From NCBI RefSeq assembly GCF_008728635.1, contig NZ_CP044285.1, forward strand, positions 4,154,001 through 4,218,000: a DNA stretch of 64,000 nucleotides, given 5' to 3'. A program made the position numbers and the translations under genes. Source of the DNA: Hymenobacter baengnokdamensis (GTDB lineage: Bacteria; Bacteroidota; Bacteroidia; Cytophagales; Hymenobacteraceae). The notes below the pieces were generated by a model that was not told the DNA's origin, searched no databases, and saw only the letters and a program-made list of their open reading frames with translations. This document shows positions 1-64,000 of the stretch, piece after piece. Position 1 is the stretch's first letter. Every line of letters begins with the position of its first letter.

Positions 1-1602
<1,602 letters not shown>

Positions 1603-1760
1603 TGGGGAGGTGTGAAGTAGACGGTAGAAGGTATGAGGCAACAGGACTAATGCAGTATAAGCCATTCCGAGAAGGCGAGTTAACCGGCTAGCCCGCCAAG
1701 CAGCGTTTTCGCTCAATACTCACCCCTGATGACTTCTACCTCTTAGCCCATACTTACAAG

Positions 1761-2096
1761 TTAGTGGCGGCAATCAAGGTCTTTTTCAACCATGATACGT
1801 AGCTCACGGTTTTCAGCTACCCTTACCTGGGCCGAAAAACCATTTTTTTCGGTGCTTGTCCAAGCCAGTGCTTCAGCGGCGGGCACTTCTACCACCAGGT
1901 TTCCAGCTTCATAGCGCACCCCCACTGCGTTGGCCTCGGCCGAGGCAGGCAGTGCTTCCAGGGCGTATACCAGCGTCTGGCCAGGGCCGGCCCCAAATAC
2001 GATGGTATACGCCACGCGCCCGGCCTGGGCAAACTGCTGCACCTCGGCATCGGACAGACGCAGGCGTAGCGAATTTTCTTCAAGTCTTAGCTTCAT
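1761..2096 (-). CDS. DUF7009-type small protein
   Basis: This 111-residue soluble protein starts MKLRLEENSLRLRLSDAEV and has no signal peptide or membrane segment. It resembles the small Bacteroidota proteins annotated as DUF7009 (recognised from memory, no search run). It lies between fdhD and the molybdoenzyme gene in the same direction, which suggests a role in that enzyme's maturation; this is inferred only from position. The sequence ends in a Cys-Arg-His tail (EKDLDCRH), but no metal-binding motif can be claimed. Confidence 0.75.
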   Translation of the reverse strand: MKLRLEENSLRLRLSDAEVQQFAQAGRVAYTIVFGAGPGQTLVYALEALPASAEANAVGVRYEAGNLVVEVPAAEALAWTSTEKNGFSAQVRVAENRELRIMVEKDLDCRH

Positions 2097-2255
2097 TACC
2101 CGGTACGCTCATTTTAATGGATACTATGGTCTGGTCAGCACCTGCCTTCCGCGTCAAATAGTGTTTTTTCACTATACTTAAGCCGGTTTGCGTTGCCAAT
2201 CAAGGTGGCTCGGCTCACGCTAAACGAAGCCCAGCTAAATGGGTTAAGCACCTGG

Positions 2256-3125
2256 TTAACTCACAATTCGCTGGGCGTGGGTATAAATATTAAACCGCTC
2301 GTTGCGCACAAAGCCCAGCAACGTCAAGCCAAACTCTTCGGCGGCCTCCACGGCCAGGCTGCTGGGCGCCCCCACCGCCGCCAGAATGGCCACGCCCGCC
2401 ACGGCGGCTTTCTGCACCAGCTCGAAGCTGGCGCGCCCACTTACCAATACTATACTTTGGTGCAAAGGAACTTGCCCAGCCAGCAGCGCAGCTCCTACCA
2501 CTTTATCAAAGGCATTGTGGCGGCCCACGTCCTCGCGTACCAGCAGCAGCTCGCCGGCCGCCGAAAAAAGCGCGGTAGCGTGCAGGCCGCCGGTTTGCTC
2601 AAATACCCGCTGGGCCGCCCGCTGGCGCTCGGGCAGCGCATGAATAATGGCCGCCGGCACGCGGGGACTAGCGGCCGGGGCCGGCACCGGGCAGCTTTCG
2701 GCCCGCACGGCTTCGATGCTCGTTTTGCCGCACACGCCGCAGCTGGAAGTAGTATAAAAGTGCCGCTCCAGGCGGTTTAGCTCCACTACCACGCCCGGTG
2801 CCAGCTCGGCCCGTATGACGTTGCCGCGCTCTTTGGGGCGGCGCGGGTCAGCCTGATGCGCGATGCCCGTCAGGTCGGCGGCCTGCTGCACCATACCCTC
2901 ACTCAGCAGGAAGCCGGCCACCAGCTCCGCATCGTGGCCGGGGGTGCGCATAGTCACGGCCAGCGTATGCTGCCGGCGCTGCGCCAGTGGGCCGTAAGCC
3001 AGGCTTATTTCGAGCGGCGCCTCTACCGCCAGCAGGTCAGTAGCGGCCGAAACAACAGCACCGACCACGCGCTGCACGGTAGTGCGCTCGGCGCTGGTGG
3101 CTGAAGGCGGCTGACTACGTAACAT
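2256..3125 (-). CDS. fdhD: Formate dehydrogenase accessory sulfurtransferase FdhD
   Basis: FdhD moves sulfur from a cysteine desulfurase to the bis-MGD cofactor of formate-dehydrogenase-like enzymes. The 289-residue product (ATG at 3125; a start 13 codons upstream is also open) has the family's TPGHDAELVAGFLLSEG block, the active-site pair C129-x-x-C132 in SSCGVCGKTS, and VGRHNAFDKVVG followed by SGRASFELVQKAA. It sits upstream of the DUF7009-type gene and the oxidoreductase, so the three probably form one maturation/enzyme module. Confidence 0.95.
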   Translation of the reverse strand: MLRSQPPSATSAERTTVQRVVGAVVSAATDLLAVEAPLEISLAYGPLAQRRQHTLAVTMRTPGHDAELVAGFLLSEGMVQQAADLTGIAHQADPRRPKERGNVIRAELAPGVVVELNRLERHFYTTSSCGVCGKTSIEAVRAESCPVPAPAASPRVPAAIIHALPERQRAAQRVFEQTGGLHATALFSAAGELLLVREDVGRHNAFDKVVGAALLAGQVPLHQSIVLVSGRASFELVQKAAVAGVAILAAVGAPSSLAVEAAEEFGLTLLGFVRNERFNIYTHAQRIVS

Positions 3126-3223
3126 GGTTAAACAGATGGGACAAGCAACTGCTTGACCATGCAACCGGCCCGATTGTTCAGCTGCCGGCCCCGAAATACC
3201 GCGCCGGACTTCTTACGAGTTGT

Positions 3224-4336
3224 TTATTTTTCCTGCAAATACTTCACCATCAGCGCTGCGGCTTGCGTGGCCGCGCTGTGCTGGCCCAGCTTCTGGCGCA
3301 GCTCGGCATAGCCACTTCGTTGCTGGGCAATGTACGCCTCATCCGTCAGCAGGCGCTTCAGCTCATCGAGCAGGTTACGGGCCGTAAAATTGCCTTGGAT
3401 AAACTCCGCCACCACTGCGCGGCCCACAATAAGATTAACCAGCGAGATGTAAGGCACCTTGATAAGCGCCTTGCTGACCAGGTACGTGAGGCTACTGGTG
3501 CGATAGCACACTACCTGCGGCACGCCAAACAGCGCCGTTTCGAGGGTGGCCGTGCCGCTGGTAACAAGGGCGGCGCTGGCGCGGCTCAACAAGTCGAAGG
3601 CCTGGTCGAATACCAGCTTAATACCATTGCGCTCAAAGTGCTGGTAATAAGCACGGTCGAGGTTACTTACGCCGGCAACTACAAACTGATATTCCTGAAA
3701 GGCGGGCAGCACGGCCAGCATCTCGTGCAGCATCTCCTCTATTTCCTGCTTGCGCGAGCCGGGCAGCACGGCAATAATCCTGCGCCCGGGGTCGAGGCCA
3801 TGCTGCGCCATGAAGCCGGGGTCGGGCCGAAAGGCGGCTACCTGGTCGGCCGTCGGGTTGCCGATATAGTCTACCTTATACTCGAAGCGCTGATAAAACT
3901 CCTCCTCGAAAGGCAGGATGACAAACATGCGGTCAACGTAGGCTTTTATCTTTTCGCCCCGGCTCTGATTCCAGGCCCATATTTTAGGCGATATATAGTA
4001 AAAAACATTTATTCCTTGTCCTTTGGCAAATTGCGCCATGCGTAGGTTAAAGCCGCCGTAGTCTACCAGAATAAGCACATCGGGCTGGTAGGCCAGGATA
4101 TCGCGCTGACAATCTTTAAGATACTTCCTGAATTTGAGCAGGCTTGTCGCGGCTTCCACAAAGCCCATCACGGCCAGGTCGCGGTAGTGGCGCACCAGCT
4201 GCCCGCCTTCGGCCTGCATGAGGTCGCCGCCCCAGTACCGAAAATCGGCTGCCGGGTCCTGGCCCTTTAGCTCATGCAGCAAGTGGGCAGCATGGGTATC
4301 GCCGGAGCGCTCGCCCGCAATAAGGTAGTATTTCAT
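3224..4336 (-). CDS. lpxB: Lipid-A-disaccharide synthase
   Basis: LpxB joins UDP-2,3-diacylglucosamine and lipid X to make the lipid A disaccharide at the inner membrane. The 370-residue length is normal. Visible marks are the N-terminal YYLIAGERSGDTHAA, the KIWAWNQSRGEKIKAYVDRM block and the VLPGSRKQEIEEML nucleotide-binding region, followed by SGTATLETALFGVPQVVCYR. It lies downstream of queD in a co-directional run. With msbA-like, gmhA, hldD and the PagL-like gene in this window it supports a normal LPS/lipid A pathway. Confidence 0.95.
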   Translation of the reverse strand: MKYYLIAGERSGDTHAAHLLHELKGQDPAADFRYWGGDLMQAEGGQLVRHYRDLAVMGFVEAATSLLKFRKYLKDCQRDILAYQPDVLILVDYGGFNLRMAQFAKGQGINVFYYISPKIWAWNQSRGEKIKAYVDRMFVILPFEEEFYQRFEYKVDYIGNPTADQVAAFRPDPGFMAQHGLDPGRRIIAVLPGSRKQEIEEMLHEMLAVLPAFQEYQFVVAGVSNLDRAYYQHFERNGIKLVFDQAFDLLSRASAALVTSGTATLETALFGVPQVVCYRTSSLTYLVSKALIKVPYISLVNLIVGRAVVAEFIQGNFTARNLLDELKRLLTDEAYIAQQRSGYAELRQKLGQHSAATQAAALMVKYLQEK

Positions 4337-4438
4337 CAGGTAAGTTATGAGCTAAGAAGAGAGAACCACGAACTGCTGCATACGCTCCGGCGCCATTGGT
4401 GGGCTCAATTCGTACTTCTCTTACGCGTCATTTCGGCA

Positions 4439-4852
4439 TTAGCCGAAGTATTCCACCGAATTGCGGGGCGTTTCGTAGATTTTGATGCAGTGCAGCTGCG
4501 CCGGCGTAATGGCGGGCAGCTCGCGCGCCAGAATCTGCCAGAAGGCGACGGCCAGGTTTTCGGTGCTGGCAAGCTGGCCGTGCAGAAAAGGCACGTCGAG
4601 GTTGAGGTTTTTGTGGTCTACCTGCTCGGTAATATGCTGGCGGATAAGGTCACTGAGGGCCTTAAGGTCTACCACAAAACCAGTGTCGGGGTCGGGCTGG
4701 CCTTTCACGGTCACAATCATCTCGTAGTTGTGGCCGTGCCAGTTTTCGTTGGCGCAGGGGCCAAATACCTCCGCATTGCGCTCCGGGCTCCAGGCGGGGT
4801 TGTAGAGCTTGTGGGCGGCATTAAAGTGCTCGCGGCGGCTAACGTATACCAT
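4439..4852 (-). CDS. queD: 6-carboxytetrahydropterin synthase (QueD/PTPS family)
   Basis: The family converts dihydroneopterin triphosphate to 6-carboxytetrahydropterin (queuosine/7-deazaguanine route) or 6-pyruvoyl-tetrahydropterin. The 137-residue protein has the zinc ligands His in FNAAHKL and both His of WHGHNYE, a Cys in GPCANENW, and a C-terminal IKIYETPRNSVEY with the substrate-binding Glu. The spacing GPCANENWHGHNY is closer to PTPS-like members than to E. coli QueD, so the exact product is less certain than the fold. No other que genes are nearby. Confidence 0.88.
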   Translation of the reverse strand: MVYVSRREHFNAAHKLYNPAWSPERNAEVFGPCANENWHGHNYEMIVTVKGQPDPDTGFVVDLKALSDLIRQHITEQVDHKNLNLDVPFLHGQLASTENLAVAFWQILARELPAITPAQLHCIKIYETPRNSVEYFG

Positions 4853-4931
4853 AGTCTTGGGGTCAGTAGGTGGCTGTCAGTTGCCCGTATTGTTTTGCGC
4901 AGCCTGCCGCCTGACAACCAACCACTGACAA

Positions 4932-5936
4932 CTAAAAACTCTTTTTTCGCAACAAAGATACAAAAAACGGCACCCCCAGCAGGGCCGTTACTAGGCCTAC
5001 GGGCAGGCCGGCGGGTGGGTAAAGCAGCCGGGCCAGCAGGTCGCAGGCCAGCAGGAAGCCCCCGCCCAGCACCGCGCAAAATGCCAGATTGAGCCGCCCC
5101 GTGGTACCCAGCAGGCCGCGCGTGAGGTGCGGCACCACCAGCCCCACGAAGCCCACCGGGCCGCACAGCGCTACTACGCCGCCCGTGAGGGCCGCTACGA
5201 GCGTTAGCACTATCCAGCGCAGGCGCGCCACCGGCAGACCCAGCGCCTGGGCGCGCTCCTCTCCCAGCAAAAGCAGGTTGAGGTCTTTTTGCAAAAAAAC
5301 AAGCAAGCCCAGGCTGCCCGCCAGCACGGCCGCCGGGTAGCCCAGCACTGGCCAGCCCGCCCGCTCAAACGACCCAAACGCCCAAAAAACCACGGCCTGC
5401 AGGTTGCCCTGGTCGGCTTTCAGAAACGTGATGAGCGAGCCCACCGCAGCGGCCAGCGCGCCCACGGCCACGCCGCCCAGCAGCAGTGGCGCGGGCAGCA
5501 CCCGCCCGCGCCGCGAGCCAATGGCCACTACCAGTAGGGTGGCCAGCAGGCCGCCCGCCAGCGCGGCCAGCGGCGGCAGATACAGCCCGCCCAGCGTGAG
5601 CGCCGGAAAAAACAGGTAGGTCACAATGGCCCCCAGCGAGGCCCCGGAGGCCGTACCCAGCAGGTAGGGGTCGGCCAGCGGGTTGGTGACCAGGGTTTGC
5701 AGCAGGTACCCGCTGAGCGCCAGGCTGGCCCCCGCCAGCCAGGCCAGTAACAGCCGCGGCAGCCGCAGCTGCACCAGCACCAGCTGGGCCGGGTCGGTGG
5801 GGTCGTACTGGCGCAGGGCCTTGATGATAAAAGCGTAGCTGGTGGCATAAGAGCCGACGCGCAGCCCCAGCAGCAGCAGCAGCAGCGTAAGCAGGCTACC
5901 CGCCAGCAGCCAGCGACCAGGGTGAGCGCGCGGCAT
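4932..5936 (-). CDS. FecCD/BtuC-type ABC transporter permease
   Basis: Inner-membrane permease of an iron-chelate or cobalamin importer, 334 residues and strongly hydrophobic, with room for about nine to ten membrane spans. Family marks are RLPRLLLAWLAGASLALSG near the N-terminus, NPLADPYLLGTASGASLGA, and the C-terminal LCGPVGFVGLVVPHLTR, which contacts the ATPase. The start is 2 nt downstream of the stop of the binding-protein gene, so the two are co-transcribed. No ATPase gene follows; queD comes next. Confidence 0.92.
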   Translation of the reverse strand: MPRAHPGRWLLAGSLLTLLLLLLGLRVGSYATSYAFIIKALRQYDPTDPAQLVLVQLRLPRLLLAWLAGASLALSGYLLQTLVTNPLADPYLLGTASGASLGAIVTYLFFPALTLGGLYLPPLAALAGGLLATLLVVAIGSRRGRVLPAPLLLGGVAVGALAAAVGSLITFLKADQGNLQAVVFWAFGSFERAGWPVLGYPAAVLAGSLGLLVFLQKDLNLLLLGEERAQALGLPVARLRWIVLTLVAALTGGVVALCGPVGFVGLVVPHLTRGLLGTTGRLNLAFCAVLGGGFLLACDLLARLLYPPAGLPVGLVTALLGVPFFVSLLRKKSF

Positions 5937-5938
5937 GG

Positions 5939-6829
5939 CTAGCGGCTTAGGAGGGTTTGTAGCTCGCGCACCGCTTCTACTATGCGGGGGCTGGGGCGTT
6001 GGAGCAGGTTGGGAGTAGTAGCGTACACGCGCCGGGTCTGGCAGGCCCGGATTTGGCGCAGCTCGGGGTAGTTTTTGAAAAAGGTGCTGTCCATTTTGCC
6101 CAGGCTGCCGCCCAGCATTACCTCGGGGTTCAGCCGCAGGATATACTCCCGCGTAAGGGCCGGAAACGGCTGGGCAAAGGTGTCGCGCACCGCATTTTGC
6201 CCGCCGGCCAGCCGCACCATATCCGTAAATAGCGTATTTTGCCCATATACGTAAATCGGGTCGCCCGAAACCAGCGCCAGCACCGTGGGGCGGTGGGCCG
6301 GCGCGGGGGCGGTGGCCAGCTGGCTGAGCTGCGCCTGCAGCGAATCGGTGAGGCGGCGGGCCTGGGCGGGGCGGCCCAGCAGCCGGCCCAGGTCGTTGAG
6401 TCCGCGCAGCACGTCGGCTACGGTGCGGTATTTCTGATAGTAAACCGCAATGCCCAGCTGCTGCAGGCGAGCGGCGGCATCGGGCGGCGTCATGCCTTCC
6501 AGCGTAAACACTACGTCGGGGCGCAGGGCTACCAGCCGCTCCAGGTCGAGCGGATAAGAGCTCACCAGCGGCTTGTGGCGCACCGCGGCCGGGTAGTCAT
6601 CGGCCTGCGTGCGGGCGATGATGGTGGTCGTATCGGCCACGGCATACAGCATTTCCGTAAGGCTGGGCACCAGGGCCAGCACGCGGCGCGGGCGCACGGG
6701 CAGCGTCAGGGGCCGGCCCAGGTCATCATGCACGGCTATGGTGCCAGCGGCCGCACTCAGGGGCTTATTTTCGGGCTGGCAGGCCAGCAGCCCGACCAGT
6801 AGTCCACTAAGAAGAAGCGAAACGCGCAT
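5939..6829 (-). CDS. BtuF/FecB-type periplasmic binding lipoprotein
   Basis: Substrate-binding protein of the adjacent importer, 296 residues from ATG 6829. The N-terminus MRVSLLLSGLLVGLLACQPE is a lipoprotein signal ending in a lipobox-like GLLAC. The body has VLALVPSLTEMLYAV and later RLVALRPDVVFTLEGM, as in cobalamin/iron-siderophore binding proteins. A longer open frame reaches 6928, but the lipobox and a TACCTTTG -7 box at 6835-6842 favour 6829. The ligand (B12, heme or siderophore) cannot be told from sequence. Confidence 0.9.
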   Translation of the reverse strand: MRVSLLLSGLLVGLLACQPENKPLSAAAGTIAVHDDLGRPLTLPVRPRRVLALVPSLTEMLYAVADTTTIIARTQADDYPAAVRHKPLVSSYPLDLERLVALRPDVVFTLEGMTPPDAAARLQQLGIAVYYQKYRTVADVLRGLNDLGRLLGRPAQARRLTDSLQAQLSQLATAPAPAHRPTVLALVSGDPIYVYGQNTLFTDMVRLAGGQNAVRDTFAQPFPALTREYILRLNPEVMLGGSLGKMDSTFFKNYPELRQIRACQTRRVYATTPNLLQRPSPRIVEAVRELQTLLSR

Positions 6830-6834
6830 GGCGG

Positions 6835-6842
6835 CAAAGGTA
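6835..6842 (-). promoter_or_regulatory. -7 box TACCTTTG upstream of the binding-protein gene
   Basis: The box matches the Bacteroidota sigma consensus TAnnTTTG. Only 5 nt separate it from the ATG at 6829, so the transcript may be leaderless or nearly so. Confidence 0.5.
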
Positions 6843-6933
6843 GCCAGCGGTTGCAAGGCCCTACCTTTAAGGCCAGATTTCGTTTGCATTGCAGCTGATA
6901 GCCAACCGCCGTCAGCCATCAGCCACAACCCTT

Positions 6934-7902
6934 ATGATAGTCGTAACCGGAGCCGCCGGCTTCATCGCCAGCTGCCTTGTCTCCCGCCTCAACGCCGCCA
7001 ATTTCAATGATATCGTGGTGGTCGATAACTTCGCCGTCGAAAAAAAGCTCCCCAATATCCGGGGCAAAAAGCTGCGCGAATACGTCGACCGCGAAGCGTT
7101 TTTCCCGTGGCTCGACGCCCACCACGAGCAGGTGGAGTTTGTCTTTCACCTTGGTGCCCGCACCGACACCACCGAGCAGGACCCCGCCATCTTCGACCTG
7201 CTTAATCTCAACTACAGCAAGCAGATGTGGGAGGCCTGCGTGCGCTACAACCTGCCGCTGGTGTATGCCAGCAGCGGGGCCACCTACGGCGACGGCCGCC
7301 TCGGCTACTCCGACCAGGACGATGCCCTGCCCCAGCTGCTGCGCCCGCTCAACCCCTACGGCGACTCCAAAAACGACTTCGATAAGTGGGCCCTGGCCCA
7401 GGAGCAGAAACCTTACTTCTGGGCGGGGCTGAAGTTCTTCAACGTGTACGGCCCCAACGAGTACCACAAGGGCCGCATGGCCTCGGTTATCCTGCACGCC
7501 TTCCGCCAGATAAGGGAAAACGGCAGCATGCAGCTTTTCCGCTCACATAACCCCGCGTACGTGGACGGCGGCCAGATGCGCGACTTTGTGTACGTGAAGG
7601 ACGTGGTGGAAGTATGCTACTTCCTGCTGCACCACCGCACCCACTCGGGTCTCTACAACCTCGGCACCGGCCAGGCGCGCACGTTTATGGACCTGGCCCT
7701 CAATACTTTTTCGGCAATGGGGGTGCCCGCTGATATTCGCTTCCGCGATACACCCGAAGATATCCGCGACACGTACCAGTACTTTACCGAAGCCGACATG
7801 CGCAAGCTGCGCAGCATCGGCTACGACCGGCCTTTTGCCACACTGGAAGAAGGTATTCGTGACTACGTGCAGAGGTACCTGGCAACGGGAGCTTATTATT
7901 AA
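6934..7902 (+). CDS. hldD: ADP-glyceromanno-heptose 6-epimerase
   Basis: HldD inverts C6 of ADP-D-glycero-D-manno-heptose, the last step in making the LPS inner-core heptose donor. The 322-residue product begins MIVVTGAAGFIASCLVSRL, an NAD(P) Rossmann motif in which the usual GxGxxG middle position is Ala. The catalytic YxxxK is Tyr142/Lys146 in NPYGDSKNDFDKW, followed by FFNVYGPNEYHKGRMASV, typical of HldD. The open frame extends upstream to 6889, but ATG 6934 gives the standard N-terminus. gmhA of the same pathway is at 28625; no hldE gene is in the window. Confidence 0.94.
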   Translation: MIVVTGAAGFIASCLVSRLNAANFNDIVVVDNFAVEKKLPNIRGKKLREYVDREAFFPWLDAHHEQVEFVFHLGARTDTTEQDPAIFDLLNLNYSKQMWEACVRYNLPLVYASSGATYGDGRLGYSDQDDALPQLLRPLNPYGDSKNDFDKWALAQEQKPYFWAGLKFFNVYGPNEYHKGRMASVILHAFRQIRENGSMQLFRSHNPAYVDGGQMRDFVYVKDVVEVCYFLLHHRTHSGLYNLGTGQARTFMDLALNTFSAMGVPADIRFRDTPEDIRDTYQYFTEADMRKLRSIGYDRPFATLEEGIRDYVQRYLATGAYY

Positions 7903-8320
7903 ACGCCTGTACTAATTCAAAACTAATAGGTTTTGTAAATAATGTAATATTAAATAATAAATATATATAATTTTACTAATTTTTTTCAGAAAGCAGCCTG
8001 CTGAGGGCTGCTTTCTTGTTTTTGATGCTTTCGTCCAGCGTAATCAGAGCTAATTAATAAAATCTTAATCTGGTAAATCTCAAACTGCTAATGTTCAATC
8101 TATTATAAAAAAAATTTGCTATAAACATTTGACAATCAGATTTTTTTCTCCAAAAGCAGGTTAGCTGTCGTGCGTCGGCTGTGCATGAAAGCCTGAAAAT
8201 AGCAATTAACCTATTGTTTATCTGCACATTAAAACTTCATGAAGCTTCAATGTAATTTGTAGAACTGCCCTAGTTTGTGGTAATAAAATTCGCTAGGTTT
8301 TTTTACTTCTTCGACGTTTC
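7903..8320. other. AT-rich intergenic region
   Basis: These 418 nt between hldD and the nuclease gene are far more AT-rich than the flanking genes. They contain the hldD terminator (7988-8016) and long A/T runs at 7930-7985 and 8100-8160. I see no ORF of note, no tRNA and no recognised riboswitch. The second half should hold the nuclease promoter, but no clear TAnnTTTG box was found. Confidence 0.6.
7988..8016 (+). terminator. Terminator after hldD
   Basis: An 11-bp stem (AGAAAGCAGCC / GGCTGCTTTCT) with a 7-nt loop is followed by TGTTTTTG. Confidence 0.8.
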
Positions 8321-9646
8321 ATGAAGGATTTTCTACTCCGCCGTTATTACCTGTTGCTCCTGCTGCTTTCGGGGGCGCTGCATCCCGGCCGCCTGGCCGC
8401 TCAGTCGACCCAGGAATCGTTCGAAACCGGCACTAAAACCGATTACCCGGCGGCTACCGTTGCGCTGGCGACAGGCAACTGGGACTTTACCGATGCACTG
8501 CTGGGCACCGATGCCAACGACCATAAAAATGGCTCCCAGGCCGTGCGCATTGAGCAGACGGGCCGCCTGACCATGGATTTTTACCTGCCAGGGGGCGCCT
8601 CGCTCGTAACCGTGCAGTACGCTGCCTACGGTGCCGACGCCGGCAGCGGCTGGGAGCTGTGGGCACAATCGCAGTCGTGCAGCTGCAACAACTGGACAAA
8701 AGTGAGCCATACCGTGCTCACTACCAGTAGCACTTTGCAAACCGCCGCTTTCTCGGTGAGCCTGCCGGGCAGTGTTCGGTTTGAAATTCGCAAAGTTTCG
8801 GGGGGGGCCGCCCGTCTCAACTTCGACGATTTTACGGTTGCGCCCTACGGCGCGGCTCCCAGCTCGCAGTATCCCGACAACGATAACCTGGCGATGGGCA
8901 ACCCTACCCTGGCCGTAACCGATGAGACCAACTACCCGGACAACTACCTGCTGCGCAAAAACCAGTACGCGGTGTCTTACAACCACTCTCAGGGCAAACC
9001 CAACTGGGTGAGCTGGCACCTGGACATCTCGGACCGGGGCAGCAGCGACCGGCAGAACGACTTTCGTCCCGACTCGACCCTGCCCGCCGACTGGTACCAT
9101 GTGCTGGCTACCGACTATGCTGGCTCGGGCTTCGACCGGGGCCACAATTGCCCTTCGGCCGACCACACCAACTCGGTGCGGGCCAACTCGCTCACCTTTC
9201 TGATGAGCAACATGATGCCCCAGGCCCCCAACAACAACCAGCATACCTGGGCCGACCTGGAGAACTACACTCGCTCGTTCTTGCCGAACTACGAGGTGTA
9301 TATCATTGATGGCAGCTACGGGGTGGGCGGCACGGGCAGCGCAGGCTACATGACGGTAGTACCCAGCGGAAAGGTCACCGTACCCTCGCATACCTGGAAA
9401 GTTATCGTGCTATTGCCAGTCGGCGACAATGATGTGCTGCGAGTCAACGCCAACACGCGCATCATCGCGGTCGACATGCCCAACGATAATAGTCTGAGCC
9501 TCGACTGGGGAGTGTACCGCACCAGCGTTGATGCCATTGAGAGCGCCGTAACAGCTACCGGCCTGACACTGGATTTGCTATCAGCCCTGCCCACGTCGGT
9601 ACAGGCGGTGGTAGAGGCGAAGGTCGATAACGGCCCTACGCAATAA
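8321..9646 (+). CDS. Secreted DNA/RNA non-specific endonuclease (NUC1 family)
   Basis: A 441-residue exported nuclease. Residues 1-28 form a signal peptide (MKDFLLRRYY followed by a Leu run, ending LAAQ). Residues about 30-175 look like a beta-sandwich accessory domain. The beta-beta-alpha-metal nuclease domain covers about 190-435, with the catalytic DRGH motif at 272-275 inside GFDRGHNCPSADHT and the metal-site block SNMMPQAPNNNQHTW at 296-310. Such enzymes cut single- and double-stranded DNA and RNA. There is no T9SS C-terminal domain, so Sec export, perhaps to the surface or periplasm, is inferred. A T9SS cargo gene follows 73 nt later. Confidence 0.92.
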   Translation: MKDFLLRRYYLLLLLLSGALHPGRLAAQSTQESFETGTKTDYPAATVALATGNWDFTDALLGTDANDHKNGSQAVRIEQTGRLTMDFYLPGGASLVTVQYAAYGADAGSGWELWAQSQSCSCNNWTKVSHTVLTTSSTLQTAAFSVSLPGSVRFEIRKVSGGAARLNFDDFTVAPYGAAPSSQYPDNDNLAMGNPTLAVTDETNYPDNYLLRKNQYAVSYNHSQGKPNWVSWHLDISDRGSSDRQNDFRPDSTLPADWYHVLATDYAGSGFDRGHNCPSADHTNSVRANSLTFLMSNMMPQAPNNNQHTWADLENYTRSFLPNYEVYIIDGSYGVGGTGSAGYMTVVPSGKVTVPSHTWKVIVLLPVGDNDVLRVNANTRIIAVDMPNDNSLSLDWGVYRTSVDAIESAVTATGLTLDLLSALPTSVQAVVEAKVDNGPTQ

Positions 9647-9719
9647 GTAGCCGGGCCACCCGGCCCTTCAGTCAACGTTTTTTCAGTGTCTTATCGGCGG
9701 CCTGCCGCCTCCTACCCTT

Positions 9720-12700
9720 ATGCGTTTACTCCTTACCCGCGTACGCCCTTTGCTGCGTCAGCTGGCGCTACTGCTGGCCTTGCCCGTTGTGGCGCAGGCC
9801 CAGCTAGTACTAACATCCGGCAGTGCTGTTACTACTGATTTCAATGCATTGGGCTCAAGCGCCACAGCTGCGTTACCCGCTGGGTTCGTAGTTTCCAACG
9901 TTTCCAGCGGTATTACCTATTCCAGCGGTACTAACACGAGCGCCACAACACTCGCCGCTGGCACGAGTGGCACGGGAGCCCTCAGTAGTACGTCATCCGG
10001 CGGCACTTATAATTTCGCGAATGGAGTAACGGCGACCGCTACCGACCGGGCACTTGGCTTTCTTAGTACGGGCACCTATGTGGCCCCACGGCATCTGCTG
10101 CTGGCCATCCAGAACAATACCGGGCAAACCATTACCGACCTGAGCATAGCCTATGATATCGAGAAATATCGTGCGGGCACCCGAGCCTACGAATGGCAGT
10201 TCTGGACAAGTACTGATGGGAGCACCTGGGTACAGCAAACCTCTCTGACGCAGTCATACACCGCCGATGGAGCAAACGCCGTTGTTAATCCGACTACTAC
10301 AGTTTCTAAAAACACCGTTCTAACCGGCCTCAACCTGGCGGCTGGGGCTATTACCTACCTTAGGTGGTCGTATGTGGGCATAGGCGGTAGCACAAACGGT
10401 CAGGGGCTTGGGCTTGATAATCTGGTACTGACGCCTAGCCTTTCGGCCACCGCGCCTACCGGCACCACCTCCATCACGACTACCAGCTCCAACTATAGCA
10501 GCCCCTATTGCGTTAGCAGCAGCACCGGGAGCGCCGCTTTTAACGTAGCCTATACGGCCAGCACTACTGGCACGAGCACCTTCACCGGCACTTTCAAGGC
10601 GCAGCTTTCCAACGCAGCCGGCACCTTTCCGGCCGATGCCACCAGCAATATTATTGGTACCGGCACGGGCACCTCGCCTATATCGGCCACCATTCCGGCG
10701 GGCACGCCCAGCGGCACCGGCTACCGCATCCGGGTCGTCAACGACGGTCCCAGCACCCTGGGCTCCGATAACGGTAGCAACCTGACTATCACCCTGGCTC
10801 CGGCCAGCAATCCCGTTAGCGTTGCGCCGGCTACGGCCCAGACGCTTACGCCCACTGGCAGCGGCAATACCCTCACGGCCAGCGCGGCCGTGCCTTCGGC
10901 TTATGCCTGGTTTTATGGCATTACGGCTGGCGGACCTTTTTCTACGGCCATTGCCAGCGCCACCACGGCTACTTACCAGCCCAATGGAGGCGACTTTCCC
11001 GGCATGGGTACCTATTACGTGGTGGCTCAGGCCACCACCTCGTGCGGCAGCGTGGTCGGCACCAGCTCGCCGGTTACCATTACCGTAGGCCAGGCGCCGT
11101 CGGCGCTGACTGCGTCAGTGGCTTCCCTGCCCGACTTTGGCTCGGTGGCAATCGGCAGCACGTCGGCAGTGAAATCGTTTTCTGTGAGTGGCAACGGCCT
11201 CACCGGCGCTGTAACCATCACGCCCGCGCCGGGCTTCGAAATCCGGACCGGCGCTACGGCTTTTGCCTGCTGCGCTATTGTGCTGTCGCCCGCCAGCGGC
11301 ACCCTGGGCAGCACCCAGATTGACGTGCGCTTTGCGCCTCAGCTGGCCCAGGCCTACGCCGGCAATATTGCCGTGAGCAGCCCCGGCTTTAGCGAGCAGG
11401 ACGTGGCTGTGACCGGCACCGGCATTGCGCCTACTTACCCGGCCACCGTGAATACCACCGCTCCCTCGGCTATCATGACTACCTCGGCTACTGCCGGCGG
11501 CACTACCTCCGACGACGGCGGCAGCCCTATTACGGCTTACGGCGTGGCCTACGGCACCGATACCGAGCCAACCGTGGCCGGCCTGCACACCACCGACGGC
11601 GCCGGCCTGGCCACCTTTACCAGCTCCCTGACCGGCCTGCAGCCCGGCGTGCTCTACTATGTGCGCGCCTACGCTACTAATGCCCAAGGCACTCTATATG
11701 GCGAGCAGCTTAGCTTCACCACCGTGGCAGTTCCGCTGGCCGATGAGCCGACTACGTCCTCTACCATCACGGCCAGCGCGGTTTATCCGAGCCGGATATT
11801 GCTGACTTTTAGCGGAGGCAACGGAGCTAAGCACCTGCTGCTGGCCCACCTCAACGGGGCAGTCAACCAGGACCCCAGCGATGCAACTACTTATACGGCC
11901 AGCGCTACGTTTGGCAAAGGCTCTGTGCTCGGCTCCGATGCCGATAACTATGTAATACTTGCTGCGGCCAGCGATACGGTGACCGTTTTTGGGCTGCACC
12001 CCAACACACCCTATACGTTTGCAGTCTACGAATACAACGATAACAATACGCCCTACGCCGAAAACTACCTGACCAGCAACCCCGGCACTTTCGCGCTCAC
12101 TACGCCAGCGCTGCCGCCCACGCGGCTGTTTCAGGAAGACTTTAGCTACCCTGCGGGCACGCTGCTCACCGCCGACAGCTGGGCGGCGCACAGCGGCGCT
12201 GGCACCAAGCCCTTTACCGTTACCAGCAATAGCCTCTCCTACGCTGGCTACAGCGCCGGCACTGGCAACTCTACCGCCTTTACGGGGAGTGGGGAAGACG
12301 ACGACCGGCAGTTTACAACCATGTATGCGCGCACTCCGGTATATGCATCGTTTCTGGTATCGGTGAGCAGTGCATCTACCACCGGCGATTACTTTCTGCA
12401 CCTGGGGCCCACTATCCTAAGCAGCACTTTCCGGGGCCGGGTCTTCGCCCGTAAGTCGGCCACGGGCACGCTGGAGTTTGGGGTGGCCGGCAGCGGCACG
12501 CCCGTGTACGCGCCCACCGAGTACGCCTTCAATACCACTTACCTGCTGCTGCTCAAGTACAGCTTTGATGAAACCGGCAACGAGTCGGACCTCTTTATCA
12601 ACCCCGCTACTACCGGCATCAGCACTGCCCCCGATGCCAGCGTGGTGGAGACAGCCAGCACGTCGCCTACCGATATCGGCACTATCGCTCTGCGCCAGGG

Positions 12701-13298
12701 TTCCAGCTCCCCGCTACTTACCCTTGATGGCCTGACCGTGGCCACTGCGTTTCCCTTACCCACGCCGCTGCCCGTTACCCTTACGCAGTTTACTGCCCAG
12801 TTCGTGGGCCACACCGTGCAGCTGGCCTGGCAGACTGCCACCGAGTCTAACCTTGACCACTTTGTCGTTGAGCGCGCCCCCGATGGCAAAACGTTTACTG
12901 CTTTACAGACCGTACCTGCTACGGGCAACGGCAATGGTCCGGGCCATTATTCAGCACTCGATGCGCAGGCTACTGCCGCCGGAGCTTCCCAGCTCTACTA
13001 CCGCCTGCGGAGTGTTGACCGCGATGGCTCCCGCACGTACTCGCCCGTTGAAACCGTTACTCTGACGCCTGCCTCCGCAGGCCTGGCACTATTCCCCAAC
13101 CCTACCAAAGCCACAACGACCCTTACCGGGGCTACTGCGGGCACTACCATACAAGTACTCGATGCCCTGGGCCGCGTAGTTAGCACTACTACCGCTGATG
13201 CCACTGGTGCTGCCACGCTTGCACTCCCCGCCGGCCTGGCGAGTGGGGTGTACATCGTGCGCACCGGCAGTCAGGCCCTACGGCTACTCGTGCAATAG
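9720..13298 (+). CDS. T9SS-exported multidomain protein with C-terminal sorting domain
   Basis: A 1192-residue secreted protein. It starts with a signal peptide (MRLLLTRVRPLLRQLALLLALPVVAQAQ) and is rich in Thr, Ser, Gly and Ala. Ig-like/fibronectin-like segments can be seen: DFGSVAIGSTSAVKSFSVSG with FEIRTGA near 470-520 and a Fn3-like ITAYGVAYGTDTEPTV near 600. A T9SS type A sorting domain covers about 1121-1192: LALFPNPTKATTTL, IQVLDALGRVVS and ASGVYIVRTG. No catalytic motif was recognised; adhesion or a surface role is inference. A 54-bp palindromic terminator follows. Confidence 0.9.
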   Translation: MRLLLTRVRPLLRQLALLLALPVVAQAQLVLTSGSAVTTDFNALGSSATAALPAGFVVSNVSSGITYSSGTNTSATTLAAGTSGTGALSSTSSGGTYNFANGVTATATDRALGFLSTGTYVAPRHLLLAIQNNTGQTITDLSIAYDIEKYRAGTRAYEWQFWTSTDGSTWVQQTSLTQSYTADGANAVVNPTTTVSKNTVLTGLNLAAGAITYLRWSYVGIGGSTNGQGLGLDNLVLTPSLSATAPTGTTSITTTSSNYSSPYCVSSSTGSAAFNVAYTASTTGTSTFTGTFKAQLSNAAGTFPADATSNIIGTGTGTSPISATIPAGTPSGTGYRIRVVNDGPSTLGSDNGSNLTITLAPASNPVSVAPATAQTLTPTGSGNTLTASAAVPSAYAWFYGITAGGPFSTAIASATTATYQPNGGDFPGMGTYYVVAQATTSCGSVVGTSSPVTITVGQAPSALTASVASLPDFGSVAIGSTSAVKSFSVSGNGLTGAVTITPAPGFEIRTGATAFACCAIVLSPASGTLGSTQIDVRFAPQLAQAYAGNIAVSSPGFSEQDVAVTGTGIAPTYPATVNTTAPSAIMTTSATAGGTTSDDGGSPITAYGVAYGTDTEPTVAGLHTTDGAGLATFTSSLTGLQPGVLYYVRAYATNAQGTLYGEQLSFTTVAVPLADEPTTSSTITASAVYPSRILLTFSGGNGAKHLLLAHLNGAVNQDPSDATTYTASATFGKGSVLGSDADNYVILAAASDTVTVFGLHPNTPYTFAVYEYNDNNTPYAENYLTSNPGTFALTTPALPPTRLFQEDFSYPAGTLLTADSWAAHSGAGTKPFTVTSNSLSYAGYSAGTGNSTAFTGSGEDDDRQFTTMYARTPVYASFLVSVSSASTTGDYFLHLGPTILSSTFRGRVFARKSATGTLEFGVAGSGTPVYAPTEYAFNTTYLLLLKYSFDETGNESDLFINPATTGISTAPDASVVETASTSPTDIGTIALRQGSSSPLLTLDGLTVATAFPLPTPLPVTLTQFTAQFVGHTVQLAWQTATESNLDHFVVERAPDGKTFTALQTVPATGNGNGPGHYSALDAQATAAGASQLYYRLRSVDRDGSRTYSPVETVTLTPASAGLALFPNPTKATTTLTGATAGTTIQVLDALGRVVSTTTADATGAATLALPAGLASGVYIVRTGSQALRLLVQ

Positions 13299-13312
13299 CC
13301 CCCTGATATAAC

Positions 13313-13366
13313 AAACGACCAGAAAAAGCCTCCGCCTGAACAGGCGGAGGCTTTTTCTGGTCGTTT
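13313..13366. terminator. Bidirectional terminator, 54-bp perfect palindrome
   Basis: Arms 13313-13338 and 13341-13366 are perfect 26-nt inverted repeats around a 2-nt AA centre. The core is GCCTCCGCCTG with A5/T5 flanks, at the convergent junction between the T9SS cargo gene and the S41 peptidase gene. It should terminate both transcripts. Confidence 0.85.
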
Positions 13367-13422
13367 AGCCAACCTGGCCACTACTGGCGCAAGTTTAGAC
13401 GCAGTCGTCACTCGTGCCGTTT

Positions 13423-15117
13423 TTACTTCATGCCTGCCGACTTGGTAGCACTGGCCGCCCGCCCGCCCGGCTTCAGCAGCGCGGCGTAGCGGTTGGGGTC
13501 GTTGAGTACCGCAATGGCCGCCTGAATGTTAGGGTCGTCGTCGAAGCCGGCTTCGGTACGGCCTTTCTCGTAGTAGTAGCGCGAGGCAATTTCCTCTTCC
13601 AAAAGCTCCCGGATTTCGGGCTTGAAGCGCTGCAGGTCGTTGGTTTTGTTGGCGGCTACTTTACGCTTAATAGCGTCCAGCTCCGGCTTCACGTCGTCGT
13701 AGTGCTTTTCTTCCTTCACCTTCTTGGTAAGGTCGGTCAGCGAGCGCTCGGCATCGGTGCTATAGGCCATATTCTTGCCTTGCAGATACGTCACAAACTT
13801 CTGGTAGTCGGTATCTGACAGCTTGAAATCGCGGGCCGGCGGAATAGTCGCGTGCTCGGCGTGGTAGCGGGTTGCAAAGTCAAAAAGGTAGCTTTTCTGG
13901 ATAAGCACCCGCGTAATATCCGCAATCTGCCGGTCCTGAATATCAATATCGGGCGCCACGCCGCCGCCGTCGTACACGGTGCGGCCGGCCGCCGTCTTAA
14001 ACGCGGTGCGCAGCGAGTCGGGAAACTTGCTCAGCGCCCCGTCGTCGGCCCGGTGCGAGTAGTCGATTTCCTGAATACATCTGCCACTCGGTATATAGTA
14101 CTTAGCAGTTGTTACCTTCAGCTGCGAATTATAGCTCAGCGGCCGGGTGGCCTGCACCAGTCCTTTCCCGAAAGTGCGCTCGCCTACCAGCACGGCGCGG
14201 TCGTAGTCCTGCAATACCCCCGACACGATTTCCGAGGCCGAGGCCGAGCGGTTGCTCGTGATAATGGCAATCGGAATCTGCGTATCGAGGGGCACGTCGA
14301 GCGCCTTATACGTTTTATTCCATTCCGTTACTTTCCCCTTGGTACTTACTACATCTAACCCTTTATCAACGAATAGGTTAGAGATATTAACCGCCTCATT
14401 CAGCAGGCCGCCGGGGTTATCCCGGATATCAAATACAATCTTCTTCGCGCCCTTTTCCTTCAGCTTCACCACGGCATTGCGCACCTCGCGGCCCGCATCC
14501 ACAGTAAAGCCCGCCAGCTGAAAATAGCCGATATCGTTGGTCAGCATGCCGTAGTAGGGCACATTGTCAACCTGAATCTTATCGCGGGTAATATCAACCG
14601 TCACCGGCTTGTCCTGGCCGTAGCGGGTTACAATGAGCTTCACCAGCGAATTGGCCTGACCTTTAAGCAGCTTGCTGATATCGGCGTTGGTTTTCTTATC
14701 AACGTTGATGTTGTTGATAGTCAGAATCTCATCGCCGGGCAGCAGGCCCGCTTTCTGGGCCGGGTAGCCTTCGTAGGCGCTCTGGACCACGGTTTTACCG
14801 TTGCGCTTCACCACTACCGCCCCAATGCCACCGTACTGGCCGGTGGTGAGGGTGCGAAAATCCTCAATGTCGTCCTCCGGAATGTAGTTCGTGTACGGGT
14901 CGAGCGACTTGAGCATCCCGTCGATGCCCGTTTTCACGAGCTTGCCGGGCGTAATCTCGTCCACGTAATACGTATTTACTTCCTTGAAAAGCGTCGCGAA
15001 AATATCCAGATTTTTGGCTATCTCGAAATACCGCTCGTTATCGGAAGCAGCCCGAAAGCCTGCGAGACCCAGCGTACTGAGCGCCAGCATTGTGAGAACT
15101 TTTTTGCGGGTAGTCAT
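13423..15117 (-). CDS. S41 family C-terminal processing peptidase
   Basis: A CtpA/Prc-like serine protease acting in the periplasm on protein C-termini. It has 564 residues. Residues 1-24 look like a membrane anchor or signal peptide. A PDZ domain (GGIGAVVVKRNGKTVV to GDEILTINNINV) spans about 95-175. The catalytic dyad is Ser293 in SNRSASASEIVSG and Lys318 in ERTFGKGLVQ. A C-terminal helical region (about 430-540) is rich in Lys and Glu. It lies downstream of rpmH and rnpA in the same direction, with a 162-nt gap. Confidence 0.94.
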   Translation of the reverse strand: MTTRKKVLTMLALSTLGLAGFRAASDNERYFEIAKNLDIFATLFKEVNTYYVDEITPGKLVKTGIDGMLKSLDPYTNYIPEDDIEDFRTLTTGQYGGIGAVVVKRNGKTVVQSAYEGYPAQKAGLLPGDEILTINNINVDKKTNADISKLLKGQANSLVKLIVTRYGQDKPVTVDITRDKIQVDNVPYYGMLTNDIGYFQLAGFTVDAGREVRNAVVKLKEKGAKKIVFDIRDNPGGLLNEAVNISNLFVDKGLDVVSTKGKVTEWNKTYKALDVPLDTQIPIAIITSNRSASASEIVSGVLQDYDRAVLVGERTFGKGLVQATRPLSYNSQLKVTTAKYYIPSGRCIQEIDYSHRADDGALSKFPDSLRTAFKTAAGRTVYDGGGVAPDIDIQDRQIADITRVLIQKSYLFDFATRYHAEHATIPPARDFKLSDTDYQKFVTYLQGKNMAYSTDAERSLTDLTKKVKEEKHYDDVKPELDAIKRKVAANKTNDLQRFKPEIRELLEEEIASRYYYEKGRTEAGFDDDPNIQAAIAVLNDPNRYAALLKPGGRAASATKSAGMK

Positions 15118-15279
15118 CGGGCTAAAGAATAGCTAATCAAGAATAAATCTCTGCCCTGGCTGCTAGCTGCGGGCCGCAAGGGCTCGCGGCGCTAAACCGC
15201 CGGAAAGGCCGTGCCAGCATACTGCCTCGACAAGAGGATGGCGCTTTTTTCTTCTTTTACTAGCGTGAAGATAGCGAAC

Positions 15280-15756
15280 CTACGGCGCGGGTTGCACCGA
15301 AGATTCTGCCAGCAAACGTTTAAGCCCGGAAATTAATTTTTTTTCTAGCAGCGGCAGCTCACTTTTTTCCTTGCCGGTGTACAGAATACCCAGCAGCGCT
15401 ACCGGGTGGCCGCCTTCAGCTTCCGTGAGGCGGTGCTTATTAAGGCGATACACCTCCCGCAGCAGGCGCTTCAGGCGGTTGCGGTCGACGGCGCGCTTAA
15501 ACGTGCGCTTGGGCACACTCACCAGCACCTGCGGCGGGGCCGTGGTAAATGCCGGGGCCGGAAACCAGGTGAGGCGGAGCGGATAAACGCCAAAAGAGGA
15601 ACCCTGCTTGCTAAAAAGCTGCTCGATTAGCTTTTTGCGGCACAGGTGTTCCTCTTTCGGAAAGGTGTAAACCCTTTTCGGCGCCGTGGCGCTTGCCTCA
15701 GCCCCCGGCTCCCTCTCTGGTGCAGAAGGGGAGCCGAGCGATTGAGATTGTTCCAT
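15280..15756 (-). CDS. rnpA: Ribonuclease P protein component
   Basis: RnpA is the protein subunit of RNase P, which trims tRNA 5' ends. From ATG 15756 the product is 158 residues; a TTG five codons upstream is also open, but it lies inside a dispersed repeat word. The first 35 residues are a non-conserved hydrophilic extension. The conserved part starts at YTFPKEEHLCRKKLI and includes the RNA-binding block KRTFKRAVDRNRLKRLLREVYR. rpmH is directly upstream, the usual bacterial order. Confidence 0.93.
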   Translation of the reverse strand: MEQSQSLGSPSAPEREPGAEASATAPKRVYTFPKEEHLCRKKLIEQLFSKQGSSFGVYPLRLTWFPAPAFTTAPPQVLVSVPKRTFKRAVDRNRLKRLLREVYRLNKHRLTEAEGGHPVALLGILYTGKEKSELPLLEKKLISGLKRLLAESSVQPAP

Positions 15757-15804
15757 AAACTGAGTAGCCAACAGCCATCAGCTTTAGGCTAATAGCTTAA
15801 CAGC

Positions 15805-15963
15805 CTAGCGCTTGTGACGGCCTTCGTCGGATACGGTGAGGCGCTTGCGGCCTTTGGCACGACGGCGGGCCAGCACGTTGCGGCCGTTAGCGGTTTCCAT
15901 ACGGTTGCGGAAACCGTGCTTGTTGCGGCGCTTGCGCTGCGAGGGCTGATAGGTACGTTTCAT
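15805..15963 (-). CDS. rpmH: 50S ribosomal protein L34
   Basis: A 52-residue, very basic protein beginning [21 protein letters not shown] and ending DEGRHKR, the full L34 pattern. The gene runs from ATG 15963 to TAG 15805-15807 and is followed 48 nt later by the rnpA start. It has its own -7 box at 15991-15998. Confidence 0.97.
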
Positions 15964-15990
15964 GACAAGTCAAATTGCGAGTTGGGCCGG

Positions 15991-15998
15991 CAAAGGTA
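15991..15998 (-). promoter_or_regulatory. rpmH: -7 box TACCTTTG of rpmH-rnpA
   Basis: This is a perfect TAnnTTTG match 27 nt upstream of the rpmH ATG on the minus strand. Confidence 0.6.
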
Positions 15999-16136
15999 CG
16001 AATTTAGGTTTACAATAGCAAGGGCTGGCTCCAACAGGGTAGCCTTTCATGTAGGGGCGGACAACTTGCCTGGCGCCAAATGGCGTATCACTCCGCCTTC
16101 CCTCTTCTAGCTTTACCTCCTGTTTCAACGCTGGCC

Positions 16137-17885
16137 ATGACTTACTACCACGTTTCCTTCGAGAATCCGCTCACGTTTTACCTCCAGGTTCAGCTCATGG
16201 TAGAGGTGCCGGCCGAGGCCACCGGCCCGCTTGCCTTGCAGCTGCCGGCGTGGCGGCCAGGCCGCTACGAAATCCAGAACTTCGGGCAAAAGATTCAGCA
16301 CATGGAGTTTAGCGATGCCGAAACCGACGAGCTCCTGCCCTACCGCAAGGTAACGAAGGACCGCTGGGAAGTGAGCGGCGCAGCCGGCCGCAGCGTGCGG
16401 GCGCGCTACAATTTTTATGCCCACCAGATGGACGCCGGCGGCTCGTGGCTCGATGCTACCCAGCTGTACCTCAACCCGGTGCAGGCACTGCTTTACGCCG
16501 AGGGCCAGCAGGAGCTACCCTGCCAGCTTACCCTTGACCTGCCGGCCAACTGGCGCCTGGCTTGCGGCCTGCCCCAAACGCTGCCCAATACCCTGCAAGC
16601 CGCCAGCTTCGACCAGCTGGCCGATGCGCCGCTCATTGCCAGCCCTACCATTCAGCACGAGCAATACGAGGCGGGCGGCCTGCCTTTCCACGTATGGGCG
16701 CAGGGCGACGAGGCGGTAGTCAACTGGCCCCGGCTGCTGGCCGACTTTAAGGCCTTTTCGGAAGAGCAGCTGACGCTGTTCGGCGGCTTCCCGGTTACCG
16801 AATACCACTTCCTGAACCAGTTTTTGCCCTACAAGCACTACCACGGCGTGGAGCACCACAACTCGACCGTGATTGTGCTGGGGCCGGCCGAGCAGCTTAT
16901 GCAGGAAACCCTATATAAGGAGCTGCTGGGCGTGAGCTGCCACGAGTTGTTTCATACCTGGAACATCAAGGCCATCCGGCCCGCCGAGATGCAGCCCTAC
17001 GATTACAGCCGCGAGAATTATTTCCGCACCTGCTATATAGCCGAAGGCATTACGACCTACTATGGCGAATACCTGCTGGCGCGCAGCCACGTGCGTACGC
17101 CGGAGCAATATTTTGAGGAGCTGAACACCGTGCTGCACAAGCACTACGCCGATGCGGGCGGCCACAACCTGAGCCTGGCCGATGCCAGCATGGACCTCTG
17201 GCTCGACGGCTACAAGCCGGGCGTGCCCGACCGCAAAGTGTCGGTATACCATAAGGGCGCGCTGGCGGCGCTGCTGCTCGACCTGACCCTGCGGCAGCTG
17301 CACGGCCACGCCCGCAGCCTCGACGACGTAATGCGCCGCCTCTATGAAGAATTCGGCCAAACCGGCAAGGGCTACACCGACGAGGACTACGTGCGCGTGG
17401 TAACCGAAGTAGCCGGCCGCAAGATGCAGGTGTATTTCGACAAGTTTATCAATGGCACTGCGCCCCTGCAAGAGCCACTTGACAAGGCTCTGCACACCGT
17501 AGGCTGCCAACTGGTGGCTTACGAAAGCACCTCAGCCGCCGAAGGGAAATTTGGCTTCCGCACAGTGGTAAAAAATGAGCGCACCGAAGTAACGTACATC
17601 TGGCCCGGCTCGCCGGCCGCTGCCGCCCTTACTGTCGATGATGAGCTAGTAGCCATCAACGGCCGCCGCGTCGATATGAATCTGCAAAGCCTGCTCAGCA
17701 CCGACGCACCGCACTACGAAGTGGCGGTATTCCGTCAGAACCGCTTATTGCTGGTGGAGCTGGCCGCGCAGCCAGGCCTTTCGTTCGGCCCCCGCTACGC
17801 AGTGGAAAAGCTGGCCGAAGCTGATGAAGCGCAGAAGGCCGGCTTTAGCAAATGGTTGGGCTGGGACTTTAAACCGCAGATTTAA
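16137..17885 (+). CDS. M61 family metallopeptidase with PDZ domain
   Basis: A glycyl-aminopeptidase-like zinc peptidase of 582 residues from ATG 16137; the open frame runs upstream to 16080 but MTYYHVSFENPLTFYLQV is the typical N-terminus. The zinc motif is His269-Glu-Leu-Phe-His273, with the third ligand probably Glu303 in YIAEGITTYY. A C-terminal PDZ-like segment (about 475-560) includes VTYIWPGSPAAAALTVDDELVAINGRR. No signal peptide is evident, so it may be cytoplasmic. A strong terminator follows. Confidence 0.93.
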   Translation: MTYYHVSFENPLTFYLQVQLMVEVPAEATGPLALQLPAWRPGRYEIQNFGQKIQHMEFSDAETDELLPYRKVTKDRWEVSGAAGRSVRARYNFYAHQMDAGGSWLDATQLYLNPVQALLYAEGQQELPCQLTLDLPANWRLACGLPQTLPNTLQAASFDQLADAPLIASPTIQHEQYEAGGLPFHVWAQGDEAVVNWPRLLADFKAFSEEQLTLFGGFPVTEYHFLNQFLPYKHYHGVEHHNSTVIVLGPAEQLMQETLYKELLGVSCHELFHTWNIKAIRPAEMQPYDYSRENYFRTCYIAEGITTYYGEYLLARSHVRTPEQYFEELNTVLHKHYADAGGHNLSLADASMDLWLDGYKPGVPDRKVSVYHKGALAALLLDLTLRQLHGHARSLDDVMRRLYEEFGQTGKGYTDEDYVRVVTEVAGRKMQVYFDKFINGTAPLQEPLDKALHTVGCQLVAYESTSAAEGKFGFRTVVKNERTEVTYIWPGSPAAAALTVDDELVAINGRRVDMNLQSLLSTDAPHYEVAVFRQNRLLLVELAAQPGLSFGPRYAVEKLAEADEAQKAGFSKWLGWDFKPQI

Positions 17886-17937
17886 CGGATTGCGCGGATG
17901 CGCCCACTGCGTGGGCTGGCTACTGGCTGATGCTTCA

Positions 17938-17975
17938 AATATTTAATATAATTTTTTATTATATTTTATATTTTA
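17938..17975. repeat. AT-only imperfect hairpin
   Basis: AAATATTTAATATAAT and ATTATATTTTATATTT form 16-nt arms with 14 matches around a T-rich loop, just ahead of the M61 terminator. Its function is unknown; it may be only low-complexity sequence. Confidence 0.45.
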
Positions 17976-17979
17976 AATA

Positions 17980-18015
17980 CCAAAAAAAGCCGCCTGAAAA
18001 GGCGGCTTTTTTTGG
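17980..18015. terminator. Terminator after the M61 peptidase gene
   Basis: A 15-bp perfect stem (CCAAAAAAAGCCGCC / GGCGGCTTTTTTTGG) with loop TGAAAA. It is symmetric, so it can also serve the minus-strand small gene ending at 18081. Confidence 0.85.
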
Positions 18016-18080
18016 TGTGATTGCTAGTCAGCCGCGGAGCGGCGTATCCGCGCAATCCGTTAAATCCGTTAAATCTGCGA

Positions 18081-18329
18081 TTAATGTTTGGCGTCGCCGC
18101 CCTTGCCTACTTTGCCGCTGTTTACCGACATGGGGCGGTTGCCCTGCGGGTTGCTACGGATATTATTTACGCCGTGGCCGGCGCTATTGCCATCGGTGGT
18201 GTTGCCGTGGGCCGACACATCGGTGGTGTTCGGGCTCTGCACCTGCGTGCTTTTGCGCTTGGTATTGGCGGCGGGGTTGACGGACGTTTTCGCGTTCGTG
18301 AGGTCGGTTTCTTTCTTCGCAAGTGACAT
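18081..18329 (-). CDS. Small hydrophilic protein of unknown function
   Basis: I do not recognise this 82-residue product (MSLAKKETDLTNAKTSVNPA at its start). It is rich in Asn, Ser, Thr, Gly and Lys, with no Trp and no hydrophobic segment, so it is likely disordered. The ATG at 18329 is preferred over a start five codons upstream. It stands alone between an M61 peptidase gene (convergent) and a tlpA-type gene. The opposite strand also has open frames here, so coding is likely but not certain. Confidence 0.55.
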   Translation of the reverse strand: MSLAKKETDLTNAKTSVNPAANTKRKSTQVQSPNTTDVSAHGNTTDGNSAGHGVNNIRSNPQGNRPMSVNSGKVGKGGDAKH

Positions 18330-18444
18330 GGCTAATTGGAACAAGGTGAGACTACACTACGCTTCCTTGTACCACAATGCCCGCGCTGGGGTTGCTGTTA
18401 TGCCGCTTTAGCGCCACAAATGCCCGAATATTCCTTTGTCCGGC

Positions 18445-19047
18445 TCAGTCGGCCAGCTTCTCCAGCGCTGCCCTGAACTCCGGGGTGTCGTAGTCGGCCA
18501 TGCCGTCGTGGCGGTCGGCCAGCTGGCCGCTGGGCGTGAGGACGATGGTCGACGGAATCGAGGGCGAGTCGAACGGCGCCGGTAGCGGCGCGGCCGGGAA
18601 ATACACAGGCAGGCTGTAGCCTTTGCGCTTGAGCAAGGCCCGCGCCTTGTTGGGGTTGGCATCGAGCGAAATCAGCACGAAGGCCACTTTGGCCGTGTCC
18701 GTTTTCTGGTAGAGAGCTTGCAGGCCGGGCATTTCGGCCAGGCAGGGCGGGCACCAGCTGGCCCACAGACTAACGAGCACGACCTTGCCCGCAAACCGGC
18801 GCAGGTTGGTAGGGCGGCCATCGAGCGTGTAGAGCGGCAGCGGGTGCGGGTAGTCGCGGCGCTCGCTGGCAAACTGCACCGGCACTGCTGCCGGGCGCGT
18901 AGGCGGCGCGGCCCGCCACAGCCCCGTAGCCAGCAGCCCACGCTGAAGCGTGCTCAATACCGGCTGGCGCAGGCCGGTCGTCATTACTACCGCAAAGGCT
19001 ACGAAGAAAAGAATTTCGCCTCGGTTTTGGCGCAGCCAGGCTGGCAT
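18445..19047 (-). CDS. TlpA/ResA-type membrane-anchored thioredoxin
   Basis: A 200-residue thiol-disulfide oxidoreductase that should act outside the inner membrane. A hydrophobic segment at about residues 10-30 (GEILFFVAFAVVMTTGL) is an N-terminal anchor. The thioredoxin fold starts near LYTLDGRPTNLRRFAGKVVLV and carries the redox motif CPPC in WASWCPPCLAEMP. A cis-Pro region follows near SIPSTIVLTPSGQL. Its partner (cytochrome c maturation or other periplasmic thiols) cannot be told. Confidence 0.92.
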   Translation of the reverse strand: MPAWLRQNRGEILFFVAFAVVMTTGLRQPVLSTLQRGLLATGLWRAAPPTRPAAVPVQFASERRDYPHPLPLYTLDGRPTNLRRFAGKVVLVSLWASWCPPCLAEMPGLQALYQKTDTAKVAFVLISLDANPNKARALLKRKGYSLPVYFPAAPLPAPFDSPSIPSTIVLTPSGQLADRHDGMADYDTPEFRAALEKLAD

Positions 19048-19085
19048 AAGCTAAAAACCAGTTAAATTATTTCCGAATAAAAAAA

Positions 19086-19120
19086 GAACGTCATGCTAAG
19101 CTAGTCGAAGCATGACGTTC
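19086..19120. repeat. Hairpin of GAACGTCATGC type
   Basis: GAACGTCATGC and GCATGACGTTC form an 11-bp perfect stem around TAAGCTAGTCGAA, just after the PfkB gene stop. I recall closely similar GAACGTCATGCT...AGCATGACGTTC elements as frequent in Hymenobacter intergenic DNA, so it may be a copy of a dispersed palindromic repeat. It may also act as a terminator. Confidence 0.6.
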
Positions 19121-19146
19121 CGGATATTTTTCTTAGGCTGTGGCTG

Positions 19147-20076
19147 TTAGGCTACTACGCTGGCGGGCTGCACTTTCACCAACTCCTCGAACTGCGCCTC
19201 GCGGGCTTCGATTTCCTCCTGCGTAAGGTTCAGCAGCCGCTCGGTACCAAACTTCTCCACGCAGAACGAGGCCATGGCCGAGCCGTGAATAACGGCACGC
19301 TTCACGTTCTCAAACGAGCAGTCGTCGGTGGCCGCGATGTGGCCGATAAAGCCGCCCGCAAAGGTATCGCCGGCACCGGTGGGGTCAAATACCTCTTCCA
19401 GCGGCAGGGCCGGCGCGTAGAACACCTTATTCTTGTGGAAAAGCAGCGCCCCGTGCTCGCCTTTCTTGATAATCAAAAACTTAGGACCAAAGGCCAGGAT
19501 TTTACGGGCCGCCTTCACCAGCGAGTACTCGCCCGAGAGCTGCCGCGCTTCCTCGTCGTTGATGCTGAGCACGTCGACCATCTCGATGGTAGCCAGCAGC
19601 TCATCAGGGGCCACATCCATCCAGAAGTTCATGGTGTCGAGCACAATGAGCTTGGGGCGGTTTACGAGGCGCTGCACCACCAGGCGCTGCACCTGCGGGG
19701 CCAGGTTGCCGAGCATCAGGTACTTGCAATCCTGGTAAGCATCGGGAATAATCGGGTCAAACGAGCCGAGCACGTTCAGCTCAGTAGTAATCGTTTCGCG
19801 CGAATTAAGGTCTTTGTTATACTTACCCGACCAGAAAAACGACTTCTCATCGGCCTTGATTTGCAGGCCCTCGGTATTCACCCCGTGCTCTTCCAGCGTC
19901 AGAATATCAGCCTGCGGGAAGTCGCCGCCCACTACCGCCACCAGGTTTACCGGCTTGGTCGAGTACGAAGCCGAGAGGCTGATGTAAGTAGCTGCGCCAC
20001 CGATGATTTTGTCGGTTTTGCCAAAGGGAGTTTCCAGGGCGTCGAAGGCCACGGAGCCGATAACGAGCAGACTCAT
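19147..20076 (-). CDS. PfkB family carbohydrate/nucleoside kinase
   Basis: A 309-residue ribokinase-fold kinase that phosphorylates a sugar or nucleoside with ATP. It has the N-terminal GSVAFDALETPFGKTDKIIGGAATY substrate-binding region and the C-terminal PfkB signature DPTGAGDTFAGGFIGH with the catalytic Asp. The substrate cannot be assigned: no pathway neighbours are present. Proteins of this type are widely conserved in Bacteroidota as single genes. Confidence 0.9.
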   Translation of the reverse strand: MSLLVIGSVAFDALETPFGKTDKIIGGAATYISLSASYSTKPVNLVAVVGGDFPQADILTLEEHGVNTEGLQIKADEKSFFWSGKYNKDLNSRETITTELNVLGSFDPIIPDAYQDCKYLMLGNLAPQVQRLVVQRLVNRPKLIVLDTMNFWMDVAPDELLATIEMVDVLSINDEEARQLSGEYSLVKAARKILAFGPKFLIIKKGEHGALLFHKNKVFYAPALPLEEVFDPTGAGDTFAGGFIGHIAATDDCSFENVKRAVIHGSAMASFCVEKFGTERLLNLTQEEIEAREAQFEELVKVQPASVVA

Positions 20077-20136
20077 TGCGAGTAATTAGAGGAGTAGAAA
20101 ATGGGTGCTTGGCTAAGCAACTATGCAAATAACAAA

Positions 20137-20168
20137 AAAAGTCCCCGGATTCGCATCCAGGGACTTTT
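20137..20168 (-). terminator. Terminator of tRNA-His
   Basis: A 9-bp stem (AAAAGTCCC / GGGACTTTT on the plus strand) is followed on the minus strand by a T7 tract. It begins 6 nt after the tRNA. Confidence 0.8.
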
Positions 20169-20173
20169 GCGAG

Positions 20174-20248
<75 letters not shown>

Positions 20249-20266
20249 GTGTGGTGGTTTGTGGGG

Positions 20267-20274
20267 CAAAGATA
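20267..20274 (-). promoter_or_regulatory. -7 box TATCTTTG of tRNA-His
   Basis: The TAnnTTTG match ends 18 nt before the tRNA 5' end on the minus strand, a suitable distance for a short leader. Confidence 0.6.
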
Positions 20275-20474
20275 CGGCTGGGAATGTTTTTTGCAAGGTT
20301 TTCAGCCAAAAAACATCACTTCTGGTGCGCGTAGCGCCCCAGAACGAAGCAATCGCGCCCGAATGATACCCGCGCCCGTCATTCGGTCGGGGTGAGGGAG
20401 CAACAGCCGGGCCAGCTCGCCTTACCAAATGTTGGTTAGCCTCCCGCGCAGCAAAATAGCCCGACCTTTGCCAA

Positions 20475-21896
20475 ATGGATACCCCCGCCGCGTTCGCCGA
20501 TTTTAAGCTCAATAAGCAATTACTCAATGCCGTAGCCGAGGCTGGCTTTACCGAGCCTACGCCGGTGCAGCTCCAGACTATTCCGCTGCTGCTGGCCGGG
20601 CACGACGTGCTGGGTATCGCCCAGACCGGCACTGGCAAAACGGCCGCCTTTGGCCTGCCGCTGCTCATGAAAGTGAAATATGCGCAGGGCGAGCACCCCC
20701 GCGCCCTGATACTCGCCCCTACCCGCGAGCTGGCCATTCAACTGGAAAAGCACCTGAAGGCGCTGGCAACATATACAGATTTGCGAATATTTGCCATCTA
20801 CGGCGGGCTGGGGCCCAAAACGCAGATTGAGACGATAAAGGCGGGCCTTGATATCCTGATTGCCACCCCTGGCCGCCTGATGGAGATTTACCTGAAGGGC
20901 GACCTCGTGCTTAAGAACCTGACTACGCTGGTGCTCGATGAGGCCGATAAGATGATGGACATGGGCTTTATGCCCCAGATTCGGCGCATCCTGGAGATTA
21001 TTCCGCGCAAGCGGCAGAATGTGCTGTTTTCGGCCACCATGCCCGAGCGGGTGACGGTGCTGAGCGAGGAATTTCTGGAGTTTCCGGTGCGGGTAGAAGT
21101 GACGCCGCCCGCCCAAACGGCCCAGACCATTACCCAGAGCCTGTACGAAGTGCCCAACCTGGCTACCAAGATAAACCTGCTCGAATACCTGCTGCACCGC
21201 GACGCGGCCGAGATGACGCGGGTGATGCTGTTTGCCCGCACCAAGGAAAACGCCGACGAGGTAGCCCGCTTTTTGCAGCGCAAAGCGCCCGTGGGCGAGG
21301 TACGCGTGATTCACGGCAACAAGGGCCAGAACGCCCGCCTCAACAGCATGGATGCTTTTAAGGCGGGTAGTATTCGCTACCTGGTGGCTACCGATGTGGC
21401 GGCGCGCGGCATCGACGTGCCGCAGGTAAGCCACGTCATCAATTTCGACGTGCCGCTGATTTATGACGACTACGTGCACCGCATTGGGCGCACGGGGCGG
21501 GCGCGGCACACGGGCGCGGCCATCACCTTCGCCAACCCGGCCGAGCGCCAGCACATCGAGCGCATTGAGGAGATGATTCGGCAGGAGATTCCGCTGCTGC
21601 CCATTCCGGAGGAAGTGGAGATTACGAATACGCCTTTTGTCGAAGGCCAGCAGCACGCCCGCGTGCTCGACGAGCAGCGCCGCCGCCAGGACCCCGAGTT
21701 CAAAGGGTCATTTCACGAAAAGAAGGAGTGGATAAAGCCCGGCGTGACCATCGACAAGCGCACCGGCAAGCCCTTCGAGGAAGGCAAGCACCACAAGAAA
21801 AGCCAGAAAGGCAACAAGAAGAACCCCGGCAAGAAGGGCGCTTCGGCACCGGCTATGAAGGCTATCAACGCCCGGCCCCGGCGGCGCAGCAGCTAA
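20475..21896 (+). CDS. DEAD-box ATP-dependent RNA helicase (RhlE-like)
   Basis: A 473-residue RNA helicase with all core motifs in order: the Q-motif region FTEPTPVQLQTIP (about 25), Walker A AQTGTGKT, PTRELA, TPGR, the DEAD box VLDEADKMMDMG, SAT, then domain 2 with ARGIDVPQVSHV and HRIGRTGRARH. The tail (about 420-473) is very Lys/Arg-rich (HHKKSQKGNKKNPGKK), a likely non-specific RNA-binding extension. A GACCTTTG box ends 4 nt before the ATG, so the mRNA may be leaderless. Confidence 0.95.
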   Translation: MDTPAAFADFKLNKQLLNAVAEAGFTEPTPVQLQTIPLLLAGHDVLGIAQTGTGKTAAFGLPLLMKVKYAQGEHPRALILAPTRELAIQLEKHLKALATYTDLRIFAIYGGLGPKTQIETIKAGLDILIATPGRLMEIYLKGDLVLKNLTTLVLDEADKMMDMGFMPQIRRILEIIPRKRQNVLFSATMPERVTVLSEEFLEFPVRVEVTPPAQTAQTITQSLYEVPNLATKINLLEYLLHRDAAEMTRVMLFARTKENADEVARFLQRKAPVGEVRVIHGNKGQNARLNSMDAFKAGSIRYLVATDVAARGIDVPQVSHVINFDVPLIYDDYVHRIGRTGRARHTGAAITFANPAERQHIERIEEMIRQEIPLLPIPEEVEITNTPFVEGQQHARVLDEQRRRQDPEFKGSFHEKKEWIKPGVTIDKRTGKPFEEGKHHKKSQKGNKKNPGKKGASAPAMKAINARPRRRSS

Positions 21897-21923
21897 TGGA
21901 GGTAAGAGCTATAACTCTTACCC

Positions 21924-22355
21924 CTAATGGTGCAGCATGTGCCCGATGCGGGCGCTGGCCAGCGTGAGCACGCCACCCCAAAGCACGGCGCTCCAGAGCA
22001 TGTGCAGCAGGATGCGCTGACGCGGCACGCCCAGCAGCGTGGCAATGACGGTGCCGCCGATGGGCGAAAGCAAAACAGGCGTGAGAAAGGCGATACCGCC
22101 CATGCCGAAGCGCTTAAATACTTTTATAATATTGCGCGAGCGCCTGGAAAATACGGGCACCCGGCGCAGGCGGCGCTGCTGCTGCCGGTGCAGCACCCAG
22201 GTGCGGCCCACCCCCGAAATAATAAATACGCTCGTCATCATGCCGGCCACCGTGAGGCCCAGCGTGGGCCAAAATCCCAGGCCCATCTTACTGCCCGCCA
22301 GCGGGCCGCCCAGAAACTTTATCGTGCTAAGCAGGAAAACGGTGGCAAGTTTCAT
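21924..22355 (-). CDS. Putative small multi-span membrane protein
   Basis: A 143-residue protein from ATG 22355; the open frame continues upstream to 22607 over the end of upp, but that part is not plausible coding. It has three to four hydrophobic segments (LATVFLLSTIKFLGGPLAG, LTVAGMMTSVFIIS, GIAFLTPVLLSPIGGTVIATLLG and a final MLWSAVLWGGVLTLA) and a basic loop RQQQRRLRRVPVFSRRSR. The pattern is reminiscent of small multidrug-export or DedA-like proteins (weak). It follows upp on the same strand. Confidence 0.7.
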   Translation of the reverse strand: MKLATVFLLSTIKFLGGPLAGSKMGLGFWPTLGLTVAGMMTSVFIISGVGRTWVLHRQQQRRLRRVPVFSRRSRNIIKVFKRFGMGGIAFLTPVLLSPIGGTVIATLLGVPRQRILLHMLWSAVLWGGVLTLASARIGHMLHH

Positions 22356-22527
22356 AGCAAAGTGTAACACCGGCGCAGAATAATGAAAATCGACGGCTAA
22401 TACAGTAAAAATGCGGCGAGCAGACTTGCAAACATACCTTGTTTCGTCCAAGCTGGTTACCATGTCGTTAAAAGCCGACCCATTCGCTGCTAACGAAAAT
22501 GCAACTTCCGGGCCGCTTTTAGCAGGG

Positions 22528-23229
22528 CTAAATCTTGCTGCCGAAGGCCAGGTCGCCGGCATCGCCGAGGCCGGGAATAATGTAGGCCTGCCCGTTGAGC
22601 TTCTCATCGACAGCGGCTACCCAGAGCGTAGCCTCGGGTATTTCGCGCATGACGTAGGCGACGCCTTCGGGCGAGGCAATAACGGCCGCGATGTGCACCT
22701 GGCGCGGCGTGCCGAAGCGCAGCATGGCCCGGTAGGTTTGCACCAGGCTTTTGCCGGTGGCCAGCATGGGGTCGGCCAGGATGAGCACGCGCTCGTCGAG
22801 GCTGGGCGCGGTGAGGTAGTCGAGCTGCACCTGCACCTGGGCCGTGCCCTCGATGCGGTAGGCCGCCGCAAACGCGCTTGGCGACTGGTCAAAGTAATTC
22901 AGGAAGCCCTGGTGAAAGGGCAGGCCGGCCCGCAGCACAGTCGCCAGCACGGGAAAATCGCGCAGCAGCTGGCTGGCCGCTTCGCCGAGCGGCGTTTTTA
23001 TGGCCTGCGGCGTGTAGCTGAGCTGGGCGCTGATGCGGGTAGCGATAATTTCGCCCAGCCGCTGGAGGTTGCGCCGAAAGCGCAAGCTGTCTTTTTGAAT
23101 ATCTACGTCGCGCAGCTCGGCCAAAAAATGATTGGCAATGCTGGGCTCGGCGCATACTACCCGCAGGCGTTCGGGGACCGTGGCAGCGGCCGGAGCCACG
23201 GCATCGGAAGAGGTCAGAAGCGCATCCAT
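22528..23229 (-). CDS. upp: Uracil phosphoribosyltransferase
   Basis: Upp salvages uracil to UMP with PRPP. The 233-residue product shows the PRTase PRPP loop in LILADPMLATGKSLVQT and the C-terminal uracil site in YIIPGLGDAGDLAFGSK. The first 16 residues are a non-conserved extension. Its start overlaps the end of the upstream acyltransferase gene by 16 nt, so the two are probably translationally coupled. The window also holds a uracil degradation operon. Confidence 0.95.
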   Translation of the reverse strand: MDALLTSSDAVAPAAATVPERLRVVCAEPSIANHFLAELRDVDIQKDSLRFRRNLQRLGEIIATRISAQLSYTPQAIKTPLGEAASQLLRDFPVLATVLRAGLPFHQGFLNYFDQSPSAFAAAYRIEGTAQVQVQLDYLTAPSLDERVLILADPMLATGKSLVQTYRAMLRFGTPRQVHIAAVIASPEGVAYVMREIPEATLWVAAVDEKLNGQAYIIPGLGDAGDLAFGSKI

Positions 23230-24158
23230 GTTGGAAACCAGGTTTTTTGGGTAAAAGTCAGGGTAGGATATGATACGGGCCGCGCCCCGAAGTTGGCAAA
23301 GAAACGCGCGATGCCCGGCAAAGTACCGCCTTCAAAATCGAAGACCTGCCCGGCCCGGCCGGCGTGGCGGCGCAGCGCATCGTCGAGCAGCAGCATCGGC
23401 GCCTTGGCGGCCCGCCCGGCCGGCGATACCGCCGCAAACAGGTAAATAACCCCCGCCGCGTGCCGAATAAACACTGCCCCGGCAAGCAGCTCATTGGTAT
23501 CGGGGGCGCGCACCTGTCGCACTTCGGCTACCCCACGCGCCTGCGCGGCCTGCACCAAGCGGCGCAGGCGCGCATAGTGCCGCTGGTGCAGGCTCGTGTC
23601 GGCGGGGCCGCGATACGACAGGAACAAATATATTATTTCATATATATTATAGCTTTCTGTCACGACCAGCGGCTGGGGCAGCTGCTGATTTTTGCGCAGC
23701 CGGCGGCGATACTCTGCCGTGTAGCCTTGCAGCAGCTCCGGGTAGCTGGCGCCGAGGCTCAGGTGATACGTGAGGCGCTCGGCGGCGGCAAAGCCCGGTG
23801 GCAGGGCGGGCAGCCCCGAGCCAGGGGCCAGCTGCTGGTAGAAGGCAACACAGGTTTTCCGAATAAAAGGCAGATAATCGGCCAGCTCACGGTACTGGCT
23901 GGCGGGCGTCAGCACCAGGCCCAGCTGCTGCGTAAATAGCGGCTGGTACCCTACCCGGCCCCACGGCCGCCACTTGGTGGGCAGCGGCAGCAGCGAGCGG
24001 TAGTCGCCGGCCGGCCCCAGCTCTACCACGGCGGCCCAGCGGCCGGCCGTGGCACGCAGCCACCACGCCTGGACATAGGCCGGCGCGCCGACGCTGGCCG
24101 CCACGCAGGCATCCCAGCGGGCAAGGTCGAGGTCAGAATACTGGAGCAGACGCAGCAC
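23214..24158 (-). CDS. FemAB/GNAT-like acyltransferase
   Basis: A 314-residue protein resembling GNAT/FemAB-fold acyltransferases of Bacteroidota, with YVQAWWLRATAGRWAAVVELG near the N-terminus, a central LSLGASYPELLQGYTAEYRRRLRKNQQL and a C-terminal FDFEGGTLPGIARFFANFGA. I chose GTG 24158 over the longer TTG-initiated frame (24206) because a GACCTTTG -7 box at 24191-24198 would place the transcription start downstream of the TTG. The acyl donor and acceptor are unknown. A short AT-rich island (23625-23652) inside the gene is unlike its surroundings. Confidence 0.78.
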   Translation of the reverse strand: MLRLLQYSDLDLARWDACVAASVGAPAYVQAWWLRATAGRWAAVVELGPAGDYRSLLPLPTKWRPWGRVGYQPLFTQQLGLVLTPASQYRELADYLPFIRKTCVAFYQQLAPGSGLPALPPGFAAAERLTYHLSLGASYPELLQGYTAEYRRRLRKNQQLPQPLVVTESYNIYEIIYLFLSYRGPADTSLHQRHYARLRRLVQAAQARGVAEVRQVRAPDTNELLAGAVFIRHAAGVIYLFAAVSPAGRAAKAPMLLLDDALRRHAGRAGQVFDFEGGTLPGIARFFANFGARPVSYPTLTFTQKTWFPTWMRF

Positions 24159-24190
24159 GGTAAGCGGGGCGGCCGGGTATAAGCCGCGGC

Positions 24191-24198
24191 CAAAGGTC
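24191..24198 (-). promoter_or_regulatory. -7 box GACCTTTG of the acyltransferase-upp unit
   Basis: A near-consensus box 33 nt upstream of GTG 24158 on the minus strand. Together with the plus-strand box at 24231 it makes a compact divergent promoter region. Confidence 0.4.
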
Positions 24199-24230
24199 GG
24201 GGCCAAAAGCCGGGGCGGCCGCGGCCGACG

Positions 24231-24238
24231 TAAATTTG
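24231..24238 (+). promoter_or_regulatory. -7 box TAAATTTG of the remB-like gene
   Basis: A perfect TAnnTTTG match ending 35 nt before ATG 24274. Confidence 0.5.
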
Positions 24239-24273
24239 TGCAGCCTGCCCCCTTTCGGGTAGTTTTCTGGTTG

Positions 24274-26253
24274 ATGAATTCCTACCTGTTTCCGCTTTTA
24301 CTTGTTTTGGCTGGCCCGCTCGCGGCCCAGACCACTCAGCCGGCCACCACGCCCCAGCCAGGCTCGGCCAACTGGTACATTTTCAATCAGCCTGTACCCG
24401 AAAGCCCAGAAGGCGAAAAGCCCGTCACACACGTGCCGAAGGCTGAGCGCCCGGTACCCGAGGCGCGGCCGGCCCCGGTGGCGCGCCCGGCTCCGGCCCG
24501 CCGGGTGCGGGCGGGCCGCGCCGCGGGCACCCGCGAAGAAACGCCCTATCAGGGCGCGCTCTACGTGCCGCTCGACCCGAATACCTACCGGCTGCTCGAC
24601 CGCTATGCTATTAAGTACGGGCCCGACTCGCTGCAAGACCCGCACACCAGCGTGCGGCCCTATACCCGCTGGGCGGCGGGGCACCTGGGCGAGCGCATGA
24701 TGAACGACGGGGCCGAACTCTCGGCCGCCGACCGATTTAATGCGCAGTACCTGACTCAGGACAACTGGATGTTTTCGGCTGCGGGCGACAGCCTGAACCA
24801 CAGCCAACGGCCTTTTCTGACGTATTTCTACCGCGACCAAACCGACCTCTACCACGTTCAGACTAAGGATTTTGCCTTACGCATCAATCCCGTGCTGCTG
24901 CTGCAAGCCGGTAAAGATGGCGGCGAAAACAGCCTCAGCGGCCTGCGCTACGTGAACACGCGCGGCGCATCCTTTGAAGGGCTGATTGACCAGCGGCTGG
25001 GTTTCTACGGCTTTCTGACCGACAACCAGGAGGCCGTGCCAGGCTGGGTGCAGGCCCAGATTCGGCGCGACAATATCGTGCCCCACGAGGGGTATTGGAA
25101 AGACTACAAGACGAGCGGCAACGCTTATGACTTCTTTACGGCGCGGGGCGGCATCACCTACGCGGCTACCCCGCACATCAGCGTGCAGCTGGCCCACGAC
25201 CGCAATTTTATCGGTAATGGCTACCGCTCGCTCATTCTGAGCGATTACAGCTCGCCCTATTTTTTCCTGAAGCTCAATACACGCATCTGGAAATTCAACT
25301 ACCAGAATATTTTTGCGGAGCTGACTGCCCGCCGCAGCCTCAGCGGGGCCGACTCGCTCTATCCTAAGAAATACCTGGCCCTGCACCACCTGAGCCTCGA
25401 CGTGACCAATAACTTTAACATTGGGTTGTTTGAGTCGGAGGTATCGGGCGGGGCGGGGCGCGGGCTGGAGCTGCAATACCTGAACCCGGTTATATTTTAC
25501 CGGGCCATCGAGCAGCAGGTCGGCTCAACCGACAACGCGCTGCTGGGCCTCGACTTTAAGTGGAATATCAAGCACCGAGCCCAGCTCTACGGCCAGCTGG
25601 TGCTCGATGAGTTTAAGCTGAGCGAAATACGCGCCGGCGACGGCTGGTGGAGCAACAAGCAGGCCGTGCAGCTGGGCGGCAAGCTGCTCGACCTGGGTGG
25701 CATCCGCAACCTCGACCTGCAGGTGGAGTTCAACTATATCCGGCCCTACACCTACCAGCACGAGAGCGTGTACACGGCCTACGAGCAGTATCAGCAGCCG
25801 CTGGCTCACCCCATGGGCGCCAACCTGGCCGAAATACTAGCCGTGCTCAGCTACCAGCCCCTGCCCCGGCTCAATTTGGTGGCCAAAGCCTTTTACACCA
25901 AGCAAGGCCTTGACTTCACCTACAGCCCGGTGGGTCAGCCCGTGCCGCACAGCGATTACGGCTCCAACCCTCTACAACCCTACAACAACCGGCCGCTAGA
26001 TGCGGCCGGCAAGCTCATCGAATACGGCTACCGGGTGGGCGACGGCAACACCAGCCACCTGCTGCACACCGACCTCACGGCCACCTACCAGCCGCGCCTC
26101 AACCTGTTTATCGATGCCACGCTCATTGTGCGGCATCAATCCATCAATCAGCCAATTACTTACCCCAACGGTGGCGCCATCGGCAATGGCACCGAGGTCT
26201 ATCCATCGGTGGCGCTGCGCTGGAATATCGCCCAGCGCCTGAATGAATTTTAA
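24274..26253 (+). CDS. RemB/Wzi-like outer-membrane protein
   Basis: A 659-residue exported protein from ATG 24274, with signal peptide MNSYLFPLLLVLAGPLAAQ. After a Pro-rich linker (to about residue 90) comes a long stretch of alternating strands typical of a beta-barrel, with HDRNFIGNGYRSLILSDYSSPYFFLKL in the middle. That block matches the capsule-assembly Wzi/gliding motility RemB group as I know it. It should sit in the outer membrane and bind or organise surface polysaccharide, possibly aiding gliding. The stop codon lies inside a 23-bp palindrome, and an MsbA-like exporter follows. Confidence 0.8.
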   Translation: MNSYLFPLLLVLAGPLAAQTTQPATTPQPGSANWYIFNQPVPESPEGEKPVTHVPKAERPVPEARPAPVARPAPARRVRAGRAAGTREETPYQGALYVPLDPNTYRLLDRYAIKYGPDSLQDPHTSVRPYTRWAAGHLGERMMNDGAELSAADRFNAQYLTQDNWMFSAAGDSLNHSQRPFLTYFYRDQTDLYHVQTKDFALRINPVLLLQAGKDGGENSLSGLRYVNTRGASFEGLIDQRLGFYGFLTDNQEAVPGWVQAQIRRDNIVPHEGYWKDYKTSGNAYDFFTARGGITYAATPHISVQLAHDRNFIGNGYRSLILSDYSSPYFFLKLNTRIWKFNYQNIFAELTARRSLSGADSLYPKKYLALHHLSLDVTNNFNIGLFESEVSGGAGRGLELQYLNPVIFYRAIEQQVGSTDNALLGLDFKWNIKHRAQLYGQLVLDEFKLSEIRAGDGWWSNKQAVQLGGKLLDLGGIRNLDLQVEFNYIRPYTYQHESVYTAYEQYQQPLAHPMGANLAEILAVLSYQPLPRLNLVAKAFYTKQGLDFTYSPVGQPVPHSDYGSNPLQPYNNRPLDAAGKLIEYGYRVGDGNTSHLLHTDLTATYQPRLNLFIDATLIVRHQSINQPITYPNGGAIGNGTEVYPSVALRWNIAQRLNEF

Positions 26254-26298
26254 CTAGCAGACAATATATATTAACAATATATATTGTCTGCTAGTTAA
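26250..26298. repeat. 23-bp perfect inverted repeat over the remB-like stop codon
   Basis: Arms 26250-26272 and 26276-26298 are exact reverse complements around a 3-nt AAC loop. The outer part contains CTAGCAGAC and the inner part AATATATATT. The TAA stop (26251-26253) is in the left arm. There is no U-tract after it, so it is not a standard terminator. Confidence 0.9.
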
Positions 26299-26327
26299 CC
26301 GAGGCAGCTTTTACCTACCATTTTTCT

Positions 26328-28172
26328 GTGAAAACCTACCTCCGCCTGCTGAGCTTCTCGCGGCCCTACGCCGACTTCGTGCCGCTGTATGCGCTGTATG
26401 CCACGCTGGGTATTTTCTTCGGCATTGCCAACTTCACGCTGGTTATTCCGCTGCTAAACGTGCTGTTTGGCACTACCGATACGCACACGGCCGCTGCGCC
26501 GGCCGTACTACCGGCCTTTGCGTTCTCGCTCGACTACATCAAGGCGCTGTTTAATTTCTACTTCAACCAGATGCTGCTGCTGCACGGCAAGCAGGGCACG
26601 CTGGCGTTTGTATGCGGCCTAATTATCGTATCGGTGTTTCTGAGCAACGTATTTCGCTACCTCGGCGGGCGGCTGCTGGCGCGGGTGCGGGCGCGGGTGG
26701 TGCGCAACGTGCGCGGCGCCTTGTTTGGCCGCATCACCGAGCTGGAGCTGGGCTATTTCTCGAATGAGCGCAAAGGTGACCTTATCTCGCACCTCACCAA
26801 CGACGTGCAGGAGGTGGAAATATCGGTAGTGAACACGCTCACGGCGGTGTTTAAGGAGCCGCTCAACATCGTGGGCATTTTCGTGCTGCTGTTTTCGATG
26901 TCGGCCCGGCTCACCTTGTTTTCGCTGGTGCTGCTGCCTGTTTCGGGGGGCATTATTGCCAGCGTATCGAAGCGCCTGCGCCGCCACGCCACCATCAGCC
27001 AGACCACCCTGGGCGCCATGCTCTCGGTGATTGAGGAAACCCTGGGCGGCATGCGCGTGGTAAAAGCCTTCAATGCCCGCGCGTATGTGTTCGGCAAGTT
27101 CCAGTTTCAGAACGACTTATATGCCCGCACCACGCAGGCCATCGACAACACCCGCGACCTGGCTTCGCCGTTTTCCGAGTTTGCGGGCGTAACCGTCGTG
27201 GCGGGCCTGCTTTACTACGGCGGCTCGCTGGTGCTGAGCGGCCAGGCCGAGCTGTCGGCAGCATCGTTTATTACCTATATTATATTATTCTCCCAGATTC
27301 TGACGCCGGCCAAGTCGCTGTCGGGGGCATTCAGCAACATTCAGCGCGGGCTGGTGGCGGGCGGCCGGGTGCTGAGCATTATTGATACCGAGCCCAGCAT
27401 CCGCGACCGGCCCAATGCCATCGCACTGCCCCCCTTTCACGAGCAGGTGGAGTTGCGCAACGTGAGCTTTCACTACGGCGACGTGCCGGTGCTCTACGAC
27501 CTGAATCTGACCGTGAAAAAAGGCCAGACCATCGCGCTCGTCGGCCCCAGCGGCGGTGGCAAAAGCACGCTGGCCGACCTGCTGCCGCGCTTTTACGACC
27601 CCAGCGCCGGGCAGGTGCTCATCGATGGCCACGACGTGCGCGACTGCACGCTGTACTCGGTGCGCGCCCAGATGGGCATCGTGACGCAGGAAAGCATTCT
27701 GTTTAACGACACCATTTATAATAATATCAAATTTAACACCGAAGCTTCTGAGGAAGAGATAATTGCGGCTGCTAAAACGGCCAATGCCCACGATTTTATT
27801 ATGGCTTCGCCCGATGGCTACCAGACTACTATCGGCGACCGGGGCGGGCGACTTTCGGGTGGGCAGCGCCAGCGCCTGAGCATTGCGCGGGCCATTCTGC
27901 GCAACCCACCCATTCTTATTCTCGATGAAGCCACGTCGGCCCTCGACACCGAGAGCGAGAAGCTGGTGCAGGAAGCCCTCACGCGCCTCATGGCCTCGCG
28001 TACCTCGCTCGTGATTGCCCATCGCCTCAGCACCGTGCGCCACGCCGATGAGATTATCGTGCTCCAGCATGGCCGCATTGTGGAGCGCGGCACCCACGAC
28101 GAGCTGCTGCTGCGCCCCGGCGGCCTCTACCAGCGCCTGAGCCAGCTGCAAACCAACGCGGCGCTCGTATAA
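26328..28172 (+). CDS. MsbA-like ABC exporter (permease-ATPase fusion)
   Basis: A 614-residue half-transporter starting at GTG 26328. The N-terminal membrane domain (about 1-330) has six spans, with FFGIANFTLVIPLLNVLFG early on. The ATPase domain has Walker A GPSGGGKST (from residue 406), Q-loop GIVTQESILFND, signature LSGGQRQR (from 509), Walker B ILILDEATSALD and the H-loop in VIAHRLSTV. In this neighbourhood (remB-like, gmhA) export of lipid A or another lipid-linked glycan is the best guess, but drug-type exporters look alike. Confidence 0.93.
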   Translation: MKTYLRLLSFSRPYADFVPLYALYATLGIFFGIANFTLVIPLLNVLFGTTDTHTAAAPAVLPAFAFSLDYIKALFNFYFNQMLLLHGKQGTLAFVCGLIIVSVFLSNVFRYLGGRLLARVRARVVRNVRGALFGRITELELGYFSNERKGDLISHLTNDVQEVEISVVNTLTAVFKEPLNIVGIFVLLFSMSARLTLFSLVLLPVSGGIIASVSKRLRRHATISQTTLGAMLSVIEETLGGMRVVKAFNARAYVFGKFQFQNDLYARTTQAIDNTRDLASPFSEFAGVTVVAGLLYYGGSLVLSGQAELSAASFITYIILFSQILTPAKSLSGAFSNIQRGLVAGGRVLSIIDTEPSIRDRPNAIALPPFHEQVELRNVSFHYGDVPVLYDLNLTVKKGQTIALVGPSGGGKSTLADLLPRFYDPSAGQVLIDGHDVRDCTLYSVRAQMGIVTQESILFNDTIYNNIKFNTEASEEEIIAAAKTANAHDFIMASPDGYQTTIGDRGGRLSGGQRQRLSIARAILRNPPILILDEATSALDTESEKLVQEALTRLMASRTSLVIAHRLSTVRHADEIIVLQHGRIVERGTHDELLLRPGGLYQRLSQLQTNAALV

Positions 28173-28238
28173 TGGCCCGCGCCCGGCACCCGCTTGGGGC
28201 GCTATCTTTCGGCACTCACCTTCTTTCTCTCTTTCGCC

Positions 28239-28610
28239 ATGCTTTTTCTCAAACGCATCGTCACCGTGCTGGCCCTGGTTTATTTGCTGCTGGCACTCCT
28301 GATTCTGTTCTTCCCCTTCGTGCGCACCTCGACGGTTAATATTTTCAGCATCTACAGCCAGACGATGGAAATCAACCTGCTGCTGGGCTTTGCCTGGGCC
28401 AGCGTAGTGGTCGTGACGCTGCTGCTCATTTTTGAAAATATCGATAGTAGTCTGCTGCGCCGGAGCGTGACCCAGCAAGACCATAAAATTAATGAGCTGA
28501 AAGCGCAGCTCTACGACGTAAAGAAGCCGCTTGCGCCGCCCACCAGCGGCCCGGCCGCTCCTTACCCTACGGCCTACGACGCGCCGCCCACCACTCCTCC
28601 CACCTACTAG
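28239..28610 (+). CDS. Small membrane protein with two spans and a helical tail
   Basis: A 123-residue protein from ATG 28239, which is 64 nt after the exporter stop. It has two hydrophobic segments (about 8-30, VTVLALVYLLLALLILFFPF, and 48-68, LLLGFAWASVVVVTLLLIF). A short charged helix (SVTQQDHKINELKAQLYDV, coiled-coil like) and a Pro/Ala-rich C-terminus follow. I do not recognise the family. It lies in a tight plus-strand series between the exporter and gmhA, so it is probably co-transcribed with them. Confidence 0.75.
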   Translation: MLFLKRIVTVLALVYLLLALLILFFPFVRTSTVNIFSIYSQTMEINLLLGFAWASVVVVTLLLIFENIDSSLLRRSVTQQDHKINELKAQLYDVKKPLAPPTSGPAAPYPTAYDAPPTTPPTY

Positions 28611-28624
28611 CTTAGTTTCCCCGC

Positions 28625-29203
28625 TTGCACCTCCCCGACCTCATCCGCGCCGAGCTAACCGAAGCCCGCAGCGTTCTCGACCGCTTCCTGGCTGATGATG
28701 CCAACCTGGCCCGCATCGCCGAGGCGGCCGAGCTAATTGCCGCCAGCCTCCGCAATGGCGGTAAAGTGCTCACCTGCGGCAACGGCGGTAGCCTCTGCGA
28801 TGCCCAGCACTTTGCCGAAGAGCTGACCGGCCGCTATCGCCAGGACCGCCCCGCCCTGGCCGCCATCGCCCTCACCGAAGCCTCGCACATGAGCTGCGTA
28901 GCCAACGATTTCGGGTTCGATTTCGTGTTTAGCCGCTTTGTGCAGGCGCTGGGCCGGCCCGGCGACGTGCTGCTGGCCATCAGCACCAGCGGCAACTCGC
29001 CCAATATTATAAATGCCGCCGAGGCCGCCCGCGCTGCCGGCATGCCGATAGTTTCGCTTACCGGCAAAGACGGCGGCCAGCTCGCCGGCCTCAGCGATGT
29101 CGAAATCCGGGTGCCGCACTTTGGCTTCGCCGACCGTATTCAGGAAGTGCATATCAAGGCTATTCACATTATGATACTGCTGATTGAGAAGCTGGTAGCC
29201 TGA
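28625..29203 (+). CDS. gmhA: D-sedoheptulose 7-phosphate isomerase
   Basis: GmhA makes heptose 7-phosphate for LPS core heptose. The 192-residue product starts at TTG 28625, only 14 nt after the previous stop; this gives the usual N-terminus [14 protein letters not shown] and no ATG fits better. SIS-domain marks are [27 protein letters not shown] and [19 protein letters not shown], with a C-terminal [15 protein letters not shown]. It complements hldD at 6934. Confidence 0.93.
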
Positions 29204-29290
29204 CTATAGGCCAAAGCAGCAGGTTCATCCTGCGTTCACTTTGCTCGGTATGCCGTTCTTTTGCGGGCAAGAATTGTTATACTGCAACCT

Positions 29291-30829
29291 ATGCTAACCA
29301 AAACCTACGGCTCGGCCGTGCAGGGTGTCAATGCCTATACCATTACCATTGAAGTAGTTGTCACGGCCGGCACGTTATTCTACGTAGTGGGCCTGCCCGA
29401 TAATGCCATTAAGGAGAGCCAGCAGCGCATTGAGTCGGCGCTGAAGCTGCGGGGCTACCGCATGCCCCGCACCAAAGTAGTGGTGAACATGGCCCCGGCC
29501 GATATCCGCAAGGAAGGGGCGGCCTACGACCTGCCCATCGCGCTGGGTATTCTGCACGCCTCGCAGCAGCTAAATACCGAAAGCCTGGGCGACTATATCA
29601 TCATGGGCGAGCTGTCGCTCGATGGCGCCCTGCGCCCCATCAAGGGTGTGCTGCCGATTGCCATTCAGGCCCGCAAGGAAGGCTTTAAAGGCATTATTCT
29701 GCCTAAAGAAAATGCGCAGGAAGCGGCCATCGTCAATAACCTCGATGTGATTCCGGTTGAGACGATGCAGCAAGCCATCGACTTCTTCGAAGGCCGCCAG
29801 GTAATTGAGCCCGTGCGGATTGACACCCGCGATATTTTCCAGCACAGCGCCAACCAATACGCCGCCGACTTTGCCGATGTGCAGGGCCAGGAAAACATCA
29901 AGCGGGCGCTGGAAATCGCGGCAGCCGGCGGCCACAACGTGATTATGATAGGCCCACCCGGCGCGGGCAAAACCATGCTGGCCAAGCGCTTACCCACTAT
30001 ATTGCCGCCGCTGAATATGCAGGAAGCGCTCGAAACCACCAAGATTCATTCGGTGGCCGGCAAGCTGGGTACCGGGCAGGGCCTGCTCAATCAGCGGCCG
30101 TTCCGGGCTCCGCATCACACTATTTCGGACGTGGCGCTGGTGGGCGGCGGCAGCAACCCGCAGCCGGGCGAAATCTCGCTTTCGCACAACGGCGTACTAT
30201 TTCTGGACGAACTGCCCGAGTTTAAGCGCACCGTGCTGGAGGTGATGCGCCAGCCGCTGGAAGAGCGCCGGGTCACGATTTCGCGGGCCAAGGTCAGTAT
30301 CGACTTTCCGGCCAATTTTATGCTCATTGCCAGTATGAACCCTTGCCCGTGTGGCTATTACAACCACCCCGAGAAGGAATGCGTGTGCGGGCCCGGCGTA
30401 GTGCAGAAATACCTCAACAAGGTATCGGGGCCGCTGCTCGACCGCATTGACCTGCACGTGGAGGTGACGCCCGTCACGTTTGACCAGATGACCGAGACGC
30501 GCAAGGCCGAAACCAGCCACGACATTCAGCAGCGCGTGGAGCAGGCGCGGGCCGTACAAACCAAGCGCTTCGCCGAACAAGCTGATATTCATTCCAATGC
30601 CATGATGCCTTCGCAGATGGTAAAGGACATTTGCCAGATAAGCCAGGCCGGGCGCACGCTACTCAAAACTGCGATGGAGCGCCTCGGCCTGAGTGCCCGC
30701 GCCTACGACCGCATCCTGAAAGTAGCCCGCACCATCGCCGATTTGGCCGGCACTGAGGAGATTCAGATTCAGCACCTGGCCGAGGCTATTCAATACCGGA
30801 GCCTGGACCGCGAAGGCTGGGCCGGGTAG
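29291..30829 (+). CDS. YifB/ComM family Mg-chelatase-like AAA+ ATPase
   Basis: A 512-residue protein from ATG 29291, giving the standard start MLTKTYGSAVQGVNAYTI. An N-terminal Lon-S5-like domain (about 20-170) is followed by the AAA+ core with Walker A GPPGAGKTMLAKRLP, Walker B LFLDELPEF, and the zinc-like cysteine block CPCGYYNHPEKECVCGP. The C-terminal winged region has GLSARAYDRILKVARTIADL. In Vibrio, ComM is a branch-migration helicase that helps natural transformation; the same role here is inference. Confidence 0.94.
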   Translation: MLTKTYGSAVQGVNAYTITIEVVVTAGTLFYVVGLPDNAIKESQQRIESALKLRGYRMPRTKVVVNMAPADIRKEGAAYDLPIALGILHASQQLNTESLGDYIIMGELSLDGALRPIKGVLPIAIQARKEGFKGIILPKENAQEAAIVNNLDVIPVETMQQAIDFFEGRQVIEPVRIDTRDIFQHSANQYAADFADVQGQENIKRALEIAAAGGHNVIMIGPPGAGKTMLAKRLPTILPPLNMQEALETTKIHSVAGKLGTGQGLLNQRPFRAPHHTISDVALVGGGSNPQPGEISLSHNGVLFLDELPEFKRTVLEVMRQPLEERRVTISRAKVSIDFPANFMLIASMNPCPCGYYNHPEKECVCGPGVVQKYLNKVSGPLLDRIDLHVEVTPVTFDQMTETRKAETSHDIQQRVEQARAVQTKRFAEQADIHSNAMMPSQMVKDICQISQAGRTLLKTAMERLGLSARAYDRILKVARTIADLAGTEEIQIQHLAEAIQYRSLDREGWAG

Positions 30830-30960
30830 CGGGGAAGACGGCTATCTGCGTACTTTGTGGCATGGCTCAGCTTCCGCATCCACCAGGTGTTTTCGCAAAA
30901 GTTTGCTAAGGATTTATGTCTCAGCAAAAACAGGTTATGTGACCCCAACCGACTTTTGCC

Positions 30961-30976
30961 TATACTGCGCAGTATA
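30961..30976. promoter_or_regulatory. 16-bp perfect palindrome upstream of pyrD
   Basis: TATACTGCGCAGTATA is fully self-complementary and ends 66 nt before the pyrD ATG in a 213-nt gap. It could be a dimeric regulator's operator; no regulator gene is adjacent. Confidence 0.45.
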
Positions 30977-31042
30977 ATGTTCCGGCTATACTTCCACTGC
31001 TAGTAAGCCTGCCTGCCGACCTTGACCAACAGTTTGGCCCCG

Positions 31043-32086
31043 ATGCCCGTGTATAAATCTCTTGTTAAGCCGCTGCTTTTTAAACTCGATGCCGAGCGGG
31101 CGCATCACCTCGTTTTTGATAACCTGAAGCGGGCGGCGCGCCTGCCTGGCACAGCCGCCTTGCTGCGGAGCCTCTACCACTACCACCACCCTTCTCTGGA
31201 GCGCAGGGTGTTCGGCCTGAGCTTTCCCAACCCGGTGGGGCTGGCGGCGGGCTTTGATAAGAATGCCGTACTGACCGATGAGCTGGCGACGCTGGGCTTT
31301 GGCTTTGTAGAGATTGGCACCGTGACGCCCCGGCCCCAGCCCGGCAACCCGCAGCCGCGCCTTTTTCGGCTGCCCCAGGACGAAGCGCTCATCAACCGCA
31401 TGGGCTTCAACAACGATGGGGCCGCTGCCGTGGCAGCCCGCTTGCGGCTGCGCACCAACCACCGGCTTATCATCGGGGGCAACATTGGCAAGAATAAAGA
31501 CACGCCCAACGAGCGGGCGGGCGACGACTACGTAGCCGCGTTTGAGGCGCTGGCTGAGGTGGTCGATTACTTCGTGGTCAACGTGAGCTCGCCCAACACG
31601 CCGGGCTTGCGCGAGCTGCAGGATAAAAAGCCGCTTATTAGCCTGTTGCAGCAGGTGCAGGAGCAAAACCTGCGCCGGGCTGTGCCGCGCCCGCTGCTGC
31701 TCAAAATAGCGCCCGACCTCAGCGATGCCCAGCTCGACGACATCCTGGAAATCGCTCGCGAGACCAGGCTGAGTGGCCTGGTTGCAACGAATACCACTAT
31801 CTCCCGCACCGGCCTGTCTACCCCCGCAAGGCAGGTAGATACTCTTGGGGCGGGCGGCCTCAGCGGCCGGCCCCTGCGCCAGCGCGCTACCGAAGTAATT
31901 GCCTACCTGCACCGCCGCAGCCAGGGCACATTGCCCATTATCGGCGCGGGCGGCATTCACTCGGCCGCCGATGCGCTCGAAAAGCTGGCCGCCGGCGCCA
32001 CGCTGGTGCAGCTCTATACCGGCTTTATTTACGAAGGCCCCGCCCTGGTAAGCCGTATCAACCGACAGCTGGCCGGGCTCGCATAA
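31043..32086 (+). CDS. pyrD: Quinone-dependent dihydroorotate dehydrogenase (class 2)
   Basis: PyrD oxidises dihydroorotate to orotate with membrane quinone in pyrimidine synthesis. The 347-residue product (ATG 31043) has the class 2 N-terminal helix region (YKSLVKPLLFKLDAERAHHL), NPVGLAAGFDKNA, the INRMGFNNDG block, the FMN-region VNVSSPNTPGLRELQ with the catalytic Ser, and C-terminal GAGGIHSAADALEKLAAGATLVQLYTG in pieces. The last codons form the left arm of a long hairpin with downstream DNA. Confidence 0.95.
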   Translation: MPVYKSLVKPLLFKLDAERAHHLVFDNLKRAARLPGTAALLRSLYHYHHPSLERRVFGLSFPNPVGLAAGFDKNAVLTDELATLGFGFVEIGTVTPRPQPGNPQPRLFRLPQDEALINRMGFNNDGAAAVAARLRLRTNHRLIIGGNIGKNKDTPNERAGDDYVAAFEALAEVVDYFVVNVSSPNTPGLRELQDKKPLISLLQQVQEQNLRRAVPRPLLLKIAPDLSDAQLDDILEIARETRLSGLVATNTTISRTGLSTPARQVDTLGAGGLSGRPLRQRATEVIAYLHRRSQGTLPIIGAGGIHSAADALEKLAAGATLVQLYTGFIYEGPALVSRINRQLAGLA

Positions 32087-32128
32087 TATAGAATTTTACA
32101 TATATTATGCGAGCCCGGCCAGTTGTCG
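32063..32128. repeat. 28-bp inverted repeat mirroring the 3' end of pyrD
   Basis: Arms 32063-32090 and 32101-32128 pair over 28 positions: 22 exact, one G-T, then five exact. The loop is 10 nt. The left arm includes roughly the last seven codons and the TAA stop (32084-32086) of pyrD. No T-tract follows. Confidence 0.9.
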
Positions 32129-32265
32129 CCGGTGCCGGCTCAGTCCGAATCTCTACTATTTCGGCAGGGCGCTGACCGTGGGCAAAACCGGAGCTTATAA
32201 CGCCGGGAGCGACAGTATCAGCACGAGGAGCCCTGCGAAAATTCCAAGGCCCAGGGCAGCCGGGC

Positions 32266-33423
32266 TTAGAGCTTCACGCCTAGTTTCAGCTCAATGACAT
32301 CGGCCGTAGCGCGGTGCGCTTTAAGGTCGATATCAATAAACAACAAATTAGTTAACTGATACTTAAGACCGATGCGCTCGTAGTAGAAGGGGTTTGATTT
32401 GTAGGGATTGTACACGTAAAAGCCCAGGTGCGTCACCATCGCCAGCCGCCCGAACAACAGCTCGTGGCCCACGAAAGCGCTGGCTTTTTTAACGTCGGGC
32501 AGGTGGTCCTGGCTGCGGGCCGTATCGCGCAGCACGGCGGCCAGCGACCGGTCGTCGAATCCTTCAATACCTACCAGCAAATTGCTTTTACGATTGACGC
32601 GCCGGCCCACGGCCAGCGTTACCGAGCTTACAGGGTAGTGCTTGGGGTCGCCCCCGGTGCGCTGCTTATAGCCCAAACTGGCGCTGACATTAAAAAAATT
32701 GTGCCCAACGTCGGCGGGGTCGGGTGCCATGGCGGTGGGCACAGGCACGGAGCGCTGCTGGTAGTAATTGAGGCCCAGCAGCAGCGTGGGCAGGTTAATG
32801 CCAAAGTTGGGCTTGGCCGAGCCCCCATTGGAGTAATGATTGAGGCCCAGACCCATAAGCAGCCCCAGGTGCTGGCTCAGGGCTACATCGTACTCCAGCC
32901 GCATTTGCAGCGTGGCGTTGAGGGCCGAGCTGACGAAGGTATTCTTGCGGTTGGTATAGAGGTCGTAGTGCTGCGGAAAGTACGCCAGCCCGGTCCCCAG
33001 CCGAAAGCTCAGGTCGTGGCGAGCCGTGCGCCGGATAGCCTTGCTCAGGTAAACCGAGGCCGCGTAGCTCTGCCCCAGTATCGGGTTATGGTAGTCGTAG
33101 TACACCAGCGCCAGCCCCACTTTGGGGTACTTGTACCAGCTATGCCAGGGTGCTGCCCCGGTAGTCTGGCGCTGCACGTTCAGTTCAAAGCCGGTTGGGT
33201 GGGAGGCCACCAGGTGGCTAACGGGCCGCGTATGGTTGATAATTATCGCCCCCTGCGCGTAGGCGCCGAAAATAAATTTCTCGGGCAAAGGCTGCTTTAC
33301 CGAATCAGGTACCGGAAGCTTCTGCGCCAGGCCGGGCAGGGCCGCTGTAAGACTGCTGAACAGCAATACCCCACTAACTACATAATATTTAATGAGCTGC
33401 AAAGCCCGACGAAACCGGCGCAT
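32266..33423 (-). CDS. Acyloxyacyl hydrolase / PagL-like lipid A 3-O-deacylase
   Basis: An outer-membrane enzyme of 385 residues that should remove the 3-O-acyl chain of lipid A. The signal peptide is within residues 1-34 (YVVSGVLLFSSLTAALPGLAQ). The PagL catalytic region is GLGLNHYSNGGSAKPNFGIN, with the His-Ser-Asn signature, at about residues 210-230. It is longer than Pseudomonas PagL, as is common in Bacteroidota. A TAGCTTTG box lies 23 nt upstream of its ATG. Confidence 0.85.
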   Translation of the reverse strand: MRRFRRALQLIKYYVVSGVLLFSSLTAALPGLAQKLPVPDSVKQPLPEKFIFGAYAQGAIIINHTRPVSHLVASHPTGFELNVQRQTTGAAPWHSWYKYPKVGLALVYYDYHNPILGQSYAASVYLSKAIRRTARHDLSFRLGTGLAYFPQHYDLYTNRKNTFVSSALNATLQMRLEYDVALSQHLGLLMGLGLNHYSNGGSAKPNFGINLPTLLLGLNYYQQRSVPVPTAMAPDPADVGHNFFNVSASLGYKQRTGGDPKHYPVSSVTLAVGRRVNRKSNLLVGIEGFDDRSLAAVLRDTARSQDHLPDVKKASAFVGHELLFGRLAMVTHLGFYVYNPYKSNPFYYERIGLKYQLTNLLFIDIDLKAHRATADVIELKLGVKL

Positions 33424-33445
33424 AGGAAAGCAAACTAACCAGCGC

Positions 33446-33453
33446 CAAAGCTA
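33446..33453 (-). promoter_or_regulatory. -7 box TAGCTTTG of the PagL-like gene
   Basis: A TAnnTTTG match on the minus strand, 22 nt upstream of ATG 33423. Confidence 0.5.
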
Positions 33454-33615
33454 CGCCGACCCAGGGTGCGCTCCGACCTCCACCAAAAAAAATCAAAATT
33501 TCCTCAACATGTAACCCTTGCCCCGCCCAGCCAAGTATAAGGCGCATTCCCGGCCATCTCACTCCTATTTATTCTATTCTTAGCCGGCCAGGGTCTATTA
33601 ATCAATTTTTCAGAC

Positions 33616-34293
33616 ATGAAAAAAGTACTTCTTTCCCTCGCACTTCTAGCCGGCTTTGCTGGCACCGCCAATGCGCAGAGCGGCGTTCTCAAGTATGGCG
33701 TTAAAGGCGGCTTCAGCCTCAGCTCCTATTCTGGCTCCGAGGCAGGTGACGTCACCTTCAAGCCAGGATTCACGGCCGGTGCGCTCATTAACTATGGGTT
33801 TTCGGACCTGATATCACTTCAGGTGGAAGCCCTTTATTCTCAAAAGGGGGCGTTGGTACAGAACTATAGTACCGCAGCCACAACCAACAATACCCAGTTC
33901 CGCTCTACTGTTCAATACATTGACGTACCTGTCCTGGCTAAATTCACGACGGGCGAAAACGGCAAAGGCCTGTTCTTTGAAGTAGGCCCACAAGCCAGCT
34001 TTCTAGTAGCTACCCGCGATTTTACCCGCCCTAAAGATGCTGGTGCGGGCAGCTCACAGGAAGTAGATATTAACACGGATACAAACCACCTCAACAAAGT
34101 GGCCATTGGCTACGTTGGCGGTGTCGGCTACCAGATTACCAGCGGCCTTGGCCTTGGCATCCGCTACACCGGTGACTTCTCCAATGTCTATAAGGATGGT
34201 ATCAACCCGCTTCCGGGCGTGACCACCACCAACAATTTCCGCAATTCAGTATTCCAATTCCAGGTACACTACCTGTTTGGTGGCAAAAGCTAG
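33616..34293 (+). CDS. Porin-family outer-membrane beta-barrel protein, array copy 1
   Basis: The first of four tandem paralogues, 225 residues. The signal peptide MKKVLLSLALLAGFAGTANAQ is followed by an eight-strand-type small barrel (OMP_b-brl_2 style): YGVKGGFSLSSY, LISLQVEALYSQKGALV, QYIDVPVLAKF, FFEVGPQASFLVA, GYVGGVGYQITSGLGLGIRYTG and a C-terminal VFQFQVHYLFGGKS. It carries an insertion (NYSTAATTNN and a GENGKG turn) not seen in the shorter copies. Function unknown; the outer membrane location is inferred. Confidence 0.9.
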   Translation: MKKVLLSLALLAGFAGTANAQSGVLKYGVKGGFSLSSYSGSEAGDVTFKPGFTAGALINYGFSDLISLQVEALYSQKGALVQNYSTAATTNNTQFRSTVQYIDVPVLAKFTTGENGKGLFFEVGPQASFLVATRDFTRPKDAGAGSSQEVDINTDTNHLNKVAIGYVGGVGYQITSGLGLGIRYTGDFSNVYKDGINPLPGVTTTNNFRNSVFQFQVHYLFGGKS

Positions 34294-34325
34294 GCTTTAG
34301 CCAGTACAGCACTGCTTACAGCGCA

Positions 34326-34359
34326 AAAAAGCCGGCTCCTTAAGGGGAACCGGCTTTTT
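34326..34359 (+). terminator. Terminator after barrel copy 1
   Basis: AAAAAGCCGG and CCGGCTTTTT pair, flanking an imperfect CTCC/GGAA section around TTAAG, followed by T residues. Confidence 0.8.
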
Positions 34360-34383
34360 TTGTGCTGCTTTAAAAGCCGGGGC

Positions 34384-34391
34384 TACCTTTG
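34384..34391 (+). promoter_or_regulatory. -7 box TACCTTTG of barrel copy 2
   Basis: A perfect TAnnTTTG match 35 nt before ATG 34427, directly after the terminator of copy 1. It shows that the copies are separate transcription units. Confidence 0.6.
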
Positions 34392-34426
34392 CAGCCTATC
34401 TTAATTTCCTCTTCACCTCCCGCCTG

Positions 34427-35026
34427 ATGAAAAAAGCTTTTCTCTCCCTTGGCCTACTGGCCGGAATTTCAGTTGCCGCTCAAGCGCAGACTGCCAGATT
34501 TGGTATAAAGGCCGGGGCCTCACTCAGCAGCTGGACGGGCAGCGATGCCGGTACCACAGCTACCAAACTGGGCTTTCATGCTGGCCTGGTCGCCAACTTT
34601 GGGTTGAATGAGATGATTTCTATTCAGCCGGAGCTGCTGTATTCCATGAAAGGTGGCCAGGACGATACCAACAGCAACAATCGCGTTAATCTAAATTACA
34701 TAGATGTTCCGATATTAGCAAAGGTGGCAACCGGCGCAACTGGCTTATTTTTCGAGCTTGGCCCCCAGGTAGGCTTCCTGGCTTCCGCCACCAACAAGAC
34801 CAGTAGCAGCTCAACCGATGTAAAAAACTCATTTAAAGGGGCGGATTTTGGCTATGCTGCCGGCGTGGGCTTTCAGGTTGCCAGCGGCCCAATGGTAGGG
34901 CTACGCTATAATGGTGGATTTACCAATGTAGTTAAGGATATAACTATTGCAAACACTACCAAACAGACGAATCTTAAAAATAGTGCGTTTCAGCTCTATC
35001 TGGGCTATATGTTTGGGGGCAAATAA
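34427..35026 (+). CDS. Porin-family outer-membrane beta-barrel protein, array copy 2
   Basis: A 199-residue paralogue with signal peptide MKKAFLSLGLLAGISVAAQAQ. Shared blocks are FGIKAGASLSSWTGS, MISIQPELLYSMKGG, LNYIDVPILAKVA, LFFELGPQVGFLAS, DFGYAAGVGFQVASGPMVGLRYNGGFTN and the C-terminal AFQLYLGYMFGGK. It is closest in layout to copy 3, with the same STDVKN/KGADFGY section. It has its own -7 box and terminator. Confidence 0.9.
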   Translation: MKKAFLSLGLLAGISVAAQAQTARFGIKAGASLSSWTGSDAGTTATKLGFHAGLVANFGLNEMISIQPELLYSMKGGQDDTNSNNRVNLNYIDVPILAKVATGATGLFFELGPQVGFLASATNKTSSSSTDVKNSFKGADFGYAAGVGFQVASGPMVGLRYNGGFTNVVKDITIANTTKQTNLKNSAFQLYLGYMFGGK

Positions 35027-35043
35027 TACGTTCAACCACCACC

Positions 35044-35079
35044 TAAAAAGCCGGCTCTCCTGGGAGAGCCGGCTTTTTA
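35044..35079 (+). terminator. Terminator after barrel copy 2
   Basis: AAAAAGCCGGCTCTCC and GGAGAGCCGGCTTTTT are perfect 16-nt arms around TG. Confidence 0.85.
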
Positions 35080-35102
35080 AGTGGCCGGGGTAAAAGCGGC
35101 CG

Positions 35103-35110
35103 TAGCTTTG
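35103..35110 (+). promoter_or_regulatory. -7 box TAGCTTTG of barrel copy 3
   Basis: A TAnnTTTG match 29 nt before ATG 35140. Confidence 0.6.
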
Positions 35111-35139
35111 CCCCGGAACCATTCCTCTTTACTTTCCGA

Positions 35140-35766
35140 ATGAAAAAATCCATTATCACGCTGCTAGCGCTGGTATTGGGCCTGAGCACCGCTGCTCAGG
35201 CGCAGTATCGCGGGCGTGGCGGCAACGTATCGCTGGGTATCAAGGCCGGCGCAGCGCTCACCAGCTTTGTGGGCAAAGACACCCAAACCCCCGGCGGGAA
35301 CAGTGGGTATGACTATCGTCTTGGCTTTCAGGCAGGTGTATTCGCTAATATTGGCTTTTCCAAGCTGTTTGCCTTCCAGCCCGAGCTGCTATACTCACAA
35401 AAGGGAGCGAGTGTACGCGACGTTGTTGATATGCGCACCCGTTTGAATTACCTTGACGTGCCGCTGGCCTTCCATGTCAATACCGATGGCTTCTTTTTTG
35501 AAGCAGGCCCCCAGGTTGGCTTCCTGCTAGCGGCCAAGAATGAGTCGGGCAGTACGTCGGTCGATGTGAAAGACGCTTATAAGCAGGTTGATTTTGGCTA
35601 CCTGGCTGGCCTCGGCTACCAGCTCAAGCACGGCTTGGGCATTGGCCTGCGCTACAATGGTGCCTTCACAAACTTTCCGGTTTCGACTACCACTGGCAAC
35701 GTTACGGTGCAGCCGCGGGCACGCAACAGCGCGTTTCAACTGTACGCAACGTACTCCTTCAATTAA
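35140..35766 (+). CDS. Porin-family outer-membrane beta-barrel protein, array copy 3
   Basis: A 208-residue paralogue. The signal peptide MKKSIITLLALVLGLSTAAQAQ is followed by YRGRGGNVSLGIKAGAALTSF, FAFQPELLYSQKGASV, LNYLDVPLAFHV, FFFEAGPQVGFLLA, SVDVKDAYKQVDFGYLAGLGYQL and the C-terminal SAFQLYATYSFN. Strand order and turns match copy 2. The C-terminal aromatic-rich strand is the usual BAM recognition end, here closing with Phe-Asn. Confidence 0.9.
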   Translation: MKKSIITLLALVLGLSTAAQAQYRGRGGNVSLGIKAGAALTSFVGKDTQTPGGNSGYDYRLGFQAGVFANIGFSKLFAFQPELLYSQKGASVRDVVDMRTRLNYLDVPLAFHVNTDGFFFEAGPQVGFLLAAKNESGSTSVDVKDAYKQVDFGYLAGLGYQLKHGLGIGLRYNGAFTNFPVSTTTGNVTVQPRARNSAFQLYATYSFN

Positions 35767-35793
35767 CAGCGTCTGAACCTGCTATTCCTTTAT

Positions 35794-35829
35794 AAAGGCC
35801 CGGCTTCCTACCCAGGAGGCCGGGCCTTT
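35794..35829 (+). terminator. Terminator after barrel copy 3
   Basis: AAAGGCCCGGCTTCCT pairs with AGGAGGCCGGGCCTTT with one G-T. The T-tract is short. Confidence 0.75.
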
Positions 35830-35943
35830 GCTGATTAAACATGAATTAATAATGAAGAAACCTCGTGATAATGAACGGAGTATAACGCCAGCCGGGCTGA
35901 ACGTTACTACGCTGTCCGGCAGCTACCTATTTTTTACTATATA

Positions 35944-36525
35944 ATGAAAAAATCATTCTTCACATTGGCTCTGCTCGTGGCTACGGCCAGCGCGGCCTAT
36001 GCTCAAACGCCTGCTAATACGGTGGGTATCACTCTGGGCTACGGCCGTACCAATCTGCGCGACAGCGGCCCCTACTCCTCGGTAAACCACTCGGCTTACC
36101 AGGCCGGCCTGAACGCCGATGTTTATTTTAGCGAGTCGTTCTCCTTTCACCCCGAAGCCCTGTACACGCTGCAGTACTTCGACTCCAATAATACTGACCT
36201 AAGCCGCGACATCTCTTACATCAACGTGCCGCTGCTGGCCCGTGTGCACGCCAAAGGGCTGTTTTTTGAGGCCGGACCGGAAGTAAACTTCGCGCTGACC
36301 GCTAAAAACGAAGCCGGCAACGATGTAAAAAGCGACGTTAACCCCGTAGTGCTCGATTATGTACTGGGCCTGGGTTATCAGTTGGGCACCGGCCTTTCCA
36401 TTGGCCTCCGCTATGACGGTGGTGCTACCAACGTCTTCAAAAACAATACCGGCACCATTATCGGTAATAACAGCCTGAAATCGAATACATTCTGGCTGAA
36501 TGTGGCTTATTCATTCGGGAAATAA
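35944..36525 (+). CDS. Porin-family outer-membrane beta-barrel protein, array copy 4
   Basis: A 193-residue paralogue, the shortest and most diverged of the four. The signal peptide MKKSFFTLALLVATASAAYAQ is followed by VGITLGYGRTNLRDSG, FSFHPEALYTLQYFDS, ISYINVPLLARV, FFEAGPEVNFALTA, DYVLGLGYQLGTGLSIGLRYDGGATNVF and FWLNVAYSFGK. It ends at a 54-bp palindromic terminator shared with the convergent M20 peptidase gene. Confidence 0.9.
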   Translation: MKKSFFTLALLVATASAAYAQTPANTVGITLGYGRTNLRDSGPYSSVNHSAYQAGLNADVYFSESFSFHPEALYTLQYFDSNNTDLSRDISYINVPLLARVHAKGLFFEAGPEVNFALTAKNEAGNDVKSDVNPVVLDYVLGLGYQLGTGLSIGLRYDGGATNVFKNNTGTIIGNNSLKSNTFWLNVAYSFGK

Positions 36526-36534
36526 CTGCCTTGG

Positions 36535-36588
36535 CGCCCACAAAAAAGGTGCGTTGCCCGGCCGGGCGACGCACCTTTTTTGTGGGCG
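36535..36588. terminator. Bidirectional terminator, 54-bp near-perfect palindrome
   Basis: Outer arms 36535-36554 and 36569-36588 are exact 20-nt inverted repeats with A6/T6 tracts. The 14-nt centre (TGCCCGGCCGGGCG) is itself palindromic except for a T-G pair. It lies between convergent barrel copy 4 and the M20 peptidase gene. Confidence 0.85.
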
Positions 36589-36603
36589 TGGAATGGTAGC
36601 CGC

Positions 36604-37977
36604 CTATTTCGGCAGCGCCGCGTACTCGCGGTAAAACTCGGGAATGGTTTCGATGCCTTTCAGGAAATTGAAGACGCCAAAATGCTCGTTGGGAGAGTGG
36701 ATGGCGTCCGAGTCGAGCCCAAAGCCCAGCAGCACCGAATCGAGGCCGAGCTCGCTCTTAAACATGGCCACGATGGGAATGGAGCCGCCGCCGCGCGTGG
36801 GCACCGGCTTTTTGCCAAACGTAGTTTCGAGCGCCTTGGCGGCGGCGCGGTAAGCGGCCGAGTTGGTAGGCGTAACAACGGGCTCGCCGCCGTGGTGAGG
36901 CGTCACTTTCACGGTAATGCCGGCCGGGGCAATGCTTTCGAAGTGCTTCTGAAACAATGCGGTAATCTCGTCGCTGGTTTGGTGCGGCACCAGGCGCATC
37001 GAAATTTTGGCGTAGGCCTTGCTGGCGATTACCGTTTTGGCGCCCTCGCCGGTGTAGCCGCCCCAGATGCCGTTCACGTCGAGCGTGGGCCGGATGCTGG
37101 TGCGCTCGGGCGTACTGTAGCCAGCCTCGCCCACGGCGGCGGGCAGCCCGATGCTCTGCTTAAACTCGTCTTCGGAGAAGGGGGCCTGGGCCATTTCGGC
37201 GCGCTCTTCGGCGCTCAGCTCGTCCACGTTGTCGTAGAAGCCGGGAATAGTGATGTGCCGGTTTTTATCGTGCAGGCTGCTAATCATATCGCAGAGCGCG
37301 TTGATGGGGTTCATCACCGCGCCGCCATAAAGGCCCGAGTGCAGGTCGCGGTTGGGGCCGGTTACTTCTACCTCGTGGTAGCTCAGGCCGCGCAGGCCCA
37401 CCTCGATGCTGGGCCCGTCGTTGGCCAGGATGCCGGTATCGGAGATGAGAATGACGTCGGCCTGCAGCTTCTCCTTATTGGCTTTCACGAAGATGCTCAG
37501 GTTGTTGGAGCCAACTTCCTCTTCGCCTTCAAACATGAATTTGATGTTGCAGGGCGCCCCTACTCCGCCGTCGCGCAGCATCATTTCCAGGGCTTTCACG
37601 TGCATATACACCTGGCCTTTGTCGTCGCAGGCCCCGCGCGCGTAAATTTTTTCGTCCTTAATCACCGGCTCAAACGGCGGCGAAGTCCACAGCTCGTAGG
37701 GGTCGGCCGGCTGCACATCGTAGTGGCCATATACCAGCACGGTAGGCTTGTCGGGGCCCGAAAAATACTCGGCGTAGACGATAGGATTGCCGGCCGTGGG
37801 GCACAGCTCGACGTTTTGTGCGCCGGCTTCTTCGAGCCTGGCTTTCAAGAAGTCGGCGGCTTTAAGCACATCGCCGTGAAACTTGGGGTCGGCCGAGACG
37901 GACGGGATGCGCAGCCAGTCCATTAGCTCTTCGAGAAAGCGATTTTGATGCTGGGTTAGGTAAGCAGGGGCGGGCAT
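36604..37977 (-). CDS. M20 family dipeptidase
   Basis: A zinc-dependent cytoplasmic dipeptidase/aminoacylase of 457 residues from ATG 37977 (MPAPAYLTQHQNRFLEEL). Metal-site marks are VLVYGHYDVQPADP, CDDKGQ with the catalytic Asp, and FEGEEEVGSNNL with the general base Glu. A TACTTTTG -7 box at 38003-38010 separates it from the upstream pyrimidine operon. Such enzymes cleave beta-alanyl or other dipeptides; a link with the beta-alanine produced by the neighbours is tempting but unproven. Confidence 0.92.
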   Translation of the reverse strand: MPAPAYLTQHQNRFLEELMDWLRIPSVSADPKFHGDVLKAADFLKARLEEAGAQNVELCPTAGNPIVYAEYFSGPDKPTVLVYGHYDVQPADPYELWTSPPFEPVIKDEKIYARGACDDKGQVYMHVKALEMMLRDGGVGAPCNIKFMFEGEEEVGSNNLSIFVKANKEKLQADVILISDTGILANDGPSIEVGLRGLSYHEVEVTGPNRDLHSGLYGGAVMNPINALCDMISSLHDKNRHITIPGFYDNVDELSAEERAEMAQAPFSEDEFKQSIGLPAAVGEAGYSTPERTSIRPTLDVNGIWGGYTGEGAKTVIASKAYAKISMRLVPHQTSDEITALFQKHFESIAPAGITVKVTPHHGGEPVVTPTNSAAYRAAAKALETTFGKKPVPTRGGGSIPIVAMFKSELGLDSVLLGFGLDSDAIHSPNEHFGVFNFLKGIETIPEFYREYAALPK

Positions 37978-38002
37978 AGACGGGAATGAATAAAGGGGAG
38001 CA

Positions 38003-38010
38003 CAAAAGTA
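38003..38010 (-). promoter_or_regulatory. -7 box TACTTTTG of the M20 dipeptidase gene
   Basis: A TAnnTTTG match on the minus strand, 25 nt upstream of ATG 37977. Confidence 0.5.
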
Positions 38011-38103
38011 GGCCGCTGGCAATAAGCAGTTGCACCCACCTAAGAAAAGAAGTGCCGTCTGGTCCGTTACTGCTTGCTTTCGCGGCAGTCACTAATCGCA
38101 ACC

Positions 38104-39471
38104 TTATAGTATGCCCAGTGCCCGTGCCTTGCCAGGCAGCGTTTTGTGGCGCTCCTTGCCGAGTGCGGCGGCTGGCTCGGGCACCCAATGGTGACGGCCG
38201 CCGGCTTTCTCGTCGTTGAATTCGGTAGGAATGGTATTGGCGGCGGTGCGCTCTTTCCAGGTCAGGTGCTGCGTGCCGTCGTCGTGGCGGTCCATCGTAA
38301 TGCAGTCGTCGACGGGGCACACGAGCGAGCAGAGATTACAGCCCACGCAGTTTTCTTCGATAATAGCCGGTGTGCGCGTGCCGGCTTGCAGCCGGATGGC
38401 CTGGTGCGCGCCGTCTTCGCAGGCCGTGTAGCAGAGCTGGCAGCCGATGCACTTTTCTTCGTGAATGTGGGCCTTCACCTGGTATTTCATGTTGAGGTCT
38501 TCCCAGTGCCGCACGTTGGGCAGGGCCTTGCCCACGAAGTCGTAGATGGTGTTAAAATTTTTCTCTACCATGTACTGCTCCAGCCCGCTCACCAGCTCGC
38601 GGATGATGCCAAAGCCAAAGTGCATGGCCGCCGTGCACACCTGCACCGAGCTGGCGCCCAGCAGGATATGCTCCACGGCGTCGCGCCAGCTCTCGATGCC
38701 GCCGATGCCCGAGATGGGCAGGCGCACGTCGGGGTGCTGGGCGCAGTTCTTCACCATGTTCAGGGCAATGGGCTTCACGGCCGGGCCGCAGTAGCCGCCG
38801 TTGGTGCCCTGGCCATCCACAATCGGGTAGGGTGCGAAGCGGTCGAGGTCCACGCCCACAATACTTTGAATGGTGTTTATCAAGGAGATGGCATCGGCCC
38901 CACCGCGCCGCGCCGCCTGGGCCGGCTCGGTAATATCGGAGATATTGGGCGTGAGCTTCACGATGACCGGCTTCCGGGCCACTTCCATCACCCATTCCAC
39001 TATCATTTGCAGAACTTTGGGCTCCTGCCCTACCGCCGAGCCCATGCCGCGCTCGCACATGCCGTGCGGGCAGCCGAAGTTCAGCTCGAAGCCGTCGGCG
39101 CCGGCATCCTGGCTCTGGCGCACGATATCGTGCCACTCCTGCCGGCTCTGCACCATGAGCGAGGCAATGACGGCGTGGTCGGGAAAGCGCTTTTTGACTT
39201 CCGAAATCTCGCGCAGGTTGTCGGCCAGCGGGCGGTCCGATATCAGCTCGATGTTGTTGAAGCCCACCAGCCGCTTGTCGCGGTAGCTGACGCCGCCGTA
39301 GCGGCTCGACACGTTGATAACGGGCACGCCGAGCGTTTTCCACACCGCGCCGCCCCAGCCCGCGTCGAAGGCTTTCATCACTTGGTAGCCGGAGTTGGTG
39401 GGCGGCGCCGAGGCCAGCCAGAACGGGTTGGGCGACTTAATGCCAGCGAAGTTGATGGAAAGGTCGGGCAT
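38104..39471 (-). CDS. preA: Dihydropyrimidine dehydrogenase subunit PreA
   Basis: PreA is the FMN and Fe-S catalytic subunit that reduces uracil/thymine to the dihydro form with PreT. It has 455 residues. The TIM-barrel (1-320) begins LSINFAGIKSPNPFWLASAPPT and contains LNFGCPHGMCERGMGSAVGQ with the catalytic Cys. The C-terminal ferredoxin domain has two clusters, CIGCQLCYTAC and CVGCNLCSLVCPVDDC. The last 60 residues are an extension. preT lies 101 nt upstream, with a long inverted repeat in between. Confidence 0.95.
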   Translation of the reverse strand: MPDLSINFAGIKSPNPFWLASAPPTNSGYQVMKAFDAGWGGAVWKTLGVPVINVSSRYGGVSYRDKRLVGFNNIELISDRPLADNLREISEVKKRFPDHAVIASLMVQSRQEWHDIVRQSQDAGADGFELNFGCPHGMCERGMGSAVGQEPKVLQMIVEWVMEVARKPVIVKLTPNISDITEPAQAARRGGADAISLINTIQSIVGVDLDRFAPYPIVDGQGTNGGYCGPAVKPIALNMVKNCAQHPDVRLPISGIGGIESWRDAVEHILLGASSVQVCTAAMHFGFGIIRELVSGLEQYMVEKNFNTIYDFVGKALPNVRHWEDLNMKYQVKAHIHEEKCIGCQLCYTACEDGAHQAIRLQAGTRTPAIIEENCVGCNLCSLVCPVDDCITMDRHDDGTQHLTWKERTAANTIPTEFNDEKAGGRHHWVPEPAAALGKERHKTLPGKARALGIL

Positions 39472-39473
39472 AA

Positions 39474-39569
39474 GGTAGCGCGGACTCTGCGAGTCCGCGA
39501 GTAAAGTGTTGGTGACTTGCCTAGCGGGCGCTTGGCCCCTACGCGCGGACTCGCAGAGTCCACGCTACC
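39474..39569. repeat. 26-nt inverted repeat in the preT-preA gap
   Basis: Arms 39474-39499 and 39544-39569 are reverse complements with one mismatch, 44 nt apart. Each arm is itself nearly palindromic (GCGGACTC-TGC-GAGTCCGC). Confidence 0.85.
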
Positions 39570-39572
39570 GCG

Positions 39573-40895
39573 CTACTTACTCAGAAACGCGTGGATACCC
39601 CGCGCCGCTACCTTGGCTTCGGCGGCAGCGTTTACTACTTCGGCGCCGCCGTTGCGGGCATCGCCGGAGGTGAAATACTGAGGGTTGGTGGTCTGGCCCG
39701 CCGCGTCGGCCACGATGCGGCCCCGGCCGTCCAGCTCCAGGCCCGGAATGTGGTGCAGAAAATGGGTCTGCTTGGCCTGGCCGGTGGCTTTAATCACCAT
39801 GTCGCAGGCTTGCACAAACTCGGAGCCGGGTACTTCGCGCACGCGGCCCTCTTCGACTACCGTGCGAATGAACCGCACCCCTACCACATAGTTATCGCCC
39901 ACTATTTCGAGCGGCGCTACGTTAAACAACCCCTTCACCCCTACGCTTTTAGCCAGTTCGTATTCAAAGTCATAGGCGCCCATCTCTTCCTTGCCGCGGC
40001 GGTAAGCCAGCAGCACGGTTTCGGCCCCCAGCCGGGCGGCTTCGGAGGCGGCATCCATGGCGGTGTTGCCGCCGCCGAGCACGATAATCGTGCGGCCCAC
40101 CTGCATAGCCTCCTGGCGCTGGCGTAGCTCTTCAATAAATTCGACCGCGCCCACGCAGTTGATTTTTTCCTCGCCGGGCAGGCCCAGCGCGCTGGTTTTG
40201 CCCAGGCCGATACCCAGGAAAATAGCGTCGTACCCGGCTTCGAGTGCGGCCAGGTCGGCGCGGCCGGTGATGGGCGCGTGGTAGCGCACCTCGTAGCCGA
40301 ACTGCCCTTGCAGGTACGCCATTTCGGCCAGCGCTTCCTCGTTGGTGATTTTATAAGGCGCCACGCCGTAAACCGTCAGGCCCGAAGGCTGGGCTTTGGC
40401 TTCAAAAACCACTACTTCGTAACCCAGCGCCCGCAGCTCGCAGGCGGCCGAGATGCCCGCCGGGCCGGCCCCGATGACGGCCACTCGCTTGCCGTTGGCC
40501 GGGCCGGGGCCGAAGAGCTTTTTATTCTCCGTAATGGCCTGGGTAGTGGCGTAGCTTTGGAGGCGGCCGATTTCTATCGGCTTCACGTCCTGCAAGTTGT
40601 ACACGCAGGCGCCTTCGCACAGCACTTCCGTGGGGCACACCTTGCCGCAGGCATTACCGAAGTAGTTGGCCTCGTAAATCGTACGGGCCGAGCCCGTAAC
40701 GTTGCCCGAGTTTATCTGCCGGATAAACTGCGGAATGTCAATACCCGACGGGCACGCCTGAATGCACGGCGCATCGAAGCAAAACAGGCAGCGCGAGCTT
40801 TCATACAGCGCCTCGTTGCGGCTCATAGTCGGCTTGAGCTGCGCGAAGTTTTCGGCAAATTCCTGGGCGGTAGTCGGGGTAGAAAATTCGGCCAC
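39573..40895 (-). CDS. preT: Dihydropyrimidine dehydrogenase subunit PreT
   Basis: PreT takes electrons from NAD(P)H and passes them through FAD and Fe-S centres to PreA. The 440-residue protein starts at GTG 40895. The N-terminal Fe-S domain has CLFCFDAPCIQACPSGIDIP and CGKVCPTEVLCEGAC. The first Rossmann fold (VAVIGAGPAGISAACELRALG, near 140) binds FAD and the second (TIIVLGGGNTAMDAASEAARLG, near 270) binds NAD(P). It follows the beta-ureidopropionase gene across a perfect 37-bp inverted repeat. Confidence 0.94.
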   Translation of the reverse strand: MAEFSTPTTAQEFAENFAQLKPTMSRNEALYESSRCLFCFDAPCIQACPSGIDIPQFIRQINSGNVTGSARTIYEANYFGNACGKVCPTEVLCEGACVYNLQDVKPIEIGRLQSYATTQAITENKKLFGPGPANGKRVAVIGAGPAGISAACELRALGYEVVVFEAKAQPSGLTVYGVAPYKITNEEALAEMAYLQGQFGYEVRYHAPITGRADLAALEAGYDAIFLGIGLGKTSALGLPGEEKINCVGAVEFIEELRQRQEAMQVGRTIIVLGGGNTAMDAASEAARLGAETVLLAYRRGKEEMGAYDFEYELAKSVGVKGLFNVAPLEIVGDNYVVGVRFIRTVVEEGRVREVPGSEFVQACDMVIKATGQAKQTHFLHHIPGLELDGRGRIVADAAGQTTNPQYFTSGDARNGGAEVVNAAAEAKVAARGIHAFLSK

Positions 40896-40902
40896 GGGGT
40901 TC

Positions 40903-41004
40903 AGTTATGAGTTAAAAGTCAGGAGTTGAGAGTTGATTTCGTCGCAAAGCCTTGAGCCTGAGCGACTAAATCAACTCTCAACTCCTGACTTTTAACTCAT
41001 AACT
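40903..41004. repeat. 37-bp perfect inverted repeat filling the ureidopropionase-preT gap
   Basis: Arms 40903-40939 and 40968-41004 are exact reverse complements (left arm starts AGTTATGAGTTAAAAGTC). Inside them, GTCGC and GCGAC extend the stem after one mismatch. The element takes up almost the whole 112-nt gap. Confidence 0.92.
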
Positions 41005-41007
41005 TCC

Positions 41008-41874
41008 CTACAGCTCCACCAGCTTCTCGTAGGTTTCAGGGCGGCGGTCGCGGAAAAACTGCCAGGTGGCGCGCACCTCGTCAATCATGTCGAGGTCGAA
41101 CTCGGCGATGAGCAGTTCGTCTTTGTACTCGTCGGCCTGGGCGATAATCTGGCCGCGCGGGTCTACGAAGTAGCTGGTGCCGTAGAAGCGGCCCAGGTTC
41201 CAGGGCTTCTCCTCCCCTACCCGGTTGATGCAGCCCATGAAGTAGCCGTTGGCAGCCGCGTGGGCGGGCTGCTCCAGCTTCCAGAGGTATTGCGAAAGGC
41301 CCGCTACCGTGGCCGAGGGATTATACACGATTTCAGCGCCGTTGAGGCCCAGCACCCGCGCCCCGTCGGGGAAGTGCCGGTCGTAGCAGATGTACACACC
41401 CACCTTGGCGTACTTGGTCTGAAACACCGGGTAGCCCAGGTTGCCCGGCTTGAAGAAGAATTTCTCCCAGAAGCCCGATGTGTGGGGTATATGGTTTTTA
41501 CGATATTTTCCCAGGTACGTCCCATCGGCGTCAATTACGGCGGCCGTGTTGTAGAGAAAGCCGGCCGACTCGCGCTCGTACACCGGCACAATCATCACCA
41601 TGTTGTATTTTCTGGCGTATTCGGCCATGCGCTCGGTAGTCGGGCCGGGCACCGCTTCGGCCGAGGCGTACCACTTGTTATCCTGGCCGGGGCAGAAATA
41701 GGGCGTATTGAATATTTCCTGCAAGCACAGAATCTGCACGCCCTGGCGGCCGGCTTCCTCAATCAGCGGGATATGCTTCTGCACCATCGCCTCTTTTATT
41801 TCTGCGATGGAGCCTTCGCCCTCGGTCATTGGCAGGCTCATCTGGATGAGGCCGGATTTAATAATGCGTGCCAT
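41008..41874 (-). CDS. Nitrilase-family beta-ureidopropionase
   Basis: A carbon-nitrogen hydrolase of 288 residues. The catalytic triad is visible: Glu in ILCLQEIFNTPYF, Lys in YLGKYRKNHIPH and Cys in VGVYICYDRHFPDG. In this operon it should cleave N-carbamoyl-beta-alanine to beta-alanine, CO2 and ammonia. The family also includes N-carbamoylputrescine amidases, which look alike; the neighbours preT/preA and dihydropyrimidinase decide for the pyrimidine role. Confidence 0.9.
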   Translation of the reverse strand: MARIIKSGLIQMSLPMTEGEGSIAEIKEAMVQKHIPLIEEAGRQGVQILCLQEIFNTPYFCPGQDNKWYASAEAVPGPTTERMAEYARKYNMVMIVPVYERESAGFLYNTAAVIDADGTYLGKYRKNHIPHTSGFWEKFFFKPGNLGYPVFQTKYAKVGVYICYDRHFPDGARVLGLNGAEIVYNPSATVAGLSQYLWKLEQPAHAAANGYFMGCINRVGEEKPWNLGRFYGTSYFVDPRGQIIAQADEYKDELLIAEFDLDMIDEVRATWQFFRDRRPETYEKLVEL

Positions 41875-41900
41875 ACTGGTTTGGTGGATGTTTTATTTCG

Positions 41901-41990
41901 CGCAAGGTTTCGCGAGGTTAAAAGAAGTTTCGCAAAGTTGATACTTGGGTAAAATCGCGAGACCTCCTTTTCACCTCGCGAAACCTTGCG
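41901..41990. repeat. Inverted repeat in the dihydropyrimidinase-ureidopropionase gap
   Basis: CGCAAGGTTTCGCGAGGT at 41901-41918 is reverse-complementary to ACCTCGCGAAACCTTGCG at 41973-41990, and weaker pairing continues inward for about nine nt (AAAAGAAG against CTCCTTTT). A related word, AGTTTCGCAAAGTT, lies within the loop. Confidence 0.8.
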
Positions 41991-41991
41991 T

Positions 41992-43368
41992 TCAAAAAGC
42001 CGTTTTGCCGCGCCGGATAAACTGCCCGTAGCCGCGCCCTACTTTGGTCTCGCCGCGGTCGATGGCTACTTTGCCGCGCAGCAAAACCGCATCGACTTTG
42101 CCAGTCAGCTCCCAGCCTTCGTAGGCCGAATAATCGCAGTTCATGTGGTGCATGGCGGCCGAAATCGTGTGTTTCTTAGCGGGGTCGAAAATCACCAGGT
42201 CGGCATCGGCCCCGATACTGATAGTGCCTTTGCGCGGAAACATGCCGAAGATTTTGGCCGCGTTGGTCGAGGTCACTTCCACGAATTTTTGCGGCGTGAT
42301 TTTACCCTTATTTACGCCTTCCGAAAACAGGAGCTCCATGCGGTGCTCCACGGCGGGGTGGCCGTTCGGTATTTTCGAGAAGTCGTTCTTGCCCAGCAGC
42401 TTTTGCTCCCACATAAAGGGGCAGTGGTCGGTGCCCACCACGTTTACCAGGCCCTGATTGAGGCCGGCCCACAGTGTAGCCTGGTCCTTCTTCTGGCGCA
42501 GCGGCGGCGACATCACCCACTTGGCGCCTTCGGCTTCATTCTCATAGAGCGAGGCATCGAGCAGCAAATACTGGATGCAGGTTTCGACCAGCACGCGCTG
42601 GTTGCGCTCGGTGGCGCGGCGCACCTGGTTGAGCGCGCCCTGGCAGGTGAGGTGCACGATGTAGGCATTCACACCCGTGTAGTTGGCAATGTCGGCGAAA
42701 CGGCCCGAGGCTTCGGCCTCCGTCACTTCGGGCTGCGAGAGGTAGTGGTAGAGCGGCGAGAGCTTGCCCGACGCCCGGTGCTGGGCAATGAGCGTGTCAA
42801 TCATGTCGCCGTTGGTGGCGTGGGCCGTCACGAGGCCGCCGTGTTTCTTGACTTCCTGCATCAGGCCCACCATCTGCGCGTCGTCAATCATGAGCGCGCC
42901 CTTGTAGGCCATGAAGGTTTTGAAGGACGTAATGCCTTCGGTAATCATCTCTTTGATTTCCAGCTGGGTATTCGGATTAAAATCCGTCACGGCCAGGTGA
43001 AAGGAATAGTCACCCACGGCATTACCGGTAGCCCTACCCTGCCACTCTTCCAGCGCCGCGCGCAACGAGCGGCCCTGCTTTTGCAGAATGAAGTCGATGA
43101 CCGTAGTGGTGCCGCCGTGCAGCGCGGCGCGGGTGCCGGTCTCGTAGGTATCGCTGCTGAAAGTGCCCATGAAGGGCATCTCCAGGTGCACGTGCGGGTC
43201 GATGCCACCGGGCATCACCATTTTGCCGGTGCAGTCGATAACCTCCACACCCTCAGGCGCGGGCAAGCCCCGGCCAATGGCCGCGATGGCTTCGCCTTCG
43301 ACCAGAATATCGCAAATACTGTCCGAGTCGGCCGTGATAACACGGCCGTTTTTTAGCAGAATCGACAT
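41992..43368 (-). CDS. hydA: Dihydropyrimidinase
   Basis: A cyclic amidohydrolase of 458 residues that opens dihydrouracil/dihydrothymine to the N-carbamoyl beta-amino acid. Metal ligands are seen in GGIDPHVHLEMPF (HxH), the carboxylated Lys in FKTFMAYKGALM, later His residues in TAHATNGD and YIVHLTCQGA, and the Asp in GTDHCPFMWEQK. Its stop lies 117 nt upstream of the ureidopropionase start, and the gap holds an inverted repeat. Confidence 0.95.
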   Translation of the reverse strand: MSILLKNGRVITADSDSICDILVEGEAIAAIGRGLPAPEGVEVIDCTGKMVMPGGIDPHVHLEMPFMGTFSSDTYETGTRAALHGGTTTVIDFILQKQGRSLRAALEEWQGRATGNAVGDYSFHLAVTDFNPNTQLEIKEMITEGITSFKTFMAYKGALMIDDAQMVGLMQEVKKHGGLVTAHATNGDMIDTLIAQHRASGKLSPLYHYLSQPEVTEAEASGRFADIANYTGVNAYIVHLTCQGALNQVRRATERNQRVLVETCIQYLLLDASLYENEAEGAKWVMSPPLRQKKDQATLWAGLNQGLVNVVGTDHCPFMWEQKLLGKNDFSKIPNGHPAVEHRMELLFSEGVNKGKITPQKFVEVTSTNAAKIFGMFPRKGTISIGADADLVIFDPAKKHTISAAMHHMNCDYSAYEGWELTGKVDAVLLRGKVAIDRGETKVGRGYGQFIRRGKTAF

Positions 43369-43381
43369 GGTGCAAAACGGA

Positions 43382-43523
43382 TGGCGCGGGGCCCTGCCCC
43401 GTGCTAACTATGAATAGGGCCTCTGGCCCGAATCGTTGAATGATGTGTAAGCCCGTTCGGACGGCACGAGTGCCGCAGGTCAGGGGCCTGCTACTAACTA
43501 GCACGGGGCAGAGCCCCGCGCCA
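43382..43523. repeat. 25-nt inverted repeat in the aminotransferase-dihydropyrimidinase gap
   Basis: Arms 43382-43406 and 43499-43523 are reverse complements with one mismatch (core GGCGCGGGGC-CTGCCCCGTGC), 92 nt apart. The inner segment has further GGGCC/GGCCC words. Confidence 0.85.
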
Positions 43524-43531
43524 GCAGCTAC

Positions 43532-44884
43532 TTAGTACACGTACTTATCCGCAATTTTCAGCGCTTCCGAAATGATAGCCAGCCCCTCATCCAACTCCGC
43601 TTTATTGATGCACAGCGGGGGGGCGATGAAAATATAATTCCAGCGCACGAAGGTGTACATGCCCAGCTCCTTGATTTTGGCGGCCACCTCGTTCATGATG
43701 GTCATCTGGTCGGGGGTGGCATTCCAGGGAGCCATTGGCTCCTTGGTCTGGCGGTTTTTCACCAGCTCGAGGCAGCCGAAGAGGCCGGTGTTGCGCCAGT
43801 CGCCGATGCTGGGGTGCTGCTTTATCAGCTCGGCCACGCGCTCGTCGAGGTAGTGGCCCATCTCCACGGTATTTTCGAGCAGGTGGTCTTCCTCGTAAAT
43901 GTCGAGCACGGCCACGGCGGCGGCGCACGATACGGGGTGCGCCGAGTACGTGAGTCCCAGCGGCAAGGGCTTGTTATCAAACGACCTGGCAATGGCTTCA
44001 TCGACCATCACCGCGCCCAGCGGCACGTAGCCGGCGGTGATGCCCTTGGCCATGCACATGATATCGACCTTCACGCCGTGGTGGTCGGAGCCGAACCACT
44101 TGCCGGTGCGGCCGAAGCCCGACATCACTTCATCAGCCACGAGCAGAATATTGTATTTATCGCATATTTCGCGTACCCGCGTCCAGTAGCCGGGCGGGTA
44201 CTTGATGCAGCCTGAGGTGCCCGACTCCCCTTCCAGGAAAATGGCGGCCACGCTGCCGGGGTTTTCGTAGCCAATAATGCGCTCCAGGGCGTCGGCGGCG
44301 CGCTGGGCACACTGCTCGGGCGTAGTGCTGAACCAGGGGCAGCGGTAGAAATACGGGTTTTCGACGTGTACCGTGCCCGGCATGGCCTGGCTATCGACGG
44401 CAAACTTGCGCGGGTCGCCGCCCACGCTCATGGCCCCGTAGCTCGCGCCGTGAAACGACTGGTAGAGCGACACAATCTTGTGCCGGCCGGTGTAGATGCG
44501 CGCCAGCTTAATCGCGTTTTCGATGGCCTCGGCCCCGCCCAGCGTAAAAAAAGCCTTGGTGAGGTTGGCCGGCGTTATCTCGGCCAGCTTGCGGCCCAGG
44601 TCGCCCCGCGCCTTGGTTATCATGCCCGGATACACGTAGCTCAGCTCGCGCATCTGGGCAGCCACGGCCTCGGTTACGCGCTGGTCGCCGTGGCCGATGT
44701 TCACGTTCATGAGTTGCGACGAGAAGTCGAGGTAGCGCTTGCCGTCGCGGTCCCACAGGTACACGCCCGCCGCCCGCTCGGCGCTGATGGGGCTGAGGCC
44801 CGCCTGCTTCGACCACGAAAACAGCGTGTGGTCGAGGTTGTCGTGCAGAATTTGCTGCTGGTCGAGGTCGAGAGTGGGGTGCAT
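43532..44884 (-). CDS. Class III aminotransferase, probable beta-alanine transaminase
   Basis: A PLP-dependent omega-aminotransferase of 450 residues. Marks are SFHGASYGAMSVGGDPRKFA, the PLP-ring residues in LLVADEVMSGFGRTGKWFG and the PLP Lys in MCMAKGITAGYVPLGAV. Between dihydropyrimidinase and a CoA-acylating semialdehyde dehydrogenase, it should convert beta-alanine (or beta-aminoisobutyrate) to malonate (or methylmalonate) semialdehyde. The amino acceptor (pyruvate or 2-oxoglutarate) is not visible from sequence. Confidence 0.9.
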   Translation of the reverse strand: MHPTLDLDQQQILHDNLDHTLFSWSKQAGLSPISAERAAGVYLWDRDGKRYLDFSSQLMNVNIGHGDQRVTEAVAAQMRELSYVYPGMITKARGDLGRKLAEITPANLTKAFFTLGGAEAIENAIKLARIYTGRHKIVSLYQSFHGASYGAMSVGGDPRKFAVDSQAMPGTVHVENPYFYRCPWFSTTPEQCAQRAADALERIIGYENPGSVAAIFLEGESGTSGCIKYPPGYWTRVREICDKYNILLVADEVMSGFGRTGKWFGSDHHGVKVDIMCMAKGITAGYVPLGAVMVDEAIARSFDNKPLPLGLTYSAHPVSCAAAVAVLDIYEEDHLLENTVEMGHYLDERVAELIKQHPSIGDWRNTGLFGCLELVKNRQTKEPMAPWNATPDQMTIMNEVAAKIKELGMYTFVRWNYIFIAPPLCINKAELDEGLAIISEALKIADKYVY

Positions 44885-44933
44885 GATACTAACTTAGGTA
44901 TGGCGTAGAAAAGCACTTAAAGCTGGCCGCTGT

Positions 44934-46406
44934 TTAGCTCATCCAGTTTACCCGCGACTCGGGATTCCACTTGGTGGTCGTCTTCTTCAGCTGCGTCCAG
45001 AACTCAATCGAGCTTTTGCCGGTGATGTCGCAGGCGCCGAATTTCGACTCGTTCCAGCCGCCGAAGGAGAAGGGTTCGCGGGGCACGGGCACGCCGATGT
45101 TCACGCCAATCATGCCGGCGCTGGCGTGGTCCATTACATAGCGGGCGAGGCTGCCGCTTTGGGTGAAAACGGCAGCGGCGTTGCCGTAGGGGTTGGCATT
45201 TTCGATAGCCAGGGCCTCATCCAGCGTCTTGGTGCGCAGGATGGCCAGCACCGGGCCGAACACTTCCTCCTGGGCAATGGCCATGTCGGGTGTCACGTAA
45301 TCGATGACGGTGGGTCCCACGTAGTAGCCGTCTTCGTGGCCGGGCACCACGGCACCGCGGCCGTCGAGCAGCACCTTGGCGCCGGCCGCTTCGGCCTCCG
45401 TGATGTAGCGCTCAATGCGCTCCTTGGCCTCGCGGCTGATGACCGAGCCGAGGTTCTGGCCGGGTACAATCTTGCGGGCTTCTTCTACTAGTTTATTTAC
45501 AATGTGGTCCACGTTGCCCACACCCACCATGGTAGAGCCGGCCATGCAGCGCTGCCCCGCGCAGCCCGACATACTGGCCGCCACGTTGGAAGCCGTCATT
45601 TCGGGGTGGGCATCGGGCAATACCAGCAGGTGATTTTTGGCGCCGCCCAGCGCCACGCAGCGCTTCAGGTTGGAGGTGGCGCGGATGTAGACGACCTTGG
45701 CAATGGGGGTGGAACCCACAAACGACACCGCCTGAATATCGGGGTGGTCGCATATTGCTTCCACGATGGTTTTATCGCCGTTCACCACGTTCAGCACGCC
45801 GTCGGGCAGACCGGCTTCTTTCAATAGCTCGGCGATTTTCACGGCGCTCAGCGGCACTTTCTCGGAGGGTTTGAGCACCAGGCAGTTGCCGAGCACCAAG
45901 GCGTTCGGGATGGTCCAGTGCGGCACCATGTTGGGAAAGTTGAAGGGGGCGATGCTGGCCACCACGCCCAGCGGCTTGCGCTCGGCGCGGGCTTCCACGC
46001 CCTTGCTCACTTCCAGAAACTCGCCCTGCACGAGTTGCGGCAGCGAGCAGGCAAACTCGGTTAGCTCCACCGCCTTTTCGACTTCGGCGCGGGCCTCGTC
46101 GAAGGTCTTGCCGTTTTCCTCGCGCACGAGGTCGGCCAGAGCCGTCATGTCGCGCTCCAGCAGCGTTTTATAGCGATAAAATATCTGCACCCGCTCCTTT
46201 ATCGGCATGGCCGACCAGGCCGGAAAGGCAGCCTGCGCGGCCTTGACTGCCGCATCGAGGTCGGCGGCCGTGCTCAACGGCATAGCCGAGATAACGGCTC
46301 CGCTCAACGGGCTGAATACATCGAGCAAAGCGGCGGCCGGCGTGTCGATGGGCTGGCCCGCGACGTAGTTGCGAATGGCGGGGTACTTCAACGCTTGCGT
46401 CTCCAT
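44934..46406 (-). CDS. mmsA: CoA-acylating methylmalonate/malonate semialdehyde dehydrogenase
   Basis: An aldehyde dehydrogenase of 490 residues that converts malonate semialdehyde to acetyl-CoA, or methylmalonate semialdehyde to propionyl-CoA, with NAD and CoA. Typical blocks are APFNFPNMVPHWTIPNALVLGN, SFVGSTPIAKVVYIRA and the catalytic Cys in SGCAGQRCMAGSTMVGVG, plus the C-terminal GVPVPREPFSFGGWNESKFG. It is the first gene of the six-gene minus-strand series and completes the route from uracil to acyl-CoA. Confidence 0.94.
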   Translation of the reverse strand: METQALKYPAIRNYVAGQPIDTPAAALLDVFSPLSGAVISAMPLSTAADLDAAVKAAQAAFPAWSAMPIKERVQIFYRYKTLLERDMTALADLVREENGKTFDEARAEVEKAVELTEFACSLPQLVQGEFLEVSKGVEARAERKPLGVVASIAPFNFPNMVPHWTIPNALVLGNCLVLKPSEKVPLSAVKIAELLKEAGLPDGVLNVVNGDKTIVEAICDHPDIQAVSFVGSTPIAKVVYIRATSNLKRCVALGGAKNHLLVLPDAHPEMTASNVAASMSGCAGQRCMAGSTMVGVGNVDHIVNKLVEEARKIVPGQNLGSVISREAKERIERYITEAEAAGAKVLLDGRGAVVPGHEDGYYVGPTVIDYVTPDMAIAQEEVFGPVLAILRTKTLDEALAIENANPYGNAAAVFTQSGSLARYVMDHASAGMIGVNIGVPVPREPFSFGGWNESKFGACDITGKSSIEFWTQLKKTTTKWNPESRVNWMS

Positions 46407-46525
46407 GAATTACCAGAAGGTTTAGGGGGCGCAAGCTACCGTTTTTTTCGGAAATGCAAACAAACCGACTGCTTTTTTTAGCTAAATGCCAAAAAAAGAC
46501 CCGTTTTTTCTCAACATCAGCAGTT

Positions 46526-47104
46526 TTATAGCTTCATGAGCGCGGCCAGGGGGCGGGTTTGCCTGGCATACTCCGCCTTCGTCATGCGGTACTGCCAGAG
46601 GTCGTGGTACTGACCATCGCGCTTGGTATGCTGCACCAATTCGCCTTCCTTCACCATTCCATTTTTCAGCATTACCCGGCCCGAAGCGGGGTTGCCGCTA
46701 ATATGGGTAGCGTATAGTTTATTTAGCTGCAACTCTTCGAAGCTAAAGCGCAGTAGCACTGCCAGCGCCTCGCTGGCCAGCCCCTGGCCCCAATAGGGCT
46801 GGCCCAGCCAGTAGCCCGCCTCAGCGCGGTCGAAACGCCGCTCGACGGTGAGGCCGATGCCGCCAATAAGCTCGCCGGTAGCCCGCAGCTCGATGGCAAA
46901 GGCGTAGCCGGTTTGCTGCGCGTAGTTTTCCTGGGTGAGTTGTACCCAGCGGCGGCCGTCTTCCGCCAGGTAAGGATGCGGGATATTGAGGGTATTTTTC
47001 GCTACTTCGTAATTACCAGCCAGCGCTACGAGACGCGGCACATCGGCCGGGGCAAAAGCCCGCAGCAACAGGCGCGGTGAATGGAGCTGGGGAAAGGGCG
47101 TCAT
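46526..47104 (-). CDS. GNAT acetyltransferase (RimJ/RimL type)
   Basis: A 192-residue acetyltransferase. It starts LHSPRLLLRAFAPADVPRLVAL. The acetyl-CoA region is GYWLGQPYWGQGLASEALAVLLRFSFEELQLNKLYA, followed by GNPASGRVMLKNGMVKEGELVQHTKRDGQYHD, the RimJ/L pattern. The substrate, a protein N-terminus or a small amine, is unknown. It is separate from the mmsA operon upstream. Confidence 0.9.
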   Translation of the reverse strand: MTPFPQLHSPRLLLRAFAPADVPRLVALAGNYEVAKNTLNIPHPYLAEDGRRWVQLTQENYAQQTGYAFAIELRATGELIGGIGLTVERRFDRAEAGYWLGQPYWGQGLASEALAVLLRFSFEELQLNKLYATHISGNPASGRVMLKNGMVKEGELVQHTKRDGQYHDLWQYRMTKAEYARQTRPLAALMKL

Positions 47105-47178
47105 TTTAACTATACTGCTCGTTTAGTGCGGGTACGGCAAAACTATCACTTCAGCTTCACGAGTAGGCACTTTCGTTG

Positions 47179-47817
47179 CTACTTTTTGCCCCACAGCGGC
47201 ACCCGGCTTTCGGTACCAGCCCGCAGGCGGCCGATATTGGCTCGATGGGTATAGATGAGCATAGCCGCTAGCAAAAAGCCGAACCACACTTGCAGCGGAT
47301 TGGCGGGCCGGAAGGCAGGCAGCAACTGCAACAAGGCGAAAGCCACGCCGGCCGTCATGCTGCTCAGCGATACGTAGCGCGTAGCGCCCAGCACCGCCAG
47401 AAACACGAGGAGCGCCACCCCTACCGTGGCGGGTGCAATAGCCAGCATCATCCCCAGGATAGTGGCCACGCCCTTGCCCCCCCGAAAGCCTGCCAGCACT
47501 GGATAGATGTGGCCTACTACTGCTAGCACGCCGCAGGCCAGTCGGTAGTAAAATAGGTTCTCGGGCGCAATAAGCTCCTGGCCCAGCAGAAGATTGGGCA
47601 GGAAGTACGCGGCCGCAAAGCCCTTAAACGCGTCAACCAGCAGCACAAACGTGCCTGCTTTCTTGCCTAGTACCCGAAAGGTATTGGTGGCTCCGGCATT
47701 GCCGGAGCCGTGCTCGCGGATATCGGCAAGGTTAAAAAACGCCCGCCCCACCCACAGGGCCGTCGGGATGGAACCAAGCAGGTAGGCCGCTAGCAGCGCC
47801 AGAATAATGTAGAGCAT
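47179..47817 (-). CDS. plsY: Glycerol-3-phosphate acyltransferase PlsY
   Basis: PlsY transfers acyl from acyl-phosphate to glycerol-3-phosphate, the first step of phospholipid synthesis, in the inner membrane. The 212-residue length is normal, with about five spans. Conserved motifs are SIPTALWVGRAF, the HGSGNAGATNTFRVLGKKAG block and GFRGGKGVAT. A TACTTTTG box at 47822-47829 ends only 4 nt before the ATG. Confidence 0.95.
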   Translation of the reverse strand: MLYIILALLAAYLLGSIPTALWVGRAFFNLADIREHGSGNAGATNTFRVLGKKAGTFVLLVDAFKGFAAAYFLPNLLLGQELIAPENLFYYRLACGVLAVVGHIYPVLAGFRGGKGVATILGMMLAIAPATVGVALLVFLAVLGATRYVSLSSMTAGVAFALLQLLPAFRPANPLQVWFGFLLAAMLIYTHRANIGRLRAGTESRVPLWGKK

Positions 47818-47821
47818 GCCG

Positions 47822-47829
47822 CAAAAGTA
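47822..47829 (-). promoter_or_regulatory. plsY: -7 box TACTTTTG of plsY
   Basis: A TAnnTTTG match with 4 nt to the ATG, suggesting a leaderless or very short-leader mRNA. Confidence 0.45.
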
Positions 47830-47831
47830 AG

Positions 47832-47857
47832 CTGCCCCGAAGCTCGGCTCCGGGGCA
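47832..47857. terminator. Hairpin between the 1854-residue protein gene and plsY
   Basis: GCCCCGaAGC and GCTcCGGGGC pair with one mismatch around TCG. There is no long T-tract, so termination strength is uncertain. Confidence 0.45.
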
Positions 47858-47862
47858 GTTGG

Positions 47863-50800
47863 CTACGAGTCGCCGAAGGGGTCATCTTCCGCTTTCTTCT
47901 TTTTCTTTTTCGACTTCTTATCCGGCTCGGGGGCAGGCTCCGTGCCGGGGTCGGCGCTCGGGTCGGGCGCAGCGGCCTTTTCCTTTTTCGCTTTTTTGGT
48001 TGGCTCGGGGGCGGGCTCTGGTGAGGCAGTGGGGTCGGCCGCGGGGGCCGGGTCGGCGGCCTTTTCCTTTACCTTCTCCTTTTTGACGGGCTCAGCAGCC
48101 GGCGAGATAACCCCATCGCCGAAGGGGTCGTTGTCCTTGGCTTTCTTTTTCTTCTTCACCGGCTCCTCTACCGGCGCGGCCGCGTCGGCCTCGCTGTTGG
48201 GGTCAGCCTTGGGCTTTTTCTTAGACTTTTTGCCGGTTTCGGCCCCGAAGCCGTCGAAATCGCCCGTTGGGGTGGCGGCGGCCGGACGCGGAGCCAGGCG
48301 GCCCGACTTACCCAGGTAGTCGCGCTCGAAGTGCGAGCGGAAGCGGTCCACATCCTCAAAGTCGCCCAGGAAGGCACCGTAGTCGGGGGCCGTTTCGATA
48401 CTGCCTTTCTGCTTGGCGGATATTTCGCCATCAAATGCCTCGCTGGATGACTTTACGAGCAGCACATTATTGGCGTAGCGCAGATAGTACCAGGTTTGGG
48501 GCTCGGCTTCGAGATATACCTCTACCAGGTCGGTCGAGTTTTCACGCTTTATCTCTATGTAGCCATCTACTAATGCGTTAAGTCCTTGCTTACCTACGCC
48601 AGCCAAGCCAATTTTGCCCACCGAGTGCCAGGCGTGCTGCTTGGGGTCCCAGCGCAGATTTACCTTGCTCAGCGTGAGCGTATGGAGCAGCTTAGGCGAA
48701 ATGGCTGCCAGCGCGGGCGGCACCACACCGGGGCGGCGATTGCTAAACGCCTCTGCGCCTTTGTTGCCGGCAAACTGCGCAATGTTGTATAGCTCATCGG
48801 TAGAGCCATCGAGCGCCTCGGGCGCGTTTTTAGTTACTTTCGCCAGGGTGCTGGCCATCAGTTCCACGGCTTTGGGGGGCATGGCCGCATCGATACCCAG
48901 TAGGGCTCGTACCCGGTAGTGGGCACTATCGGGGTTGGCCTGCCCTACGCCGCTGGCCGCAATGCTATAGTTTTTGTTGTTGGCGATAAAATTCATCGGC
49001 CCCCGAAACGTCATTTGATTGGTTGAGTCGCGGAAGCTGAGTACCGTGCCCTGGTACTGGTTGGGGTCGCTCAGGTCATGGTCGGTGATGGTATATGTAC
49101 CTAGCTTATTGTCGTAGTGCAGCCGCCCGGCCACTTCAATGAGCGCGATATCGCTGGAGCTGCCCAGCGGACCGGCATAGAGCGGATAGATACGATTATC
49201 GGTGTCCGACACAAAGAGGCCGGTGGTGAGGGCAGTGCCATCTTCCGATTTGAGGTCGCGCAGGCTGAGGTCCAGGTTTTTGGGGTCGATACTGTCTTTC
49301 ACGGCAAACCAGTCGGCCGTAGCCGCGTCGCGCAGCTTGCCAAACTGCAGCTGCACCTGGCCATCGAACAGGAGGCCGCGCTTGCGCGAGTTCAGGCTGA
49401 TGCCACCCCGGAAGCCCACGCGCGGAGCCACCTGAAACTTCTGGTTGGTTTCTACATTGGCCGTGGCGGTGGTAGCCAGCGTTGGGGCAGTAGCAGCCTC
49501 AGTAGCAGTGGCTTTGCGACGTATGCCAAACCGCTTACGGCTGGTGGTCGAGGTCAGCAATGAGGCCGAGTCGGACTTAAAATCCACAAACTTCAGCGCA
49601 ACGGAGTCGCCGGTGGCGGTGCGCGACATATACTTGGCATCGCCGCTGAAGCCATCGCGCGAGTCGACCCGAATGTTACCGCCCACCAGCTTATGAAACC
49701 TGCCCAGCGAATCGAGGAGCACCTTGGCATTGTGCAGCACCTGCATTTTGCCGCCCCCCGCAATGGCCACCCGCCCCGAGTCTGGAATTACCCAGGCATC
49801 GGCCGTGGCTATGTACGGCACGCCCTTGGTTTGAAGCTGATACTTGGTGAGGTCATAGCTGGCCGCACTAGCCCTGAACTTCAGGCCATTTTGCTCGGGC
49901 ACTGTTGAGGTAAAATACGACCGCACCGAGTCAGCCCCGGCGGCCCGCAGCAACACCTGCTTTTTCTTAAAGTCCCAGTGCCCCCCGCTGAGCGAAGTGC
50001 GGAAGCCCGTGTAGGGCAGGTCGATAGATGCCTTGCTGCCCTCCTCCCGCTTAAAGTCGGCGAAGCCCTTTTTAAGGTCATAGGTAAAGCTCACATCGCT
50101 GGCGGCCAGGGCCGCTTTGCCCGCCTGGGCCGACTTTACACTCAGCAGCGCTTTTTGTCCTGAATAGGAATCGTTTTTAAACACCAGGTTTTCGGAGCGC
50201 ACGTAGCTCTGCGGGCCATCCAGGCGGCCCGACCCGCCCACCGTCTTGGGAGTGAGCAGCAAGGAGCCTTTAAAGGTATGGTCGGCGTAGACCTTGGCGG
50301 CGGCCCCGCCCGGTGGCGTTTGCAGGTGCAGGCTGTCAGTACGGGCACCCCAATTAATAAGGTAGCCCGGTGGAAGCACCACTTTGGGGGTATTGGGGCC
50401 GGCCGCAATCGAGCCGGCTTTGCCCTCACCGGTCAGCGAGTCGCCGTACATCACGAAGCGGTCGCTCTGCATGGTGGCACCCAGGTAGGTAACCGTGCCA
50501 TTCGATTGCAGCCCTTGAGTATTCAGCCTCACTTTGGCCCCGCCCGCCAGGTGGCCCTTACCCCCGTACATAGGGTAGCCGGCGGCCGGCACGGTATGCA
50601 CAAAGCCCATGGAGCCATCTTCCTGCGGCGTGAGCGCCGTTTTGATGGGCGGCAGCGCCCGGCTGTGAAACACGCCCACGAAGTTGCCCCGCGATTTGCC
50701 GGTGCCCATCGAGTCGAAGCTGAAGGGAGGCACGTCAAAGTAAGTAGTCGTATCGTAGGCCCCGCCCAGCACGTCGGGCTTATTGAAGTAGACGTAGGCC

Positions 50801-53427
50801 CCCGAGGTGGAGCTGAACGACGGGTACTTTGGCAGCTTCTTACGCCCCGAGCGGTTTTTGGGGTCGTTGAGGTATAGCCGGCCACTCTGGTAGTTGCCTT
50901 TATTAGTGAGTACGAAGTCGCCGGGTGGCGCTTCTTCAGCTGCGGTGTTTTTGCCGGTTGCCTTTTTGCGCTTGTTGCGGATAGTCAGCGAGTCGATACG
51001 GGGCATATCGATGTAATAGCCGTCGTAGTCGAACTGATAATCGCGTCCTTTAAAGCCATAAACCGAGGTTTTTACCCGGCCGCCAAATTTCATGTTGCGG
51101 TTGCGCTCCATGCGTACCGTGCCGCTATCGGGCTGCACGAACACGGCCGCTGAGTCGTCGGAGAAGCTGAACTGCTTTACTCCCCGCAGCACCAGCTGGT
51201 TGGACGTCATGTTGAGGGTAGCGCTTCGCCCCGAGCCACTCAATGACTTTATATCGATATGGTCATAATCCTTCTTTTCGCGGGCGGCCCCCACGTAGTG
51301 CCGGGCTTTGCGCAGCAGTACTACTTCGCCGGTCTGGGGCCGCACATCTACGTAGCCATCGCGGGCGAGGCCGCCGATGGCTGAGCGCAGGTTGGCTTCG
51401 GAGGTATTGGTGGCCACGGCTACATCGTGCACATTAAGCACGTCGCCGTGGCCGTGGGCGATGCTGTAGCCCAGCAGCATTTGCAGGGGGTGCAGGTGGT
51501 TGATGCTCTTAAGCTGCTGGTAGCGGGTATTGGAAAAGAAGTCCTTGCTCTCAAAATCGGCCGAAACCTGGGTGGGAGAAGTCACGATGCTAAAGTCCAT
51601 CTTCGGCTCGCGCAGGTTCCAGGTCAGCATCTGCGCCCGGATATCAACCTGGTGGTACGAGTCGGAATACGGCGCATTACGGTAGAGGCCCTGCCCGTAG
51701 AGCAGCTTCAGCTGCTCCTTGTTTTTCAGATATTTCAGCTCCACTCCCGGATGGGTGATGGAGTCGCCGGTGCTTTGGTAAAGGGAAACTGCGGCCTGAC
51801 CGGCCGTGATGACCGAGTCGCCGAGCACAAAGTTGCGCGAGTCGGAGCGGAAGCGCAGCTTATTGTCCTGACGCACCAGCAAGTGCGAAACCGAGCCGTC
51901 GAGCGAGGCCGACAGCATGCTACTGCCCGCCAGCGACAGCCCGCCCTGGTAGGTAATGCCGGGCCCGATATCCTTTACCCGAACGTCGTTGGTGAGCGAG
52001 ATAAAGCGCGGGTAGCTGCTCTCGGTAGCGCCGGGCTTACGGCGCACGCTCTTGTAGCTGAGGGCACCTTTTACTGGGGCTTCGAGCCGGGCGGCGTAGG
52101 TAAGCGTAACGGGCTGCGCCGTAAACTCGGGCTTGCTCAGGTCGAAGTCGAAGCCAGCCAGGTCGGCCGTTACGGGGTTGCCTTTTATCGTCCAGGCTAC
52201 CTGCCCGCCGGTGCCTACAAAGTGGCTGCCCAGCGTGGCTGCCGTGCCGCTCACCTTGTGTATCACGATAGAGTCGCTGGAGGTGCGCATTACCAGGTCA
52301 GCGTCTTTCAGCTCCAGTACCGGCCCACTGATGGCGGGTGGGTAATACGCATCGTAGGCCGCACTGGCCGATGGCACAAACGGCTGGCTGGCCTGCTCGA
52401 AGTCGGCCGCGCTGGGGGCAGGCGTGCTGGTTTTGGCTACGGGCTTGGCAGCGGGTTTGGCAGCAGTCTTGGCCGTCGCCTTGGCGGGCGCTTTTTTTCT
52501 GGGCGTGCCCCAGCCGTCGTCAGCAGGTGCGCCCCAGCCATCGTTGGCTGCTTTCTTTTTAGAACTGACAATGGGTGCCCCCCAGCCGTCGTTGGCGCTG
52601 CTCCAGCCGTCATTCTTGCTGGCCTTGCTGCTGCCGGAGGTATTCCACATATCGGCAGTGTCCCAGCCATCGCTGGCCCGCTTTTTCTTTACTGCGGGCT
52701 TGGGCTTCGCCTTAGGCTTGGCTACGGCAGCCGGCTTGGCAGCGGGCAGCTCAGCAGGCTTCGGGGCCGGAGCGCTGCCAAACGAGGCGTTGGGGTCAAC
52801 GGCGGCGGGCGCTTTGTAGGCAAACGACAGCTGGCCGCCCACGGCGCGCAGGGCGTTAAAACCCGAGCGATACAGGTAGCCGCCGTTCAGCACGCGGGCC
52901 GTCATCATCAGGTATTTTTCCGCTTCGGGAACGGGGTCTTTCTCTACCGACTGGCTTACCGCATCCAGGTACTGGTCGAGCTGCGTATCGTTGAGGCCGG
53001 CTTTGGCTTTGCCGCCGATGATAGCGCTGTAAAAGGCCGTCAGGTGCGGGATAGGCCGCATCTTTTTATCGAGTATCTTCTGCGACAGGGCCGCGATGGC
53101 CGACTGCTGGCTGGCCGTAAGCGTGTTGCTGCCCCAAAGCTGGCGCAGCTGGTCACCCAGCGCCCGCGCTCCCGCATTGTTGGTAGCCAGCATCATCGTG
53201 CGCACATCGATGATAAACTGGGCCGGGTCGGCGGAAAGGTGGCCCGTGTACCGCTGCACTGCCACTTGGCCGGGGCGCACTTCGCCGGCTACGCGGCCAT
53301 CGGTGGGCGGCGCAGCCGGCGGTGCAACGGTCTTGGCCGCGGGCGGTGCGGCCGGCTTGGCAGTCTGCGCCCGGGCGGGCAGCAGCGGGAAAGCGAGGCA
53401 GAAAAAGGCGGCGAGCAGTCGCTTCAT
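47863..53427 (-). CDS. Very large exported protein of unknown function
   Basis: I do not recognise this 1854-residue protein. ATG 53427 gives a clear signal peptide (MKRLLAAFFCLAFPLLPARAQ). A helical N-terminal part (about 40-210) precedes a Pro/Ala/Lys linker with five DGW units at about 253-308 (DGWGAP type). Most of the rest (about 340-1690) is strand-rich, with repeated sheet-like units, suggesting a beta-helix or OstA/AsmA-like surface; FDVPPFSFDSMGTGKSRGNF is one landmark. A segment near 690-740 (NLRSAIGGLARDGYVDVR) looks helix-turn-helix like, perhaps by chance. The last 145 residues are Lys/Asp/Pro-rich with DPFGDG and a terminal DPFGDS. It lies between prmA and plsY. Confidence 0.88.
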   Translation of the reverse strand: MKRLLAAFFCLAFPLLPARAQTAKPAAPPAAKTVAPPAAPPTDGRVAGEVRPGQVAVQRYTGHLSADPAQFIIDVRTMMLATNNAGARALGDQLRQLWGSNTLTASQQSAIAALSQKILDKKMRPIPHLTAFYSAIIGGKAKAGLNDTQLDQYLDAVSQSVEKDPVPEAEKYLMMTARVLNGGYLYRSGFNALRAVGGQLSFAYKAPAAVDPNASFGSAPAPKPAELPAAKPAAVAKPKAKPKPAVKKKRASDGWDTADMWNTSGSSKASKNDGWSSANDGWGAPIVSSKKKAANDGWGAPADDGWGTPRKKAPAKATAKTAAKPAAKPVAKTSTPAPSAADFEQASQPFVPSASAAYDAYYPPAISGPVLELKDADLVMRTSSDSIVIHKVSGTAATLGSHFVGTGGQVAWTIKGNPVTADLAGFDFDLSKPEFTAQPVTLTYAARLEAPVKGALSYKSVRRKPGATESSYPRFISLTNDVRVKDIGPGITYQGGLSLAGSSMLSASLDGSVSHLLVRQDNKLRFRSDSRNFVLGDSVITAGQAAVSLYQSTGDSITHPGVELKYLKNKEQLKLLYGQGLYRNAPYSDSYHQVDIRAQMLTWNLREPKMDFSIVTSPTQVSADFESKDFFSNTRYQQLKSINHLHPLQMLLGYSIAHGHGDVLNVHDVAVATNTSEANLRSAIGGLARDGYVDVRPQTGEVVLLRKARHYVGAAREKKDYDHIDIKSLSGSGRSATLNMTSNQLVLRGVKQFSFSDDSAAVFVQPDSGTVRMERNRNMKFGGRVKTSVYGFKGRDYQFDYDGYYIDMPRIDSLTIRNKRKKATGKNTAAEEAPPGDFVLTNKGNYQSGRLYLNDPKNRSGRKKLPKYPSFSSTSGAYVYFNKPDVLGGAYDTTTYFDVPPFSFDSMGTGKSRGNFVGVFHSRALPPIKTALTPQEDGSMGFVHTVPAAGYPMYGGKGHLAGGAKVRLNTQGLQSNGTVTYLGATMQSDRFVMYGDSLTGEGKAGSIAAGPNTPKVVLPPGYLINWGARTDSLHLQTPPGGAAAKVYADHTFKGSLLLTPKTVGGSGRLDGPQSYVRSENLVFKNDSYSGQKALLSVKSAQAGKAALAASDVSFTYDLKKGFADFKREEGSKASIDLPYTGFRTSLSGGHWDFKKKQVLLRAAGADSVRSYFTSTVPEQNGLKFRASAASYDLTKYQLQTKGVPYIATADAWVIPDSGRVAIAGGGKMQVLHNAKVLLDSLGRFHKLVGGNIRVDSRDGFSGDAKYMSRTATGDSVALKFVDFKSDSASLLTSTTSRKRFGIRRKATATEAATAPTLATTATANVETNQKFQVAPRVGFRGGISLNSRKRGLLFDGQVQLQFGKLRDAATADWFAVKDSIDPKNLDLSLRDLKSEDGTALTTGLFVSDTDNRIYPLYAGPLGSSSDIALIEVAGRLHYDNKLGTYTITDHDLSDPNQYQGTVLSFRDSTNQMTFRGPMNFIANNKNYSIAASGVGQANPDSAHYRVRALLGIDAAMPPKAVELMASTLAKVTKNAPEALDGSTDELYNIAQFAGNKGAEAFSNRRPGVVPPALAAISPKLLHTLTLSKVNLRWDPKQHAWHSVGKIGLAGVGKQGLNALVDGYIEIKRENSTDLVEVYLEAEPQTWYYLRYANNVLLVKSSSEAFDGEISAKQKGSIETAPDYGAFLGDFEDVDRFRSHFERDYLGKSGRLAPRPAAATPTGDFDGFGAETGKKSKKKPKADPNSEADAAAPVEEPVKKKKKAKDNDPFGDGVISPAAEPVKKEKVKEKAADPAPAADPTASPEPAPEPTKKAKKEKAAAPDPSADPGTEPAPEPDKKSKKKKKKAEDDPFGDS

Positions 53428-53486
53428 AAGGTCGGGCAAAGGCCGCGGGCGGCCGGCAGGTCGTCCCCGGCAAGTACCGGAGCAGC

Positions 53487-54317
53487 TTACAATTTGGTGA
53501 AAATAGCCGATACCCAGCTACGTAGCGTGCGGTGCCGCTCGTAGCGCAGCCCCTGGCGGGTAGCCTCGGCCGTTATTTTAGGTAAATCTTCCTCGTAAAA
53601 CCCGCTGAACAAAATTGGTTTCCCAACCGGCAGTAAGCGCGCATACTCGTGCATATCCTCCAGCAATACGTTGCGGTTGATATTGGCCAGAATGAGGTCG
53701 AAAGGCGCTTCATCGGCCAGGGTTTCGACGCCGCCCAGGCGGCACTCGATGGTATGGCACTGGTTTTCGGCGGCATTGTCGCGGGCGTTTTCCACGGTCC
53801 AGGGCTCTACATCTACGGCCAGCACCTGGCGCGCGCCCAGCTTCTCGGCCATAATGGCCAGTATGCCGGTGCCGCAGCCCATATCCAGCACGCGCTTGCC
53901 CTGGTGGTCTATATCAAGCTGATTCTCAATCATCAGCGCCGTGGTTTCGTGGTGGCCGGTGCCAAACGACATGCGCGGCATTATCTCAATATCGTAGGCC
54001 AGCCCCTCGGGCTTGGCATGAAACGGCGCCCGCACCGATACCCGCTCAGCAATGATGAGCGGCTGAAAATTCTTTTCCCATTCGGCATTCCAGTTCTGGC
54101 GGGTAATCACGCGGTCGGAATAAGCCAGCTCACCAATGCCTTCGTAGCGGCTCATAATCTCGGCTACGGCGTCGCGGTCAAATGCTTCTTCGGTAGTGTA
54201 GGCACAAAAGCCGGCGTCGTTATCCTCAAACGTGTCGAAGCCTACTTCGCCCAGCTCGGCTACCAGCATATCGGCCAGCTCGCGGGGAGCCTGCACGGTC
54301 AGTTCAATAAAATCCAT
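53487..54317 (-). CDS. prmA: Ribosomal protein L11 methyltransferase
   Basis: PrmA trimethylates L11 using S-adenosylmethionine. The 276-residue product from ATG 54317 (MDFIELTVQAPRELADM; an ATG three codons upstream is also possible) has an N-terminal substrate-recognition domain, the linker SFGTGHHETTALM and the SAM site VLDMGCGTGILAIMAEKLGA. The motif LILANINRN completes the class I fold. Confidence 0.94.
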   Translation of the reverse strand: MDFIELTVQAPRELADMLVAELGEVGFDTFEDNDAGFCAYTTEEAFDRDAVAEIMSRYEGIGELAYSDRVITRQNWNAEWEKNFQPLIIAERVSVRAPFHAKPEGLAYDIEIMPRMSFGTGHHETTALMIENQLDIDHQGKRVLDMGCGTGILAIMAEKLGARQVLAVDVEPWTVENARDNAAENQCHTIECRLGGVETLADEAPFDLILANINRNVLLEDMHEYARLLPVGKPILFSGFYEEDLPKITAEATRQGLRYERHRTLRSWVSAIFTKL

Positions 54318-54454
54318 TTTTAGCAATCGGTATAAATAGTACCGGCTGCAAAGTTCGCAGAAAATCAGCGGTTAGACTTCACCTAGCTTTTCGGCCCACC
54401 GGCCCAACCTGCAAAAGCCGCCGGCAGGTGCCAGCGGCTTTGTTCTATTAAAAA

Positions 54455-54469
54455 TTTACTATATTTACT
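54455..54469 (-). repeat. AGTAAATATAGTAAA word over a stop codon, copy 1
   Basis: The 15-nt minus-strand word includes the TAA stop of the DUF6150-type gene. An identical copy covers the cysteine synthase stop at 56648-56662. Confidence 0.5.
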
Positions 54470-54821
54470 GTTTACAGCCTGCAAATGAGCGTACTTTGGT
54501 GTAGTGAATGGCGAAGTCGGCGCGGCTGCGGTCGGCCGTCACAAACAGGGTGTAATCGGCAAACTCGCGGTTTTCGGATGGGCACCACAGGCCGGCTTTG
54601 TCAGCAAAAAGCTTGTTGGTCTCGTTGAAAACCAGCAGGTCGGCAAAAGCCTGCTCGGGCTCGATGTACACCACGGCAAAGCAGTTGTTGGCGCGGTTCG
54701 GGTCGGTTTCGAGGTACACCGAGCCGTAGATTTTACAGGGGTCAACCGAGCCAAGCGGGTGCGGCGCAACCCGGCCGGCCGGCAGTATCCACAGCAGAAA
54801 AGAAAGGAGCAGCGACAACAC
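54465..54821 (-). CDS. DUF6150-type small exported protein
   Basis: A 118-residue protein from GTG 54821. A hydrophobic N-terminus (SLLLSFLLWILPAG) suggests export. The body has CKIYGSVYLETDPNRANNC, EQAFADLLVFNETNKLFADKAGLW and a C-terminal DFAIHYTKVRSFAGC. The pattern matches the Bacteroidota family I know as DUF6150 (from memory). The Cys residues could form disulfides outside the cytoplasm. Function unknown; it sits between prmA and tpiA. Confidence 0.75.
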   Translation of the reverse strand: MLSLLLSFLLWILPAGRVAPHPLGSVDPCKIYGSVYLETDPNRANNCFAVVYIEPEQAFADLLVFNETNKLFADKAGLWCPSENREFADYTLFVTADRSRADFAIHYTKVRSFAGCKQ

Positions 54822-54932
54822 AGCGGCAGGGAGTAAGAGAAAAATGAGGCGGCCAGCACCGGCCCGGCCCGAGGCCGGCTACCAGGCAAAGATTCGGCCT
54901 AAAATACAATTTATCCGGCGCAGTGCCGCTGG

Positions 54933-55700
54933 CTAGAACGATTTGATAATCTCGACGAAGTCGCGCGACTTGAGCGAGGCGCCGCCGATGAGGCCGCCAT
55001 CGACGTCGGGCTGACTGAAGAGCTCGCGGGCGTTCTGAGCGTTGCACGAGCCGCCGTATAAAATAGTGGTATCGGCTGCCACCTGGGCATCGTAGGCGGC
55101 CGCTACCTGCCCCCGGATGAAAGCGTGCACCTCCTGGGCCTGCTGGCTGCTGGCCGTGCGGCCCGTGCCAATGGCCCAGATGGGCTCGTAGGCAATTACT
55201 ACCTGGCTCAGCTCCTCTTTGCTGCTATGAAACAGGCCGGCCGCCAGCTGCTGGCCGATAAAGTCGAAAGTTTCGTTGGCCTCCCGGGTTTCGAGGCTTT
55301 CGCCCACGCAAAAAATGGGCTTGAGGCCGGCCGCCAGGGCAGTTTTCAGCTTCTGGGCCAGCAGGGCATCATCTTCGCGAAAATGCTGGCGGCGCTCTGA
55401 GTGACCCAGGATAACGTACTGGCAGCCCACCGAGTGCAGCTGCCGGGCCGACACCTCTCCGGTATAAGCACCGCTCTCCTTCTCGTGAAAGTTCTGGGCC
55501 CCCAGCGCGGGGTTGCCGCTTTCGCCCAGCAGGCGGCCCACGGCCAGTAGCAGCGGAAACGGCGGGCAGAGCACCACCTGGGGGGCCGGCACGCTGGTCG
55601 GCTCATCGTGCAGCATTTGTACGATTTCGGAAGTCAGAGCCTGCGCTTCGGGCAGGGTGAGGTTCATTTTCCAGTTGCCGGCAACGAAGTTCTGGCGCAT
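54933..55700 (-). CDS. tpiA: Triosephosphate isomerase
   Basis: TpiA interconverts dihydroxyacetone phosphate and glyceraldehyde 3-phosphate. The 255-residue product has all catalytic residues: Asn and Lys in GNWKMN, His in YVILGHSERR and Glu in VIAYEPIWAIGTGRTAS, plus the phosphate-binding GGSCNAQN and GLIGGASLKSRDF. A TACTTTTG box at 55757-55764 gives a 57-nt leader. Confidence 0.97.
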   Translation of the reverse strand: MRQNFVAGNWKMNLTLPEAQALTSEIVQMLHDEPTSVPAPQVVLCPPFPLLLAVGRLLGESGNPALGAQNFHEKESGAYTGEVSARQLHSVGCQYVILGHSERRQHFREDDALLAQKLKTALAAGLKPIFCVGESLETREANETFDFIGQQLAAGLFHSSKEELSQVVIAYEPIWAIGTGRTASSQQAQEVHAFIRGQVAAAYDAQVAADTTILYGGSCNAQNARELFSQPDVDGGLIGGASLKSRDFVEIIKSF

Positions 55701-55756
55701 TAGAAGAAAGCTAAGTAGATGCTAAATAGATAAGGGCTGCCCACGCTGGGCTGCCA

Positions 55757-55764
55757 CAAAAGTA
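55757..55764 (-). promoter_or_regulatory. tpiA: -7 box TACTTTTG of tpiA
   Basis: A TAnnTTTG match on the minus strand, 56 nt upstream of the tpiA ATG. Confidence 0.5.
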
Positions 55765-55790
55765 ACGGCGTGGGGGCGGCCCGGCCAGCG

Positions 55791-56570
55791 CTACGCCGAC
55801 CGCGATTGCCGGGCTACCACAGCGGCACCTGCCAGCAGCGCGACGGCCGCGGCCAAAGCTGCCATAGCCAGGCCCGCCTCAGCGGTGTGCTGGGCTTGCC
55901 AGGTGCCTACCAGGCCCCAGGCAACGGGCAGCGGCAGCAGCGCATCACGGTGGCGCCAGGCCAGCCCGACTCCCAGGCCGGCCGCTACTGCCAGCAGCGC
56001 GTAGCAACCCACCCGGCTCGCCTCGGCCGACCACTGCCACCCAAACCCGTCGCGCAGGGCGAAGATGACGTTGAGCACCGTAGCCAGCAGTATCCAGCCC
56101 AGATATAAGCTCAGGAACCACACCGGCCAGCCTGGCGCCTGGCCGGCCAGCACCGATGCCCGGGCGCGGCCATACGCCTGCGCCAGCAGCAGCAGAATGA
56201 GCAGCATCAGGGTAAGGCTGGCGCTGATAAGCTCATAGCTGAATACCAGCGTCCAGCCCGTAGTAGCCAGCACCGCCCACGTCAGCAGCGTATTGATTTC
56301 CAGCGGCAGCAGCGCCTCGCGCTGCCGGGGTAGCAGCTGCCAGACCGTATACCCTACCAGCCCCGAGAAAATGATGCCCCAGATGCTAAACGCATAGCCC
56401 GCCGGTGTCAGCAGCGTAGGATGCCGCGCCGACATGGCGCCATTGCTGAGCGCCCCGGCCGGCGGGTGGGCATTATATAAGTAGTTGACGTAGAGGCAGG
56501 CCACTACGGCGGCCGGCAACAGCCAGCGCCACAGGCGGCCGGCCCCGACTTGCGGAACATCATTATTCAT
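55791..56570 (-). CDS. TspO/MBR-related tryptophan-rich membrane protein
   Basis: A 259-residue polytopic protein from ATG 56570 (MNNDVPQVGAGRLWRWLLP). It has about seven hydrophobic spans and the landmark LTPAGYAFSIWGIIFSGLVGYTVWQLLP, like the long TspO-related proteins of bacteria and eukaryotes. Short TspO proteins bind porphyrins; a role here is unknown. It is longer than classic five-span TspO (about 160 residues). Confidence 0.8.
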   Translation of the reverse strand: MNNDVPQVGAGRLWRWLLPAAVVACLYVNYLYNAHPPAGALSNGAMSARHPTLLTPAGYAFSIWGIIFSGLVGYTVWQLLPRQREALLPLEINTLLTWAVLATTGWTLVFSYELISASLTLMLLILLLLAQAYGRARASVLAGQAPGWPVWFLSLYLGWILLATVLNVIFALRDGFGWQWSAEASRVGCYALLAVAAGLGVGLAWRHRDALLPLPVAWGLVGTWQAQHTAEAGLAMAALAAAVALLAGAAVVARQSRSA

Positions 56571-56647
56571 GGGCTGAAATACGGTAAAAACAACGAGAGC
56601 GCCGGGCCACGGCAAACCGGGCCCGACGCTCTTTACAAAATAGTTTT

Positions 56648-56662
56648 TTTACTATATTTACT
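56648..56662 (-). repeat. AGTAAATATAGTAAA word over a stop codon, copy 2
   Basis: Identical to 54455-54469; here it includes the TAG stop of the cysteine synthase gene in a different frame. An ATAGT/ACTAT mini-hairpin around T7 follows. Confidence 0.5.
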
Positions 56663-57584
56663 ACACAAACAACCCTTCGACCGACAAGTACCGCTCGCCG
56701 GTGTCGTAGCAGAAGGTAAGCACCTTGCCGCCCTGGGGCACTTCGCTCAGCTTTTTGGCCACCGCCGCCAGCGACGCCCCCGACGAGATGCCGCACAGAA
56801 TGCCCTCCTCCTTCGCGGCCCGGCGCGTCATCTCAAACGCTTCGTCGCGGCTTATCTGAATGGTACCGTCGAGAATGGCCGTGTGCAGGTTTTCGGGAAT
56901 AAAGCCCGCTGCCAGGCCCTGAATGGGGTGCGGCCCCGGCGCGCCGCCGCTGATAACGGCCGACAGCTCGGGCTCAACCGCAAAGGTTTTCATGTTGGGG
57001 AACAGCGGCTTAAGCGCCTCGGTTACGCCCGTGATGTGGCCGCCGGTACCCACGCCGGTGATGTGGAAGTCGAAACCGCCGGGCATGTCGCGCAAAATTT
57101 CCTGGGCCGTGGTTTCGGCATGAATCCGGATGTTGGCCGGGTTCGAGAACTGCATCGGCATCCAGGCGCCGGGCGTGCCGGCTACTATTTCCTGGGCCTT
57201 GGCAATGGCGGCCTTCATGCCGCCTTCGCGCGGGGTCAGCTCCAGCTGCGCGCCGTAGGCCGACATCAGGCGGCGCCGCTCGATGCTCATGCTTTCGGGC
57301 ATTACCAGGGTAAGCTTGTAGCCTTTCACGGCAGCAACCATGGCCAGGCCCACGCCCGTATTGCCGGAGGTGGGCTCCACGATAAGGCTGTCTTTGGTGA
57401 GGATACCGTCTTTTTCGGCCTGCTCAATCATGCTCAGCGCGATGCGGTCTTTGATGGAGCCGCCGGGGTTCTGGCGTTCCAGCTTCACCCACACCTCCAC
57501 ATCGGGGCGCTCGGCGGCGAATAGCTTGTTGAGTTTGACCAGCGGCGTGTTGCCGATGACGTCGAGGATGGAATTAGCTTTCAT
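56661..57584 (-). CDS. cysK: Cysteine synthase (O-acetylserine sulfhydrylase)
   Basis: A PLP enzyme of 307 residues making cysteine from O-acetylserine and sulfide. It has [12 protein letters not shown], the PLP Lys in [15 protein letters not shown], the substrate loop [12 protein letters not shown], the phosphate-binding GTGGHITGV and the C-terminal [12 protein letters not shown]. CysK and CysM cannot be separated surely by eye. The serine acetyltransferase gene directly upstream provides its substrate. Confidence 0.93.
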
Positions 57585-57713
57585 TTTTGATTGAGTTGGT
57601 TGTCAGTTGTTTGTTGACAATTGTCAGGTTTTTTTAAGAAGCTAGCGAACAGTTTTGGATGAAACCAACTCGTAATCAGCCTGACAACTGGCAACGAGTA
57701 ACTGATAGTAAGC

Positions 57714-58580
57714 TTAAATCGAAAATATCAGCTCGCCGGCCGGGTCGTCTTGCCGGGCCATGTGGAGCTGCGCCCGGTGGTACACCCGCGAGTGCGAGGG
57801 CACACTCTCGGTCAGCCACACGTTGCCGCCAATAATACTGTGCGGACCAATAACGGTATTGCCCCCTAATATCGTGGCGTTCGCATATATCACCACATGG
57901 TCTTCAATGGTCGGGTGCCGCTTGAGGCCCTGCAGAGTCTTGGCTACGCTGAGTGCTCCTAGCGTAACGCCCTGATAAATCTGCACGTGCGCGCCAATCT
58001 CGGCTGTTTCGCCAATTACGATGCCCGTACCGTGGTCGATGCAGAATGCGCCCCCAATGCGCGCCCCCGGATGGATGTCGATGCCCGTGCGCTGGTGCGC
58101 ATACTCGCTCAGCAGGCGCGGCAGGCGCGGCACGCCGCGCTGGTGCAGCGCGTGCGCCAGCCGGTGCAGGGCGGTAGCATAAAAGCCAGGGTAGGTAGTC
58201 AGAATCTCGGCAATACTCTGGGCGGCGGGGTCGGCGGCGAGGGTAGCTTCGGCATCGCGCAACAGGGCCTCCCGCAGGGCTGGCAGCCCCTCAAAGCAGG
58301 CACTGGCAAGCGTGCCGGGGGCAGCCGGCAGGCCGGGCACCTGCGCCAGCAGCTCGGCCAGCGCGGCCCGCAAGTGGTAGAGCGTAGCCGCAACGGCATC
58401 GGGGCCGGCCAGGGGCCGGGCGGCCCGCTCCGGAAAAAGCACCGCCAGCACCTGCTCGGCTAATGCACAAAAGGCCGGCCCTGGCAGGGCCGTGGGCACG
58501 GCCGCGTGTGCCCGTGCCAATTGCTCAGCAAACGTTTCGAGGGCAGCGGCAGACACGGGAGTAGTATGAGTAAAGTCCAC
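57714..58580 (-). CDS. cysE: Serine O-acetyltransferase (EpsC/CysE type)
   Basis: It acetylates serine to O-acetylserine for the adjacent cysteine synthase. I take GTG 58580 as start (VDFTHTTPVSAAALETF), giving 288 residues; the frame is open to 58667. The C-terminal left-handed beta-helix has hexapeptide repeats: HPGARIGGAFCIDHGTGIVIGETAEIGAHVQIYQGVTLGAL in pieces and NATILGGNTVIGPHSIIGGN. The N-terminal helical domain is typical of the EpsC branch. A 129-nt gap with degenerate TGTCAGTTG repeats separates the two cys genes. Confidence 0.92.
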   Translation of the reverse strand: MDFTHTTPVSAAALETFAEQLARAHAAVPTALPGPAFCALAEQVLAVLFPERAARPLAGPDAVAATLYHLRAALAELLAQVPGLPAAPGTLASACFEGLPALREALLRDAEATLAADPAAQSIAEILTTYPGFYATALHRLAHALHQRGVPRLPRLLSEYAHQRTGIDIHPGARIGGAFCIDHGTGIVIGETAEIGAHVQIYQGVTLGALSVAKTLQGLKRHPTIEDHVVIYANATILGGNTVIGPHSIIGGNVWLTESVPSHSRVYHRAQLHMARQDDPAGELIFSI

Positions 58581-58733
58581 TAACAGCCAGCAAGCCAGAA
58601 TATCGGCCGGGCCTGGGCTTCTTAACCGGGCGCCCACGCCGAAGGTTTTAAGCTGGCAGCGGCACAACCACCCGGCCGGAACGGCCGTTAGCAGCTACCA
58701 ACGGGTATCTTCCTCATTTTCCAGCTTTTCCTC

Positions 58734-59042
58734 ATGTCTACTACCAACCACCCCACTTCCTCAACAACCGCTCCCGATGGCTCCCAGCACCTGGCCGCCG
58801 GCCAGCACGTGGCCCTGCGCCTGTGGGAAAACGAAGAGCCCGGCGCGCCCAAGCCGCTTAGCAGCAAGCCCTACGAAACGGTAGGCTACGTGCTGAAAGG
58901 CCGCGCCGAGCTGCACCTCGAAGGCCAGGTAACTACTCTGGAAGCCGGCTCCTCCTACCTCGTGCCCCAGGGTGCGTCGCACACCTACAAAATTCTGGAA
59001 ACATTCTCGGCGCTGGAAGCTACGTCGCCTCCTGCCAGGTAA
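58734..59042 (+). CDS. Small cupin-domain protein
   Basis: A 102-residue single-domain cupin. Strand blocks are VALRLWENEEPG, SKPYETVGYVLKGRAELHLEGQ and EAGSSYLVPQGASHTYKIL, with the second cupin motif ending PxGxxH. The first motif has no clear His pair (YETVGYVLKG), so metal binding may be lost. It is transcribed away from cysE across a short divergent region. Function unknown. Confidence 0.85.
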   Translation: MSTTNHPTSSTTAPDGSQHLAAGQHVALRLWENEEPGAPKPLSSKPYETVGYVLKGRAELHLEGQVTTLEAGSSYLVPQGASHTYKILETFSALEATSPPAR

Positions 59043-59049
59043 GCCGGCG

Positions 59050-59083
59050 GGCTCCGGGTGGAGCGTAGCACCCACCCGGAGCC
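59050..59083. terminator. Hairpin after the cupin gene
   Basis: GGCTCCGGGTGG and CCACCCGGAGCC form a 12-bp stem with a 10-nt loop, but no T-tract follows. Confidence 0.55.
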
Positions 59084-59249
59084 TGATTTGCGGCAAACGA
59101 GCAGCGCGTACTAGGGACCGGGCAGGCCCGCCGCTGCTCTTACGCTTGTTTTTGGTTTGCTTATTCAGCAGCCAGGACTGGCCGCTTTCGAGAAGGTAGC
59201 CTCTGCCTGTTGCTGGCTTAATGCTCAGAAATATTATATAAATACTATA

Positions 59250-60233
59250 CTATCCGGGCTCAGCGCGGGTAAAAAAATCTACTGCCCGGCGCTCCGAATA
59301 ATAAGTGCCGGCCGGGCCGCCTTCGTTAAAGCCTACATGTCCGCCCACGGTTGGCGTTTCGAGGTAGAGAAACTGGCTGGCAGCGGCCGCCTCCCGCGGG
59401 AAGCAGCTGGAGGGTAAAAACGGGTCATTCAGCGCGTTAACCAAAAGAGTAGGCACGCGAATGCCACTCAAATAGCGCCCCGAGGCTGCTTGCTCGTAAT
59501 AGTCATCGGCCGAGGCAAACCCGTGCAGCGGGGCTGTAAAGCGCTCGTCGAACTGCGGAAAATCGCGCAGCTTATTTAGCTCCGACAAGTCGAGCTGGCC
59601 CGGTAGCCGGGCATCCTTTGCCCGAATCTTCTCACGCAGCGAGTTCATAAATCGCCGCAGGTACACCTGGTTTTGCCAGCGGCTGATATGCACCGAGCTG
59701 GCCTTCAGGTCGGTAGGCACTGAGAATACGGCCGCCCGACGCACCTGAGCCGGCACCCGCGCGGCGTTCTCGCCCAAGTACTTAAGAGTAACGTTGCCAC
59801 CAGCCGAAAACCCGGTCAGAAATATTTCAGCGTAATGCTTTTGTTCACTTGCATGCCGGATAACCTCGGCCAGGTCGTCGGTATCGCCCAGGTGGTAGGC
59901 CCGCAGCAGGCGGTTGGTTTCGCCGCCGCAGCCGCGGTAGTTCCAGGCCAGCGCATCAAAGCCCACCTGGTTGAGGGCGCGGGCCATGCCGCGCACGTAG
60001 GGCCGGTTGCTATCGCCTTCCAGCCCGTGCGAGATGATACCCAGCCGGCCAGCCGGCACGGAGCCCGCCAGCGACCAGTCGAGGTCCACAAAATCTCCGT
60101 CGGGCAGTTCCAGTCGCTCGCGCTGGTAGCGCACCTCCGGCACCCGGCGCAGGGTGCTGGCCGCAATAGTTTGCAGGTGCCCATTGGCCAGAAACATAGC
60201 CGGGCGATAGTCAGAAGTAGTAAGCAACGGCAT
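59250..60233 (-). CDS. YheT-type alpha/beta hydrolase
   Basis: A 327-residue hydrolase from ATG 60233 (MPLLTTSDYRPAMFLANGHLQTI), the usual YheT N-terminus; the frame is open 17 codons further up. The nucleophile elbow is LTGFSAGGNVTLKY (G-x-S-x-G), the oxyanion part lies in LGIISHGLEGDSNRPYVRGMA, and the C-terminal catalytic His is in PTVGGHVGF. Natural substrates of this family are poorly known, probably short esters or lipids. Confidence 0.92.
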   Translation of the reverse strand: MPLLTTSDYRPAMFLANGHLQTIAASTLRRVPEVRYQRERLELPDGDFVDLDWSLAGSVPAGRLGIISHGLEGDSNRPYVRGMARALNQVGFDALAWNYRGCGGETNRLLRAYHLGDTDDLAEVIRHASEQKHYAEIFLTGFSAGGNVTLKYLGENAARVPAQVRRAAVFSVPTDLKASSVHISRWQNQVYLRRFMNSLREKIRAKDARLPGQLDLSELNKLRDFPQFDERFTAPLHGFASADDYYEQAASGRYLSGIRVPTLLVNALNDPFLPSSCFPREAAAASQFLYLETPTVGGHVGFNEGGPAGTYYSERRAVDFFTRAEPG

Positions 60234-60426
60234 AAAACGGGCCGGCGGTAGCCGGCGAAACAGCTTCTTTCGCAGCAAAAGCAACGCCAGTTTGGTGGTT
60301 TTTGGCTGTTGGCAGCGTATTTTTGGGCAAATGTGGGCACAAATGGTAGTTGAGGCTCACCCAGCTATCGGTTTGCTGCCCGCTAATTTTCTTACGCTGA
60401 CGCTGGGATTTATCGGTTTTAATTTC

Positions 60427-60434
60427 TACCTTTG
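60427..60434 (+). promoter_or_regulatory. rpsT: -7 box TACCTTTG of rpsT
   Basis: A perfect TAnnTTTG match 58 nt upstream of the rpsT ATG. Confidence 0.6.
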
Positions 60435-60492
60435 CCCTCCCAAACGCGAAAACCGCAGCCCCGGCTGTTTTTTATAGAATTCCTTTTTTGTC

Positions 60493-60744
60493 ATGGCAAA
60501 CCACAAGTCGGCTATTAAGCGCATCCGCAGCAACGAGGCGAAGCGTGTACTAAACCGCTACCAGCACAAGTCTACTCGTACGGCTATCAAAAAGCTGCGC
60601 GACCTCACCGATAAAACGGCCGCTCAGGAGCTGCTGAAGAAAGTATCGTCGATGCTGGACCGCCTGGCCAAGAAGAACATCATTCACAAGAATAAAGCTG
60701 CTAACAACAAGAGCAAGCTGACAAAGCTCGTCAACGCGCTTTAG
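60493..60744 (+). CDS. rpsT: 30S ribosomal protein S20
   Basis: A basic 83-residue protein beginning MANHKSAIKRIRSNEAKRVLN, with the helical TRTAIKKLRDL and the C-terminal IIHKNKAANNKSKLTKLVNAL. It is of full family length. Two hairpins follow (60760-60797 and 60807-60840). Confidence 0.97.
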   Translation: MANHKSAIKRIRSNEAKRVLNRYQHKSTRTAIKKLRDLTDKTAAQELLKKVSSMLDRLAKKNIIHKNKAANNKSKLTKLVNAL

Positions 60745-60759
60745 CGCGAGACGAGTTTA

Positions 60760-60797
60760 GCGGGACCGAACTCTGCCGCCCCACCGTTCGGTCCCGC
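60760..60797 (+). terminator. First hairpin after rpsT
   Basis: GCGGGACCGAAC and GTTCGGTCCCGC form a perfect 12-bp stem with a 14-nt loop. It has no T-tract; a possible RNA-end stabiliser. Confidence 0.55.
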
Positions 60798-60806
60798 GCT
60801 TCATAC

Positions 60807-60840
60807 CAAAAAGCCCTGCCTTTGCCGGCAGGGCTTTTTG
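60807..60840 (+). terminator. rpsT terminator
   Basis: CAAAAAGCCCTGCC and GGCAGGGCTTTTTG form a perfect 14-bp stem with a 6-nt loop, ending in T5. Confidence 0.85.
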
Positions 60841-61387
60841 TGTTGGCTGAGCCGATTAATTTTGCCGGCTATCTTCGCGGCTACCAAGCGTTAGCCCGCG
60901 CCGACTACAAAGCCCGCGCTACTGTATATACGGGTTGGGCAGTACCCAGCCGCACCTGCCGGGTATCGACTGGTGCTCAACCAAAGGCTGGTTCCTACTC
61001 TGGGAGTGGGAGTTAGCCATTCTACCGATTATTACGAAAACCAACTGGCCTACTACCGCCAGGGCAGGTTTGGCTACGGACAGCCGCTATATTTTACAGA
61101 ACTGCTGACGGCGCGGGCTTGCCAGGCACTAGCGGCTGCTACCCTGTCGCCCAACCCGGCTATACCTCGCAGGCTACCCTTGCGCTGGCGGCCCCTTGCC
61201 AACCAGGCACCATACTGGTGCTTGCCGACGCACTAGGACGCACCATGTGGCGCACGCCATTAGCAGCAGCCAGCGGAGCTTGGCTATACCGCTAGCCTGC
61301 CAGCCTACGGGCGTCTATGTAATACAGCTGCAGTCACCGGCCGCTGGCACGCTGATGACCTGGAAGCTGGTTAAGGAGCAGGTCTGA
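60841..61387 (+). pseudogene. Frameshifted remnant of a T9SS cargo gene
   Basis: No intact frame spans this 547-nt stretch, but protein-like pieces follow one another in different frames. Near 60850-60965 comes FAGYLRGYQALARADYKARA. At 60973-61158 comes LVPTLGVGVSHSTDYYENQL and then YGQPLYFTELLTARA, ending TLSPNP. At 61159-61293 comes YTSQATLALAAPCQPG with LVLADALGRTMWRTPLA. At about 61295-61387 comes PTGVYVIQLQSPAAG, then WKLVKEQV and a stop. The last three form a T9SS type A sorting domain (compare the 9720 gene) broken by two shifts, and a third shift lies near 60970. The start is missing. Confidence 0.75.
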
Positions 61388-61449
61388 ACCACGGATTTAT
61401 CGGATTTTGTAGACGATTAGCAGTTGACACCTTCCCCGCCCTGGCAAAT

Positions 61450-61479
61450 AAAAAGGCTGCCCAACCAGGCAGCCTTTTT
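61450..61479. terminator. Bidirectional terminator at pyk
   Basis: AAAAAGGCTGCC and GGCAGCCTTTTT form a perfect 12-bp stem with a 6-nt loop (CAACCA), 31 nt after the pyk stop on the minus strand. Confidence 0.85.
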
Positions 61480-61509
61480 TGCATTCACAAAATCCTTGGT
61501 TCAGACAGC

Positions 61510-62952
61510 CTACGCGACGCTCACCTTTACCATGTTGGCGCGGCCCCGCTCGGTGATGGGCATGGTGCCGGTATTGATGAATACATCGCCGGCCTTCAGG
61601 TGGCCGGTAGTAGTAAGCACGTAGCGAATGTCGGCGATAGTGCTGTCGGTGCTGTTAAAGCGGTCGTAATAGAAGCAGCGCACGCCCCACACCAGGCTCA
61701 GCGCAGTCAGCAGCGGCCGGTTGTCGGTGAAGATGAAAATATCGGCTTTGGGGCGATACTTGGCCAGTTGGAAGGCGGTGTAGCCCTGGTGCGTCATACC
61801 AGTAATGGCTTTAGCACTGGTATTCTTCGCCAGGTGGCAGGAAGCCGACAGAATACTATCGACCATAAAGGTGGAAGCGGCCGAATCGACGGGCCACCAC
61901 TTATGGAAAAGCTTGGGGCTACGCGTTTCCACGCTCAGAATAGTAGCTACCATCGAGCGGATAACCTCGGCGGGGTATGCCCCCACGGCCGTTTCGGCCG
62001 AGAGCATTACGGCATCGGCCCCGTCCATCACGGCGTTGGCGACGTCGCTGGTTTCGGCGCGGGTGGGGCGCGGGGCAGTTATCATGCTCTCCATCATCTG
62101 GGTGGCGACGATAACGGGCTTGCCGGCCCGGTTGCACTTCTCGATAATCATCTTCTGAGCCATCGGCACCTCCTCCATCTTCACCTCCACGCCGAGGTCG
62201 CCGCGGGCTACCATTACGGCGTCGGTCAGGGCAATAATCTCATCAATATTGCGCAGGCCGTCGGGCGTCTCGATTTTGGCAACTACGCGGGTAGTTTTAC
62301 CGGCTTCAGCAATCAGCTTTTTGATAAAGCGAATATCATCAGCTTTGCGGGCAAAGCTCAGGGCAATCCAGTCTACGTCGTTATCAAGGCCAAATTTCAG
62401 GTCCTCAATATCTTTCTCTGTCATGCTCGGGGCCGAAACCTCCGAGTCGGGCAGGTTGATACCCTTGCGGGGCTTTACCAGGCCGCCGTACACCACTTCC
62501 ACATCTACCTCGTGGTCGCGGTCGGTGGCGAGCACTTTCAGCTCAATCTTGCCATCATCGATAAGAATCATATCGCCCGGCTTCACGTCGCGGGCCAGGC
62601 CCAGGTAAATGGTGCTCAGGCGCGTGGCCGTGCTGATTTCTTTTTCGCCGCACACCAGCTTTATCTTATCGCCGCGCTTGATTTCTACCCCGCCCCCTTC
62701 TACCTCACCCAGCCGGATTTTCGGCCCTTGCAGGTCTTGCAGCAGGCCCACGTTGGTACGCAGGTCTTTGTTGAGGCGCCGCACGGTATTGATAACCGAC
62801 AGGTGCTCTTCGTGGGCACCGTGCGAGAAGTTGAGCCGAAACACATCAACGCCCTCGCGGATAAGCATACCCAGGCGCTCGTAGGTATTGGATGCCGGGC
62901 CCACGGTGGCCACAATCTTGGTTTTATTAAAGGAAACGGTGGAAGGTTCCAT
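61510..62952 (-). CDS. pyk: Pyruvate kinase
   Basis: Converts phosphoenolpyruvate and ADP to pyruvate and ATP. The 480-residue protein has NKTKIVATVGPASN, FRLNFSHGAHEEH, LLQDLQGPKIRLGEV, the catalytic Lys block VVAKIETPDGLRNIDEI, MVARGDLGVE and CNRAGKPVIVATQMMESM, then a C-terminal allosteric domain. The IPExxxVDY gene lies upstream on the same strand, an order common in Bacteroidota. Confidence 0.97.
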   Translation of the reverse strand: MEPSTVSFNKTKIVATVGPASNTYERLGMLIREGVDVFRLNFSHGAHEEHLSVINTVRRLNKDLRTNVGLLQDLQGPKIRLGEVEGGGVEIKRGDKIKLVCGEKEISTATRLSTIYLGLARDVKPGDMILIDDGKIELKVLATDRDHEVDVEVVYGGLVKPRKGINLPDSEVSAPSMTEKDIEDLKFGLDNDVDWIALSFARKADDIRFIKKLIAEAGKTTRVVAKIETPDGLRNIDEIIALTDAVMVARGDLGVEVKMEEVPMAQKMIIEKCNRAGKPVIVATQMMESMITAPRPTRAETSDVANAVMDGADAVMLSAETAVGAYPAEVIRSMVATILSVETRSPKLFHKWWPVDSAASTFMVDSILSASCHLAKNTSAKAITGMTHQGYTAFQLAKYRPKADIFIFTDNRPLLTALSLVWGVRCFYYDRFNSTDSTIADIRYVLTTTGHLKAGDVFINTGTMPITERGRANMVKVSVA

Positions 62953-63083
62953 GTGTTTTTTGCGGGTCGTGCTGCGTCGGCAAAGCGCCTTTGTACGTTC
63001 GCGCCACAGCGGGTAGAAAAAGGTAGAGAGTAAGTGACTGCCGCCCTGGCAAAGAGCTTTGTTCCGAAGAAGAGGGCAAGTAG

Positions 63084-63512
63084 TTAAAAAATCAGATTTT
63101 CTTTGTACTTCAATTCAGCAGGCGCAAACTCGCTGGCGTACTGCACGGCGGGCACGGCCGTCAGCCGGTCGAGCAGCTCAGTGCCGGCCCACTCATCCAC
63201 CCCGCCCTGCACCTGCAGCAGATAGTCGTACTCCCGGATATCGGGGGCCAGAAAGGGCTTTTGCAGCGTGGACGGCTGGGCGGCGCGGTTGCGCAACAGC
63301 CGCAAGGTAAGCACCTCCGTAGCGTAGAGATAGTAGCTGAATGCCAGAGCGCCCTGCTGTACCAGGTTGAGAATGAAATCGGGCTGCCGCACCAGGCGCA
63401 GACGCAGCTGCCGGTTCAGGCTCCAGGCCAGCGTGTAGTCACGGGTGCTGGAAACCAGGCCAAACAGCGCGAAGTCACAGTCGTACTCAGCCTCCAGGGT
63501 TAGCATTTTCAT
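63084..63512 (-). CDS. IPExxxVDY family protein
   Basis: A 142-residue protein of unknown function with the Bacteroidota-specific IPExxxVDY-like motif, here degenerate as APDIREYDYLLQVQG, and the C-terminal ELKYKENLIF typical of the family. The N-terminal half has CDFALFGLVSSTRDYTLAWSLNRQL. It is found here between acpP (divergent) and pyk, the location I associate with this family. No enzymatic motif is seen. Confidence 0.88.
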   Translation of the reverse strand: MKMLTLEAEYDCDFALFGLVSSTRDYTLAWSLNRQLRLRLVRQPDFILNLVQQGALAFSYYLYATEVLTLRLLRNRAAQPSTLQKPFLAPDIREYDYLLQVQGGVDEWAGTELLDRLTAVPAVQYASEFAPAELKYKENLIF

Positions 63513-63637
63513 CGGTCAGCGGCGAAGTGCAAAGCTACAGCTTTCGCGGGGCCATAGGACGCCCTTTTTAGGGGGTAAGCCAAAATATTGTACGTACTCT
63601 CCGGGGGGTAGCGCGGGGTAGTTGCGAAAAGTAGCGT

Positions 63638-63644
63638 TACTTTG
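63638..63644 (+). promoter_or_regulatory. acpP: -7 box TACTTTG of acpP
   Basis: A TAnTTTG variant (one spacer base fewer than the consensus), 31 nt before the acpP ATG. Confidence 0.45.
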
Positions 63645-63675
63645 CAGACAAGTTTCCCCCTTAACCACGACTGCA

Positions 63676-63912
63676 ATGTCTGAAATCGCCGAAAAAGTAA
63701 AAGCCATCATTATCGACAAGCTGGGCGTTGAAGCCTCGGAAGTAACTCCGGAAGCCAGCTTCACCAACGACCTGGGTGCCGACTCGCTCGACACCGTGGA
63801 GCTGATTATGGAATTCGAGAAAGAATTCAACGTGAGCATTCCCGATGACCAGGCTGAGAACATCCAGACCGTGGGCCAGGCAGTAAGCTACCTCGAAGAG
63901 CACGCCAAGTAG
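63676..63912 (+). CDS. acpP: Acyl carrier protein
   Basis: The carrier of growing acyl chains in fatty acid synthesis. It has 78 residues from ATG 63676 and is acidic. The 4'-phosphopantetheine site is Ser37 in the motif [10 protein letters not shown]. The open frame runs upstream to 63622, but [18 protein letters not shown] is the standard start. fabF would be expected next, beyond the window. Confidence 0.97.
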
Positions 63913-63971
63913 TTATTGAAGAGCCAGCTAGCTTAATTGCACAGCTGGCCCAACAATCAAAAATTGCCTAT

Positions 63972-63996
63972 ACCGGCCGGCTCGCCGCCGGCCGGT
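63972..63996 (+). terminator. Hairpin after acpP
   Basis: ACCGGCCGG and CCGGCCGGT form a 9-bp stem with a 7-nt loop, followed by TTTTG at the window edge. Confidence 0.65.
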
Positions 63997-64000
63997 TTTG

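What the first reader, a model, noticed from the sequence alone, without database searches (positions are those of the whole stretch)
47863..53427. Uncharacterised 1854-residue exported protein with a DGW-repeat linker and a charged DPFGD tail
The gene takes up nearly 9 percent of the window and matches no family I can name. Its build is odd: a signal peptide, a small helical domain, a low-complexity linker with five DGW units, about 1350 residues of strand-rich sequence, and a Lys/Asp/Pro tail ending DPFGDS. It sits between prmA and plsY, in a window with several lipid A and phospholipid genes. A long beta-structured periplasmic protein could be a lipid-bridge or outer-membrane assembly factor (AsmA/TamB/LptA-like); this is inference.
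Basis: partly seen in the sequence, partly recalled or inferred. Interest (0 to 1): 0.7.

Follow-up and report, generated by a model that had tools for sequence, protein, structure and literature searches.

The report
Giant LptA-fold exported protein of Bacteroidia
This gene makes a very long exported protein that recurs across much of one large bacterial class, has no named family, and is predicted to share the folded-sheet groove of the proteins that carry lipopolysaccharide to the outer membrane, so it may be an unrecognised lipid bridge.

The parts
47863..53427 (-). Whole gene, 1854 codons plus stop
   Evidence: single open frame; 188 homologues at E 0.001 or better
53368..53427 (-). Signal peptide, residues 1-20, followed by Q21 (Bacteroidetes Q-rule site)
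   Evidence: sequence; by a loose pattern 120 of 125 family proteins (P0001 included) have an AxA-Q-like site near the N-terminus, against 20 to 48 of 125 in five control windows; Q-rule from PMC10653852
52813..53262 (-). N-terminal helical domain, residues about 56-205 (six helices and three short strands)
   Evidence: aligned across the order; fold not identified
52348..52812 (-). Low-complexity linker, residues 206-360, with five DGW units (253-306)
   Evidence: much of it pLDDT under 50; a shorter W-rich acidic stretch is seen in several other Cytophagales rows
51532..52326 (-). First beta part, residues 368-632
   Evidence: pLDDT mostly over 90
51544..51966 (-). First LptA-like beta-jellyroll, residues 488-628; some alignments run on to about 776-801 after the winged helix
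51277..51531 (-). Inserted winged-helix domain, residues about 633-717
48433..51276 (-). Second beta part, residues 718-1665
49744..50418 (-). Second LptA/LptD-like beta-jellyroll, residues about 1004-1228
47866..48312 (-). Charged disordered-looking tail, residues 1706-1854, ending DPFGDS
   Evidence: DPFG-type end well conserved among 27 Hymenobacter-type rows, not in the other lineages
53487..54326 (-). prmA, upstream neighbour (59 bp gap)
   Evidence: PF06325
47179..47817 (-). plsY, downstream neighbour (45 bp gap)
   Evidence: PF02660
54933..55700 (-). tpiA, part of the recurring gene order
   Evidence: PF00121

Best explanation
It is a secreted, periplasmic, single-chain protein with about 1340 structured residues built at least in part on the LptA/LptC/LptD (OstA-type) beta-jellyroll, and it most likely acts as a lipid conduit or lipid-holding bridge in the periplasm. 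Shown by computation: export signal, deep conservation, OstA-type fold in two separate stretches, a winged helix inserted in the first jellyroll, and that it is not one of the genome's TamB-domain or canonical OstA_2 genes. Inferred: that the jellyrolls join into one groove; that the groove carries lipid (LPS, phospholipid or another envelope lipid); that the N-terminal helical domain, the winged helix and the C-terminal helices are docking sites for partners. The 22 nm length assumes 92 strands shared by two sheets at 0.48 nm each.
Against: No sequence-profile homology to the canonical OstA_2 family (hhalign probability 0.6 and 1.3 percent), whereas NCBIfam does name that protein LptC. Residues about 801-1004 and 1228-1665 lie outside the low-rmsd Lpt rows. 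Two of the nine leading N-half rows have rmsd near 11. The N-half Foldseek has only two matches under E 0.001. Whole-chain TM-scores are low (0.15) and pTM is only 0.70-0.72, so long-range shape is uncertain. It is dispensable in the lineages that lack it: 25 of the 26 class genomes without it still have OstA_2. A jellyroll need not carry lipid, and an alternating strand pattern also fits an ordinary sandwich.
Confidence: 0.5

Rival explanations
1. An OstA-fold scaffold or chaperone that does not carry lipid: the long beta body holds or spaces envelope machinery (outer-membrane protein assembly, secretion, peptidoglycan), with the winged helix and helical domain as binding modules.
For: Several modules not known from lipid bridges (six-helix domain, winged helix, charged tail). 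In some loci a giant protein with PD40 repeats (and a SPOR domain in L118) lies downstream on the same strand. The gene can be lost.
Against: The closest solved folds of the body are LPS-carrying Lpt proteins.
Confidence: 0.27
2. An AsmA/TamB-type (repeating beta-groove) protein, as some UniRef entries name it.
For: 7 of the 120 listed homologues carry a UniRef name beginning 'Translocation/asse...', three of them shown whole as 'Translocation/assembly module TamB'. Similar length and beta-rich build. One TamAB chain appears in Foldseek at E 0.53.
Against: No TamB Pfam hit in P0001 or among 28 members. The genome has two other loci that match TamB at E 8.5e-58 and 3.5e-50. hhalign to part of one of them gives probability 0.2-0.3 percent (a single sequence, so a weak test). 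Absence of TamB from the VIA lists is no proof.
Confidence: 0.12
3. A DNA-binding regulator, as one JGI entry names a homologue ('YhcF, GntR family').
For: A winged-helix fold is present.
Against: Export signal in nearly all family proteins; winged helix nearly neutral (mean net charge 1.1 over 124 proteins; 0.25 for residues 675-692); some 85 residues in an 1854-residue exported protein.
Confidence: 0.02
4. A part of, or substitute for, the canonical LPS bridge in this lineage.
For: The fold match is to the Lpt bridge itself.
Against: Canonical OstA_2 is present in 187 of 198 class genomes, with this gene or without it (25 of the 26 without), so the gene does not replace it. It could still be an accessory.
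Confidence: 0.15

Closest known systems
LptA / LptH (periplasmic LPS bridge)
   Different: Far longer in one chain (LptA chains are 131-141 residues); winged helix inserted; no LptA HMM hit; gene sits with tpiA-prmA-plsY
LptD N-terminal jellyroll
   Different: No LptD HMM hit; no outer-membrane barrel was looked for in coordinates
OstA_2 (PF13100), the canonical Bacteroidota OstA-like protein
   Same: Presumed OstA fold, exported
   Different: Separate 601-aa protein elsewhere in this genome; named LptC by NCBIfam; profile-profile probability about 1 percent
TamB / AsmA-like proteins
   Same: Long beta-rich envelope protein
   Different: No TamB HMM hit; two other TamB loci in the genome; signal peptide that looks cleaved, whereas TamB is inner-membrane anchored (PMC12045153 abstract)

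Membership tests
OstA/LptA-LptC-LptD superfamily | Beta-jellyroll (OstA) fold | tested here: met
OstA/LptA-LptC-LptD superfamily | Match to an OstA, LptA, LptC or LptD HMM | tested here: not met
   control: the genome's own OstA_2 protein does hit LptC over its cut-off
OstA/LptA-LptC-LptD superfamily | Profile-profile similarity to OstA_2 | tested here: not met
   Probability 0.6 and 1.3 percent; no positive control across known OstA subfamilies was run
OstA/LptA-LptC-LptD superfamily | Lipid (LPS) bound in a continuous groove | not testable with these tools
   No coordinates, no experiment
TamB | TamB domain PF04357 | tested here: not met
   two loci with the domain elsewhere in the genome
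TamB | N-terminal inner-membrane anchor | tested here: inconclusive
   Sequence looks like a cleaved signal peptide with the Q-rule site; no dedicated predictor run
TamB | Repeating beta-groove (taco) fold | tested here: inconclusive
   Not among the VIA rows shown, which does not exclude it
MarR/GntR regulator | Winged-helix fold | tested here: met
   Residues about 633-717
MarR/GntR regulator | Cytoplasmic DNA binding | tested here: inconclusive
   Export signal and near-neutral charge speak against it; not tested directly

The most novel reading that the evidence does not exclude
A second, Lpt-independent, one-piece OstA-fold lipid bridge that alone spans the periplasm in many Bacteroidia, with a winged helix built into its wall as a docking or gating module, and lost wholesale in some lineages that must move that lipid another way or do without it.
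Probability: 0.3. Interest if true: 0.85.

Novelty: new variant of a known kind. Interest (0 to 1): 0.62.

Why it matters
How phospholipids and other non-LPS lipids reach the outer membrane is an open question, and Bacteroidota envelopes are little studied in this respect (both from general knowledge). A widespread, unnamed exported protein with the LPS-bridge fold is a concrete candidate, and the natural losses inside families f19, f40 and f83 give ready comparisons. It also speaks against an automatic 'TamB' label on some homologues. The listings of five paper searches showed no description of it; only openly licensed PMC papers are held, and most subscription papers and bioRxiv are not.

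Tried and rejected
Pfam, NCBIfam and PADLOC on P0001, and Pfam and NCBIfam on 28 family members: nothing over the bulk of the protein; scattered weak hits only. Of these, the best were Fe_dep_repress in 2 of 28 members (E 0.0004) and Sul12a in 3 of 28 (E 0.0003), both winged-helix-type families by recall.

TamB reading: tested and set aside. OstA_2 homology by hhalign: not detected. TamB and AsmA chains are not among the VIA rows shown; that does not exclude them.

Universality in the phylum: not met. The phylum draw gave 12 of 296 genomes (9 of 139 genera). One of the 12 (G648) matches only the winged helix, in a 239-codon frame, so I count 11 real. The listed genomes of that draw are of high quality and many belong to lineages that lack the gene; 264 misses were not listed. 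A draw of 149 genomes from the class of G648 gave only that same match. So the family looks confined to class Bacteroidia and patchy inside it. Against confinement: one of the 79 named loci (L121) is titled a Verrucomicrobia MAG, which I take for a mislabel but did not check.

Absence test: 28 genomes without it gave 0 of 28 with a deeper profile, but that call had no positive control. I repeated it with 16 known carriers and 13 non-carriers: 16 of 16 and 0 of 13. Six of the 16 (G000, G019, G064, G253, G331, G539) had given rows to the profile; the other ten had not.

Function by phylogenetic profile: the only co-occurrence tested was OstA_2, which is near-universal and so uninformative.

Mirror-tree: rank correlation of distances was 0.47 with prmA (81 genomes), 0.62 with plsY (48) and 0.24 with tpiA (53); among the three neighbours it was 0.30-0.63. 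It is compatible with vertical descent but weak.

Copy number outside the own genome was not checked: many genomes show two or three matches, which look like pieces of one gene, and one (G218) has two full copies.

A recollection of mine that Bacteroides has a homologue was not tested.

One search chose a wrong downstream frame for some loci; one search corrected this before the alignments used for prediction.

Full report
What is there. The frame at 47863-53427 (-) encodes 1854 residues. It has one match in its 4.43 Mb genome. Its parts are a signal peptide, a six-helix domain, a disordered linker with five DGW units, about 1340 residues of mainly strand structure, and a charged tail ending DPFGDS. 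Pfam, NCBIfam and PADLOC give no family.

How widespread. A protein search gave 188 homologues at E 0.001 or better; of the 120 listed, those with an organism name are Hymenobacter or close to it, apart from two MAGs titled Janthinobacterium lividum. With a profile of 27 of them, 167 of 194 genomes of the order match (83 of 93 genera). With a wider profile, 172 of 198 class genomes match (101 of 120 genera). A phylum draw gave 12 of 296, one of them spurious, and 149 genomes of another class gave only that spurious one. A scan of contigs with record titles found 323 relatives; the best 79 loci were kept, among them Flavobacteriales and Vicingaceae, and one titled Verrucomicrobia. Two further searches named Saprospiraceae (589 homologues, 120 listed) and Cytophaga, Roseivirga, Catalinimonas and others (131 homologues, 120 listed). 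Where a source names these proteins it mostly says 'hypothetical'. Exceptions in the lists: seven UniRef names beginning 'Translocation/asse...' and one JGI GntR regulator.

Absence is real. In one call with 29 genomes, 16 known carriers matched, the weakest best E-value being 1.9e-80, and 13 non-carriers did not match at all, with both kinds inside families f19, f40 and f83 (ten of the 16 carriers had given no row to the profile). In 12 kb regions around prmA in 20 non-carriers no relative was found. In one (L198) prmA is followed after about 70 bp by plsY, as if the gene had been cleanly removed.

Gene order. In the 79 titled loci, prmA lies just upstream on the same strand in 52 of 65 with enough upstream sequence, plsY just downstream in 45 of 67, and tpiA upstream in 34 of 62. 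In 20 regions from unnamed carriers I count prmA as the nearest upstream neighbour in 18, plsY just downstream in 12 and tpiA near in 11; in five more, prmA in 4 and plsY in 3. Some carriers have neither. The prmA pairing is the steadiest; it does not by itself speak for a lipid role.

Export. Q follows the signal peptide, as the Bacteroidetes Q-rule expects (PMC10653852: start of the abstract in a listing and passages seen). By a loose pattern, 120 of 125 family proteins have such a site near the N-terminus, against 20 to 48 of 125 in five windows elsewhere in the chain; a stricter pattern gives 116 of 125 against 5 to 36. No signal-peptide predictor was available.

Size. Outside the winged helix there are 92 strands of three or more residues. 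Shared by two sheets at 0.48 nm (textbook spacing, recalled) this is about 22 nm, near the width of a periplasm (recalled). It is an upper-end estimate for a single unrolled groove.

What it is not. The genome has two other loci with the TamB domain and one OstA_2 locus, whose protein NCBIfam calls LptC. Profile comparisons with an OstA_2 alignment and with part of one TamB show no relation. OstA_2 is present in 187 of 198 class genomes, and in 25 of the 26 that lack this gene, so the gene does not replace the canonical bridge. TamB and TamL homologues were found in all Bacteroidota species examined in PMC12045153, and Flavobacterium johnsoniae has seven AsmA-like proteins there (abstract and two sections read).

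Mechanism. The best reading is an exported OstA-fold protein that shields lipid in a long groove between the membranes, with end domains and the winged helix as docking sites. Fold and export are shown by computation; groove continuity, cargo, direction and partners are inferred. plsY next door makes phospholipid a natural guess for the cargo, but gene order is thin evidence. Confidence in the fold is about 0.85, in a lipid-carrying role about 0.5.

Novelty. The family has no name in the libraries searched, and five paper searches (listings and the starts of abstracts seen) brought no description of it. The kind is known (OstA-fold lipid bridges); the length, the inserted winged helix, the gene context and the patchy distribution are new to me. 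I call it a new variant of a known kind.

Noticed in passing
G218 contig C42, 308202-317482: Two full-length copies of the family in tandem (open frames of 1552 and 1569 codons) in one genome.
   Followed up: no
L118:11515-18426, L107:12170-18451 and more than a dozen similar frames: A giant exported-looking protein (2304 and 2094 aa in the two scanned; PD40 repeat in both, SPOR domain in L118) downstream on the same strand.
   Followed up: partly
own genome C1:2946612-2947208 (L223): OstA_2 protein of this genome; NCBIfam names it LptC, with a sub-threshold LptA hit.
   Followed up: yes
L198 (G300:C1:810000-822500): prmA and plsY directly adjacent (about 70 bp) in a genome that lacks the gene, as if it had been cleanly lost.
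   Followed up: partly
G230, G324, G382: In these genomes the OstA_2 gene lies within about 5-11 kb of this gene; may be chance.
   Followed up: no
window 54465-54821 (-): Small DUF6150 protein between tpiA and prmA; frames of similar size stand in the same place in some relatives, homology not checked.
   Followed up: partly
L121 (contig PAVT01000024.1): A carrier contig titled Verrucomicrobia; probably a mislabelled MAG, not checked.
   Followed up: no
window 32266-33423 (-): Protein with a lipid A 3-O-deacylase (PagL) domain.
   Followed up: no
window 9720-13298 (+): 1192-aa protein with fibronectin type III and a type IX secretion sorting tail just under its Pfam cut-off.
   Followed up: no
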